A stretch of DNA of 64,000 nt from Dryococelus australis (Eukaryota > Arthropoda > Insecta > Phasmatodea > Phasmatidae). The stretch spans positions 275,766,900 through 275,830,899 of the forward strand of contig CM056993.1 in assembly GCA_029891345.1 (NCBI GenBank), in the 5' to 3' direction. This document shows, one piece after another, positions 1-64,000 of this stretch (position 1 is its first letter; the number at the start of each line of letters is the position of its first letter). Under the pieces are notes generated by a model. The model worked only from the letters and a program-made list of their open reading frames with translations, ran no database searches and was not told the origin of the DNA. A program made the position numbers and the translations under genes.

Positions 1-1213
1 TAATAATTTCACTTTGTGCAAATAGTGCATGGGATGCAGAGTTAGTCGAAAGTGTTGAATAGAAAAGCCAGAGTAAAGCAGAAATCTGCGGGTCAAATAT
101 CGACCTCGTTCCGAACCATTTCAATAATAATTGTACTAGAATTTCTGACTATGTATGTGCATACACGAAACCGTTATAAAGTTTCAAGTAACTCTATGTG
201 TTACTTCACGAGCATTCACGAGTCTACCCGAAGTAGGCGACCCCGCTGACTCCGCAAGTCCCTATTTAAAAAAATAACATTGTGTTAGGACTCTCGTTTT
301 TATACTACTTACGTTCATTTGTAGGCCAAATCTGAGGTCAATAAATGTAAACTTTGTGACAGAAGCAGTTAAACCATTATACACACACAACGCTGTTATC
401 GCCTTTGCAGTACGTTTGTCTGAGCCTAACAATTATCAGTTGAAAGCGATACGAACGCGGACAGAGCTTGAGGCACATATGAGTTGTACAATATCGCGAG
501 AGCAACATTACTCAATAACTTTTTGTGTTTTTTTAAAAAGGTCTCCTTCAGTAACACTGAAAAGATTTTCGTGAGGCTCATGTTGAGACTGCGAAGTCTC
601 ATGCTGCTATTATATAGGGCATTAAACATGCCTCCATTAAAATACATAACATTTCAATAATAATTAACGAAAATGTGCTTAATATTTTCGTTGGCGAGAG
701 CTGTTACGAAGTTTTGATTAAGAGAGGCATATCTTATGTCTCTCCCCCCCTTTTTTTTTTTTCTAACCAATAGACCTGATCTGGCCCCATATTATTATTA
801 TTTGTTTCCAACTGGTAAATAAAACCTGAAAGAGTGACGATTAGACTCTGAGAATGGTACGATGTACAAGGTTTTATAAGGTAAATTTAGAGCGGGTGTT
901 AAAACATGGATACGAGGGCGTATTCCGAAAGCTGAAGAGAATATGGCACAAGTAGGTGCATTGCCCTTGATGGTGGCTATGTCGAAAATGGGATTGGGGA
1001 TTTTTCAGATCAATTTATTAGTGATAAATATATTATATAGTCAACTCTCGGTTACTTCCGATTTTTCTGAAGCCCTGGTGAAGATCATATTTGTGGCTAC
1101 ATTTCTCTCTCACGCAAACAAACCTTGACTTATTCTAGAAAATTGCACTAAAGCGATAACGCACCGCTTTCGGGCGCTCTCAGATTAATAATATTTTGCA
1201 TGAGATCCATTTC
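1..1213. other. AT-rich sequence, no gene seen
   Basis: No coding region could be supported. The short open frames here have no recognisable motif and no splice context. A pyrimidine tract lies near 745-763. Bases about 1045-1135 read in reverse match the end of the repeat called family B below (shared words include CAGGGCTTC and GGAAGTAACC), so at least part of the stretch is repeat-derived. Confidence 0.6.
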
Positions 1214-1295
1214 ACTAAATGGAGATTTTCGGACATTCGCCATTGCAATGCAGGTGTCCGTCATGGGGAAACAGGACTAAACACGATAAAATGTA

Positions 1296-1849
1296 CTATC
1301 TACCAAAAAGTAACCGGGCACCCGTGAAGATAGGTAATTCAGTACGTCAGTTGACATGTGTTTCACTGCCTTCGGCGTAGGATCGCTTGTGTTTTTCCGT
1401 GGTAGCATGAACACAGAGGCCTATTGTAACATTCTGGATAATGGAATTCACCCAACATTGTGGCGGTTTTACGGAATGGGCAGGATGACAATGCCGGGTG
1501 CCATGTTTCAAGGGCTATTATGTAGTGGTACGCCGACAATAATGTTCGCCGATTGTAGTGGCCCGCCCATAGCCCCGACCTCAACCCTACAGAACATCTT
1601 TGGGACGAATTGGGTCGCCGGATGAGGGCTCGTCAGGCGCGGCCAAAATCCATTGCTCAACTCATGGAATGGTTGCAAGAGGAATGGCGACGAATCCCCG
1701 TGGATGTCCTGCAAACACTCGTAGAGAGCATGCCAGACAGGGTGGCTGCTGTTATAGCCGCAAGAGGTGGTCCTACGAGATTCTAACGGGGTGACAACCA
1801 CCGAGCAAACATTGTGAACAGGTGCCCAATTCCTTTTTGGTAGATAGTG
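1296..1849 (+). mobile_element. Internally deleted Tc1-like element, copy 1
   Basis: Terminal inverted repeats read CTATCTACCAAAAAG at the left and CTTTTTGGTAGATAG at the right, with TA on both sides (1294-1295 and 1850-1851). This is the TA target duplication expected of Tc1/mariner elements. The interior encodes the C-terminal half of a DD34E transposase. From about 1356 it reads FGVGSLVF, then NTEAYCNILDN and TLWRFYGM, and then loses frame: about 14 bp present in copy 2 near 39750 are missing. The remainder, including DLNPTEHLWDELGRR, lies in another frame. The helix-turn-helix region and first catalytic Asp are absent, so the copy cannot encode active transposase. It sits in the left arm of foldback element 1. 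Confidence 0.85.
1356..1785 (+). pseudogene. Tc1-like transposase C-terminal remnant, copy 1
   Basis: Tc1 transposases bind the element's terminal repeats and cut and paste it with a DDE RNase H-like domain. Only the C-terminal half is left. The strand between the first and second catalytic Asp begins at FGVGSLVF. The short deletion after WRFYGM removes the PCYFQDD-type motif that holds the second Asp. The sequence downstream still encodes the conserved SPDLNP-type box and the EHLWDEL motif with the catalytic Glu, but in a different frame. Copy 2 at 39613-40079 is better preserved and gives the reference for the breaks. Clearly non-functional. Confidence 0.8.
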
Positions 1850-2699
1850 TACTTAAAAAAGACAAGTAGCCTGTGGACGAGAAATAAATATATGTACGCA
1901 ACACTGGAAAATTCCAAGAGGGAATAGAATCAAAAACAGAACAGCAACTAATAACGAAAAATATGTGTACACATACACAACCCACAGATAACACATAGAA
2001 AACAACACCGGCTAGAAACCTGCTTGAAAAATGTACGGCAACGCTGACAAAATAAGTGGGAAAAGTATAGGACAACGCAACATATGCATTCTTGACTACA
2101 GCATACCTGACTTGCATTCTGTCGTGTCTGGTAAAACTACTGTGTTTGGGAGCGTTTTCTTTATTGTGTTGTCCTATTTTTTCCTACTTATTTTGTTTAT
2201 CTTTTTTCACAATTTCGATAGTTTCTGTTTTTTTTTATATTACCTATATTTTTCAGTTATACATATAGTTTTCATGTTCTTTTTTTTTTTTTTTTTTTTT
2301 AATTCTATTCCCTCCTGGAATTTTTCATGTTGTATACATATACTTATTTTCGCTTCCATAGGCTACTTGTCAAGTATTGTTTCGTGTTCAGTTCTGTTTT
2401 CCCACGAAAGACATCAGCATCACAATGGTGAATGTCCAAGAATCTCCATCTAGTCATCATTCTCCCCATTGCGCTATTCATTCAAAGAGAGCAATTTCTT
2501 TACAGCATTACCAACACACGCATTTACTCCCTTTATTAATTCATGTCAACCATAATTTAAATATTATAATCTATAGACTAAATACAAGTAAAATTCGATG
2601 TAACCAAAAGTAAGATACTGTTATGTTAACAGAAGTATAGAACGCTTGTGATAAACGTTATATTTATAAAACAACCGAACACATCATTCACGAGGTGAT

Positions 2700-3215
2700 T
2701 TTTCTAAGGTTTGATTCAAAAAGTAGAAGAATCCGTTTATAAACTATAATAGTGAATTTGCGATTTATTCACACATTTTGAACCAAACGTTTGAAATATC
2801 ACACCATGTGTGACTTTGGTCTTTCCCCTTAAATATACCATGTATCACAAGCGTTTTATACTCCTCCTAACATAAATTTGCCTTAATTTTGGTTAATTTG
2901 AACCTTTACTGATATTCTATCTATAAATAATGATATTTCATTTCTAATTTATATTTTTAAAAGTATATGGAAAACAGGTGTGTAGTAAATGCTTAGTAAG
3001 AAATAGTTTTCATGCAAATTGTTATTAAAGTAATCGCGCACGAATTGGGTGCGTTGTCCTTTTGGTATAGTTTTATAAACTTGGTTAAGCTTTGTTTGCA
3101 TGAGGCAGAGGAATATATCGGAAATAGGACCTAAGCAGGGCTTCAGGAAAGTCAGAAGTAACCGTAAATGGAATATTGCATAAGTTTCTGTGTTTACTGA
3201 TCGACCCTCGAGCAA
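2700..3215. repeat. Family B interspersed repeat, copy 1
   Basis: This shares long words with copies at 6850-7300 and 49310-49715. Examples are ATCACAAGCGTTTTA near the start, TTGGTTAAGCTTTG and GCATGAGGC in the middle, and GCAGGGCTTC with GGAAGTAAC at the end. The end is vaguely like the TA-target MITE family A (shared GCAGGGCTT), so it may be a diverged relative. No coding potential is seen. The exact boundaries are uncertain. Confidence 0.6.
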
Positions 3216-6200
3216 TAATTAAAGTGCTTGTCATTTGAGTAAAGCTTGTAACTAGGAGAGTGCAAAACACGTGTTTCCCATTAAGCGCATCCACCCCGAG
3301 CAACAAAACCGCAGCCAGTATACTACGGCATCTTTAAATGATTGGCTACAGGCGAATGGTGGAACAGGCGGGTGTCGCGACTAACGCCTGCGGACGCAAC
3401 CATTAGCCATCCCGTGATTGTTATATTAGCGTCGCCGCGTTGATGCCGGCAGCGCGGCACGGGCATTCCGCCTACAGTCATCAACAGAAGCTCACTGTGA
3501 TTATCAGAGAGGTGACAGGCCCGTCCATCTAATGGATTACAGAGTTAATTGTTTAAATATCGTGCATATGACACGCTTGGAAATGTGTAAAAGTTTAATA
3601 ATAATATTACGTGTCACTGGCTCGCGCCCCTGACGTTGGCTTCGTAACCCACGCGAGCGAAGGAGTTATATGATAGCGGCGGCAGTGTGAGCGATGGTGG
3701 CCACGTTTCAGTTAAAGAGAGCGAGCCGACACGACAATCTCTTTAGCGGCGCATTCTGCTGATCCTGGTTGTATCGATTTCTGCGTTTATCTGAATATAA
3801 TGCTCTGGATTAATGACCTCGTTTTCTCAACGTGACTCGGGGTGTACTGAACCTTCCAAATGATAAGGCCAACACTATAAATATTCCGACAGGCCTTCGA
3901 GCCAGGAGTTGAGTTGAGTGGCGTTTAGAGTTGATGAGTGAATGAGTGGCTGAGTTCCGAGCGATAGAAGACGAGCAGCGGGAGAAGTGACCAGCGGAAT
4001 GAAAGTCTGGGGCTGCGAGTATCAAGCAGTGAAGGGTGCGACTGGCAGGCTGGACTATTGGACTAGGTGCGTGAGTGAAATACAATGTAAATGATGAACA
4101 CGTGTTATCAGTATAGGTTAATCTACTGGAACTAAAAAAGAAACTTTACGAGGACGTAAATTAGAGTTGAAATTGACATTCAATATTGCGCTCAGTGTTA
4201 AATAAAATTAGTAAAAGTGGAGACAGATGATTTAATGCTGTAAATAATAGCGGAGAGAATAAATTGGAAAACAAATTTAGTTTATTTTATTTATTTTTTA
4301 CTAAGACCTCCATCCCTCACGAATTCAAATAGGCCCCTTCAGTGTCAGCATCTAACAATAATTACTTGAGTAAAGTCATCTGTTTTATCTATCCTTAGTT
4401 TACTTTACATTCTAGTCTAATTACGCACCACTGGTTCCCGGTTAGTTAAGTAATTTTGTAAAAAGAAGAATCTTTAACATTTTGCTAATAATCGTAAGTC
4501 AAATAATGTTAATACTCACTACTTAAGAGTAATGTTGCCAGCCATTAAAGACATAACACCGTGTTAAAAGAATAATATTTTATACTGTGGACACTGAAGA
4601 TGTTTTAACATTTGATTTTAAAATATTGGATTTAGAATTAACGTTAAGAGTTATATACTGGATGTTTCTTAAATACGTAGACAAACTCCGCCCACATATT
4701 TCTGCCACAAAATGACGCGAAATGATATACAACATACAATGTAAAGTATGTCCCAAACGCGGCACACCCCCTTGAAGTTGGAGCCGACAGACCACGCAAT
4801 TGCACAGTCTACAAAAAGTATTTACAGTCAAACCGGTAACCTCTGGATAACGTGGCAACTTACAGATATCTACTATCCGTGTAACGTCTGTTAGCATCAG
4901 CGAAATATGTCGTGACAATAGTAGGGGTTGCAGCCCTGATTTTGCAGAACATTGTGTGTCACCGACAGTTGATCACTTTTGGAGGGGCGGATTATGAAGT
5001 AACACGTTGAAATAAACTAAAAAAAAAGGTCTGGTATATCGTTTCCCTAATCACAACCATTTCCGAAGAATAAATGCATACAGTTCACAACCACCAAATA
5101 CCTTGGCCGGGTATATAGGCAACATGCAAAACCCCTGCGAATATTGGATATCACGTAGCATACTGCACTAAGAAATGATCAAAAATTACTATGTCGGTGA
5201 ACTGAACACAGAATTAATAGTGTGAGCTAAGGGTCATTAAATTAATGCAGTTGACAGTTGTTTGACATTAAAATTGTATTTATTGATTTTGGAGAATTCT
5301 GCGCGAACACTAAAGTGATTAGGTAATATCTTCATTAAATAAATTAATCTAAAATTTGTTTCCCAGTGAACATTTATTCATCGTTCCTGGAGAGTTCTGC
5401 ATGAATACTGAAAATGAGTAGCCCCAAAATTTTTTGTGCTTAAACTCCTACATTGAATGTTGTCATGTGACGATAGAATTACATTTATTAATATACATTA
5501 TGCAGTCATAAATCTCTCTTTTTCTGAAAGACAATCATACCACTTCGTTTCCATTTTTAAGAAGGTATGTAATGGACAGGTGGAAAAGTGAAAAACGCTT
5601 GGCTGCAACTTGCTTAACGTTAAGTGAATGCTATTAAAAGAAAATCTAAAGCGTTTTTGGTTATCGGTTAGCATTATAGTTAAGAAATGAATTATTGAAT
5701 GTTTGTTATTGATGACTGACGCTTACCTGATTCAATTAGGTCTTTTTAAAGTGCACATGTACATGATGTTCTGGATTGAACTTCTGGTCAAAACACCGAT
5801 TGGAGTGAAATTGTTGAGGTACAATAAGCATGTGCAATGACTTCACGACAGTATCTATCACTAATCTTGCAGTTTAATTTAAACTAAACAACGAGGATTT
5901 CTCAGAAAATATAGCCTAACAGAGTCACAGTCTTCCTGTCAAATATAGGTATTCGGCTGGAGCAATTGCGCTCGTGTCAAATCATGGCATCGTTTGAGGA
6001 GTATTTTTGTAATTGTCGATACTTCAAATCCACCACTCCCAATATAAAAGTTAACACCAAAATTATTTTAATAGTGACTTCTAGATTTGACGCAAAAAAT
6101 GTTTAATTTGTCCTAGTTTTACATTAATTTTGTTCTGCACTAAACATCTATTCAGTAGCGTACCTGGTTACCTAGTCACTGCAGTGAGCGGTATCCTAAT

Positions 6201-6465
6201 TGTGTCACGGAGAATTCTGCAACTGTCTTGAGTGGTAAAAGTACCTACGTATATATAAAACTGTACATTTTGCAAATAAAATGGTGTAAAGGTTTAAAGA
6301 ATTCAGTAATTTTTGGACTTTATATAAATCCATAAACTACGTCTACTTAAAAAAAAATTATAATACGTTAACAAATTTGACTGGAAATGTATAATCTGAG
6401 TAAACAGGCATCACGCATTTATAATTCCGTTGACGAGCTGAGATAAATACGCCTCTTAATTACTC
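3216..6465. other. No gene recognised; possible LTR-like or promoter-like segment near 3.6-4.1 kb
   Basis: Most of the stretch is AT-rich with short open frames only. Bases about 3330-4080 are richer in G and C and contain a TATA-like box followed by GAGT-rich sequence (about 3908-3955). That could be the promoter region of a solo LTR or of an unrelated transcript. No terminal repeats or target duplication were found to confirm an LTR. Nothing else could be identified from 4.1 to 6.46 kb. Confidence 0.4.
3876..3883 (+). promoter_or_regulatory. TATA-like box
   Basis: TATAAATA lies about 30 bp upstream of a GC-richer, GAGT-repeat segment. The spacing would suit a core promoter, for instance one inside a solo LTR, but no transcript or reading frame follows that would confirm it. 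Confidence 0.2.
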
Positions 6466-6470
6466 CAAAG

Positions 6471-6539
6471 TTCTCTCTCTCTCTTTTGTCGCTCTCTCTC
6501 TCTCTCTCTCTCTGTCGCTCTCTCTCTCTCTCTCTGTCG

Positions 6540-6613
<74 letters not shown>
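6471..6613. repeat. (CT)n/(GA)n microsatellite
   Basis: CT dinucleotides run almost unbroken for about 140 bp, with a few CTGTCG and CTTT interruptions. The overlapping reading frames (Leu-Ser on one strand, Arg-Glu on the other) are by-products of the repeat and are not genes. Confidence 0.95.
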
Positions 6614-6616
<3 letters not shown>

Positions 6617-6849
6617 CAAAATTTTCAAGAAGCTGCGCCCTTGTTATAAGCACGAAGGGAAAGCAGATTTCATTTAGAGGTCTTCTTGTTCGCAAGGTCG
6701 GGTTGACAGTAATTTCACTTGCATCCCCTCTTGTATTTCACTTGTAAAGAGGAAATAAAAGCAAGTCACGTCTTTTGAACAACAGCGGGATATTCTATAC
6801 GAAAGTTATCAGATTAGCAGTCTCAGTCATAACTATAGCAGTCTGTTCA

Positions 6850-7300
6850 AGGTTTCTTCACACTCTTTGAACCAAACCTTTGTAAATTAATCATCCCATA
6901 TAATACGTGTCCCTCCCCCCTCCCAAATTTACATTAAATAAAATGACATGTATTACAAGCGTTTTACATTTCCGTCAACATAAAACTAGTATTTTTAAAC
7001 ATAACTTTGAGTTATTTTATATTTAAATACTACAATAAATTATATATAGTTAATATGAATAAGAACAGCGAAAAAATAGCGTGTTCGTAATTCCTAGTAA
7101 TATATATTTCTCATGCAAAATGTTATTAAAGTGAGTGGGCAAGAATATTGTTCGTGGTCACTTCGGTGTGATTTTACAGAATTGGTTAAGCTTTGCTTGC
7201 ATGAGGCGGAGGAATATCCTGGAAGTATAACTTTTAGCAGGGCTTCGTAAATGTTGGAAGTAACAGTGAATGTACTACAGTGAATGCGTGGTAATGACAT
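6850..7300. repeat. Family B interspersed repeat, copy 2
   Basis: Same order of conserved words as copies 1 and 3: TCTTTGAACCAAACC near the start, ATTACAAGCGTTTTACAT, TTGGTTAAGCTTTGCTTG, GCATGAGGCGGAGGA, then GCAGGGCTTCG and GGAAGTAACAGTGAATG at the end. Non-coding. Confidence 0.65.
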
Positions 7301-8827
7301 CTTGAGCTACTCGCGTATACATGTAAGGTTAGCACGACGCTCGAGCAATTTTTTGACCCTACGTATTTTTTTAGGAATGAGACTATTTTGATGTGTGATA
7401 AAGAGAAAACATATTATGGGCTGGCTATAGAGAAAGCACACTCTAATTCTGAACTAGTGATAATTGAGTCAAATTAGTGAAAACTAGTGAAAATTGAGGT
7501 ACGGATAATCAGTGCCAGAATGGTTGAATTTCACTGATTTATTTGTAATTCATACTGAATGCCGAGAATTCCACTGCCGTAAGTCGCTTGTTGCCAGTTC
7601 ATTTGCTTGATTCGCCAGTTGGCCGTAGCTTTTCAACTGACTTTCAGGGAATATTATTTCACTGATCCTTATCACTGAATCGGGCTTAGAATGCACACAG
7701 TCTTCAAGGGAAAACTGATCTCAGGTAAGAAGCAAGTAAATTGAAAGACACATTGAGTTCTTTATTTACGCGAAATTCTGAATTTTGTACGGGAAGTAGG
7801 ACAAATTTACTCCCTTAAATTTTTCACACTTCTAAACTGCGATAAAATTACATGAAATGTGTCCGTTAATCATCCTAAATTTTCGTTCTGCAATGGTATT
7901 AAATTTAACTATTACGCACAAGATTCTAATAAAAACTTTTAAAAAAATACATTTTTACTTTTTTTAAGTGCATATTTACAAGTGATCTGTAAAATTTTGT
8001 TATCCGTAAATAGTGACTGCGATGTTTTCACATTTTTATTAAAGTAAGCAATATTATCTTCGTATAAACATTACATTCTCTGAGACAACATAATGGCGTA
8101 GTTTGTTGTATGGCTAGTCTACGCCGCTAACGATTCAGGACTCAAGTCCGTGAATGTATGCTTATTGGTATAGATATAGGCTAATGCTAGTCTGTGCTCT
8201 CTTACTCCCCTCATCTTAGAGGCGTTCAAAAGCCGTAATGAAATTTTATTTCCAGTTCATCCACCGTTAGATAATTATGATGAATGTTTTTCACAAATAT
8301 GAACTACGATTATGTTGCCCACAAAAACGCAGGTATTTTATCGAATGACAAAAATGCGTATGAATACGCGGGGCTTATTTTACAACCGCCAATAAGTCTG
8401 CTGTAAGAGCGTTCAAGAATCTAATTTCCGTCTACGTCTTAACATATTACATAATTTTTCGTTGTGATATCGAAAAGTAGTTAAAAATTGACGAAAGCAG
8501 AAAATTACTTCTTAAAAACAAATAAGAACTACAAACCATTTTTACTCTATATATTTATTTCGTGCAAATTTAAAAATTTAATTAAATTTATAGGTTAGGC
8601 CATTGCTCAAAATAATTATCCATGTCATGAGAGTCTCACGTAAATATTTTGTTGTAAATTCGTTGTGTAGTTTGCCCGTATTTAATTTTTACTTTATATT
8701 TTAATTCTGAAGTCAAAATAGTTAGAAGCCAAGTCTATGACACAGATGGACCAACAGTCGGTATTCAAATAAATTGCAACGTGCAACTTCTGTAACTTCA
8801 TAACTGAAACCAAACTTTGTACAAAAA
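7301..8827. other. AT-rich sequence, no feature identified
   Basis: I see no open frame with protein-like composition, no splice-flanked GC-rich island and no obvious repeat structure in this stretch. Confidence 0.5.
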
Positions 8828-8829
8828 TA

Positions 8830-9864
8830 TACCGGATGATCGGAAATTCCCCTTACAAACTCCTAGGACTTGAAGAGGAGACAGAGTTGATGATGTTTTG
8901 AACAGGAACCCATGTCCGGAAACATACCGTTTCCGTGCTACAGCCATTTAAAATCGGTTATTTTACACATGACCGTCCAGAATACCTGCCCACACATTGA
9001 TAGAAAATCTGTGCTGGAATCCCTAGACATGTGTGACATTAGGGTTTTCGTCTGCCCAGTCATGGCTGTTTAGAGAATCCAGGACACTGTTCCTAGAGAA
9101 TTGACAATCATCTGTGAACAGAACGTGACGTGGGAACGGGCTCGTCAGTGCAACGTGCAGAAGTCAACACGTGGTGCAAAATCGGCTGAACCCAAAGACT
9201 GTACCATTTGGAGGTGGTAAAGATGTAGTTATTGCTCATGCAGAAACTCCCAGACTATGCTGGAAGCAACACTTATTGCACGCGCAATTGTTCGCGTACT
9301 CGCTGATTGGCTCTGTTCAACGTGACGCAGTACAGCCTCTTCCAATTCGGGAGTGCGGCGTCTCTTTGGAGCACCAAAGAGACACCGCGATAAAGGTACC
9401 TTGTTCTCGAAGCCGTTGCGTAACTGTTGCAATCAGGTTATGCGATGGTGTCGCGCGTTGTGGATAACGCTGTTGATACAGCCGACGAGCTGCTCTTCCA
9501 TTACCTTCAGCTGTGCCATACACAAGGATCATGTCTGTGTATTCCGGAAACGTGTACTCAGCCATGTTAATCGGAGTCACAAAGGCGCGTGGATGAGGCT
9601 CGAGGCAGGGTATACGTCGCGTGCCATCAGGTGATTGTCTGAAGTAGTGTACTGCCTACCCGGTTGCATACCGACACAGGCTTATCCGAGACATTGCTCT
9701 TTCCTTGAGCGGAAGTGGACGAGTGATACACCTCATTTGAAATGGTTGTAGCACGCACGGAAACGGTATGTTTCCGGACATGGGGTCCTATTCAAAAGAT
9801 AGTTTACTCAATTCCCTCACACACGTCCTAGGAGTGTATAAGGGTCATTTCCTAGCATCCTGTA
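8830..9864 (-). mobile_element. Tc1-like element with long TIRs (DUF4817 transposase type)
   Basis: The ends are inverted copies over at least 130 bp. The left begins TACCGGATGATCGGAAATTCC, and the right end in reverse begins TACAGGATGCTAGGAAATGAC. Both then share ACTCCTAGGAC and CCCATGTCCGGAAACATACC. A TA dinucleotide flanks each side (8828-8829, 9865-9866), as expected for the Tc1/mariner superfamily. The only coding content is a minus-strand transposase that stops short of its last third. The element is therefore internally deleted and non-autonomous. Confidence 0.85.
8960..9580 (-). pseudogene. DUF4817-type Tc1-like transposase, N-terminal two thirds
   Basis: Reading the minus strand from the Met at 9580 gives an N-terminal helix-turn-helix of the DUF4817 kind: EYTDMILVYG, NGRAARRLYQQRYP and VTQRLREQGTF. 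After a frameshift near 9390 it continues with RRRTPELEEAVLRHVEQ and STRTIARAI (second helix-turn-helix). A further shift leads to the start of the DDE domain, LFTDDCQFSRNSVLDSLNSH (first catalytic Asp) and FQHRFSINVWAGILDG. One in-frame stop and at least two frameshifts are visible. The second Asp and the Glu are missing, lost with the internal deletion. The gene is dead but unusually well preserved, so the insertion may be fairly recent. Confidence 0.8.
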
Positions 9865-10102
9865 TATCATTGTAGTTTATACGAACTACGATATTAAGCT
9901 AATATGCTCACTTTTGAGCAAAAAATGCATCAAGAAATTTTAATTTTTAAATACTTCGGTAAGTTTGTGGTGTCATGATTGGTATAATACCAGAAAATCA
10001 TAACATTTCATCGGAATCTAGAAAAAATTACATGTTTACACTTTAACAGCGATATGACTCGGTATCATCTACAACATGTAACAGATTATTCAATTTCCTC
10101 CT

Positions 10103-10395
10103 CCTGGGGGCGCGGTGAATGGGCGGTTAGACAGCTCGCCTCCCACCAAGGCGAATCGGGTTCAATCCCCGGCCGGGCCTCTCCCGGATTTTCGCAAGGG
10201 GGAATAGTGCCGAACGATGCCGCTGGTCGGCGGGTTTTTTTTTTTTTTTTCGGGGAACCCCCGTACCCCCACCCCTCCCTTTTTCTCGAATTCTGATGCT
10301 GCTCCATTCTCATATCGTTTCACCCTCATTGACTCGCAAGACATCGTTGTTAAAAGCCCTCCCAAATCTTTCAACTCAACTGAACTCCATTCCCT
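10103..10395 (+). mobile_element. tRNA-derived SINE, copy 1
   Basis: The 5' part resembles a tRNA gene with polymerase III promoter boxes: GGCGGTTAGACAGCTCGCC (A-box region) and GGGTTCAATCCC (B box). A non-tRNA body follows, with GGATTTTCGCAAG, GTGCCGAACGATGCCGCTGG and CACCCTCATTGACTCGCAAGA. Four more copies lie at 33641, 43135 (minus), 43631 and 46327. This copy has a T-run of about 14 inside the body. It is a retroposon and not a functional tRNA gene. Confidence 0.85.
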
Positions 10396-10542
10396 GTTGG
10401 TTTAGTCTTCTATGAAGAAAAACTTCAAAAATGCAACTATACGGGTTTAACTATTTGCATTACTCTGCAGTACAGCCTTGGAATATTAACTATAAACTCA
10501 ACGTTTTGTCACAGGTAGCATAATATATCCTGTTTACAACTA

Positions 10543-10777
10543 TAGGCTGTTCACGGTAAAGTGAGCACTTTTGAGTCCCCAGTTACTTCTTCGTTTCAGA
10601 TATTTTTTATCCTTTAACCACCTTTTTAAATAAATATTTTCATGCAAGTAATAAATACAGAGTGCATATTCCATCGCACTCGAAAGTTAACGTCTAAGGC
10701 TAAAATTGAATATAATTATCGACTATTATTCCAATGAGAGGTCTTTCAATAGTGCTCACTTTACCGTGAATGGTCTA
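10543..10777. mobile_element. Short TA-target MITE (family A'), copy 1
   Basis: About 235 bp, with terminal inverted repeats TAGGCTGTTCACGGTAAAGT and, from the other end, TAGACCATTCACGGTAAAGT. TA dinucleotides flank both sides. No coding content. The same short form occurs at 44971-45207, and the tips are shared with the longer family A. A Tc1/mariner-type non-autonomous element is the likely class. Confidence 0.8.
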
Positions 10778-11197
10778 TACCAAATAGCACGTAGCAAAAC
10801 GAAGCAGAAAAAAATTTAACAACTCGTAAAATGTAAATTTTCCATGTTCAAAAATGTTCTATAATTATTTTGAAACTGAAATTGGTGAAAGTAAACGAAG
10901 AATTTCCGAGTGAGAGATTAAGCCTAGCATTAAGGTCTAATAAACCGTATAAATTTGCTGGTTTCTAGTTTATTTCAGTTTGTTAGGGACATTTATTTTG
11001 AAACTACAACTGTACCTCATTGGCAATATACATTTGACCCTCGAAAAACACATAAATACTGAAGTTTTGTGACGCAATTTAAAAGTAATAAATGGTGCAT
11101 CATTTAAAAATTATCAGTAGGTTTCTGCCGTTTCAAGTGACTAGGCAACGTGTGAATAAATTTTGGCGACTAATTTTTAAGGCGTTTGTGAACTGTA

Positions 11198-11612
11198 TAG
11201 GTTGTTCACGGTAAACTGAGTATCTTTGAAAGCCCTGCTTAAGATCTACTTGTATGCGTATTGTGTATTCTTCCACCTTATATAAAATTAACATTGTCGA
11301 GTGCCTCGTCACCTTATTCCTGCGCCTGTTAAGTGAAACTGTGATATTGTTACAAAAGTAAGTATTTTACAAATTTGCTACTTGTTGCACATATACGCAT
11401 AAAAAAATAGAAAGCAATATAAATAATTTCAGTACTCACAAATATTTACCTAACACTTTTAAATTCAACGTTAGGACATGGAACTACTTTGCCTCCGATG
11501 TTACCAACTATACTGGGAGCATGCCACTCATTGCGCCCTTTAAAATGCACACAGGTAGGGGCAGTGGCATTTTTCAAAAGTTGTTTTAAAAAGCGCTCAG
11601 TTAACCAACAAC
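11198..11612 (+). mobile_element. TA-target MITE family A, copy 1
   Basis: Starts TAGGTTGTTCACGGTAAACT and continues with GAAAGCCCTGCTTAAGATCT, CTTGTATGCG and TGTGTATTCTTCC, later ACCTAACACTTTTAAAT and TTACCAACTATACTGGGAG. It ends in AGCGCTCAGTTAACC, a degraded inverse of the start. The order matches the copies at 60855 and 62329. Non-coding. Confidence 0.75.
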
Positions 11613-12214
11613 AGCCAATCGTAATAAATATTTAGTCATTTCAGTTAAAATTAAGCTATGACTCGTAAATGGAAACTTCGACCCGGCGTATGAGAACTAG
11701 CTTTAAAAATTTGTTGGAAACTAAAAAATTAATTATTTTATAATTGTACCAAACGTTTTTCAACTTGCACAAATTGTATCTAATGGTATTTTCCTCGAAT
11801 AAAAAATTTTACACTTAATAATTTTTTAATAAGTTCATGTCAAATCCAAATTTTTCTCTTAATCTCTAGCCACAATAACAAATACTAATTAAGTTGTACA
11901 AATAAAAAATGTACAATTATAACTAATGCCATGGGCTACCGCTTGACATGTGTAATAATGAACTGATAGATAATGACTTTTTTTAAGTTAAATATTCGAA
12001 ATTATCTTTGTGTTTTTTTTTTTTTCATAGCCTGAATTTGGCCTGTTATTTGGTGATAACATGTGTTTCACGAAGTAGTCCATGGCCTTAGTTTATTTTG
12101 CTTTTTTTTATATATATATATATTTTTTTCAACCTAATTAGCATGCTTTAGAGCGCTGCAGCAAAACAGAAAAATTCTGGATTTTTATAACAAATTACTT
12201 AAAATATATAAAGT

Positions 12215-12480
12215 TTAATTTTTTTATTCAAGTAAAATGATGTTACATACAACTCGTACAAGTATAACAATGTTTGGAACAAAGAAAAAATTATTATTTT
12301 AATTTTTTTCTTAGTATCCGACGGCCTTGAATCCAGGGCCAGTCGTGGAGTTGGCCACGCCGAACGATATCCCGCCTCGTCGACGTCCGCCCAAGCCTGC
12401 GTCTGGCTGGCGGTGCCCTCTAACAGCAAATGTGTGTTTGCGTCCTTCTTCGTAGTTATTCACCATTTGCCGAGTTCACT
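12215..12480 (-). CDS. Possible last exon: small basic Gly/Arg-rich peptide
   Basis: On the minus strand a reading frame runs from a Met codon at about 12462 to a TAA at about 12314. It encodes 50-odd residues beginning MVNNYEEGRKHTFAVRGH, with a GGRRRGGISFG stretch and ending FKAVGY. An AATAAA signal lies downstream near 12224, as expected for a terminal exon, and the region is GC-rich against AT-rich flanks. An in-frame TGA sits just upstream of the Met, so it is either a start or an exon joined at a nearby AG. I do not recognise the protein. The plus strand offers a rival exon (12316-12595) with a strong TTTTTTTCTTAG acceptor and a CGTAAC donor, so strand is unsettled. Confidence 0.3.
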
Positions 12481-12650
12481 GGGCGACGCGGCCGGCGATA
12501 TACATGCGGGCGGCCACACGGCTTCTGGACGGACATTCATCCCGCACAGTTACTCAGTCCTCTGCCGACCGCAGCGCCAAGAACACTGCCACACACGTAA
12601 CTTCTGTTATATATATATATATACATACATACATAATATAGACTTATATA

Positions 12651-13017
12651 CAGAGTTATTCGTAATTAGACCGACATACTTCGGGACGTGATTCTTCATG
12701 AAAAAATAAAAGGAAAACTTATATGACACGTTAAACCAAAACCGAATATTAAGGGAGGTATGAGCTCTTAAAAAACGAGGTTTTAAACCATAATTGTGCA
12801 ACGAAGTAAAAAAAATGGCAACTCTCGTAATTATGTTATCGGCATCATCAACGTAAGAGCTGATATTTTGCACAAATACGGCTTCAAATCTCGTTTTTTA
12901 AGGGCTCATATTTCCTTTAATATTCGGTAGAGATGTAAAGTGTCACACGTTTTCCTTTCACTCTTTCATGAAGAATCACCTCCCGAAGTTTGTCGGTCTA
13001 ATTGAGAATCATTCTGT
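12651..13017. mobile_element. Foldback TA-target MITE, 367 bp
   Basis: Nearly the whole element is an inverted repeat. The left arm starts CAGAGTTATTCGTAATTAGA, and the right arm in reverse starts CAGAATGATTCTCAATTAGA. Both then share CCGACA.ACTTCGGGA, GATTCTTCATGAAA, ACCGAATATTAA and CTTAAAAAACGAG. TA dinucleotides flank the ends (12649-12650, 13018-13019). It has about 150-bp arms, a short loop and no coding capacity. It lies between TA and CA microsatellites. Confidence 0.85.
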
Positions 13018-13019
13018 AT

Positions 13020-13026
<7 letters not shown>

Positions 13027-13061
<35 letters not shown>
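13027..13061. repeat. (CA)n microsatellite
   Basis: About 17 uninterrupted CA units immediately follow the foldback MITE. Confidence 0.95.
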
Positions 13062-13062
<1 letters not shown>

Positions 13063-13464
13063 ACGAGGCACCTATGGCAGGCAACCTGAATAACACCGCC
13101 AATGTCACTGATACAACAAAATGTTCAGACAAAAGTTGCTTGGGTTCAAGGTGCTAATAACTTGACAGTGCGGTAATTTCCCCGTACATGAAAGGCTAAA
13201 GAATATACAAAGGTCAGCTCCGTTAATTTAAGTGTAATTATAATTTTCAATAACATCCCTCGACAGTGCTTATGAAGATGTACTAAATACCATGATATTT
13301 GCCGGTCATTCAAGATCGCTGAAGGTCAATGGCGAAGCAAACTGCGCCACCGCACGGAACAATGGGCCGACGTAGCGGCGTCCTGTAGCGACTGTAGCTG
13401 TCTTGTAGCTGGCCTTTGCTGAAACAAACGCCAGTCTCAGACTTCGCTTCCTTTGTTATTTTAT

Positions 13465-13720
13465 TATGTAATCAGGTGTCCTAATTGGTGACCTTGTGTA
13501 CTGATGCATACTGTAAAGCGATTCCGAGCGGACGATACCGCCCATTTCATCTGGACGTATCGCAGAACAAGCTCGTGTTATACGGCCTTTCATGGTCTTC
13601 GGGAGTCGTCGGTGGGTCTTTGTAGACCTGTTGCTGCAATGTGCCCCACAAATAAGTCCATATACGTTAGGTCTGGGGAACATGCATGCTATTGCGTGTT
13701 TCCAGGCTGGCCGATCCAAC
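13465..13720 (-). pseudogene. Tc1-like (DUF4817-type) transposase C-terminal fragment
   Basis: Pieces in more than one minus-strand frame match the end of DUF4817-type transposases. GGRWIG is followed by a SPDLTYMDLFVGH box, which corresponds to the usual SPDLNPLDF.LWGHL motif near the catalytic residue. Next comes TDDSRR, and near the C-terminus there is an RNRFTVCI...GHQLGHL-like tail. Stops and frameshifts interrupt it. No terminal repeats were located nearby, so it is reported only as a transposase relic. Confidence 0.5.
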
Positions 13721-13879
13721 GACCACCGAACGTTCTGTTACGAACCGTTGTAATTCTCTGTGCAGAATGAGCGGAACATCTATTGCCTTATTTCCAGTGG
13801 GATGTCTTCCAGTAATCGCGGGTAATGTCATGGTATTTATTACATCTTCACACGCACTGTTGAGGGGTGTTAATTAAAA

Positions 13880-15000
13880 ATTATAATTTCATTTAAAGTA
13901 ACGAAGTTGACCTTTGTTTCTTCGGTGCCCTTCCAATATGTTGCGTGGTAAACCGCTCGGCTAGTACACGGGCGGGCGGAAGGGAGACCCATTGTAACTC
14001 CAGATAGGAGCGGATTCTCAAACTGTGGTCCGCGGACCACTGGCGATCCGTAGCTTGTTCCTAGGTTCTCCGCTAATTTAATTTTATGATATAGTTGATT
14101 AATTTATTGTAATTTCTCTATAGTAATATTATTTAATATAAATTAATTTTATTACGATAATGACAATATTTTATTGCGGTAATTCATTTTAAGTAGTAGT
14201 TACATCATTACTCCTACGTTTGCTACAGAGGTGTAGATGAAGTGGCCCGTGTTAGTGTGACAGTCTTCACCTAGTGCTCTATGGTAAAAACAAAAGTTTT
14301 AAACTCACTGGGCTAGGAAGATGTGCGTGATATAGTTACATTAAAATAACTTGTTTGCAGAAGTAAATGTTATTAGTTTTATTAAATGCTGTTAAAAACT
14401 GCAAACTGCGTCTGCCAACGTCATGTTAAGGAATTACCTAATTGTATATACGCTATTTCTTACACAGACACTTAATACTGATATTACATCTAATACATCA
14501 ACACAATCACATAACAACTGGCAACTTTTCTATAGCCCTGCTAAGGTTCGTTCTACTGTCAGGTTATTCCTCTGCGTCATGAAAACAAGGCTTTGCTAGG
14601 TCTAGAAAATATCATCGAAAGGAAAACGCAGCGTGTTTTTGAGCACCCAGTTTGTCAATGTTTTCCATGAAAACTATTTCTTACTAGACATTGCCGACAG
14701 TTCTATCTGAGTTCATATGTGTATTTATGAGGAATAATTTTAACTGAGACACACCAACAATGTTTCCTAGAAAACAGTAAACAAACAGTCTCATAAGGCA
14801 CTGTATCTAAGGCTGATTAGCGACTCAGTAATTTTTTATGCTGATTTTGCCGTTAAACAGCATTCATTACCCCTATTTATGGGGAATATTTTACGAAAAC
14901 ACACCTACCTTTAAAATATTTATATTTTATTAATAAACAATGTGTTATATTTTTCTTTAAATAATTAAAATGTCGGTTGGTCACCCGGATGAATGCTCTG
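13880..15000. other. AT-rich sequence; possible hAT-like terminus
   Basis: No gene seen. Bases about 14008-14050 contain CGGATTCTCAAACTGTGGTC followed by CGCGGACCAC, which resembles the terminus of hAT-type elements and includes the perfect palindrome GTGGTCCGCGGACCAC. No matching inverted end was found downstream, so a whole element cannot be delimited. Confidence 0.35.
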
Positions 15001-15112
15001 CTGTTAGTTTAGAAGTTTGAATTTTTGAGCGTGAAGTGTTACGCTGGAGCAGCAGCAGCTTTATTTTCAAGTAGTCGCAGATCTCTAGCAAGCTAGCAAA
15101 TGTATAGTGCAC

Positions 15113-15357
15113 TTGAGATGGTGGAAGTAGTGGGCCTCGGGTGACGGGAAGAAGCGCAGGCGGTAGCCTGAGCGGGCGTCGAGCGTGGACAGGATGGCGG
15201 CAAGGGAGAACCAGAGCCAAGCGGCGGCCCAGGAAGGGCGGCACGAGAACCACGTGCTCCACCGGGTGGCAGTAGATGGCAGTCACCGTCACCCGGTGCC
15301 GTCCACTTGTGGTGCCGCCTGTGGATGTGACGGTACAGCAGTCGGATGTGTAGCAAC
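15113..15357 (-). pseudogene. FAXDC2-like fatty acid hydroxylase exon, frameshifted
   Basis: Proteins of this family are ER-membrane di-iron oxidoreductases of the fatty acid hydroxylase superfamily, with metal-binding histidine boxes. The minus strand opens after a CAG at 15358 and reads LLYRHIHRRHHKWTAP, which contains the HxxHH-type box. After one extra base it continues VTVTAIYCHPVEHVV. After a second shift and an apparent loss of about 11 residues it reads WLWFSLAAILSTLDA, GYRLRFFPSPEAH and YFHHLK, the last histidine box. A possible GT donor follows at 15112. The GC-rich island and clear family match argue for a real exon. The two frameshifts mean either a pseudogene or assembly errors. 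No other exon of the gene was found. Confidence 0.7.
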
Positions 15358-15439
15358 CTGCAACATGCACACGCACTTCCGATGCTCCGACCACGTCTGC
15401 CACCCTTCCCTGCTTGTGGAAGCGCGGTGCGCTGAATGA

Positions 15440-16252
15440 GGATGCATGTTAAATTACACTGAAAGGATGTGTCAAGAGTTTAGACGAACAGTAGCAGCAT
15501 CTGATAAAACTTGCCTTTTTTTTATCAATTGTCTTCTTTGTGGCTAATTTTTTGTTTTAGATTTTCAGGTAAAAAAAAAATTGCTCAGAAAATCTCATTT
15601 AAAATTCGTGGATGATAAAAACCATTGTAAACGACGGTGGTTTAGATAATATTTCTGTGATGTCGAATACAACTGTTGATGGGTAACGGGACTGGTAGAT
15701 TGTAGATACGGTACTGTGCCATACAAGGACTAGTCAGGTATACTCCGCGACTGCCGCTGCCCACCATGACCTTGTTAGAGGTCACACCCAGCCAGGCTAT
15801 AGGGGGTGCGCGTGACACAAAAACCGCACGTTTTTGTGTATTCGCACCACTTTATTATATTTGTATTAGGCCTGTAACGGTACTGGTAAATATACACTGC
15901 CCATTTAAATATACACAGTCTATTTTATCAGCTTGTTTTAAATATACTTGGTCAGAACTGGATGTAATTTTGCCTGTCCCGATTCTAAGCTGAGGGGTGA
16001 TTTTGGAAGATTCAAAATGATAAAAGGTTGGCTTACAATGCGATAATTACGGTATACTTTCGTTTATACGACGACTGTATCAGCAATAATTTTTGTTTCC
16101 TCACCATTGTGATATCAATGCCAAGTGCAAAACACAGTCACCAAATTAGGATTGCATGCGTAAAAATGGCAATTCGCGGCAAAGGTTTTTTCAATAATGG
16201 CCTTAGTCTTTGCATGTGATCATACAGCCAGGAACATAAATATGTAGATACA
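15440..16252. other. No gene recognised
   Basis: AT-rich sequence with short frames that lack recognisable motifs. It might contain introns of the hydroxylase gene, but no exon could be supported. Confidence 0.4.
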
Positions 16253-16627
16253 GTAAAAGCCCGATATAACGCGGCTGTTGGGGGACATAACTCATACCCG
16301 CGCATTCCGCGAGTGGCTGAGTACAGTTCCAAAAAAAAGCCAATGTTCTAATGGAGCGTGGTACCTATCTGTCAAATACGGGGCAAGTGTTGTTACTTAC
16401 TGCCGCAACTCGTGAAACGTTTAGCCCCTTGCAATACGAACTTAATTTTTTTTTAATCTGCATCACCGGACTTGACAGCACCCAAGGGAGAGACACAGAA
16501 GAGAAACGCGCTGTGATGAAGGGTCACGTGCATCCAAGCAAGAATAACTAAAAAATACCACATTACCCAGGCAAAGGATGTACTTATTCCACCAAGGGCG
16601 GTGTTCGCTGTGAGTTGTTTGTCACGC

Positions 16628-16660
16628 GGGTTGGAGAAGGACCCCCCCCCCCCCCCATCT
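16628..16660. repeat. Poly-C tract
   Basis: An uninterrupted run of about 15 C residues lies inside C-rich sequence. No function is inferred. Confidence 0.7.
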
Positions 16661-16924
16661 ACCCTCTTCTCTTTTACACCACATGCTGGGCCTGGTTGGG
16701 AGGAAGTGAGAATGAGAAAGGAAGCTCGCGTCCAAAGGTCGAATGCACATTTGCACTGTAGATGGGATCTATCAGTGCCTCACGTGATGTGAAACATGTC
16801 GCTTGCTCGTCTGTTTGCATTTTAAAAAGGAAAACTAAAATTTAAAAAAAAAGCGAATGATTTGTGGTATGCAAAGAAAGGCCATTTTTTCTGCATCGAG
16901 CCTTGTCCACACTAGCTCGTTCGC

Positions 16925-17290
16925 TACGAATTTTTTTTTCGAAAATGGGATATAGCTTCTATATAGCCGGTATATATACTTTGTAATCAAAGTGTCTACA
17001 TCATAATTATAGTGATTACGTAGCTATATATTGCGTAGGAGATTAATAATAGGCCTGTATATGACTTAGAAGCACTAATTTTGAGGCGCGTCTCAAATTT
17101 CGTAATTTTTTTTTTAATGGGAAGACATACAATAGCCACTATATATACATTATAATCAAAGTGTCAACATCATAATTATAATTATAACGTAGGGCTATAC
17201 CCCGTAGGATATTAATTATATGCCTGTTAATGACTTAGAAGAACGAATTTCGAGGCCCGTATCAAATTTCGGAATGATTTTTTCCGAAAA
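16925..17290 (+). repeat. Diverged tandem duplication, unit about 175 bp
   Basis: Two adjacent units share GAAAATGGGA at their edges, ATAATCAAAGTGTC, ACATCATAATTATA, GGCCTGTATATGACTTAGAA / GCCTGTTAATGACTTAGAA and TCAAATTTCG. Non-coding. It lies inside the stretch bounded by pogo-like ends. Confidence 0.75.
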
Positions 17291-18039
17291 TGGGAAGTTA
17301 CATCATGTTAACTTGTGAGTGCCAGTAAATGGGTGACAGCAGGACATTTGCGAGCATTATATATGGTTTGGAATATGGCCGTGCCATATCCCTCCATACT
17401 GATCCAACGCCCAGATAAGATGGGAAGGTTGCCCTGTAACTTTTTTTTTTTTTAATCTGTTTACAACCAAATGGCAGAACAAGTACAATAGGGTCGCATA
17501 AAAAAGTACCACTGTGAATTCTTACGCCAAAGCTTTGCACCACGCCAATGAAATTGAATACAGAAAACCATACAATATTGGCTGTAAAGAATCAGTAAAA
17601 TAGATCTCGGCGCTGAGAGGAGGGAGAACGCGTGCCCATTCCCTCCGCCTCATCCACTAATGTCCCTGGCTAAAGACCACCTGCAGACAGACCACACGCC
17701 TACCTGACCGCACGCTTTCTACTTATTTATTTATTCAGGCTGGGGGACATATATCGTCCCTCGGTATAACCAAATCTGCGGTATACCGGGGGACGGTGTT
17801 CTGGGATTCCACTGTAAATGTATACTCGCTCCAGTGAATAATGAAGCAAAATATATTGGAAATACACTGTTGAAGCAATGGCGTATGTCCAAATATTTCG
17901 CATAATTACTCACCTCCGTTGTAAGAATCTTTCAAACAAATGCATCAGTGTAACTGACACACATCGCTGTGGGCGCTAGTGTCGCATGTACGCAGCAGCC
18001 ACATTGAGCAAAGCGCAAAAAAAACACCTAAAATGTTAA

Positions 18040-18080
18040 TAGAAATCCGTAAAAACGGATAAAATCCGTAAAAACGGCAA
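18040..18080 (+). repeat. Short direct repeat
   Basis: AATCCGTAAAAACGG occurs twice, separated by a few bases, in sequence with no recognised gene. Confidence 0.7.
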
Positions 18081-18165
18081 GCCTGAGCTAGCGTTTTGTA
18101 AGGTTTAGTCGAAACAATACGACTTTTAACTGCCTAGCATGCAATGCTATATTATTGTGGTGTTA

Positions 18166-19307
18166 TCATGATTTCAAAAATAAAAGCTGATATGGCGCGA
18201 TTTGGTAATTTGCCAACTTCGAAGTTGACAAAACGCAAATTACAAAAATACTTTGTAGATTTTGTAGACAAACAGGTAACATGGCCATTTTGTTAACAGA
18301 AGGTGCCAATTGGAACACAGCCTCGTGATAATGGGAAAGGAATAAGCGAGTTATTATACAAAATTGTAGTTGGTTGTGGAATATGCACGTGAACATGAAA
18401 AAGGGCAGCTAATCGACAATTTGGGGTCTGCGACAAAAATCTATGGTGTTGGAGCGGGGGAAAAAATACGCTGTGAAAATTGCCCAAAAAATGTGCTTTA
18501 CGATGCAAAATGTGTAAATACCCAGAACTGGAACAATAGCCATTTCACCACATGCGAACCACTAGGAATAATGGATTTTATGTCACCACAGAAATGCCTC
18601 CGTTTTAAGTCAGAAATATTGCTGGAAACAAAAACATTCAGGTAACAGAATTTAAGGTGGACTTTTGCCACTCAATTGTGCAATATGACGGCGATCAGAT
18701 TACTCAATTCTTAGCAGCTGTTCAATGCAATAATCGCACGTATAAATAATTTGCTTGTTCTCTCAGGTCTATTCCCTGACAATGTGGGACCTCGGATGTC
18801 ATTTTATCATGTCCAGAAATGTTTTTACACTTTACCCACTTTTTTTCCCCAAAAAGTCTTGTGTACAGACAGCGCCCCATATTTTCGCATGAAAAAAAAA
18901 TTGTAATTTCCAATGATAAAAAAAAAACACACACACGCTAATCTGTAGGTAAATTTACATTCGATTTTACTTTAGGCACAGATATTCTCGTTGCATTTCA
19001 CTATTAGCTTTGGCCAATATTGAAACTTTCGGCTTTGCGTCTACACAAATACACAGTGGCGAGCGAACCACAGCAAGCACGTGACGTAGCACGGTCGAGT
19101 GCCAGACCGGTGCTGAACTGGACAGCAAAGCAGACAAGCTGTGTGGCGTTGCTAAGTCTGCGTGCCGCCAGCTGGCGGCAACAATGTTGCCGTATTTAAT
19201 GAAGTTTACGCACGGAAAGCAAAACATTTTCTTGCATTTTTTTTTAGCAAAACATTCCTTCTTCTTGTTTTTTCAAGGAAACTGCTAAGTGCTGCTATTT
19301 AAGCTAT
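18166..19307. other. Unassigned; weakly coding-like plus-strand segments
   Basis: Plus-strand frames at 18166-18290 and 18370-18645 have coding-like composition. They are broken by stops and show no motif I can name. A pogo-like right end follows at 19308-19456, so these could be relics of a DNA transposon. I do not assign a product. Confidence 0.25.
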
Positions 19308-19456
19308 CGTTATAACGAAAATAAGCCCACATTGTATTCGTTAATACCGACTTATTTTCCAACTGAGTGTATGGGCATTTGACGGTGCCGATAAAAGTTA
19401 TCGTTATAGTGGACTTTTTATTATAAACCATACTCGTTAAATCTGACTTCCACTGT
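19308..19456 (-). repeat. pogo/Tigger-like terminus
   Basis: Read on the minus strand from 19456 it begins CAGTGGAAGTCAGATTTAAC, then has CCACTATAACGATAAC. This is the type of imperfect inner repeat seen at pogo/Tigger ends, and a TA lies outside. Its partner end is uncertain; 16253 is a candidate. Confidence 0.45.
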
Positions 19457-19649
19457 ACATCAAAACGATTGCGCACAATGCAACAACATTCACAGACGCC
19501 ATATTGTGCACAGCTAGTTTTTTTTTTGTTCATTCATCAGTTTAGCCAATATGGAGGACAAGATGGCATCCACAAAGAGTGGGCGGAAAAACCAATTTAA
19601 AAGGTTGTTTATAATACACACCATATGAAATACTCAAGTCTAAACATCC

Positions 19650-20740
19650 TGCCCACCTTGAAGTGAGCACACTTCAAACTAATGAACTGGTAGTGGACAC
19701 AACTTGACTGCAGGATGAGTGAGGACCTGCGCAACCTCACAATGCCTTCTGATCATCAGTCTGCAAATGACGAGCCTTCAGTTTCTCACCTCACTCGTTA
19801 TCGGAACTGACCAGCCTGCACCTTACGTCTTCGTTTACACTCGCTTCAACTTTTGCACCGCGCTAGCCGCCGGAGACCAGCCGAGCTCCTTTGCTATACC
19901 TTTACCTCTTCACCGCATCAGCAGTGCTGAAGAGATACCTAATCCTTGTACTCCTTCCACGACCTGCTTAGTAATCCAACCACAGTGCCAAAGAAGTTAA
20001 TGCTAAGTCGTCTACACACTAGACACTGCGACCTCTTCTGGGCAACAATGGTTAAGGAGTTCTAGTCAAGTTTGACCGCGTGCCGCTTCTACACCTATAA
20101 TAATACGACTCTGACTCATCGCCTAGGAGTATTGCTTCCATCTCTACAGACGTGAGCAACTAGTTGCCTTCCCCTACAGGCAACAGGAACTTATGTGTTT
20201 TTCCTTCTCACCTGGAAGGCACCCCCCTTCCTTCCTCACCATGTGCTTGACTCCAACAAGCTGCCCAGACCTCGGGCACGGCCGAGCAGATTCGAAGAGG
20301 CACGAAGCCAGAACCGTTGACGAGATAATTCTCACGTCACCCAGGGTCGGAGGAAGTCATGCCTCCCCCGCTGCCCGCGCGGACAGACCATAAGCTACCA
20401 CTATATATGTCTGGCCGCAGCCGAGCTCTATAGTGATTGCTATGCAGTGCAGGCAAACTGCCTGAGCGCGCCAGATTTGTACTGGATACAATCAGAAGAA
20501 GTGTGATTTTTATTAGAAGAGGACTGCAAGCTTCTCTGCAACACCAGACATGTGTTCTCTTATAGGGTACATGTGAAAGGTACACCCTTAGCCAGGGTAA
20601 CTTAAATATTGCCAAGCGGCTAGTTTCCCCTAGCCTTGTCTCCAGTAAAGCGGAGAGGTCAGGGAAATTAGTTTGTGGGGGCCAATTGTGTAATAGGTTA
20701 ACTTTTAATTTTAGTCCCCCCCCCCCCAACCCTCACACAG
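19650..20740. other. Pyrimidine-rich sequence upstream of the LINE
   Basis: Composition changes here to C/T-rich and less AT-rich, and it stays different as far as about 33.6 kb. No motif-bearing frame is present. It may be the 5' untranslated region of the Jockey element or another retroelement piece. A poly-C run at 20715-20726 precedes the first ORF1-like frame. Confidence 0.35.
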
Positions 20741-22309
20741 GTGGGTCCGCCACGTCGGCGTCGCAAGCTGGTCAACATTCAACTCAATAGGCTCCAATCC
20801 GGGCGAAGAAACCCAATCTGTGCCCTCTTACTGTGTATCACTCACGGAGCTGTACCTACGCCACTGTGTGCAAACTTTTCAAGAAACAGCTCGCCCAGCC
20901 CACCACCAATCGCGTCGTGCCACAAGGGGTGCAATACCTCCCCCAGTCTATCGATGATTATCGCAAGGCAATCGCTATCATCGACACCTTGCAAGTAGGA
21001 TATGATGTCCTAACCTCACGCAGTGAAATGCCTCTTAAAGTAGCCTTGAAAGGGCGAGATAAGTCAATTCCGGCGGAATGAATCCGCGAAGAGCTGATTG
21101 GACTAGGCTTTGAGCCAATCAGCATCCACCCCAAGCTCTCATTGACCGACAAGCGGCCTCTACATATGTTTATTGTAGAGCTCCCGGCCCAAGAGAAGTC
21201 ACGAGTCATATTTCAACTCCGTAGTCTCTGTGGCCTCGTAATCAAGGTGGAAGACTTTCACCGCCCAGAAGGGCCCGCCCAATGCAATGCTGCCAGCGAA
21301 ATTGAGCATTCGTCGAAAGTATACCACCCACCCACCCCCCTTTCTCACGCTGTAGGCTCTGTGGCAAAGGCCACACCACACTAAACTGCGAATTATTGCA
21401 CAAGGACAACAAGTCACTGAGGGTCTGCGCATGCTATGGTGGGAATCACGCAGCTAATTATAAACCCTGCCAGTCTTATAAAGATGAAAAATGGCGCTTC
21501 CTCGCTCCTGACGAGCGAAAAGAGAGACAACAGCACAGCAAAATACTCTGCTGCTGTATCTTCCCAGCTTCGGGCAAACTATGTTGCTCCAATCGCGCCG
21601 TGGGCCCGCCCTCCCCCCACCCCCCCAAGCCACTGATCAGACTCCTGATGGCTGGACAGTTGTACAGGGGAAAAACCAGTGCACACCGAGCCAAACATTT
21701 GTGTCACAGTACTTGCAGCATAGGCCAGTCCCTGTATCAAATGGATATGGGGCACTTTCCCACTTTGGCATACCTTCTGAGCTGGATTTCCCACCTCTGG
21801 CGAACCCCCCTCGCCCCAGATGGCCGGCACGCGATTTTCCTAAAGGGGAAATGAACAAAAATACCAGGCAGAAAAAATCCAAAACTTCAAAATCGCAGGA
21901 GAGACCTACCGAAATGCAACAGCCGCCTCAAGCCCCCTCCTCCGCATCTCCAGCGGCCTTCACAGGCACTCCTGCCTGCGTGGCCAATCAGGGGCCAGCC
22001 CAGCGCTCATTGGGAGCGCAGGATCGCCTGTCACAACAACATAAAGGGGACGAAAAGTAAAAGACCTGGCTCAGTCCGCCCATGGAGACAGACAGTGACA
22101 CTCATCCCACAAATACTGCCCAGCAAATCAAGAAATGGCTTGATACAATGAAAGCCAACCCCCTCACACAAAAATTAAGCGGAGTGCTGGAGGCACTCTG
22201 CACTCTATTAATAATATGGTCGGACCCATCTCAGGGAACTGTGGAGAAAAGCACAGCCCTGACGGGTGCTGCCATCCTAATTGTTCAACAACAGCCTAAT
22301 GGCTACTAA
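20741..22309 (+). pseudogene. Jockey-clade LINE ORF1 (Gag-like), broken
   Basis: ORF1 proteins of Jockey-clade elements bind the element RNA. From 21020 the frame reads PLKVALKGRDKSIPAE, IREELIGLGFEPISIHP and FIVELPAQEKSR, then VIKVEDFHRPEGPAQCN. This order is typical of the PRE_C2HC domain. Zinc-knuckle sequence follows after a frameshift near 21340: a CRLCGKGHTTLNC-like finger and then VCACYGGNHAANYKPC. The tail (21490-22309) is low-complexity and Pro/Gln-rich. A stop at about 21081, the frameshift at 21340 and further breaks around 21560-22080 leave it non-functional. Its last frame ends TAA at 22307-22309, overlapping the ORF2 start. Confidence 0.75.
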
Positions 22310-24530
22310 TAGGCAGGCGATAAATATACCGCCTACCTCTAGGGTTACTTTTGTCAATAATTTAGTTTACTGGAATGCTAACGGCTTTCGCAGCAAAAAG
22401 CAGGAGCTGATAGATTTTATTTATCGCCACCAGATGCCTATAATTGCTATTAACGAAACCCACCTGCGACCACAATTTAGATTTTCTATTCCAGGTTTTA
22501 AATGTTACCGAAACGATCGTGATTATCTAGGAGGAGGTATCCTAATATTAATTCATAATTCAATTATTAGTAATCCTGAGAAAATATTAAACCTCCAAAC
22601 ACTTGAAGCAGTAGGTGCCACTATTAAATTGGGCAACCAACATGTTGCTATTTACTCGGTATACTGCCCACCAGGTCGCACACTTCTGCGCGCAGATCTC
22701 GATGAATTAATGAATGCACATCCTATTACACTCGCTGTTGGCGATTTAAACGCCAAACATTCTGCTTGGGACTGTCTTGCGAGCACAACCAATGGAAATA
22801 CCTTTTTCAGACACCAGAAGCAAAATTATTTTATTAACTATGCGCCCAGCGAACCTACCTATGAACCTACCAAGTTAATTGTAGGCCCGATATACTTAAT
22901 ATCGTGCTAAATAAAGGTTTTAATATGGCCTTAGATTTCGAAGTGCTCCATGAATTGGCTTCGGACCAGTATCCTGTCCACTTGTATTTCAACGAGGTTG
23001 ATACAGACAATACACCAATTCGTAAAATTAAAGACTACAAGCGTGCGAACTGGCCTGGTATCAGGGATTATCTGGACGATGAAATTAATCTCCCAGCTCT
23101 GATTAGTACTCCTGCTGAATTAGACGTTGCTGTCGAGCACGTTACAGAGATAATACAGACCGGAATGAGTAAGTTTATCCTGGAAAAACACCGAGCATCA
23201 GTGTAGATACGCTTCCTGAACATATCAGGCAGCTGATCTCGCACAAAAATAGGCTGCGTAGGCGCTATTCCCACACACGAACTAGGCTACTTAAAGACCA
23301 GGTAAACGAGCTTAGAGGGCAAATCGATACAGAAATCACTGCTTGGCAGACTGATAATTGGAATTATAAATTATCCCGTTTATGTACACAAGATAATAGT
23401 CTGTGGCGCATGACAAAAGCATTTACCAAAAAGCGCTCCCCGATCCCGCCTTTTAAAGGCAATGCAGGCATGGTCCAGAAAGCTGAGATTATGGCTACTC
23501 AACTAGAATTAGCTTTTCAACCAAATAACTTACCTGCAGATGCAGCATTTGTGGTATAAATTTATAGGGACCTCAGGGTGCGTCTGCAACAGCCTACAGT
23601 GGCTGAACCACAAGCGTATTATCAAATATATGAAGTCCCGGAAAGCACCTGGGTTAGACTCCCTGCAGGCTATAGTTCTTAAACAGCTGCCCTACAGCAT
23701 GTTTGAAGCTATAGCAGAGTGCATTAATGCAAGTTTTACTCTTGCCCACTTCCCTACTCCCTGGAAATGCGCCTCCGTGATTGGTTTTTCCCAAACCGGG
23801 CAAAGACCCAACCCAACCGGAAAACTAACGCCCCATTAGTCTGCTGAGCTCGCTCTCCAAGATTCACGAACACAACTCTTGCGCCGCCTAAATAACCATA
23901 TACAAGTGAATAACCTATGTCCTAATGAGCAATTTGGCTTCAGGAAAAAGGATTCAACCACGCATCAACTAGTCCACTTATCGGAACATATAGCAACCAC
24001 ATTTAACTGGCGACACTATACGGTTGCGGTATTTCTAGACGTCGAGAAGGCTTTTGACAGGGTTTTCCCGCAGAGCTCCTTTATAAATTATACCACACGA
24101 ATTTTCCAGACTGCTATATTAAGCTACTGGCATCACATCTAAAGAAGCGCTCCTTCTGAGTCTCTCTGGAAGGGGCAGCTTCTGAGAAGAAAGCTATTAG
24201 GACAGGAGTCCCCCAGGGCAGCAGCCTGGATCCTGTTCTTTACAACATTTATACCCACGACATTCCGCGCCCCCCAAACTGGAATATTAATCTAGGTGTC
24301 TTTGCAAATGACACTGTCATTAATACCCGATCATGCAGGGCTGAACTTGCCATTCAGCGCACCCAGGCACAGCTCACTCAGCTAGAAAACTATTTCCGCC
24401 TGTGGCGCATTAAAATAAATGTGGGTGAATGCGAAACGTTAGTCTTCACACGCTGCCGCATTCCCCCTAATCTTCAACAACTCACTCTCTTCGGTGACAG
24501 CAACCCTTTTAAAGATGAGGTAAAGTACCC
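22299..24530 (+). pseudogene. Jockey-clade LINE ORF2: endonuclease and reverse transcriptase, broken and truncated
   Basis: ORF2 nicks target DNA with an APE-type endonuclease and copies the element RNA by reverse transcription. The endonuclease (22299-22900) shows YWNANGFRSKK, NETHLRPQF, YSVYCPPG and GDLNAKHSAWD, including the catalytic Asn, Glu and Asp positions. The reverse transcriptase follows in pieces: NEQFGFRKKDSTTHQL and FLDVEKAFDRVF (23940-24060), GVPQGSSLDPVLYNIY (24210) and FANDTVINT (24300), where the usual Asp-Asp pair has become Asn-Asp. Stops and frameshifts occur near 22900, 23205, 23575, 23840, 24140 and later. Coding similarity ends abruptly at a poly-C run at 24529, before the C-terminal region. 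Inactive. Confidence 0.85.
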
Positions 24531-27000
24531 CCCCCCCCCCAACTACTTTACGAAGTTCCGTGCCTATGGCTACAGAGATTGGCCGCTGCGAGGTAGCACA
24601 GCATTAGTTTTAACACACGTGTCCCCGAGGACATATGTTACTATAAGATTCTTAGGTTATTTTGATATTAGATTAGTAAACTAACCCCTTTCTTTCCACA
24701 GGCTGTACCGTCTCTTCACGAACATCTAAAAACCAGTAAGTGTTGGCTCAGCTGTCAGTGATGCCGACGCCGACGCTTACTGGCAACTCACATTATCCTC
24801 TTCTTTAGTTTTCAGGTTCTACTGGGGAATCGAAGGGGAAGCCGCCCAATAGAGCCTCTTCCCCCATCACAGAGGTGGCACCTCTGGTTACAAGCCAGTG
24901 TCTCCTTCAAATTGCCAAGGCGAAAGGAAATATAGTTCCCGTCCCCTCTCCACTAGCTTTTCATCTCTACTAACACGAGCATGTTACACACGCATACTCT
25001 GTCTCCCGTGGCATTTCTGATTAATGCATGAATAATTTTTAACTATATTCTGTCGACTGGGTTTTTACTGTGCCTATGCCGGTTTTTCCCAGTCTATTCT
25101 AGTGATAGCTTAGCTATAAGTACACTTAGCGAGGTAGTCATGGCCCGAAAGTGCAGGCCATGACTGGCCAATCCCTCTCTGCCGTGATGCACGTCTCCTT
25201 GCATGATTTCTTATTCTTGTAGGCGTAAGAGGTCTAGCTCTTAGACGCATCGAATACCTCTCTACTCGCCGGGCTTTCACTTAATACTTAGTTATAGGGT
25301 AATTAGAAAAAAATCGATCTCTGGAGTCATTCTTTCGCATCTCTTGCACCACCCACAGCACTCTTAGTGCTCGCTAGCTCTAGAGAAGTTCGAAGTCTAC
25401 AAGTACACCTTCGGGGCAACCAACTACGCACGTCGACGACCAGTCAACCCGGCGACATACAAACATAAAAACTTTCTTCTTTTAACTTAATGTCTCCTCT
25501 GGACACCTTTAATTAGTAGTATAACTGTAACTCATATCTTCATCTACAATCAGCTTTTCCCGTCTATTTAGAACCTGGTCGCCTACACCTGGAACCACGC
25601 AGTTACCTTCAGCTATCCTCGACTTGGTAGGAGGTAGAACAGGTCACGTGTTTGTTGAACTTTCAATAAACCGCGTTGCTTTCTACTTTGCTACTTTCAT
25701 TTCCAGAGTATATATCTATATTCACAGTTGGAGGTAGATTACGCTGTGCACTACCAACGGAATCCGGGGAAATTATTAAACCGAACTAAGACATACACAT
25801 TAGACTGCTACCTGGTTCTTCCCATCAAACACACAGCACTATTAGTGCGCGGTGACGGTGACCTGCAGTGCTGCTGGGTATTATGGATGGACGCACAACC
25901 AGGAGAGGCTTGGCGTGACTCCGGCTCAACGTCCCAGATCAGTCCGCCTGCGGTGGGGGATATGTGGGGACTCTTATCGAGCCGATCGATAAGTCACTAT
26001 TGGGGTACACTGTTAGTATTGCCGTTTCAGTGCACTGCGTGATTTACAGAACTGTTACCCTATGCCTCATGAGAGGGAGTGGTAGGAGGCATAGAGAGCA
26101 ACACCTGGCTCACCCTGCTGCCTGGCCGAGGAGAGTATCACCCTATCCTATGCAGAATAGGTCCGTGCCGACAAACTCAGACGTCAAGCAGTCGCGCCTG
26201 CACCGGCAATATTAATTGAGTTTTCACTGTGTTCGTACCAGCTGCAAGTTTCACCCTGTTGTCTACGGCTTCTTAACCGGAGTGGAAGTTCGTCTATGGA
26301 CAACTTGACCTTCTGGACGAAAGAAGCACGACTTTGGAAAATTCGTGCAGGCATTCACCCCGCTTAAGACTAAACTTACTTTAACTACCTAACTAGAGGT
26401 TATGGTGTATCAGAACTAGCCAACACTCCTCGCCTCATCCCCGCTACCCAAGTCGTTTTTGGTCTAGCGAGTAAAATCTGTAACTACCATGTCCAGTCAG
26501 TCTAATTGGACACGTGTCAAGTTATTAGTTGTTTTCGCAGCGCTCGGCTACCCCATCCACTTAGTTCAGTACCAGGTCCTCTCTACCTGGCTTGCATAGG
26601 CTTAGCTTCCCCTAAGCTCTTGCTATAGGCAGTGCGTCACCACATGTTCACTTTCAATCACATGGAATAAAGATTGTTTCTGACCTGTTCCCTAAGTACC
26701 ACGATCCTGTAGACTGATGCATACCAGCCTTCTGCGCTATTGAGATGCACACTCTACTGCCGACTCCGCCCCATCTTAGTGCGCCAAGCGATAAATTTAT
26801 ATTCTTCCACATCCAATCATAAAGGAACGCGACAGAGCAACTCCGACGAATACATGATATAATTTATTGAAATTATACTACGCTAGCCTGCCTGGCCAAG
26901 AAGTTTCACTCAACACTCAACCAGCAGATAAACCAGCCCCTGTGTTGGAAGGCTACGCTACCCCCCCCCCCCCTTGCCTCCGGAGAATCGCTGACACAGG
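24531..27000. other. Unassigned sequence downstream of the LINE
   Basis: After the poly-C run there is no LINE coding sequence. The stretch is moderately GC-rich with scattered short frames (for instance 25728-26042 plus) that show no recognised motif. It may be a LINE 3' untranslated region or another decayed retroelement. No terminal repeats or poly-A tail could be assigned. Confidence 0.35.
26961..26973. repeat. Poly-C tract
   Basis: About 13 C residues in a row lie at the edge of a further compositional change. Similar tracts occur at 16640, 20715, 24529 and 42606. Confidence 0.7.
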
Positions 27001-29835
27001 GTGATTTTTGTATAGATAGAAGTGCAGCCCCGTGGTCCAGCAGAGACGCCGGAGATCGCCGGCCGCAAGTTTCGTGAGCTCACCTACAGTCTGCGGAATA
27101 CTCTCTCTCTCCTCTCCTCTGCAGCTCGCCCAGGGTTCACCCTCCTTCACTTCAACAGCCCGAGGCAGGGCTCGAACTACTACCTCCAGCCGGCAGCTTG
27201 CAGAAGGCCGCCAGCACAGTTTCCTTCAGCTGACCGTCCAGGAATAGCTCTCCACGTCTGGTAAATCCCACACCTGTACCTACTCACCCTTGCCTCAGGC
27301 AACTTCCCTTGGCTCCACGGTAACAGGTCTTTGCGAGATTTACGTCTCCCTGGATAGAGCCCCCTTGTAACGATCACTGTGAATAGCGTACTTTGCTTAA
27401 TTTGACGTGTGTCCGATTAGCTAGGGTTGGCCACACGACCGTGAGATCGTGTGGCTTTGGTTGCACTTCGGTCGGTTGTGCTTACAGGTTGACTTACTCC
27501 TATTTGCGGCTAGATATAGCAGTCGGGCACGTGGCCTTACGTGATGGAACAAAGTTATCGACTTTACGATTCACGAGTCCCTTCGATTGATCAGGCTTAC
27601 GAATCGTATCGGAGCTGGTCGTAGTTGACGACGGGCGGGAAGTGCTAGCGGTAGATGACTTGTCGTTGTCTTGTGGGTGAGGGGTAGCTGGATACAGCCG
27701 ATTGTGTCGTTCGTCTTCGGCTCAAGAGGTAGCGAGGGCACGATGCGATACGGCACAGAACTCGCCGTTCCAGTCTGCTGAGGCTGTGCTTCAGAAGTTA
27801 CTGTTGTAGATACCCAATCGTTCCTTTGTCTCATTAATTAACCCTCCTACAACTGGATGGCAGGACGAATGCGTGCGCAGTGGTGCTGTAGGTAAAAACG
27901 CTGGATTGGTTACAGTAGATGTAGGTTGTACCATTGATCGGAGTAAGGCGGCACAATCTCGTTCGGCTCGTCGACTATCCGTGAGTGGTACTAGACCCGC
28001 CCCAGCCGGCTGCCTGGCAGCAAGGCCTGCAACGCTTTGTTCCTGCCTCTTTACACCGTGTCTCACCTTAAATGTCATAGAGCAGGTTTAATTACGGTGG
28101 ACCTCGAAAGGAACACCATGGACACGAATAGTCCTAGATTAGTGTTGCCCGGTAACAGTATTGCCAATGTGAGCTCCGGTGCTTTAGAAGATCCCCCGTG
28201 TTGCGGACTGATCAGAAGCATTGGAGCCGTGTAAGAGGTGTTGAGAAGACAGTCCTACATTCTCTCAAAGGAATTTATTTCTACACCCAAGCCGTCCCTC
28301 TGAGATGTACCATAACAGAGGAAGACAGATTGTCCTTGTGGGGACATTTCCATGTCCTTCTCACGGAGAAATAGTTTTTCAATTCCCCTCAAGGATGAGC
28401 TTCAATCGCAGCGGAGAGAGGGAGAACCAACGCATGACACGTTTCAACAAATGTAATTAGACAAATTCAGCTCATCAGCCTAGCATAGCCTTGCATCTGA
28501 TCTTCACGGAGTTTGCATTACTGTTGTCCCACATGTACACATGTACACAAAATATTTAAGTAGCTAAACTGTGGCTTATACTTGAATTCACAAGGGACAC
28601 AAGAAGCTAGTAGAAATAATTCTCTGTAAATTCAATGGGTTTGTGGCTTTATTATTTCCATCCAAGTTGATACAGCAAAGTAAATTAATGATAAATATAA
28701 TTACAGTAATAACATTTACCATTGAATACTTTACTGCTGAATTGTGTGTGTATATATATATAATAATAAATTAATTGCCGAAGTTGATTTAGAATGAATT
28801 ACCTACAATTCAGGCAAAGGCTACCTGTTACATTTATGTAACGGCCAATTAGTTGGTAAATAATTAAATATAATTAATTTAATTAAATATTATCTAGCCC
28901 AGGAATCCTACTGAATTTGTGGGGAATATCCAGAACGGACATCGTAATAAGTATACGGGGTTCTCTACTCAAGTGGTAGAGTTGGCCGGGCTAAGGCCTT
29001 AAGGTGAATACGTCGACATGATCTGGGGTTACCTTGGAAGGTGCGGGGTTTAGGACAGGTTAGGTCGACGTAGGAGCTGCTCGTTGTGGCGATGACTGGA
29101 GGCGCTTCTGAAGTGACGTCCTTCAGGGGAAGTTGGCCTCTTGGAGAACGTCATCATCGTGATAGCGGCATGTTGGCATAGGACGACTGGTGCTTAGGCA
29201 GAATGCCCTCAGCCTTCACAGCCAGAGGTCATTGCAAGACTCTGTTACCGCCAAGGTTTCCAACTCCGGCCTTCATAGCCCTTAAGGAGTGGATGGGTGG
29301 CTTGCCAGAGTCACTGCTTGAGCAACTGCTCAAGCGTGGGTAGGTTCGCCTTTTATAGTGATCTCTGGCGATCTTAGGTACTAAGTGGGATGCGGAAGAC
29401 TTGGCCCCACCTCTTAGGGGTGGAGTCTGTGACGTCACATGCATGGATTGTGGATGCTTATCTCGCCTGTTCGCTCGGTGCCTGGTATGCAGAACTCCAA
29501 CTCAGGGCGGAGTAGGCCGTGACCCTTCGGTGATTAGCCCACTTCCTCCTGCAGCACCAAATTCAAACTGGTGCGCTCTTCTGCTGGCGAGCGTGGTGAA
29601 GTAAAATAACTTCGGTTCAGGAAGGGTGATGACGTGACGGTTTCTGCGGATTCTGGTAGACAGTACAAGCCAGGAGCACGAGATTGGAGGAATGTTGAAG
29701 CACTTAACTTCTTGGAGTTCCCCGTGTCCTGCCTCCAGTACTGTTGGGAGACTTGCCCATGTAGCTTGCCATATTCAGATGGGGCGAGTTCTTGTTTCTG
29801 TAGTGCACTTTCTCTAGCGCAAAATATGTTATGAG
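27001..29835. other. Unassigned, GC-moderate sequence with short frames
   Basis: Short frames occur on both strands (27022-27264, 27393-27590, 27571-27834, 29534-29839 and others). None has a recognised domain or convincing splice context, and several overlap on opposite strands. A tRNA B-box-like word, GTTCGAGCCC, appears on the minus strand near 27170 and could belong to another SINE, but no A box was seen. AT-rich, non-coding sequence occupies about 28560-28920. Confidence 0.35.
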
Positions 29836-29837
29836 TC

Positions 29838-30210
29838 AAACTTTAGAAAAAAGTCACTGTACGTACCTGCGTATATTTTAATGGGGATACTGAGTGGCAT
29901 GCACGCATTACAGTTGGTAACTATGGATGGAAAACAGTTCCATAACTAACATCCAATAAAAAGTGTTAGGTAACTATTTGTGATAACTGAAATTATTTCT
30001 TTCACTTTCTGTTCTTTTAAGCATAGAATTGTAAAAATGACCAGATTTGTAACATATCTTCTTTTCTAATAATTGCACCATTTCACCTGACAGATGCATG
30101 GATAACGTTATGAGGCCCATGGCAATGTTAATTTTATATAAGGCGGAGGGATACACAACGTGCATACATGTAGATCTTAAACAGGGCTTTCAAACATGTT
30201 CATTTTTCCA
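29838..30210 (-). mobile_element. TA-target MITE family A, truncated copy
   Basis: Reverse-oriented family A sequence. AAAAAAGTCACTGTACGTAC, AGTTGGTAACTATGGATGG, AAAAAGTGTTAGGTAA, ATGTTAATTTTATATAAGGC and ATCTTAAACAGGGCTTTC occur in the order seen, inverted, in the copy at 60855. Both inverted tips are degraded. Confidence 0.65.
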
Positions 30211-33200
30211 CGAAGAGCTTATAACTGCAATTGTGCAGACACTACCCTTCTGGTTCTCGTTGACAATGGTCCATTCAGGATGCCTTAAGCTCGCCTTGCC
30301 TGTTGGTCACAGCAATACTCACCACTACTACCTCTGGTAGTGGTCTTCGACAGTTCCTTCTGGACAACGGGTCAGATTAGTTAGGGTCAGTTAACCATTA
30401 ACTGCCTAGCCGAATCGCCTTTTCTAGTTCAGGACAAGTACCTTTCATCTGTATTCATGTAGGATAGTTTTCGTTCAACTCTGGAATAGTTAGGAGGTTG
30501 TACGGGCCACTGTATATATCCTACTTGTAATATATACCTATTCGCTCTTACTGCTGAGTATTATTTCATTGGTTTGATGTGTTTCCCTACATAGCCACGA
30601 GTCCTTTAGGGTGAAGTAGGAGAAGACTACAAATTTTGAACACGCACCCATTAGAGGGCCACCCTTGCTGTGCCATGGTAGAGCCTCGACCACTAGCAAA
30701 ACTTCCTTAAGGCGGCTAGCCAGCCAGACCAGTCTATACTCCGTCCACTGCCCTGAACTATGCCGGAGGGAGTAAGAGTTTGGTTCTGGACTACTGACAA
30801 TTTTTGGAAACCACACCCGTGTCTCGTCGACAGGCAGCAGGAGGAAACCCAATGCTCTGTATCCACCACACACAACAGTGCCGGACGAAGGGGCACAGGG
30901 TACGACTCTTGTCTGTTCGGCTTCAGCCTTGGTTATACACACCACTCGGGACTTGGCTACCTGCTTCTACCTGTCGAGACCAGTTGTCGTTACTTTCCTT
31001 CATGCCCTGTATTCAAAGGAAGGGCATTCTAGCTCCTTCCAAACCATTATTTCCTGTGCACTTCAAAACCACTGGACAACCACATCCCTTGGTAGCAACC
31101 ATCCGCTGGGGCGAGTACATTCTACAGACTCACCAACCCCTGGTTCGGCAGCTACCAGGCAACCCTGGAGTATCCCGTCCCTGGCTACCTCCAGTATCAC
31201 CGGAGAACCACGTACTGGAGCCAGCAGCAGCTACCAGCCGACACTGCAACTGGTTCAGCAGCCACCCCAGGCCACTGTGCCAACAGGTAAACCCGTAGCA
31301 GTGTGCCGCCCCATCCGCCGGGCCGTGATAGTAGTGCCAGACTTCATGCCTAGTAGGCAGGCCACATACCTTACGTTATACACCGATATTGTGTGCCGGT
31401 TCACAGGACCTAAATTTTCACATCACTATTCTCGTGTGACTGGCGGCACTATTAAAACCATATATTGACCACAGCGACCATCTCACGGCCTAAGGCCATC
31501 GCATAATAAAGGTTTTCGTGGCACATCACAAAGGCCGTCATGTGCCATGTTAAAAATGTATGCCAACAAATTGCACGAAGTAGCATATTTTCCATGTCTG
31601 CAATATGAATTACCAATAATTTCTAGGACAAAAAACTATATGGAGAATGGCATAATGCAATAACATATAATAGTACAGGAATTCAAGTACTGGCAGCATA
31701 GTACTTGTCGACAAGCATATACACAAAGAAGGACGACACATTTTGCATGCCGATCTGCGATCGCGACGTTTTGTTGGCTAGGCCAGCTTCATCGGTTAAC
31801 GAGTTGTAGAACACTGCAATATGGTGGAAGGGTATCGTTAGTGTTGCGGAGAAATTGAAAATTTGCTGGTATAGCTGATGAGTATGGTTTGGAGCGTTAA
31901 TTATCTTATGTTGAGACCCGGGAGCTGCCCAGCTGTTGTTGGCAATGTTGACGTGGGCTGCATACTGTATTTTCCTAATACTGTGCAGCTGTTACACCCC
32001 TGCCATTGTACACAAACATCGCCGAAGAGTGATGAGGACACGAGTCAGTGAGTTTTGCCCCTAAGCAAACACAAATGCAACCTGGCGCATCATAGTAGTC
32101 CAGCCCTAAGCATAACAGGGAAACTAAGTGGTCCAGTTGAGAGGCTAATGCCCAGTTCCATCCCCATAGACGGCCACACAGCTGTTCTGCGGCGATGGTG
32201 CAGGGAGGTAGAAGCGAGCCAGAGGATGTGCTCTGTGCCCTCTTCAGCCACCTCAAGAATGATATGGGTGATGTTAACTGTGAAACCCCATCGGAAGGAC
32301 AATTGGTGCCGGCGACTTCGAGCAGAAGGTCGCCTACCAGAGTTAATGTCCAGCCGTTGAGCAAGTGCAGCAATTGCCTAGAGTTTCCGGAGCCATAGAA
32401 GTCTGCTAAAAATCCCATAGACGAGTCTTATCCCAACACCCATGACAACTCACTCAGCCAACCTAACCTCCGAAACCTCAGCCGAGGCAGTACCTGCAGG
32501 CGCCCATCATCCTCCTCCTTCTCTTTTGGGGCAGGTACCCCAGTCACATCTATGTACTTATCAGCAGTTGGTCGTTCAAGTGTCGCATAGTAGTGTTGTA
32601 TCAAATGCTTTAACATCACTGTGTTACATCGGTAAGGCCATCGGAGCTGCAGATCACCTCTAAGTAAACAGCGAAAGAGAGAGAAGGGGAAGAACCCTGC
32701 AGGTACGCCGAGAGCTATCAGGTTGAGAATGCCTGCACTAGTTCCTGCCCTTAAGGTGCCAAAACCCTCTAGATAGACTCAGATAATGCGATGTTGGTTT
32801 TCTGAACAATAAACTATCTCGTATGACTTCAAATCTGACCAGCACAACTATTGTAGAACTTACCTATCCTAGCTAGATCAAATTGATGTTTGTCTTTGAA
32901 CTATTCTAAAACCCCACCCACAAGACAACCCAAGAGCATTCACAGCAAAGGGAAGGGAGGCTACTGCACACAATAAGAATAAGGAAGGCCTATAATCACT
33001 ATTAGCGACGAGAGCGACTTTGACCTGATTGGTGGGTCGTCCTCAATTCAGAGTCCCAATTCAGTGGCATTCAGAATGTGTTGCTTGACCCTGAGTCACT
33101 CGCACAGCACCGTCCTCCATTGACACCCAGCTTTTACACTAGGTAGGTACCCTCAATGGAGTTGGAGATACAGATTCTGGGTGCGTCAACTGAAGGTCGA

Positions 33201-33640
33201 TCCAGCGCGCCCCTATCCTCCAAGGCCTCTGGACAGTGATCACAGCATATGTATTTTCGACTCTTAGCGATAAACAAAGGGAAACAGGGCTGCTTCCAGG
33301 AAGCCATCGAAGTCACATCACATCTTATACCTGTTACAAGATCGTCACCCTCCATTTTAGTCCATGTGTGTCATCATTTTTTCCCCAAGATCATTGCACC
33401 TCGACTGTCGTTATTGTTCAGTATCCATGGTTTAGCATTGTGCTGTTTTCCTCCGAGCGCTAGTCGCTTGAGACGCTGGTGTCTCGCAGAGTCAGCGATC
33501 ATATCTTCTTCCAGACCAGATAAAGATGCCAGATGCCAGTGGCTATTAACATTCTTAGGTATTTTGTTCCTCTTGATGTGCCATGGGCGATGTCCGAGAT
33601 CCCTCATGGACCACTGCCTCAGCTATGCTCCACCCTTCCC
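30211..33640. other. Unassigned sequence with several overlapping open frames
   Basis: The longest frames are 30878-31468 plus (about 196 codons, Ser/Pro/Thr-rich), 30804-31298 plus, 31975-32418 minus (about 147 codons) and 33249-33686 plus. All three frames are open at places on both strands, which fits GC-richer, stop-poor sequence more than a defined gene. I recognise no protease, reverse transcriptase, integrase or capsid motif. A decayed retroelement is possible but not shown. Confidence 0.3.
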
Positions 33641-33925
33641 CGGGGCCTTGCTTGCTAAGCGGTTAGACTGCTCGCCTCTCACTTAAACGAACTGGGTTCA
33701 ATCCCAGGCGGGTCACTCGTGGATTTTCGCAAGTGGGAATCATTGTGCCAAGCGATGACGCTTGTTGACGGGTTTACTCGGGTATCTCCCGTTTCCTCCG
33801 CCCTTGCATTCTGGCACTGTTCCATTCTTAGCTGATTTCACCCTTGTCGGCGCTCAATAACTCGTTGTCAAGAGCTGCCCAACTCTCTCATCTCAATTTC
33901 CTTCAACCCTCAAAGCTAAGTCAAG
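33641..33925 (+). mobile_element. tRNA-derived SINE, copy 2
   Basis: Contains AAGCGGTTAGACTGCTCGCC and GGGTTCAATCCCAGG (B box), then GGATTTTCGCAAGTGGGAAT, GCATTCTGGCACTGTTCCAT and a final GTTGTCAAGAGCTGCCC. The structure is as in the other SINE copies. The 5' tip is slightly short. Confidence 0.85.
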
Positions 33926-36364
33926 CTGTCGTCAGACTCCAGCAACGTCATCGTCATTAACTTCGAGTGGGCCCTTGAGATCCGCTGCAGCCTACTTTCA
34001 CTTGCCTGGCAGATCTACCTGTTTATCATGCTGTCCAGCCTCCAAACATCTTCGAGATTCGCCTTCGGTGTCTTGATACTGTATATCCTTGCCTTAAAAA
34101 ATAATGATTGGAGAAAACTTTTCCTTTACTTACAATTACCAGCGGAAGTCCTGAGAATAATAGCCATTATGCCACAGTTTTCAAGAGAAAGAATAATTTG
34201 CGACAGCGCTAGTGTCGTGGGCATTTATTTGCATATGGCGCTCTGAACGTACGTTGAGCTCTTTGGCGAGGCTCGATCCCTTCCCACCTATCCTTCTTAA
34301 CCCCTCTCCCACTACCCTCCCTCGTTGGGGTTTTCATCTATATATAGAGGTGTTTCCCGTACTCCCCCGCTTCTTCTACTCCAGCTGTGATTGGGCCAAC
34401 ATCGCGGACATGGAACGTCTGATCTACAACTTACAATTGTCTGAAATATATAAGGGCTAAAAGGATAAAATGATTTCTGGATCTGTCAACCAGATACAGA
34501 GCAAACAGCTCGAGGTGCGTGGTGGCCTCCGGTGACCTTTGAGTATATTGATCATTGAAACTTTTAGAAAGGGTTTTAAATGCATGTTTGAGCTTTGGTG
34601 TTGCATATGTTTGTGTGCCCAATGTAATTTTGATATTTTTGGTGTAAATTTACTTGGTTTGTTAGTTGTGAGTTTGTGGGGGCATAATAATTTTCTGGTT
34701 TTCCTAAACATTAAACGTACATTTTGAGGTTTTAATATTATGCCCACTTTCTTGTGCTACTCGGTCAGATGGGGCCACGAGTCACAGCAGCTGGTGGTAG
34801 AGGTTTTTATTTTAATTTGTGTGCTTTTATCGAACACAAGTTTTGGGGTTGGCTATTAGTCTCGTCTTGGGAATTCCAAATAGTTTTTAACGTTAAAATT
34901 TTAATTGTTTAATGTCCCTTTTATGATATTCGTCTGTGGACACGCTCAGCATGTTACCCGTTTAATCGTCAATTTTATGCTTAGTAAAGTAATAAGATAT
35001 ATTCAATTTTATTCCTATTTTATCTTACGTGGTTCACGTAATCAATGTTAAAAGGAATTGTGTGTGCTAATTTTTATGCTTTGCAAATGAAACAGATTAT
35101 CAATTTATAACTATTGTATCTTGTGTTGTTTATGCATTCAAAGTAAAAAGGAATCGGGTGTACCATTTGAGAAAGGTTTATATTCTCCACTAATGTTCAG
35201 GAATGCACACTTCTTGTGAATGTTCTTTCAATATACAGTGTTTTGGGAAATGTAAGATAATCATAAGTATTAGTTTGATTGAGGTTTGAGGAATAAGTAT
35301 TTTATAAGAAGGCAAGCTTAGTTTCGCTGATTGGGAGTGCCTGTTGTTGTGTTACAACAGTTCTAGTCAAACGCAGTATAAGCCCAAGGCTATTTAAATA
35401 TTACATGTTAAATTATGGAAGCATGGCATAAATGAAGGTTCCAGCCAGAAGGTTGATTAAATGTAAAATCGTTTATTAGAGTTCCTTTGCTACTGTGTAA
35501 TATTCCGTTTGCAGTTTTATAGTCAGGGCAGGGAGCCCCTTTGTCATAGTGTGCTACTACACATAAATATTGGTGCTAGTTGTTTTTTCGTAAATTACCA
35601 AATTAGAGTAAATGCTTTATGTAAATGTGAAACATACTTGTATTTTAAATCTTTCAAATGCTTTTAAAAAAAACACGTAGCCTTATGGGTAAATTAATTT
35701 TTTTTGTATTTTCTCGAATGCTCAAAAGAAAGAATATGTTTGTATTTTCTCATTTTGTCAAAGGAAATGTGAATGATACGGAGTGAATTAAAGTTTACTG
35801 CTGGAATTGTGTGCGTCATATTTGTGAACCCGTCAAAGATTAAGTATTACATACCTGCAATTCTGTTCTGTTTTTATTTATTTTAGGTATTTTAACGGGA
35901 ATAGTTTACACAATACCGCAATCAGCTTCAGATAAATAATGTCTCGCAGATATGTTTTGTAACACACTTCATTTTTCTAAAAGCTTGCGCAAAGCGAAAG
36001 TTGATCAGTAAATTGCCTTATATTACAAATTTGTTAAGCAAGAAGGTTTATTTCGGCCTTAAGATAGATTTACACATGCTAAGCGACTATGTGTCACAAG
36101 CTGTTTTTGATATTTCGCCTGCCCAGTTTTGAGTGAAGGGTATACTACGGCTGGAATATAAATCTACTTTGTTGATAGACTTTAGTGTTTGAATTTTAAC
36201 TTCCCACTATGCAAACACTCAATATATTTTGTCCTGTAGCCATGGCTATGTATATTCGCAATAAAACTGTATGTACTGTGGTGTTGGCGGCAAGGCACAG
36301 GGGCGTTGACAGTACGTGTTGGATGCGGTACAGCACAGACAAACGCACACAGGACATGCGACTG
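33926..36364. other. AT-rich, no gene recognised
   Basis: No supported feature. An AATAAATAAAA word on the minus strand near 35875 could serve as a polyadenylation signal for the minus-strand gene ending near 36.37 kb, at a distance of about 490 bp. Confidence 0.4.
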
Positions 36365-36675
36365 TCAGCTCTGCACAGCGGTATGCACGTCGCAGTCAAC
36401 ATGACAGAAGCTCCTGCCGAGGCAGCTCTCACAGCTGTGCAGCCGCAGCAACAGCGGCAGATGTCTCTTGTAGCGCGGCTGGGACATCTTCGCCATGGCG
36501 GGTCTCCTCTGTGGGGGCGACCTCCAGGTGACAACCTTGCTCACCGCCCGGGACTTGCTGCCGATCCCGTGTCCACGGAGCTCTGTGCCGCACTCCTCGA
36601 CAGGCAGCAGCGATGACGCTCTCCACCCAGGGTTCTCGTATGTGTACTCAGACCACGAGTCGTTGTGGCTCACTA
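36365..36675 (-). CDS. Orphan gene exon B, possibly terminal
   Basis: The acceptor is TTTCCTGCGTGCAG on the minus strand. The frame continues exon A through NDSWSEYTYENPGWRAS and VEECGTELRGHGIGSKSRA. A good donor, GCG|GTGAGC, follows at 36545/36544. If it is used, the exon is 131 bp. If it is not used, the frame runs on to a stop near 36365 and this is the last exon. NDS is a possible N-glycosylation site if the region is extracellular. Confidence 0.45.
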
Positions 36676-39171
36676 CTGCACGCAGGAAACATTAAGAGAA
36701 TAGAGCTGGTATAATTACTATAGAGTAACTATCGACCAGGGTTACTATTATCATAGGGGATTACTGTGTGTAGCTCGATAGACAGATAGGCGGCATTCCT
36801 TTCTCTACTGACAGCCCTGAGATTACTCATCAGCAGGAAACGATTTAGGAACACCAACAACTAGTCTATGGTCTCTTTGAGAGAGCTCGCGTCTGCAGTG
36901 CCAGCAGTAGAAATAATGGCGTCAGCTATGCCCGACGAGTTCTATTCCTGCCCGCTCGGCAATCCTGAACCACAAAACAACTTCAGCAGACCAATGCTAG
37001 GGTGGTTCCGTTATGTTCCCTTCCTGCTTCTCCGAGCAACTTGCTCCACCTGTAGTGACCTCGCTGTCACCAAAATGTTTAGTCCTACCTACGTACCACA
37101 TTTAAATTTTGTTATATAATTACATGGAAATGATTTTCTTGTGGAAGTACAAGAAGTGTTTACCATGCGGGGGATGGCAGCTGTTTGGGAGCTTCTGTCC
37201 CGGCCTGCAGCGCAGCACCAGTCTCTTCACGGCCATGCTGATGGTCTGGCCGACGTCGCTGAAGCCGCCTGCCACTGGGCGAGCCTCGTCGTCTGTATCT
37301 AAGCAGTCTGGCTGACAGGAGCTGGACTCCTCGTCTGCGGGCTGTCCACTACCTGAGCCTGTGTCGTCGTCATGCAGGTGTCCTCCGGCTCCTCTCGTGA
37401 CAGTCTCCTCCTCATAGGGTTCAGGCGGCTCGAGCTGATCACAGCTGCAGTCATCTCCCCACGCCTGCATCACGCACATGCTCACGTTACAACTGCTAGT
37501 CATGTGGCCATGTATGGTCGACCAAACACACTTGCTTTTGTTTGTGGAGTACATATTTTGTTCACAAATAAATTTTTTAACACAAAACAATGCTTTTTTT
37601 TATCTAAAATAAACATAATATGCAACATGAACGAGAATTCATGTGCCAAACTCCACGGGGAAATAGGCGAGGTATACATTGACAACGTCATCATGTGGTG
37701 AATATTAAGGTAGGTAGGTGGTGTTGAAAATCTAATTTTGAAAGCATGCCTACGTGCAAATATTGCAGGGAGCAGGCCTACTTGAGAAGGAGCGACCAAA
37801 ATCGGGATAGTGTTTCACGAATCGGAGATCGTAAATCTGTGTAAATTTGGTTGATCAAATCGTCCCCTTTCATTTCATAAGCCAGCATAGACATCCCCTT
37901 TCCACAGGGAACTTTGGAATACTAGGCGGTAAAAAAATGACGACGCACATTATGACCCACCATGGTACAATGAAAACAAAAAGTCCTCTTGTCCGAACTC
38001 GCTCTAGTGAACCGTTTTCAAGAAAATGCCACTCAAAATTTCGAATGTCATCCTGTTGAATCATTCCATAATAAGGCAGTTCCACGAAATAATATGACAC
38101 CCTTTCGAGAGCACAAAAATTAGCCTAGCAATAATTCGTTTGTTTGAATCAATGCTGCATATGTGTCATATACAAACAAGTATTTTGTCGGTTCTAACAA
38201 GCTTGTTCTCAGTGAAAACACATATTCACATTGATTCTGCTTTGACGGCAGATGATTTGCCTCACAGCACTTCAAAACAAAACCAAAAAGTCCATCTGAA
38301 AATATAACCTGGGTTTAATGGTTCCTGAATTACGGGTCCATGTCACTGTGTCCTCTTCTGGTAGTCAGTGTATCCCTGTTTTGCTCACAGTGTGTTGTAT
38401 ATACGAACGACGAACATGGAGTGTGTTGCTAGGCCAATTTTACTGTTGACATCCAACGTACGTCGGACACCAAGTTTTGACAAGCCAACAACAAAGTAAC
38501 ATTCTGCAACAACAATTGCAAGTGCTACTCAAGGATGCCCTGTTGCTTCATGCATGAGATCTACATTTCAGAAGAGTGACCAGAGCATATCTGCATGGGT
38601 GGTTCCCACACAGGTGGATGGGCCATGCAGAACCAATCACCTGGCCTGCATGTACCACTGATTTGAATCCAGTGAATCATTACCTGTGGGACATCTAAAG
38701 ACTATCGTTCATGCAACAATTCTTACGGTGATTCTAATGCTTCGCCAGCGTGTGGAATAATGTCGGCTGCGCCATATGTAGGTCCTACTCTTCACACTGT
38801 GCTTATTTCCCACATACATCAACACATCCTGAACATTCTTCATATCTTTGTGACTGCTGTTTTGCATTCCGCCGATTCACTTTGTTTTTCTAAGACACAA
38901 ATAGCAATCATAAGTCGCATTTTGGAAATGATAGTGGTTTATAAAATTTTGTTACAAAATAGATGGGAAAACTAGATGGAGATTTTTTGGACATTCGCCA
39001 TTGCGATGCAGATGTCTGTCATGGAAAAACCGGACTGAATATGAAAGAAATACGGTACTTAAATAAGACAAGTAACCTATGGACGAGAAATTAATATACG
39101 TATACAATACTGGATAATTCTAAGAGGGAATAGAGTAAAAAAAAAAGAACAGCAACTAGTTACGAAAAATA

Positions 39172-39242
<71 letters not shown>

Positions 39243-39415
39243 GAACGGATAATATATATAAAAAAAATACAGGCTAGAAACCTGCTTTAAAATGTTAGGA
39301 CAACACTAACAAAAAAAAGTAGGAACAAAATAGGGCAACACAACAAAAAAAAAGCACCCAAACACAGCAGTTTTACCAGACATGACAGAACGCAAGCCAG
39401 GTATGCTGTAGTCAA

Positions 39416-39484
<69 letters not shown>

Positions 39485-42400
39485 CACAAAGCCAGAATAT
39501 TCCAAGAAGGAATCGAATCAAATAAAATAGGACAGCAAGCTAAATACGGAAACTAATATACTACACTATCTAACAAAAAGTAATTGGGTACCCATGAAGA
39601 TAGGTAATTAAGTACGTCATTTGACTTGTGTTTCACGGTCTTCGGCGTAGGACCGCTGGTGTTTGTCCATGGTAGCATGAATACAAAGGCCTATTATAAC
39701 AGTCTGGATAATGAAATTCTCCCAACATTATGGCGTTTTTTTCGGAATGGACCGGTGTTACTTCCAGGATGACAATGCCAGGTGCCATGTTTCAAGGGCT
39801 ACTATGCTGTGGTACACCGATAACAATGTTCGCCGATTGGACTGGCCCGCCCAGAGCCCCGACCTCAACCCTATAGAACATCTTTGGGACGAATTGGATC
39901 GCCGGGTGAGAGCTCGTCAGACGCGGCCAAAATCCATTGCTCAACTCATGGAATGGTTGCAAGAAGAATGGCGACGAATCCCCGTGGATCTCCTGCAAAC
40001 ACTCGTAGAGAGCATGCCAGACAGGGTGACTGCTGTTATAGCCGCAAGAAGTGGCCCTACGAGATTCGAAACGGGGTGACAACTACCGAGCAAACATTGT
40101 GGACAGGTGCAAAATTACTTTTTGGTAGATAGTGTGTATATGTATGTATACTAAAATACTATATACGACAACAGACGACACACCGAGTAAGACGCAGACT
40201 AGTTATCTACTTACACAAATAAAACAAACACAACGAAAAAACTCACACAAACACAGTAGTTACTCTGTCTGGTGATTCGCCTCCACTTCACTATTCATTC
40301 AAAGATCACATCGATGGAAAAACGTCGAATTGGCAGGAAAATGGGACCCAAACTCTTGTTCGTCCCAGGCCTCGAGAGAACTGTGAGTTGGGCAGTCTTA
40401 CGAATATACAGTCACTTGCTCTGCTGGCATGTTCGGATGGTCATTATAAGCAAGAAATTTCTAATACACTACAAATAGATTCGAATTCGTTCCCGAATTC
40501 GTGTCCCATGACCGTCAACTGAGAGACCTCTCCTCGAGGAACATCCAAAGGGTGTGGCGTACAACGATTTTAAGCAAATCATCAGCCCCTCTCTTCCTGG
40601 CGAAATGAGCGGGGGAAGGGGTGGAAAATGTTTGCATTCACCTTCAGGAGTACCTTACTACGCGCCATGGCAGATTCCCCCTGTTTCTGCTTCAGCTTGC
40701 TCTGTCTCTAGTGGCCTCGCTGCCGACAAGACCTACCTGCCTACCTACCTACCTACCTACTTACCTACCTACCTGTCTACCTCCCAACCTATCTATCTAC
40801 CTACCTGCCTGCCTGCCTACCTACCTGCCTACCTGCATGCATGCTTGCCTGCCTACCTACCGACCTACCTATCTGCCTACCTACCTGCCTACCTACCAAC
40901 CTATCTATCTACCTGCCTACGTACCTACCTGCCTGCCTACCTACCTACCTGCCTACCTACCTGTCTACCTCCCAACCTATCTACCTCCCAACCTATCTAC
41001 CTCCCAACCTACCTACATATCTACCTACCTATCTACCTGCCTGCCTGCCTGCCTACCTATCTACCTACCTGCCTGCCTACCTATCTACCTACCTGCCTGC
41101 CTGCCTACCTGCTTACCTACCTACCTACCAACCTACCTACCTGCCTGCCTGCCTAGCTACCTGCCTACCTGCCTACCTACCTGCCTGCCTACCTGCCTGC
41201 CTGCCTGCCTACCTACCTGCCTACCTACCTGCCTACCTACCTACCTACCTGCCTACCTACCTACCTACCTGCCTACCTACCTATCTACCTGCCTACCTAC
41301 CAATCATTTGCAGAATGGCAGTTATTTAATATACTGGTGGTCTGAGAGGAATAAAATGAAGAGCAGCATATAAAATACCAAGATGGTGAGGATTTCAAGG
41401 GAGAGGACTAAGAGCAGGGACATTTACAATGGAAGGGACAGGAAATAGAGATCTTGGATGGAAAAAGTAGGGAGAAAGAGTGGTTTGATGGGAAGGAGAG
41501 GTTTGGGAATACTGGGGAGGGCCCTACAGTGAGCAAATAGCAAGGAGAAGAAAAAGGCTTATGGAGCGATGGTACGGCCGATATTGAAAATTCTGCAGCG
41601 TAATGGGATGTGCAGGTGTAAGTGGGGGTGCAAGAACTGGAGAAGGTTCAAAGAAGGGCAACTAGATAGGCGAAGGGCAGGTGGAGAAGACGGGAAGGAT
41701 TGTGAGGATGTAGGAAATTTGGGACAATCAGCGATGGTGAAGGAAATGGGCTGGGGTTCTTTGAAGGGCAGTATAAGTGTGGAGAGGTTGATCACGTTAT
41801 ACGGGATGGTAAATGGAGAAGGAAGGTGGAGGAAGTTAGGCTGCTGGCTGTCTAAGAGGTTTTAGAGAAGAAGAGGAAACAACAGTGTAAGACACAGAGG
41901 GTATGGAGGGGAACATAGTCGGTTAGGCAATCCCTGCTTGTGACGTCGGTGAGACAGTGGAATTTATAGCAAGAGGAGATGGTAACAGTGAGCGGTGTTA
42001 GAAAGTTCAGCAAGTGTCTGCAAAGGAAGTGAGAGGAAGACGAAGATAAATTTTTCGTCGGGCACCCTCCCAAAAGCAAGGATAATAATAATAACATAAA
42101 TTATAAACCTCTTACAGCATGGCAAAGCACGTGAATACAACACGATGGCGCAGGGTCACCCAGATGTATTTGGGGGCCTGGGGCAAAACTATTTTTGGGT
42201 CTTCCTCTTTAACCCAACGCTACATACTTCGAATATTACTTAGCTACGATTGTTATTCTACAATACCGGCAGTGAACATGTTGCTTGAAAACAGGTTTAT
42301 CGTTTGCTGTCAAGCTAATAAACAACTACGTTTGATAAGAAAGATAGTCCCCTGCTCTTATTAAAATAATGTAAATAACTACCTATATCCCATAGAATAA

Positions 42401-42948
42401 GTTTCCTGTTTGGAAGCAAGTTGCGACACTATGCTTACCTGTCTAAAGCCTTCCAAGTTTGTAGGCTATTGCAAATTTAAACCGTATACATTATTTTACG
42501 AGAACATCGTCGCATGGCAATGTCAGTAAATTATACAGGAAAAACATTCCTAATTCTAATGTCTTTGAGGGCCCTTTAGCATCGAGTGCCTAACGTGCCC
42601 CATCCCCCCCCCCCTGCTTTCTCTGAGGGCCGCCCTGCCACATGCATCTAGAGAAGGGTGAAATGCCAAATGTTGCAAATACAATTTTCCAGGGTTTTTT
42701 TTTTTTTTTTTTTTTCATAGAAAGCGCCTATTCTTCGTAATTGCTAGCGGATAAATGTAGCAGACCGGCAATGCAGCAGACCGGAGTTGATGAACAGCTA
42801 AGATGCACACTCTACCCCAGATTCCCTAGTGACTGTATCTGTCGGGGTGACCGTACCTGAGGACAGACTGGAACCTCGACCTGCTGCGAACACAGGGGCA
42901 GCACCTCCTGGACCAGGTGCGTGATGATGATGTTGATCATATCCACGA
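36365..42948 (-). CDS. Unrecognised minus-strand gene: three exons with compatible phases (partial)
   Basis: Three GC-rich islands on the minus strand form a consistent chain. Exon C is 42857-42948, exon A is 37164-37464 and exon B starts at 36675. C ends in phase 0 and A begins in phase 0. A ends one base into a codon and B supplies the other two. The product begins with a hydrophobic helical stretch (VDMINIIITHLVQEVLPLC), followed by an acidic, Ser/Gly-rich linker (HDDDTGSGSG, LDTDDEARP) and a basic patch (MAVKRLVLRCRPGQK). It ends in NDSWSEYTYENPGWR. I do not recognise the family. It lies downstream of glucosylceramidase on the same strand. The 5' end is not visible. Confidence 0.45.
37164..37464 (-). 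CDS. Orphan gene exon A (301 bp)
   Basis: Begins after ATGCAG and ends at CATG|GTAAAC on the minus strand, giving 100 codons plus one base with no stop. Composition is protein-like: Pro/Glu-rich start (LEPPEPYEEE), an acidic Asp/Ser/Gly linker, then ISMAVKRLVLRCRPGQK. Six Cys are present. The flanking DNA is strongly AT-rich, so the GC island stands out. It may be a cytoplasmic or extracellular linker of a larger protein. Confidence 0.5.
37700..38580. other. AT-rich intronic or intergenic sequence
   Basis: It lies between orphan exons C and A. No exon or repeat was recognised. Confidence 0.4.
38590..38790 (+). pseudogene. Tc1-like (DUF4817-type) transposase C-terminal fragment
   Basis: One frame reads GWFPHRWMGHAEPITWPAC and continues TTDLNPVNHYLWDI. 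This corresponds to the RWIGR.GP..WP.RSPDLNP.DF.LWGHL region of DUF4817-type transposases. Further short matches follow in other frames. It is only a relic, without terminal repeats, and lies just before foldback element 2. Confidence 0.5.
39189..39241. repeat. (TA)n microsatellite
   Basis: About 27 TA units directly after a short GT run, inside foldback element 2. Confidence 0.95.
39419..39481. repeat. (TA)n microsatellite
   Basis: About 31 TA units. The Tyr-Ile frames across it are artefacts of the repeat. Confidence 0.95.
39564..40134 (+). mobile_element. Internally deleted Tc1-like element, copy 2
   Basis: The left end CACTATCTAACAAAAAG follows TA. The right end CTTTTTGGTAGATAGTG is its inverse. 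The subterminal sequence GTACCCATGAAGATAGGTAAT matches copy 1. Both copies run from the subterminal region straight into the same point of the transposase, so they derive from one deleted ancestor. The element adjoins foldback element 2. Confidence 0.85.
39613..40079 (+). pseudogene. Tc1-like transposase C-terminal half, copy 2
   Basis: The frame begins CFTVFGVGPLVFVHG and MNTKAYYNSLDN, shifts by one base in a T-run near 39738, and then runs uninterrupted from DRCYFQDDNARCHVSRA (second catalytic Asp). It continues through RLDWPAQSPDLNPIEHLWDE (catalytic Glu region) to IPVDLLQTLVESMPDR and the stop at 40079. Spacing from Asp to Glu fits DD34E. The DNA-binding N-terminus and the first Asp are missing, so the protein could not transpose DNA by itself. 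Confidence 0.85.
40135..40730. other. No gene recognised
   Basis: Unassigned sequence between the Tc1 copy and the compound microsatellite. Short frames only. Confidence 0.4.
40731..41306 (+). repeat. Compound CCTA/CCTG microsatellite
   Basis: About 575 bp of tetranucleotide units, mainly CTAC and CTGC with interspersed CTAT and CCAAC. All three plus-strand frames are open and give Leu-Pro-Thr-Tyr / Leu-Pro-Ala-Tyr periodic peptides up to 250 residues. These are artefacts of a 4-bp unit that never spells a stop on this strand, and they are not genes. Confidence 0.95.
41340..42115. other. Purine-rich sequence, unassigned
   Basis: A G/A-rich stretch with one plus-strand frame (41569-41865, about 98 codons, Gly/Lys/Arg-rich). 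The frame has a KNWRRFKEGQLDRRR-like segment that hints at the end of a LINE-type polyprotein but is too weak to assign. No flanking repeat found. Confidence 0.25.
42116..42856. other. No gene recognised; homopolymer runs
   Basis: Contains a short poly-C run near 42606 and a T-run of about 21 near 42695. No exon is supported. Confidence 0.4.
42857..42948 (-). CDS. Orphan gene exon C (92 bp)
   Basis: Bounded on the minus strand by an AG acceptor at 42949-42950 and a CAG|GTACGG donor after 42857. It encodes 30 residues with helix-like spacing of Ile, Leu and Val, plus three Cys. The acceptor lacks a good pyrimidine tract. Another acceptor 17 bp upstream would open a different frame rich in His, Gly and Pro. 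This is the weakest of the three exons. Confidence 0.35.
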
Positions 42949-43134
42949 CTCAGGTGGATATACTCTACTGCAGGTAACTGCTAATTTGGATGAGGTGAGG
43001 TGCGGTGCGAACTGGAGCATCGTAATTATGGCAACCTGCCTCGTCCACAAACAATGAGCGTGCTCTCAGTGTTGCTGCAACTGCTAGTGTTCTGTTGTCA
43101 TAGTGGCGGAGGTAGTGTGGGCGGCTACGGCTCT

Positions 43135-43310
43135 TACAAGCCTGCGATGCATGGAGCAGCGCCGGAATGCAAGGCCGAGGGGAAACTGCAGATCCCCGAG
43201 AAAACCCGCCGATCAGCGCCATTGTCCGGCACGTGATACCCACGTGCGGGGATACAGGATTGACCCCGCCGTAAGTCGAAGGCGGTTCGCGTAGGTCGGT
43301 GGTGAGTATT
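43135..43310 (-). mobile_element. tRNA-derived SINE, minus-strand fragment
   Basis: The body sequence occurs in reverse: GCATTCCGGCGCTGCTCCAT, the segment around GCGGGTTTTCTCGGGGATCT, and GCCGGACAATGGCGCTGATC. The tRNA-like head is degraded. It matches the body of the copy at 43631, lying about 300 bp away in opposite orientation. Confidence 0.7.
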
Positions 43311-43630
43311 CTGACCTCTACACAACCGAGGCCTCTATTTATGAGAGACAGTGTTTCCAGTAGTTATTAAACTCTTTCAATCACAAATAAATATATCGTG
43401 TTATGCGTTAGAACGAACAATTTTTTTTCCAGTAGTGTACTTTTATCGGTAATACTATCTGCTGTATATCTCAGCCAATACAATGTAGTTTGTGCTTCAT
43501 GTTATCGGCAGCAGTTGTATAAGAGACCAGAGAATACACAGTAGCCTCAACAACATATGATACGCCTCACACGTGACGGTATTGTCTGTCGTGTACAGTG
43601 CTGACCACTCAAATCTCTTCTCCTGAAACG

Positions 43631-43850
43631 TAGGAGCCGCGGTGGTGTAATGGTTAGACTACTCGCCTCCCACCTACGCGAACCGGGTTCATTTCCTTGC
43701 GAGTCTACTCCTGGATTTTCGCACGTGGAAATTGTGCCGGACCATGCCGCTGATCAGCGGGTTTTCTCGAGGATCTGCCGTTTCTCCTGCCCTTGCATTC
43801 CAGCGCTGCTCCATTCCCACCTCGTTTCGCCCTCATCGACTCTGAAGACC
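43631..43850 (+). mobile_element. tRNA-derived SINE, copy 3
   Basis: The head GAGCCGCGGTGGTGTAATGG, TTAGACTACTCGCCTCCCAC (A-box region) and ACCGGGTTCATTTCC (B box) are followed by GGATTTTCGCACGTG and GTGCCGGACCATGCCGCTG. The head is the most complete of the SINE copies here. A short ATTATACTCTCTTC tandem lies just downstream. Confidence 0.85.
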
Positions 43851-44829
43851 TCGCCATACTGCTCCACATTATTATACTCTCTTCGCTCCACATTATTATA
43901 CTCTCTTCACCCCGCATTTTTCCCCCCACTCTTCGACAATATGTCTTGATATTTGCAACCTACTATCATCCTCTCTACAGTATAGTGACAAATAATTTAG
44001 AATAACAGTAGCCAATCAGCCAAAGATCATATGACCGACTAGCAAACAAGTTGCCACAGTTGTAGTCTCCGATCCAATCTCAGAGCCAGAATGATCGGAC
44101 ATCTCTTGTACGGGGTTTCATATGTGGTCACGGCCGGAACATGAGGACGCAGGCTTGCCAAGTTGGCGGCTAACACACGTACTGCTTTCCCATCTGGCAG
44201 CGAAGTGCCAGAAGGACGCCAGAGGATGTATGCATAGTGGCCTGTTCTTAAGGCCAATTGTGCACGAAAGCATTATAGTTCTCCGATTTTCGTTATAACT
44301 TGTTTTTCAGAGGGTTTGTCGAAGTTTTTACCACGAGAAGATGTAAACATTAATTTTTAACAACTCCTTACAGTGTTAAATATTCTCTACCTTTATTATT
44401 CTGTCAACTCTAATGGAAGATGAGAAATGAGATATTCTTTCATATCTTCCATCAGAACTCCGATAGTATGTGTATGTCTATCAATGTAAGTAGTTGTTCG
44501 AAATTATTCTTTATGTCTTGTCATACCAAAAATTCTGAGATATTCTCTGAAAAACAACTTTTGACTAAGTTAAGATAAATACACGGCTTTTATTCACCTT
44601 AACTCGCCATCATGTTCACGGCGACTACGACTAGAGTTGTGCTGAGGCATCTACAGACTCCATGTTTCCCTGCTCCTTTGTATCACTCCGCGCACCGCCA
44701 CTCTCTCACTCCAGGTCATTCTTCTGCCGTATCGTACATGCCAACACACTTGCAAGGCGGGAACTACGTTTATTCACATTCTTATAGACTGTTTGCGGTT
44801 ACTGCGCTTACCTGCACGGGCGAGCTGAT

Positions 44830-45395
44830 TGGCTTGTGCCCAGTATTGTTGGTAATGACTGACGGAAAGTAGTTCTATGTCATGGCGTCAAGTAAAACGT
44901 GCTCGCTAAACATTTGTGAGTACTGGAATTACTTCTTTTATAGGCGATTTTTTAAATGTATATATGTGTATAGGCTGTTCGTGGTATAGTGAGCACTTTT
45001 GAGGCTCTAGCTACTTTTTCCTTTCAGCCACTTTCTTTCCCTTAACCACGTTTTTAAATAAATATTGCAACTTAAGTAATAACCACTATTGCGTATATTT
45101 CACCGGACTCGAAAGTCAACGTCTAAGACTACAATGAAATATATTTATTGACTGTTATTCCAAATGAGAGGTCGTTCAAAATTTCTCACTTTACTGTGAA
45201 TAGCCTATACGAATTAACACGTAGGCAACATGTAATTTTTCTAATAATATCACTGTTTCACTTGACCGACGCGTGAATAAAATAAGACCCATGGCAATGT
45301 TAATTTTACATATGGCGAAAAATGGACTGTGCATACGAGTACATCTTAAGCAGGAGTTTTAAAAGAGCTCAATTTATCTTAAACAGTATGTAGCA
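44830..45395 (-). mobile_element. TA-target MITE family A with nested A' copy
   Basis: Reverse-oriented family A words appear on both sides of the A' element. AGTATTGTTGGTAATGACTG lies before it. CACTGTTTCACTTGACCGAC, CCCATGGCAATGTTAATTTT and ACATCTTAAGCAGGAG lie after it. The A' element (44971-45207) is bracketed by TA inside this copy, so it inserted later. Confidence 0.7.
44971..45207. mobile_element. Short TA-target MITE (family A'), copy 2
   Basis: 237 bp. The ends are TAGGCTGTTCGTGGTATAGT and, from the other side, TAGGCTATTCACAGTAAAGT. TA lies on each side. The interior matches the copy at 10543 (CGTTTTTAAATAAATAT, CACTCGAAAGT-like and CAACGTCTAAG words). Confidence 0.8.
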
Positions 45396-45399
45396 TGGC

Positions 45400-45426
45400 C
45401 GTTTTTTTTTTTTTTTTTTTTTTTTT
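45400..45426. repeat. Poly-T tract
   Basis: About 25 T residues; it could be the tail of a minus-strand retroposon, not identified further. Confidence 0.8.
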
Positions 45427-45715
45427 CTCCAAATGTTGACAAAGAAGATGGTGTATGTTGTTCCTCTCATACTTCTCACGTTATATATTGAAACTGAATA
45501 CCAATGTTATCTGAAATAAATGCAATATTTTGTATGTAAACACGCCTGCAATCGTACACACACACACACGCACACGCACACATATATATATAATTTTTAT
45601 TCTATATTAAATCAGAAGTTTTATTTAAAGCACTAACATAAATTTTATTTAATTTTCAGGCAAAGGGAGAACAATGACTGCAGAGAGAAAGAGAGTGTGT
45701 GTTTACTTGTTAACA

Positions 45716-45725
45716 TTTATTTATT
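45716..45725 (-). terminator. Candidate polyadenylation signal of the glucosylceramidase gene
   Basis: The minus strand reads AAATAAATAAATG, giving two overlapping AATAAA hexamers about 290 bp beyond the stop codon at 46011. Another candidate lies near 45640. Which one is used cannot be told from sequence. Confidence 0.4.
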
Positions 45726-46010
45726 TTTTTGCTGTTGCTATTAAGGATGTGGTTTCATGAGAAAATTAACTTGCTTAAATTCATAAATTTGTTGGTTTTA
45801 TTTTACTGTGCTCGGTTACACAAATACAAATAGCATACACATATACCAGTACTGTTTTTGTATGCGTAAACATAGTGGGATGGTTCAGAAATTATGCAAT
45901 ACACCAATTCCTACTTTGTGAGTTCTAACTGACAGCATGGTGCGAGGAACCTAATGACAAACCAGGGAAATAAACATGAACAGTAGTAAACATACGCTGT
46001 TTGTACTGCA

Positions 46011-46113
46011 TCATGATTTGTAAATTATAGTGTGTATACTTCTTGGAGGGATGGTCATCTTTATGGATCCAGCTTTCATATCTGTTATCACGGTCTCTAT
46101 GCCTTCGTTTTTC
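46011..46113 (-). CDS. Glucosylceramidase terminal coding exon (103 bp)
   Basis: The acceptor TTCTGTTTCAG ends at 46114. The first base completes the Arg codon split by the intron. The frame then reads KNEGIETVITDMKAGS and IKMTIPPRSIHTIIYKS, ending TGA. The SIHT near the C-terminus is the family's usual ending. A different frame across the same DNA is open but is not homologous. Confidence 0.92.
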
Positions 46114-49100
46114 CTGAAACAGAAATAAATTGTGTGGAATAACAACTTTAAATTCGTTCAAAGTCGTTAATAACATACGTAGAGATAATGGAAAATCTAT
46201 AACACTCACACACTAATTTATTCTTTCATGACTGGATGAAAATTTTTTTTTAACTCGGCTAAATTGTTTGCAGACCAATCACAAACTTTCTGCCTTATAA
46301 TATCAGCATTTTTCAATGGCCCAGTGGAGCCACGGTGGCTGAGCGATTAGCACTCTCGTCTCCCACCAAGGCGAACCGGGCCCAATTCCCGGCCGGGTCA
46401 CCGGACTTTCGTAAGTGGGAATTGTGCCGGACAATGCCGTTGGTCGGCGGGTCCTCTCGGGAATCTCCCGTTTGCCCCGCCCCTTCAATCCGGCTCCTCA
46501 CCATATTCACTTCAATCACCCTCATCGGCTCTCAAGACCTCGCTGTTAAGAGCTGCCCAAATGTCTTCCTTCACTCAATGGCCTAGTGAAATGAGGTAGT
46601 AGCTTCAAGCATGAATGACAGCCAATAAGGAAAGAAAATTGTCTTACATGTTCACAGTACGTTAAATCCTAGCAAACAGGCAATTTTTCCCGCGATAAAC
46701 CATCATCTCTAAGATTACGCGACCTCACAAATAATTATACAAACCACCAAAAAAATCTTCATAAATTCTTGAGATTTTTTTTGCACGCAGAGTTTAAACA
46801 ATTCTCAACTGTGCAGAAGCTGTGATGTCAATTATTTAAAGCGTTTATGAATTGTGTTTTCCTGTTTGACAATTTCCTCCATTTTTGTTGTAGCTATGTA
46901 CAGACGGGTATAACACAGTTCGTGATGTCTGTACGGCTGAGTACCTCGTTTACATTAAACATTCATAATTCATGGCGGTAAAAAAAAGTCGTCTACAAAA
47001 AGAGGGTGGTCACCCCTTTTATTTTCACTACAGGGTAAGGAACTAATGAGAGTGGGTTCTTAGGTTGAAAATCCCGATAAAATAAAACAATATTTGCGGA
47101 ATTGCAATTTAATTTCACTTAGTTTCCAATATTTTGCAAGTATCAATTTTAAAATCTCGATTATACACTTGTCTGTTCAGCACTTAAAGTCGTAGAAAGT
47201 TAGTTCCTTTTCAGTAAAGGAAGTAGCAAGTTGTTCGTACATAGTGAAGCAAGGAGAAGTTGGTTTGGTTCTGTGCTGACTCTTCCAACACTTTGCTGCT
47301 CGAATGTCATACGGACAACATTTTTGTGTTCCTTCTCTTCTAAAATCTTATCCATTCGTATAATAAATTTTATTCAGAATTATGGGTAGCAACGAGTAGT
47401 GCAAGAAGAGAAATATGACAATTAGAAAATATCACGCAGCTAAAAATCACCGCTGGACTATAAAATACGCGAATGAGCTTGATCAAATGATAAACATTAT
47501 GTATTCTGTTTGCTGTTACACTCAGTTTCACTTCGTCATATTATTAGCAGAATCTCGTTTGGAATAGCCACGGCCACGTTCCTAATACAAGTGTAAGATC
47601 GTGGAAAGCATTAATTGTGAATAAATATTATCTTTTTCCGCTAAAAGCTCGCATATATATCACTAATGGCCCATTTTTTTTATGTAGCTGTAGTAATATT
47701 TTTAAAAAATTTAGAATAATATACTTTTAAATATAAAACTTTAGTGAAAAGTGCAATAGCAGCCGTGGTAACCATACCAATACTGACAAAACAAACGAAA
47801 TAATAGACAATTAATCAAAAGAAAATGAAGATATAATTAAATTGAATGTGTACTGAATACAAGCTCCTGTATGGTTTGCCGCAAACAGGATATACGTAGT
47901 TCCACTCAATTCCCTGCCACTTTCATTCCATCACGAAGGTCACGTGAACCTCGCATGCGCGCAATGATGGAGTAGTCGCGACACATCAGCCCCTTGCTGC
48001 ATGCAATCTGCACAACTGTGCTGCTTGTGCAGTTGCGGTAGAGCAAGATTGCCAGAGGCAACACGAGACAGGCCATTTCACACAATCAAATATTTATTAC
48101 ATTCAATTATTTGAATATCATCCATTTTACTTTCAACAATTACATTCAAGAAAGCTTTCAAGTCTCCGTATGAAAAAATTACCCCAAAATGTTTAATAAA
48201 ACAGTGGAAAAAAACACCCAAAAATTTTTTGAAACATGTTGTATATTTCTTTGAACCCTAATATTCAATCGCCGATAACAGCTTTTATGGCAATATTAAG
48301 GAAAGTAAAGTGATAATAAGAGAGTTGTGTAATTACATTTAAAGTTGTTACTAAATAATGACGTATACTTTTTAAAAATAAAATGTAATAAATGTTCATG
48401 TAGAGAGCTTATTGAATGCGATTCATTGAAAGGCAAATGAAATGTGATATTTTGATTTAATAAATAGAATGCAAGTAAATTAATTCAATAAATACTTGAT
48501 CTTGTGAAATTGCCTTCACAAAATTTTCTTACCTTTACTATACATTTTCTTATCAAAAAATATACATAATTGTTTTTTAAAAACTGTAAACATGTACACC
48601 GATCTCTATTTATAGTGCCAGAAAAAATACAATAATGTTTGAAATTTGTATTCAAGAAAATATAGGACATGTTCTATACGAGAATCTTGAAGTAATACGA
48701 GACTTTCAAGCAATTGAAAGAGAAAATGGCCTCTATTATGACGTTTCTATGACGTCATATAGATTTCAATGAATTTAATTCAATAAAAATTGTAATTAAT
48801 TTGAAGCAAAATTTGATGATGTGTGGAAGGGCCTTTACCCACCGGATTTTTCAGATTACTTCGTAACCTATACGATTCCTACGGTCAAGCGACCACTTCT
48901 GAATTCAATTTTGGATCAAAATAGTCACTGTCGGTGAACTGCGTGCATACTGCTCTACACACTGCGGCTCGCTGTTGATCTGGCGACTAAGCTAGCAAAA
49001 CAATGTCACGTCTTGACATTACACTGCGAGTGTATTCTTTCAATTAAAAACTAATCAAGTTTGTTTTCTCTCTGCTTATACACGTTAGAGTAGGAAATGT

Positions 49101-52100
49101 TATACTAGTAGCACATTTAGGTAAGTTCACAAAAATGCGACGTTTTCAATTGATTCACGCACGAAACAAGTCACCAGACCCGTATCAAAGTGAATTTCAC
49201 GTCAGGCGAAAAGATACACAATGAGAATAGAATAAGATTCATAAGAGGCCTTTGAAAAGGGCCCAGTCAACCGCGAACATCGTATATTCGCTCGCGGTCT
49301 CTTGAAGTATAGGCAGTTCCCGCTATCTTCAGACTTTCTGAACCAAACCTATGAAAACTCTCCATGTTGGTAACACGTTTGGTTTTTCATAAATATGTAT
49401 CGCAAGCGTTTTATGCTTCTGTTGACATAAAAGTCTCTTATTGTTGGTTAGATTGAACTTTTGATAATATCTTAATTCTAAATTACAATATTTCATTTAT
49501 AGTTAATACTAATAAAAACAGAGGTAAAATATGAATGTAGGTAATGTTTAGTAAGAAATATCACTATACTGAGTGTGCATGAAAGCGTTACACTGTCTCT
49601 TTGGGGTGATTTTCTAGTCTTAGTTAAGGTTCGCTCGAATGAGGCGAAGGGATAGCTTGAAAGCCGAAATTAGTGGGACTTGTTAAAAGTTGGAAGTAAG
49701 CCAGAATGAACTATAGTTAAGCTTGGCTCACAACGATCCGTCACTTCAGTCCGTCAACCATCCGTCCATTTTTTCGTCCGTCAATTGAAAGCGACTCACA
49801 ACAATCCGTCGGGCCACGAAATGTTCAGCGTTACCACCCAACAACACGAACTTTCTCTCGCAGAGACAAATTATTTGAATTAATATAATATATATATTAT
49901 CTTTCCTTAACATTACTTATCAGCATTTCCACTGAAAATCAACAAGTCATCTTCAGTTCAATTCAATGGTGAAACGTAAAAATTAAACAACTTCACTGTC
50001 TTGTGTATTTAAAAATAAAAATATTCAGAGACAATAAACAAGTGACTGTTTTCCGACAGCCATGTTCAAGGAACAATATTACAAGGCGGTGGCCCATCCG
50101 TCCGTCGAAAGTTTAGGTTTGAGATATACTTGACGGATTGGCGGATAGAAAAAAGTAGCTCTGCGATTGGTTGACGATCACGTGACGGACGGACTGACGA
50201 GCGACTGACGGATGAAACGGATGGTTGTGAGTCCAGCTTAAGGAGATGTTTATTACACGCTTTTATTTAACTTGCCTTGTTAGTTTGTACGTTCGGGTGA
50301 AATCTTGCAAGTGAATTTTGACCCACTTGTAGGTATTCAATTGAGCTGAAACTTGGTATACATAGAGAACCCCTATGACAATGCGATAATATGGTGACAG
50401 CGACCTGTTGCTGCAGCCAGGATCGTCTTTTCACGAGGTTGTCTAGAATATGTTTTTTCTCCATTGAAAGGGCTCGTAGTGATATCAAGTGTAGTTGAGA
50501 AATCAGTGTCTAATGATTATATTTTGATTCATTAAAACTTAACAAATTGCCGAAACTAAAAGTGACAAATGAAATAACTGTGAAAAACTTTTAAAACCAA
50601 GCTTTGATTTATAAATACACTAAAAAGAGAAGAATTACTATAGTAGTTACACAATTTGTAAAACTTGTAAGATGTGGTCGAACAGCCGTAATAAACTTTA
50701 TTAAAAATTAATATGTTTTTAACAATTTATATTTAGTATATAAAAGGTTGGCGTAGTATAGAACGTATACCTCATTTGCGTAAGCGTAGTAAGCACGTAT
50801 CTTACGTAAGGCTCTTAACTATTGGCAATATAAAAACTATACCTCAGTTCCATAACCGTAGTAAGCACATATCTTGCGTACGGTTCTTGACTACTCATGC
50901 CAAGCTTTTATGTACTAAATATAAATTGATACAAACATATTAATTTCAAGTAAAGTTTACTACCGCTGTTCGACCACATCTTACAAGTTTTGCAAATTGT
51001 GTAACTGCTATAATTATATTTCTCGTTTTAGTGTATTTATAAATAAAAGTTTTGTTTTAAAATTTTTTTACAGTTATTTTTGTGAGCTAGTAGTTGTCAT
51101 GGCGACATGCAGTTGTAGCAGACGGACGGACGCACCTGTTCTGCAGTACGAGTACTGTGGCGTTGTCAGGGGTTAGGAACGCTACGTGCTCCAAGCCGAA
51201 GCTGCGCTGTGCGTGCATGCCTACACACCGTGACCCTGGAGGCACATAGCGGCTCAAATGAGCCAGTGAGTAGTACATGGGCTGCTTGTAGAACTCGTCA
51301 GCTGAGGCGTTCACTATCACAGGCGCATCGACGTTGTTTTGGACCCAGTTAGGTCCGCCAGTGACGTCCAGGGCAAGGTTCCAGTCTAACCACGCCGACA
51401 CGCCCCTGCTCACTACCTACAACATGTGTTCATGACTCTCGACACATCATCTCTTAACATCTTTCACGGGCCACTAAAAGTACACGTCCTGTAGCTAATA
51501 ATCTATCTTTATTTGCCCGGAATTCGTTACAATATGCATCCTTTCCACTATTAAGTCATAATATATTCATTTCATATAAAACAAATGTAAAGTTTTACAT
51601 ATTAGAGGCTTTTACTCTGGGGCTAAGTTGAGTGGGGCAGGCTATATGGAGTGTGGTAGGCTATATGGAAAGCGGCAGGCTATATGAGTGTGTTAGTCTA
51701 TATGGAGTGGAGCAGGCTATATGGAGTGTAGTGGGCTATATGGAGTGTGGTAGATTACATGGAATGGGGCAGATTATATGGAGTGTGATATCCTATATGG
51801 AGTGGGACAGACTGTATTGAGTGTGGTAGACTATATGGAGTGGGGCAGGCTATAGGGAGTGGGGAAGATTCTATGGAGTGTGGTAGACTATATCGAGTGG
51901 CGTAGGCTATATGGAGTGTGGTAGGCAATATGGAGTGTGGTAAGCAATATGGAGTGTGGTAGGCTAAATTGAGTGTTGTGTGCTGTATGGAATGAGGCAG
52001 GCTATAAGGACTGCGGTAGGCTATATGGAATGGGGTAAACTATATGGAGTGTGGTAGGCTATATGTACTAAGGCCGGCTATATAGAGTGTGGTAAGCTAT

Positions 52101-55100
52101 ATAAAGTGTGGTAGGCTATGTGGGGTGGGGCAGGCAATATGAAGTGAGGCAGACTATATGGAGTGATGTAGGCTATATGGAATGGGCAAGACTATATGGA
52201 TTATGGTAGGCTATATGGAGTGGGGTATGCTATATGGATTGTGGTAGGCTATATGGAGTGGGGTACGCTGTATGGATTGTGGAAGGCTATATGGAGTGTG
52301 GTATGCTATATGGAGTGGAGCAGGCTATATGGAGTGGGGCAGACTATATGGAGAGTGGTAGGCTATATGGAATGAAACAGACTATATAAAGTGTGGTAGG
52401 CTATACGAAGTGGGGTAGGCTATATGGAGTGCGGTAGGATATATGGAGTGGAGCAGATCTATATGGAGTATGGTAGGCAATAAGAAATGGGGTAAACTAT
52501 ATGGAGAGGGGCAAATTATATTGGTTGTGGTAGGCTAAAAGGAGTGTTGTAGTCTATATAGAGTGGGGAAGGATATAAAAATTGTGGTAGGCTATATAGA
52601 GTGGTGTAGGCTATATGGAGTGGGCACTCTATATGGATTGTGGTAGGCTATATGGAGTGGGCCACACTATATGGAGTGTGGTAGGCTGTATGGTGTGAGG
52701 TAGGCTGTTTATAGTGGGGAAGGCAATATGGAGTGTAGTAGGCTATATGGAGTGGGGTATGCTATATGGAGTGTGGTAGATTATAGGAAGTGTGTTAGGC
52801 TATACGGAGTGTGGTAGGCTATATGGAGTGTTTTAGGCCTTAATGGAATGGGGCAGGATGTAGGGACTGTGGCAGGCTATATGGAGTGTGGCAGACTATA
52901 TGGAGTGTTGTTGGCTATATAGTGCGGGGCAGGCAATATGGAGTGTTGTAGGTCATATGGAGTGGAGTAGGCTATATGAAGTGTGGTAGGCTATTTACAG
53001 TGTGTTAGGCTTAATGGAGTGTGGTAGGCTAGATGGAGTGTGGTAGACTACATGGAGTGTGGTAGGCTATATGGAGTTTGGCAGACTATATGGAGTAGGG
53101 TATCTATATGGAGTTGGGCAGATTATGTGGAGTGTGTTAGGCTATATGGTGTGGAGTAGGCTATATGTAATGGGGCTGATTATATTGAGTGGGTGGGGAA
53201 TATGGGTGTGATAGGCTATATGGAGTGTGGTAAACTGCATGTAGTGGAGTAAGCTATATGGAGTCTGGTATTCTATTTGGAGTGTGGTAAGCTATAAAGA
53301 GTGTGATGGGCTATAAGGAGTGGGTCAGACTATATGGGATGTGGCAAGTTATATGGAGTGTGTTATGTTATATTCTGTGTGGTAGGCTATATGGAGTGTG
53401 GTAAACTACATGTAGTGGAGTAGGCTATATGGAGTGTGGTATGCTATTTGGTGTGTGGTAAGCTATAAGGAGTGTGATGGGCTATAAGGAGTGGATCTGA
53501 CTATATGGAGTGTGGCAAGTTATATGGAATGTGGTAGGCTATATTGTGTGTGGTAGGCTATATGGAGTATGGAAGGCAATATAGAGAGGAGTAGGCTATA
53601 TGGAGTGGAGCCGGCTATATGGAGTGGGGCAGGCTATATGGAGGGTTGTAGGCTATATAGAATTACGAAGGGTATTTGGAGTGTGGTAGGCTATATTGAG
53701 TGTTGTATGCTATATGGGGAATGGTACGCTATATGGAGTGAATTGGGCTATATAGAGTGGGGTAGGCCATACGGAGTGGGGTATTCTGTATGGATTATTG
53801 TTGGTTATATAGAATTATGTAGGCTATATGTAGTACAGTAGGCTATATGGAGTGTGGTAGGCTCTATCGTGTGTGGTAGGCTAAATGGAGTGCAGTAGGC
53901 AATATGGAGTGTGGTAGTCTATATGGGGTGAGTTATACTATAATGGAGTGTGTTAAGGAATAAGGAGTGTGGTAAGCTATAAGGAGTGGTGTAGGCTATA
54001 TGGATTGTGGTATGCTATATGGAGTGTGGTAGGTTATATTGAATGGGATATACTCTATGGAATGGAGCAGGCTATATGGAGTGGGGGTTACTATATGGAG
54101 TGGGGATACTATATGGAATGTAGTATACTATATGGAGTGTGTTATGCTATATGGAGTGTGAGAGGCTATAAGGAGTGTGGTAGGCTGTAAGGAGTGTGGT
54201 AGTCTATATGGAGTGTGATAGGCTATATGGAGTGTGGTAGGCTATATGGAGCGGAGCAGACTGTATGGATTTTGATAGGTTATATGGAATGTTGCAGGCT
54301 ATAAGGAGTGTGGTAAGCTATAAGGAGTGTCGTATTCTATATGGAGTGTACTAGGCTATATGGATTGTGGTAGGCTATATGGATTGTGGTAGGCTATATG
54401 GAGTTAGGTAGGCTATATGGAGTGGTGTAGGCTATATAGAGTTGGGCAGACGATATGGAGTGTGATAAGCTATAAGGATTGCGCTAGCATATATAGAATG
54501 TGGTAGGGTATATGGAGTAGGCTTTTTGTAGTGTGGTTGTCTATATACAGTGTAGCAGGCTATATGGAGTGGGGCACACTATATGATTGTTGTAGGCTAT
54601 ATGGTGTGTGGTTGGCTATATGGAGTGTGTTAGGATATATGAAGTTTGGTAGCCTATATGGAGGGTGGTAGGCTATAAGGAGTGTGGTCTTCTTATGGAG
54701 TGCGGGAAGGCTATAAGTGTGATAATCTATATGGATTGTGGTATGGTATATGGAGTGTGGTAGGCTATATGGAGTTTGGTAGTCTATATGGTGTGTGGTA
54801 GGCTATATTTTGTGTAGAAGACTTATGGAGTGTGGCAGCTTATAAGGAGTTTGTTAGGCTATATGGAGTGTGATAGACTATATGGAGTGTGGTAGGCTAT
54901 ATAGATTGCGGTAGGCTATATGGAGTGTGGTGGGGTTATTTGGAGTGTTCTAGGATATATGGATTGTGGTAAGCTAAATGGTGTTGGGCAGACTATATGG
55001 TGTGGGGTAGGCTATATGGAGTGTTGTAGGCTAAATAGAATTGGAAAGGCTATATGGAGTGTGGTAGGCTATAAGGAGTGTGCCAGACTATATGGAGTTT

Positions 55101-58100
55101 GGTATGCTATATGGAATTTTGTAGGCTATATTTAATTTGGTAGGTTTATATTGAGTGTGGTAGGCTATAAGGAGTGTGGTAGGCTATATGGAGCGTGGTA
55201 GGATATATGGATTGTGGAAAGGCTATATGTAGTGTGGTAGGCTATGTGGATTGGGGCAGGCGATAAGGAGTGTGGTAGAATGTATGGATTGTGTTAAGGT
55301 GTAAGGAGTGTGGTAAGCTATAAGGAGTGGTGCAGGCTATATGGATTGAGGTATGCTATATGGAGTGTGGTAGGCTATATGGATTGCGGTAGGCTATATG
55401 GAGTGGAGCAGACTATATGGATTGTGGTAGGCTATATGGAGTGTGGTATGTTATACGGAATGTGGTAGGCTATATAGTATTGTTTCGCTATATGGTATGT
55501 TAGGCTAAAAGGAGTGTGTTAAACTTATGGAGTGTGGTTGGCTATAATGACTGTGGTAGGCTATATGGTGTGTGGTAGGCTATATGGTGTGTGGGTGGTT
55601 ATATTGAATGTGATAGACTACATGGAGTGGAGCAGGCTATATGAAGTGGGGATACTATAAGGAGTGGGGGATACTATATGGAATATAGTATGCTATATGG
55701 AGTGTGGTAAGCTATATGGATTGTGAGAGCTATATTGAGGGTGGTAGGCTATAGGGAGTGTGGTAATCTTTATTGAGTATTGTAGGCTATATGTATTGTG
55801 GTAGGCTCTATGGAGTGTGGTAGGCTATAAAGGAATGTGGTAGGCTAGATGGAGTGTGGTAGACTACATGGAGTGTGGCAAGCTATATGGAGTGTGTTAG
55901 TCAATGTGGAGTATGGTAGGCTATAATGAGTGTGGGTAGCTATATGGAGTAGAGTATGCTATGTGGAGTGAAATACGCTATATGGAGTGGAGTAGGCTAT
56001 ATGGATTGTGTTAGTCTGTTTGGAGTGTTGTATGCTATATGGATTGATTTAGGCTTAATGGATTTGGGAAGACTATATGGAGGGGGCAGGCTATATGGAA
56101 TGGGGCAGACTATATTGACTGTGGAAGGTTATAAGGAGTGTGGAAGGTTATATGGAGTGTGGTAGGCTATATGTAATGTGGTAGGATATATGGAATGTGA
56201 TAGGCTATATGGAGTGAAGAGTGCTATATGAAGTGGGGCAGACTGTATGGAGTAGGACAGGCTATATTTGCGAATTGTAGGCTATATAGAATTGGGTAGG
56301 CTGAATGGAGTGTGGTAAGCTATATGGAGTGTGGTAGGCAATATGGAGTGTGGTAAGCTATGTGGAGTGTGTTATGCTATATGGAATGTGGTAGGCTATA
56401 TGGAGTGGGGCAGACACCAAATGTATTGTGGTAGGCTGTATTGAGTGGGGTAGTCTATATGGAGTGGTGCAGGATATATGGTGTGGGGAATGTTATATGG
56501 AATGTGGTAGGCTATATGTAGTGTGGTAGGGTGTATGGGGTAGTGTAGTCTGTATGGTGTGGAGAAGTTTATATGGATTGCTGTTAGGAAATATTGTGTG
56601 AGGCAGGCCTTATGGAGGGGAGCAGGCTATATGTAGTCGAGTAGACTATTTGGATTTTTGTACGCTATATGGATTGTGTTAGGCTTTATGGAATTTTGTT
56701 AGGCTATATGGAATTTGGTAGGCTATGTGGAATTTGGTAGTCTTTATGGAGTGTGTTAGGCTATAAGGCCTGTGGTACGCTATAAGGAATGTGGTGCGAT
56801 ATATGGATTGAGGTAGGTTATATCGATTGTGGTAGGCTATATGGTGTGGGGCAGGCTAAATGGAGTGGAATAGGTTATATGGAGTGTGGTAGTCTATTTG
56901 GAGTGTTGTATGCTATATGGATTGTGGTAGGCTAAATGGAGTTTGGCAGACTATATGGAGTGGGGTAGGCTATATGGAGTGGTGCAAACTATATGGAGTG
57001 GGGCAGGCTATATGGATTGGGGCAAACTATATTGAGTGTGCAATGTTATATGGAGTGTGGAACTTTATGTGGAGTGTCGTAGGCTATATGAATCGGGGCT
57101 GGTTATAAGGTGTGTGGTAGGTTATATGGAGTGGGGCAGAGTATATGGAGTATGGTAGGCTATATGTATTGTGGTAGGCTATATGGAGTGGAGAGTGCTA
57201 TTTGAAGTGGGGCAGACTGTATGGAGTAGGACAGGCTATATTTGCGAATTGTATGCTATATAGAATTGGGTAGGGTATTTTGAGTGTGGTAGGCTATATT
57301 GAGTGTTGTAGGCTATATAGGTTGGGCAGACTATAATGAGTGGAGCAGACTAAATGAAATGAGATATGTTATTTGGAGTGGGGTAATGCTATATGGAGTG
57401 TTGTAGGCTATATAGGATTGTGTAGGCTTTATAGAATTGTGTAGGCTATATTCAGTGATGTATTATATATGGAGTGGAGTAGGCTATATGGAGTGGTGAT
57501 TTCTATATGAAGTGTGGTATGCTATATGGATTGCGGTAGGCTATATTGAGTGTGGTAGGCTATATGGAGTTTGGTACGCTATATGGAGTTGAGTAGGCTA
57601 TATGGAGTGTGGTATTCTATATGTAGTGTAGTAGGCTATATGGAGTGGAGTTGGCTCTATGGAGTGTGGTAGGCTATATGGAGTGTGGTAGGCTATATGG
57701 TGTTGGGCAGACACCAAATGTATTGTGGTAGGCTGTATGGAGTGTGGTATGATATATGGAGTGGTGCAGGATATATGGTTTGGGGAATGTTATATGGAAT
57801 GTGGTAAGCGCATATTTAGTGTTGTAGGCTGTATGGGGTGGTGCAGTCTGTATGGTTTGGAGAAGTTTATATGGATTGCGGTTAGGAAATATTGTGTGAG
57901 GCAGGCTATATGGAGGGGAGCAGGCTATATGTAGTGGAGTAGGCTATATGGATTTTGGTAGGCTATATGGATTGTGTTAGGCTATATGGTGTTTGGTAGG
58001 CTATATGGAATTTGGTAGGCTATATGGAATTTGGTAGGCTATATGGAGTGTGTTAGGCTATAAGGAGTGTGGAACGCTATATGGAATGGGGTTGGATATA

Positions 58101-58503
58101 TGGATTGAGGTATGTTATATCGAGTGTTGTAGGCTATATGGAGTGGGGCAGTCTGTAAGGAGTGTGGTAGGCTTTATGAATTGGTGCAGGTTGTAGGGAG
58201 TGTGGTAGGCTATATGGATTGTAGTAGGCTATATGGAGTGTCGTAGGCTATGTGGATCGGGGCAGGCTTTGAGGTGTGTGGTATGTTATATGGAGTGGGG
58301 CAGAGTATATGGACTAAGGTAGACTATATGGATTGTGGTAGGCTATATGGTGTGTGGTAGGCTATATGAAGTGAGGTAGGCTTTGTAGAGTGGAACAGGC
58401 AGTGTGTTGGAGTGTCGGCTCACCTGTATGATGTCGGAGGTGTAGTTCTCTCCTCTCTCCCAGGAACCAAGCTGCACTGCACGACCCGGCGATATGAATG
58501 GGC
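46011..58503 (-). CDS. Lysosomal glucosylceramidase (acid beta-glucosidase), 3' part of gene
   Basis: The enzyme, glycosyl hydrolase family 30, hydrolyses glucosylceramide to glucose and ceramide in the lysosome. Three minus-strand exons (58424-58503, 51136-51416, 46011-46113) encode the last ~150 residues. They read, in order, AVQLGSWERGENYTSDIIQ, then AWLDWNLALD, GGPNWVQNNVDAPVIV, FYKQPMYYSLAHLSRYVPPG, and finally MTIPPRSIHTIIYKS and TGA. These align in order with the C-terminal part of animal acid beta-glucosidases. The codon split at the second junction (AG plus G) is completed exactly. The catalytic acid and nucleophile Glu lie upstream and are not in the window. Introns are 7.0 and 5.0 kb and packed with repeats. 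It could be either of the paralogues that insects carry. Confidence 0.93.
46327..46575 (+). mobile_element. tRNA-derived SINE, copy 4
   Basis: GGAGCCACGGTGGCTGAGCG and GGGCCCAATTCCCGG (altered B box) form the head; GTGGGAATTGTGCCGGACAA and GCTGTTAAGAGCTGCCCAAA lie in the body. It lies in the last intron of the glucosylceramidase gene, antisense to it. Confidence 0.85.
46580..49305. other. AT-rich intron sequence, no feature identified
   Basis: Part of the 5.0-kb last intron of the glucosylceramidase gene. No exon-like island was seen, apart from a GC-richer patch at 47930-48070 that holds no convincing frame. Confidence 0.45.
49310..49715. repeat. Family B interspersed repeat, copy 3
   Basis: Carries TTTCTGAACCAAACC, TATCGCAAGCGTTTTATGCT, GAATGAGGCGAAGGGATA and GTTGGAAGTAAG in the same order as copies 1 and 2. 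A TTAA-flanked MITE starts right at its end. Confidence 0.65.
49717..50241. mobile_element. TTAA-flanked palindromic MITE
   Basis: TTAA (49717-49720) and TTAA (50238-50241) flank inverted ends GCTTGGCTCACAACGATCCG and, from the other side, GCTGGACTCACAACCATCCG. The word CCGTC and its extension ATCCGTC recur many times in both subterminal regions in inverted orientation, like clustered protein-binding sites. TTAA target duplication suggests mobilisation by a piggyBac-type transposase, but the ends themselves do not prove it. Confidence 0.7.
50560..51089. mobile_element. 530-bp foldback element next to a splice donor
   Basis: The arms of about 200 bp are near-perfect inverse copies. ATTTATAAATACACTAAAA, GTTACACAATTTG.AAAACTT and GTAAGATGTGGTCGAACAGC appear on the left and inverted on the right. 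The loop holds a diverged tandem duplication of about 75 bp (CGTAGTAAGCACGTATCTTA / CGTAGTAAGCACATATCTTG). The right edge is about 47 bp from the 5' splice site after 51136. Confidence 0.8.
51136..51416 (-). CDS. Glucosylceramidase exon (281 bp)
   Basis: The acceptor ATGTTGTAG lies at 51417 and the donor AACAG|GTGCGT at 51136/51135. It encodes 93 codons plus two bases, from VVSRGVSAWLDWNLALD to ATVLVLQN. The order WLDWNLAL, GGPNWV, FYKQPMYY, SRYVPPGS and VLVLQN follows the family closely. The exon is GC-rich against AT-rich flanks and free of stops or frameshifts. Confidence 0.95.
51620..58400 (+). repeat. 19-bp minisatellite filling a glucosylceramidase intron
   Basis: The consensus on the plus strand is GGAGTGTGGTAGGCTATAT, repeated for about 6.8 kb, or roughly 350 units. 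Common variants are GGGGCAG for GTGGTAG, TGGAATG, and GACTATA. Copies differ at one to four positions, and a few units are 18 or 20 bp long. Some variant blocks recur, such as CAGACACCAAATGTATTGTG at about 56412 and 57711, so segments larger than one unit have also been duplicated. Nineteen is not a multiple of three, and the plus strand spells few stops. The many Gly-Tyr-Met-Glu-type frames are therefore artefacts. Confidence 0.97.
58424..58503 (-). CDS. Glucosylceramidase exon, antepenultimate visible coding exon (80 bp)
   Basis: The acceptor is GTTGTAG at 58504 and the donor is ATACAG|GTGAGC at 58424/58423. It encodes PFISPGRAVQLGSWERGENY and then TSDIIQ, with two bases of a split codon at its start. 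GSWERGENY matches the GSWDRGMQY-type motif just after the nucleophile-bearing exon in the family. The minisatellite begins about 25 bp past the donor. Confidence 0.92.
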
Positions 58504-58689
58504 CTACAACAAGCACAACTCTTATTCAAACTCTCTCTCGTGGCCATGGTGATGATCTTGTCATGCTATAGTACGTTCAAGCTATGATTGCATGAATTTA
58601 AATTTCGGCGAAAATTATATCATTGTTTACTTTTCGTTTTCGTATCTCTCTACCATCAGCTGATGGGTCATGTATCATACAGTACCTTA

Positions 58690-58711
58690 AAAAAAAAAAA
58701 AAAAAAAAAAC
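58690..58711. repeat. Poly-A tract
   Basis: About 22 A residues in AT-rich sequence just upstream of the glucosylceramidase exon at 58.5 kb. It could be a retroposon tail, with no body identified. Confidence 0.8.
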
Positions 58712-59400
58712 TCTTGGAAAGCGTTAAGCAATAATATTCACACTTTTTATTTAATATCAAAATTCCTCATTTCATTAAAAAAACCTTATTTCCTTACAAC
58801 TTGTATAAATGGTATCTGAAATTAATTGGAGTTTCTTTTTTGCGATAAAATAGTAGTTCACTTGGAACAATATGTTTTCAACCACCGAGTGATAAAGCCA
58901 AACAGTTTAGTGTGTGCGGTTTTCATGCGATATGTATGGTAATGACTAAGATTATTGTTTCAGAATACACTGTCTGTGTTTTGGAAAGTAATAGCGAAAG
59001 CTACCCGTACACTGGCATGAACACGAAACATTGTATATAGACAGTACCTGCTGGTATATAAGAAGTACGCTCAAATCCCAAAATCCATATTATGGACGCA
59101 CCCAATCCTCGATATCGATCCCTGGTACTTTCAATAGTTTTGCCCTGCTCATGGTATTCTATGTGAGTAAACAGTACGAGCGTATTACCTCCATTGTGAT
59201 CGATTGCAGTATCAAATCCACTACACATGGTAATATTCCTGCCTGATACTTGACGACCGGCTTGCATCTTACAATTGGCGAGACAAGACCGTCAAAATAC
59301 TTTCGTGAGCGCAGCTGATTATTCGCACACTATAACTGTTTAGTTGTCTTCGAGCTTGCTGTCTAAACACTAATTAGCCAACGAAAAATATTGGTGGCTG
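58712..59400. other. No gene recognised
   Basis: Upstream intron sequence of the glucosylceramidase gene by position. A minus-strand frame at 59001-59267 has no family resemblance and no exon of the enzyme could be read here. Confidence 0.4.
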
Positions 59401-59499
59401 TCGACAGTGCAACCTATACTTTAACACATAAACAAATATGGCTGCCACCTAGTGGTACACAGGTGATGGAAACATATGAGAGACAAACTCTAAAACAAA

Positions 59500-59810
59500 T
59501 GAAAATAAAAAAACAAACATGGAGGACTGCACTTAGCAAATGACTGCCTCCAGTAACATATATAAACAAAAGGTGCCTACCGAAATGGCAGCCTTCAGTA
59601 AGATATATAAACCAATGGCGAACGAAAAAAAAAAAACAAATATGGCCACCTCCAGTAACATATATAAACAAATGACGAACAAAAAACATGTATGGTTGCC
59701 TCCAGTAACATATATAATCACAGGATGAACTAAAAAACAAATATGACTGCCTGTAATAATATATAAACATATAATGTACGAAAAATACAAATATGGTGGC
59801 ACATAATAAA
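59500..59810 (+). repeat. Tandem array, unit about 57 bp
   Basis: About five to six diverged units share CCTCCAGTAACATATATAAA, CAAATGACGAACAAAAAAC and AAATATGGCTGCC-like words. The minus-strand frames through it are repeat artefacts. The downstream sequence contains CCAAAATGGCGG and TGACGTAACAACATGGCGG (about 60260-60296), words that resemble the array and may mark a larger repeat family spanning about 59.4-60.3 kb. Confidence 0.8.
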
Positions 59811-59879
59811 ATGAGTATAGGTGGGGCAGTGGGGTGAGTCAAAGGGTATGAGTGCGGGAGGGGGCGAGGGAGTCAGTCA

Positions 59880-60850
59880 TCTGCTGGACGTGGTGCTGGG
59901 AGGACCTCCGGAAATGTAAGTTTTTTTTAAATTAATTTTACATAAGTTTTTATAAATTTTTCGGGATTATTTATAGAATTTCTAAGGAATAAAAAGGGAA
60001 AATTTAAAGGAAAAGGGAAATTGTTATGAAAATGTCTATCGAGGGGAATAGAAATTTTAAATTGTTTTTTAATGAATTTTGATATTTTTTAATAATTTTA
60101 AAATATTTTTAATACCGGTAATAATATACTGTATGGCATTTTAAACGATTTTTTAATTTTAATTTGTTGTAATAATTTTTTTATTCAAATTTTTTTGCAT
60201 TTTTTTTGGAGTTTTGGGTGTCAGAGGTCAACGGGGTCAAAGGTCATGGTCAATGACATCCAAAATGGCGGACCGGTGACGTAACAACATGGCGGCCCGC
60301 TCTGGCTATAAATCCGGAATCTCTTGTGTGTCAAGGAACTTTTCCCTATTACTACCTTACAAATGAACACTTAGATAATAAAATATCTGATATTCGTGGA
60401 ACAGGGAAGGAAGATTATAGCGTGTACAGTATAAGAGGATAGGAAGTGCGCTTGCTGAAAAAACCGATTGGGGATAATATAACCGGGTACAGGAAGTTTA
60501 TCAGTGTTGTGATAAGCAAATTGGCAGGTGTGGCAAGAAAAATGTGTATGTTCAAGAGATAAAGAGTACCAGCATATACGGTTGAGCACTGCAGGGTTCA
60601 TTGTCCACGCCTTGGCCATTCATTCCTTCCTTTCTCCATACCTGCAGTTGTGTAAGCCATATGGCAGATAGCATTTTTTTTTCGCTTGTCTTATTAAGTA
60701 GAAGTACGTGAATTTTGCATTGTTATTTCGGCAGTAAGCTGGACTGAATACACTTATACTCTAATATTTCTTGTATGATCGAACCATAGTGTCTTAGACA
60801 CAACCTGCTCAACTCTGTAACTAGTGACAAACAGGAAGAAATAATGTCTT
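59880..60850. other. AT-rich sequence, no gene recognised
   Basis: Very AT-rich at 59930-60200, then a short GC-richer GGTCAA-repeat segment (GGTCAACGGGGTCAAAGGTC). Minus-strand frame 60371-60619 has no recognised motif. Confidence 0.4.
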
Positions 60851-60854
60851 CCTA

Positions 60855-61275
60855 TACGCTGTTCACGGTAAAATGAGCACGTTTGAAAGCCCTGCTTAAG
60901 ATCTACTTGTCGGCACTTTGTGTATTCTTCCGCATAATGTGAACGTAACATTACTATGAGCCTCATCACTTTATTCATTCGTCGGTCAAGTGAAACTGTG
61001 AAACTATTATATAAGTAAATATTTTACAAATCTGCTCATTTTTTCCCTTCGATGCATTAAAAAAACAGAAACGAAATTAATGATTTAAGTTATCACAAAT
61101 GGTAACCTAACACTTTTTATTCGATGTTGAAATATGGACCTACTTTCCACCTATCGTTACCAACTATGCTAGACGAATTTCACTCGGTGTGTCCATTAAA
61201 ATATATGCAGGCAGAAGAAGTGACATTTTTCTAAGGTTTATTTCAAAAGTGCTCACTTTATCGTGAACAACCTTT
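60855..61275 (+). mobile_element. TA-target MITE family A, full-length copy
   Basis: Begins TACGCTGTTCACGGTAAAAT and ends with the inverse AGTGCTCACTTTATCGTGAA. In between, GAAAGCCCTGCTTAAGATCT, CGTCGGTCAAGTGAAACTGT, TAACCTAACACTTTTTATTC and GTTACCAACTATGCTAG follow the family order. At about 420 bp it is the best reference for the family in this window. Non-coding. Confidence 0.8.
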
Positions 61276-61279
61276 AACA

Positions 61280-62325
61280 CGTGCAACCAAGTTTCGTAAA
61301 ATAAAAGCTCTTGCCATGAAAGTCCAGCCAATGAATATACAACTGCTGGCCGAGAATGTCAATGACTAAGAAGTCTGTGCTACTGCCAAATGTAACGTAT
61401 CTCGACATATTATCTATCACGTGGCAGCAGTTTGGGGCCGAGGGACTCTAACAGATATTTTTTATGTCAAACTGTTTCACATCACTGAAACATAGAGCTC
61501 TAAATGATCCTACTTGAACTCTGTTTTCACGAGTTGTCTGAAATCATTCCAAGTCATTGGTCATCTTAAACAGAAATCAGATTCCTGTAATATTGTTTTA
61601 AGTTTTTTAGATTAATCTTTAAGACCGCTCTTTATTTCCGAGGACTGATAGAGGGGCGGCTTGCCCAATACAATAACTTAAAGTGACAACAAAATCGGCA
61701 ATAATGCCATCGTTAATCCGGTATTTGATAAGGGCGAATTAGTAATGGTGGCAGTCGATGTTTTCCAAATCACTTTGCTGAACGTGGTTCAGTAACGAAA
61801 AGGATATTCCTTTGACTTGCATCTCCTGCTTAAGTGCTCCATCTAGCTGCAGCTATTTCCCTTCCCGTCTTCGAGGCATCGAGGCGCGTCTGCTATAAGG
61901 CTGACTCTCGCTCACACATCACTCGCCTCATCGCCTCTAGGCACATACGGTGATCAACAGCGTGCAGTATTTCCGTCGGCGACTTCCATGAACGAGACTC
62001 TAAGCGACGACCCTAATAAAGAGAAAAATAATATTCGTGTCTGAAGACAACTCTATAAAGTTTTTGTATAGAAAATATAGCAGCTAGGAATGATTATGAA
62101 AACACCCGTTTTGGCCATTTTCGCAGCCATAAAAAACAATACTTGGAGTTGAAATAAGAACTTGAAACCTCGTTGAGCAAGAAATGTCTCTTAAAAGCGT
62201 TCTGTGTTTGCACACAGTCACAATATGTCCAGTCGTTTATGAATCACGTGTTTTCTACAACAGACATCATTCCCCAGCTAGACAGAGCTGTCAAGTTCTT
62301 GGCGAATATCTTCTCTCGTGACATA
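61280..62325. other. No gene recognised
   Basis: Unassigned. A GC-richer patch at 61855-62000 was read on both strands and is interrupted by stops. Confidence 0.4.
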
Positions 62326-62328
62326 ACT

Positions 62329-63056
62329 AACGGCTGTTCACAATAAAGTGAGCACTTTTGAAACCAACTATAGAAAAAGTCACTGTTCATACCTGCATAT
62401 ATTTTAACGGGCGCTCTGAGTGCTATTCGCCCAGTGAAGTTGGTAACGATGGATGGGAAGTGGTTCCGTATCTTAAAGTCGATTAAAAAGTTAGGTAATA
62501 ATTTCTGATAATTTAAATTATTCCTTTCACTTTCTGTTTTATTTTTTCATGCATCGAAGTGTAAAAATAAGCAGATTTGTAAACTATTTTCTTTTCTAAT
62601 AATTTCACAGTTTCACTTGACCGACATATAAATAAAGTCATATGTACGGGTAGTGAAATTTCGCGTGAAAATATTTCAAGACGAGTTGTGTTCCAGAACA
62701 CTGTAGGTTCATTTGCCTATCTTAATTGGCTGGATTCATTTTTGATACGTGATAACTGTCTGCACACGTATCACGTAGGAGCCGTGCAGATGTTGCTGAA
62801 TTCTGAGTGGCCCTGTCAAATATTAAAACGACTTCTCAAGTAGACACCAACCAATGGCAGTAGACAAACTGATTTTGGCTGCTAATAGTATTGAAGTCTA
62901 CTATATACTCATATTTTTTTCGCAAAAAGTCACCATCTCTAGTCATGAGACCCATAACATTGTTAATTTTACATAAGGCGGAAGAATACACATAGTTTAC
63001 ACAATTAGATACTAAGCAGGGCTTTCAAAAGTGCTCATTTAACCGTGAATAGCCTA
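62329..63056 (-). mobile_element. TA-target MITE family A interrupted by a second insertion
   Basis: The ends are GGCTGTTCACAATAAAGTGA and, from the other side, TAGGCTATTCACGGTTAAAT. The interior follows family A in reverse. About 300 bp of foreign sequence (62642-62946) separates TCACTTGACCGACATATAAA from ACCCATAACATTGTTAATTT, which are neighbours in other copies. Confidence 0.75.
62642..62946. mobile_element. Unclassified insertion with 6-bp target duplication
   Basis: AGTCAT occurs at 62636-62641 and again at 62941-62946, immediately flanking sequence absent from the other family A copies. The insert starts ATGTACGGGTAGTGAAATTT. No coding frame or clear inverted ends were seen, so the class is unknown. 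Confidence 0.5.
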
Positions 63057-63423
63057 TATCGTTATTTCTACTACAGGTTGGCTAAATCACATTAAAATTT
63101 TGGCAATGGGAAAGTTTTCTCCACTAGGTAAGCGCTAGTGTCGGCAATGCACCGGATTTCTTCTATTTTCTACGTTACAAAGCAGGACAATTGCAATAAT
63201 CATTATAAAATAACGTCACAAATAGGTAAAGTGTTTCTCTTTTATATATCACATAGCTTACAATTTCAAATAAAAGTTATATTTTGTAACACTGTGCACC
63301 TAGCGGCCTATGACAAGCTCTTCAATAAGAAATCACGTTTAGTTCCCAGCCTGAGTAGAAATAACCGTAATACAACGCATAATTGTATGCAGCCGTGTGT
63401 TGGCTTATTTCACAGAGAAGAGA

Positions 63424-63765
63424 ACTACAGGCAGTTTACAGCAAAGCGAGCACTTTTGACATCCATGCTCAATATCTACTTGTACGCACACTGTGTATAC
63501 TTCCGCCATTTGTAAAGTCAACATTGCCACGAGCATGATCACGTTATTCGTGCGCCGCGCCGGTCGATCGGAACTGTGGCATTGTTAGCAATGGAAATAT
63601 GTCACGAATTTCCTCATTCTTACACTTACATGCATTAAAAATAGAAAGAAAAAGAAGCATTTTTCAGTATTCACAAATTTACCTAAAAGTTTTAATTACA
63701 TGTTTTAAGACATTGAACTACTTTCTCCTCGGGGTTACCAACTTTATTGGGAGCATTATAAGTAG
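63424..63765 (+). mobile_element. TA-target MITE family A, 3'-truncated copy
   Basis: GTTTACAGCAAAGCGAGCAC, ATCTACTTGTACGCACACTG and GGTTACCAACTTTATTGGGA follow the family order. Homology stops near 63765, where AGTAGAGACCTGCAAAATTC begins a different sequence that runs to the end of the window. Confidence 0.65.
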
Positions 63766-64000
63766 AGACCTGCAAAATTCGCGTTATTATTTGGGGACAC
63801 GTTATACTTCAAATACGTGTACCTTCGTAATGCGTTTGTCATTGGACCACACTTTATATGACACGCCCTTCGTAACTCTGGGCGAATTAATGAACGCATC
63901 ACAATTGTGTGCCCTAATCACGTGTCGTTTAGTCAGAAAGCGAGCGAATTCAAATTTTTGCAGCAGCCAATGGAGACACGACGTCAGCTTTAGTGTATAC

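Follow-up and report, generated by a model that had tools for sequence, protein, structure and literature searches.

A degenerate 19-bp minisatellite occupies nearly all of a glucosylceramidase intron in the stick insect Dryococelus australis

How does an intron come to consist almost wholly of a tandem repeat, and does such an array still change in length, act on its gene, or simply persist? The question is raised by a glucosylceramidase (GBA) gene copy of Dryococelus australis, located on C1, which we studied in a window of 64,000 bp (the whole stretch of DNA analysed, to which all positions refer). We conclude that the array probably goes back to an early amplification followed by decay and would be functionless, splice-inert intronic filler.

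The host gene and its intronic array

The gene had been named a glucosylceramidase in an earlier note made from the letters of the DNA, and the assignment was confirmed: the translated exons align to residues 218–495 of the human enzyme, i.e., its C-terminal part (E 3.5e-64; the junction of the two most upstream exons was guessed for this alignment). NEP and TEAC of the predicted protein align with human NEP and SEAC, which we take to be the sites of the two catalytic glutamates. Having catalytic and C-terminal homology and both glutamates, the gene is of the GBA1 type. The three exons join in a single open frame through to the stop codon, and the intron limits and splice sites proposed earlier hold:

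46011–46113, minus strand: last coding exon, including the stop codon
51136–51416, minus strand: downstream exon, 281 bp, beginning VVSRGVSAWLDWNLALD, acceptor TTGTAG|GTAGTG
51417–58423, minus strand: GT-AG intron, phase 0, 7,007 bp, position and phase as in human GBA1 intron 8
51417–51620, minus strand: unique acceptor-side intron remainder, 204 bp
51621–58392, plus strand: 19-bp minisatellite, 358 degenerate units (from TRF, wrap-around decomposition and composition)
58393–58423, minus strand: donor-side intron remainder, 31 bp
58424–58503, minus strand: upstream exon, 80 bp, PFISPGRAVQLGSWERGENYTSDIIQ, donor ATACAG|GTGAGC

The array spans 6,772 of the 7,007 intron bases (97%). TRF called it at 51630–58382 (period 19, 355.7 copies, 72% matches) with a score of 5410, the next-best score among the 16 rows in the window being 603, and wrap-around decomposition gave 358 units, 309 of them without indel and 304 distinct. 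This agrees with the earlier estimate of about 350 copies filling some 6.8 kb of a 7.0-kb intron. The edges, previously put at about 25 bp from the donor and 200 bp from the acceptor, were measured at 31 bp (TRF 41) and 204 bp (TRF 213), and with 235 non-array bases left, the proposal that the expansion went as far as the splice signals without invading them is borne out. Being made of head-to-tail units within the range of about 10–100 bp and extending over more than hundreds of bp, the array is a minisatellite.

The unit consensus is GGAGTGTGGTAGGCTATAT, to which units are on average 0.83 identical, 14 of them exactly. On the plus strand the array contains 36% G and 7% C, and the transcript strand is thus C-rich. 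Two linked sub-types were found at unit positions 7 and 10 (T,T in 195 units; G,C in 51). Along the unit, change peaks at G positions and is lowest at A and T positions, and no contiguous conserved core was detected. Higher-order periodicity of 38 bp or longer was rejected, as unit-aligned mean identity is flat at small lags except lag 1; the best-scoring lag, 312 units at 0.752, comprises few pairs. The decay of the ungapped autocorrelation with lag is attributed to register shifts. Coding potential was likewise rejected (102–128 stops per frame in six frames, longest open stretch 94 codons).

Restriction to one locus among paralogues

The genome-wide search suggested in the earlier note placed the array solely in this intron. 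All 40 matches of a 28-mer (up to 2 mismatches, 3.4 Gb) lie inside the array, and the reversed-pattern control gave 0. A 1.2-kb array piece had 10 of 10 matches there, in a search with one first-look candidate only and very common words skipped by the method. When one mismatch at most is allowed, a 19-mer has 55 matches, of which 53 fall in the array and the other two in a dispersed repeat; the reversed-pattern control also gave two. The array is, by these searches, a single-locus minisatellite, and a satellite DNA family with long arrays at several loci was rejected. A genome search with 51417–51629 returned no match other than itself.

At least 24 places in the genome carry the downstream exon. 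The paralogue comparison comprised 20 of them and leaves out three exon-bearing copies (one on C1, two on C15). The array was absent from the 10-kb stretches of all 20 (TRF rows >150 bp), and an array-unit profile reached a best E of 0.32 against them. In 13 of the 20 stretches the homologous intron is complete and measures 484–6472 bp between ends hand-set from tblastn ends; the remaining seven were unmeasured, six having no upstream-exon match in 10 kb (E <1) and L036 a partial one. The longest other array in 200 kb of paralogue loci has 964 bp. For a stick insect genome, 257,457 minisatellite loci totalling 44.4 Mb are given in the accessible part of the published account; the mean locus by those numbers is about 172 bp and the GBA-intron array some 39 times longer, rarity being judged here from the paralogue loci, the window and this one published average.

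Unit divergence and splice signals

The earlier note had further expected the array length to differ between individuals, which the unit statistics do not support. Mean identity of unit pairs is 0.727 and roughly constant over distance, and neighbours reach 0.736, a small but real excess (0.727 ± 0.003 in shuffles). Divergence is star-like, with little likeness between neighbours. In hypervariable minisatellites, neighbouring units or blocks are near-identical via ongoing turnover; here neighbours hardly exceed the average pair and the best block reaches 0.913 over 20 units, so that this class was rejected. Two duplications within the array were found:

53204–53488, plus strand: local duplication, offset 9 units (about 171 bp)
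56307–58260, plus strand: later segmental duplication, offset 68 units (about 1,297 bp)

In the longer one, the sequence from 56383 onward matches that from 57680 onward in the best block named above (20 shuffles gave at most 0.828); in the shorter one, 53204–53222 and 53374–53393 show 0.91–0.94 identity over 5–8 units.

Simulation without turnover resulted in neighbour and far identities of 0.737–0.741 and 0.741–0.742 (3 runs), and 0.1 single-unit events per mutation in 0.769–0.774 and 0.740–0.742 (3 runs). A rate of about 2 single-unit events for every 100 substitutions matches the observed excess, whereas 10 per 100 overshoots. Mean nearest-unit identity is 0.924 compared to 0.912–0.914 in the turnover-free simulation. 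Ongoing length change is not supported by these data; they fit an early amplification with later point decay and few block duplications. That it was not one clean burst is shown by the sub-types, the block duplications, the neighbour excess and the high nearest-unit identity.

Recent unit differences are G-to-T-rich on the plus strand (28 versus 11 G-to-A), whereas the control favours transitions by a ratio of 1.69 (binomial p 1.6e-5) and consists of 203 overlapping alignments, mostly 70–80% identical. Such a spectrum is not predicted by plain neutral decay. Mean divergence from the consensus, positions 7 and 10 excluded, is 0.143, or about 0.16 after Jukes-Cantor correction. As insect mutation rates lie near 3e-9 per site per generation, the array may be roughly 50 million generations old, with wide error.

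Concerning splicing, the transcript strand of the array contains GTAAG 0, GTGAG 0 and GTATG 1 times, in a donor-like count covering five strings. Its 303 AGs have a median acceptor score of −13.4 in a matrix built from 20 sites, versus −5.5 for 947 AGs of three paralogue introns, and the real acceptor is outscored by 5 of the 303 compared to 12% of the background AGs. However, this acceptor is weak for the family (third lowest of 21), and clean splicing is therefore not to be assumed. The RNA of one 285-nt array stretch folds in no unusual way (z = +0.94); the G-rich DNA strand, in the stretch tried, folds somewhat better than shuffles (z −1.82, 8/200). On the plus strand, 93 two-tetrad quadruplex motifs (G2 x4) were counted in the array, G4Hunter reaches 1.2 or more in 171 of 6,747 25-nt array windows, and no G3 quadruplex motif was found in the array. 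The template is the G-rich strand, so the RNA is C-rich, and an R-loop or quadruplex action was rejected on this ground and for want of G3 motifs, despite the G2 motifs. Judged by its letters, the array reads as splice-inert filler.

Origin of the array and alternative explanations

In the explanation we favour, a 19-bp seed in the intron of one GBA paralogue, probably then small, would have been amplified to several hundred tandem copies, chiefly in an early phase, and growth would have halted where the splice signals would be reached. Afterwards, mainly decay by point substitution would have followed, together with the duplication of a handful of blocks measuring about 170 bp to 1.3 kb. The array would have no function, being presumably transcribed as C-rich, G-poor filler and spliced out with the intron; it may be tolerated because, in its present orientation, sites resembling donors or acceptors are almost lacking and the RNA does not fold unusually.

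Compatible with this course of events, and a tentative possibility, is that the unit was seeded by an intronic copy of an abundant dispersed repeat. The sole two outside matches of the 19-mer fall in one dispersed family, whose majority sequence, taken from 13 copies (12 of 40 scored places plus L022), contains GTACTGTGGTAGGCTATAT, identical to the array unit at 17 of 19 positions, and AAGTTG precedes both the first array unit and the repeat's match (E 0.006 for the 24-bp match, the search being small). The reversed-pattern control, however, has as many outside matches, and the family profile finds nothing in the array flanks (E up to 10), its best E being 1.2 in the masked window and 0.046 in the array. 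Moreover, 9 of the 20 paralogue loci contain matches to the family, which is so common that chance resemblance is plausible. The repeat lies inside the homologous intron of L023; the copies at L022 are upstream of its exon A, outside the intron.

An actively unstable VNTR, whose frequent slippage or unequal exchange makes length differ among individuals, is unlikely. Block duplication did happen more than once, and the human ABCA7 VNTR is length-variable despite many unit substitutions, according to the accessible text on it; against this, neighbouring units are little alike, the best 20-unit block is still 9% different, and simulated frequent single-unit turnover fits poorly. We consider it quite improbable that the array regulates splicing, elongation or chromatin of its GBA copy, as intronic tandem repeats elsewhere can (TERT VNTR6-1; kl-3, kl-5) in the available portions of the sources. 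The G2 motifs would suit such a role, as would the disease relevance of splicing at the homologous human intron, taken from a partial source; the coreless unit, the missing G3 motif, the few windows at G4Hunter 1.2 and the absence of the array from every fetched paralogue stretch speak against it. Least credible is an assembly product, although the assembly's authors, in the accessible part of their paper, anticipated collapse of long, highly similar repeats: these units are 73% alike on average and most are distinct, so degenerate that collapse or misjoin is unlikely. The published assembly was made from PacBio CLR reads with an N50 of 35 kb, long enough to span the array, both array edges lie within one gene whose frame is open across the junction, and the window contains no N characters.

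A more elaborate version of our favoured explanation is rather doubtful as a whole: a fossil minisatellite, seeded by a 19-bp piece of the dispersed repeat, would have grown to hundreds of units in a single GBA copy out of at least 24, halted at the splice signals, decayed over tens of millions of generations with a G-to-T-rich spectrum on the G-rich strand, and survived as it is splice-silent in this orientation. If true, paralogues with the same intron position and no array would be natural controls.

The kind of array is already known, but this case is unusually extreme and clean. As far as the accessible parts of the respective reports go, the human ABCA7 VNTR (25-bp unit; 300 to >10,000 bases; up to about 400 units, >10 kb) is likewise a gene-associated minisatellite with frequent unit substitutions and a unit C-rich on one strand; it is length-polymorphic and linked to disease, whereas the stick-insect array looks old and is known from one assembly. 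TERT VNTR6-1 (human intron 6, 38-bp unit) shares the intronic location and the G-rich potential on one strand, but it is polymorphic with 24–66.5 units, forms G-quadruplex and alters splicing, while the present array has about 358 units and no G3 motif. The gigantic introns of Drosophila kl-3 and kl-5, also almost wholly tandem repeat, need special factors, but they belong to Y-loop genes and run to megabases of simple satellites, compared to a private 6.8-kb array on C1. In human GBA1 intron 8, of equal position and phase in the homologous gene, a branchpoint variant leads to intron retention; the accessible text does not mention an array there. Within the open-access collection searched, mostly judged by title or start of the abstract, the papers listed for intronic or insect minisatellites and for a GBA or GH30 expansion in stick insects include none on this array; PMC5940134 reports pectinase expansions, its accessible text containing neither GH30 nor glucocerebrosidase.

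An intron that is 97% private minisatellite, together with an exon family of at least 24 places, forms a matched set for the question of how much repeat load remains spliceable, and also bears on which strand orientation is tolerated. Since the homologous human intron matters, by the accessible text on it, for splicing-related GBA1 disease risk, the comparison is easily explained.

The array and its host gene

The dominant tandem array detected by TRF in the window lies at 51630-58382, with a period of 19, 355.7 copies and 72% matches. Wrap-around alignment placed it at 51621-58392 and resolved 358 units, 309 of which are indel-free. The unit consensus is GGAGTGTGGTAGGCTATAT; mean unit identity to it is 0.83, and 304 distinct units were counted among the 358. 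On the plus strand, G amounts to 36% and C to 7% of the array, versus 22% and 20% of the window. The array is located in an intron of a glucosylceramidase gene with the following structure:

58424-58503, minus strand: exon, bounded by AG and GT, joining the other two exons in one open frame
51417-58423, minus strand: intron, its exon limits bounded by AG and GT
51136-51416, minus strand: exon downstream of the intron, bounded by AG and GT, frame stays open
46011-46113, minus strand: last exon, in frame with the preceding exons and ending in a stop codon

Of the 7,007 intron bases, 6,772 are occupied by the array; what remains is 31 bases next to the donor and 204 next to the acceptor. Elsewhere in the window, TRF reported an (ACCT)n microsatellite at 40731-41301 (142.8 copies), and an open frame at 39681-40079 (plus strand) appears to correspond to the C-terminal portion of a Tc1/mariner-type transposase. 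The Dryococelus australis genome report gives a mean intron length per transcript of 1,424 bp and an assembly from PacBio CLR reads (N50 35 kb) of a male sample (PMC10268593).

The translated downstream exon aligns to residues 375-461 of human glucosylceramidase (E 1e-26). When the three window exons were joined to two upstream exons from the fetched locus L041, the junction between the latter two being guessed, the translation matched the human protein over residues 218-495 at an E value of 3.5e-64, and the NEP and EAC motifs coincided in the alignment. The exon boundary at the array intron separates the counterparts of human residues 369 and 370. Codon 409 is taken to be mature residue 370, assuming a leader of 39 residues. 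A variant in human GBA1 intron 8 is published under the name c.1225-34, and exon 9 therefore starts at codon 409. Given this start and the boundary at 369/370, the array intron shares position and phase with GBA1 intron 8.

Privacy of the array and possible origin of its unit

The earlier note had raised the question of whether the 19-mer is private to this intron. A genome-wide search with at most one mismatch speaks for this, as 53 of 55 matches lie inside the array (reversed 19-mer control: 2 genome matches). A 28-mer searched with up to two mismatches in the whole genome (3,415,067,245 bases) gave 40 matches, all inside the array. In the DNA genome search, which skips very common words, all 10 matches of a 1.2-kb array piece were likewise inside, and the acceptor-side flank matched only itself. 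The PF02055 profile matches 104 places in the genome, 24 of which, ours included, carry the exon downstream of the array intron (profile positions 280-293 to 345-348). For 20 of the 23 other places, 10 kb were fetched; no 19-bp array was found in these stretches among TRF rows >150 bp, and the array-unit profile gave nothing better than E 0.32 in them.

Both outside 19-mer matches sit in one dispersed family (67% alike over 444 bp). Forty of 2,132 first-look places were scored, and the family majority sequence, drawn from 12 of these 40 plus the locus L022, agrees with the unit at 17 of 19 positions. The best match to the unit in 3,000 random genomic stretches was 16, a comparison yielding an unfair p-value since the family was found via a best-match search. 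The family profile detected no remnant adjoining the array and reached a best E of only 0.046 inside it. The family is a lead to the source of the unit, but a rather unlikely one. In L022 (182-2590, oriented) and the fetched locus L023 (5230-6532, oriented), the dispersed repeat forms overlapping copies of a few hundred bp, seemingly in tandem.

Decay and turnover of the units

Identity between unit pairs averages 0.727, compared to 0.736 for neighbours and 0.727 +/- 0.003 after shuffling the order; the neighbour excess is small, approximately three standard deviations above the shuffles. The units resemble descendants of a single sequence that diverged almost independently, unlike a ladder of fresh duplications. 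We simulated the decay of 358 units until they reached the divergence seen in the array, with three runs per setting and hence roughly. Decay without turnover resulted in identities of 0.737-0.741 for neighbours and 0.741-0.742 for distant units; 0.02 single-unit events per mutation produced a neighbour/distant difference like the observed one, and 0.1 too large a neighbour excess. Mean nearest-unit identity is 0.924, versus 0.912-0.914 in runs without turnover, and is spanned by runs with few block events (0.914-0.926; 0.002-0.01 per mutation, mean 10 units), which indicates that some turnover occurred.

A block duplication was found at an offset of 68 units (identity 0.913 over 20 units vs. 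at most 0.828 in 20 shuffles), with shorter or weaker ones at 9, 51, 71 and 83 units; no 3-unit blocks exceeded the shuffles. These block duplications are later than the initial amplification, and the array contains two linked unit sub-types. Unit identities, simulations, block duplications and sub-types suggest an early amplification that would have been followed mostly by decay, with occasional block events. This weakens the earlier proposal that array length presently varies between individuals. However, it does no more than weaken it, since the human ABCA7 VNTR varies greatly in length even with substituted units.

In the recent block copies (56307-58260), consensus-polarised differences comprise 28 G>T and 11 G>A. 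Compared to dispersed repeats of the same loci, in which the ratio of transitions to matching transversions is 1.69 with CpG-like sites left out, G>T is in excess (binomial p 1.6e-5). This excess could in part reflect position effects, register errors and non-independence. The whole array differs from the consensus by 264 G>T and 254 G>A.

Splicing and the glucosylceramidase family

On the transcript strand, the array contains neither GTAAG nor GTGAG and a single GTATG. Scored with a matrix built from only 20 acceptors, array AGs have a median of -13.4 (n = 303) vs. -5.5 for 947 AGs of three paralogue introns, and 5 of the 303 outscore the true acceptor, versus 12% of background AGs. RNA folding of one 285-nt array stretch was no better than shuffles (z +0.94); the G-rich DNA strand, opposite to it, folds somewhat more stably than shuffles (z -1.82). 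The scarcity of donor- and acceptor-like sites, together with ordinary RNA folding, may explain why the array is tolerated. The true acceptor is weak, scoring third lowest of 21. An AG 72 nt upstream, within 51417-51620, scores 8.3 vs. 1.26 for the true acceptor; splicing there is predicted to introduce an in-frame TAG.

The PF02055 family is large and often clustered (contigs C1, C2, C3, C4, C6, C7, C8, C13 and C15 of the same assembly). Midgut transcripts reported from other stick insects include glucosylceramidase, which makes a digestive expansion of the family plausible. Some members may be broken genes or pseudogenes, as the homologous exon reads through a stop in locus L034 and falls into two different reading frames in L033. 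The homologous intron was delimited in 13 of the 20 paralogue stretches (484-6472 bp), ending in GT-AG in ten and GC-AG in three (GCAAGT donor; L023, L024 and L037), a GC-AG share that seems high. One 10-kb stretch, L027, carries four minisatellites (258-1221, 2450-3071, 5379-5842 and 7070-7883; 93-96% matches), which look young.

We conclude that the array in the glucosylceramidase intron is a real, extreme and apparently private minisatellite. It is an additional case of a known kind of element and, for the gene that carries it, most likely an old, inert passenger.
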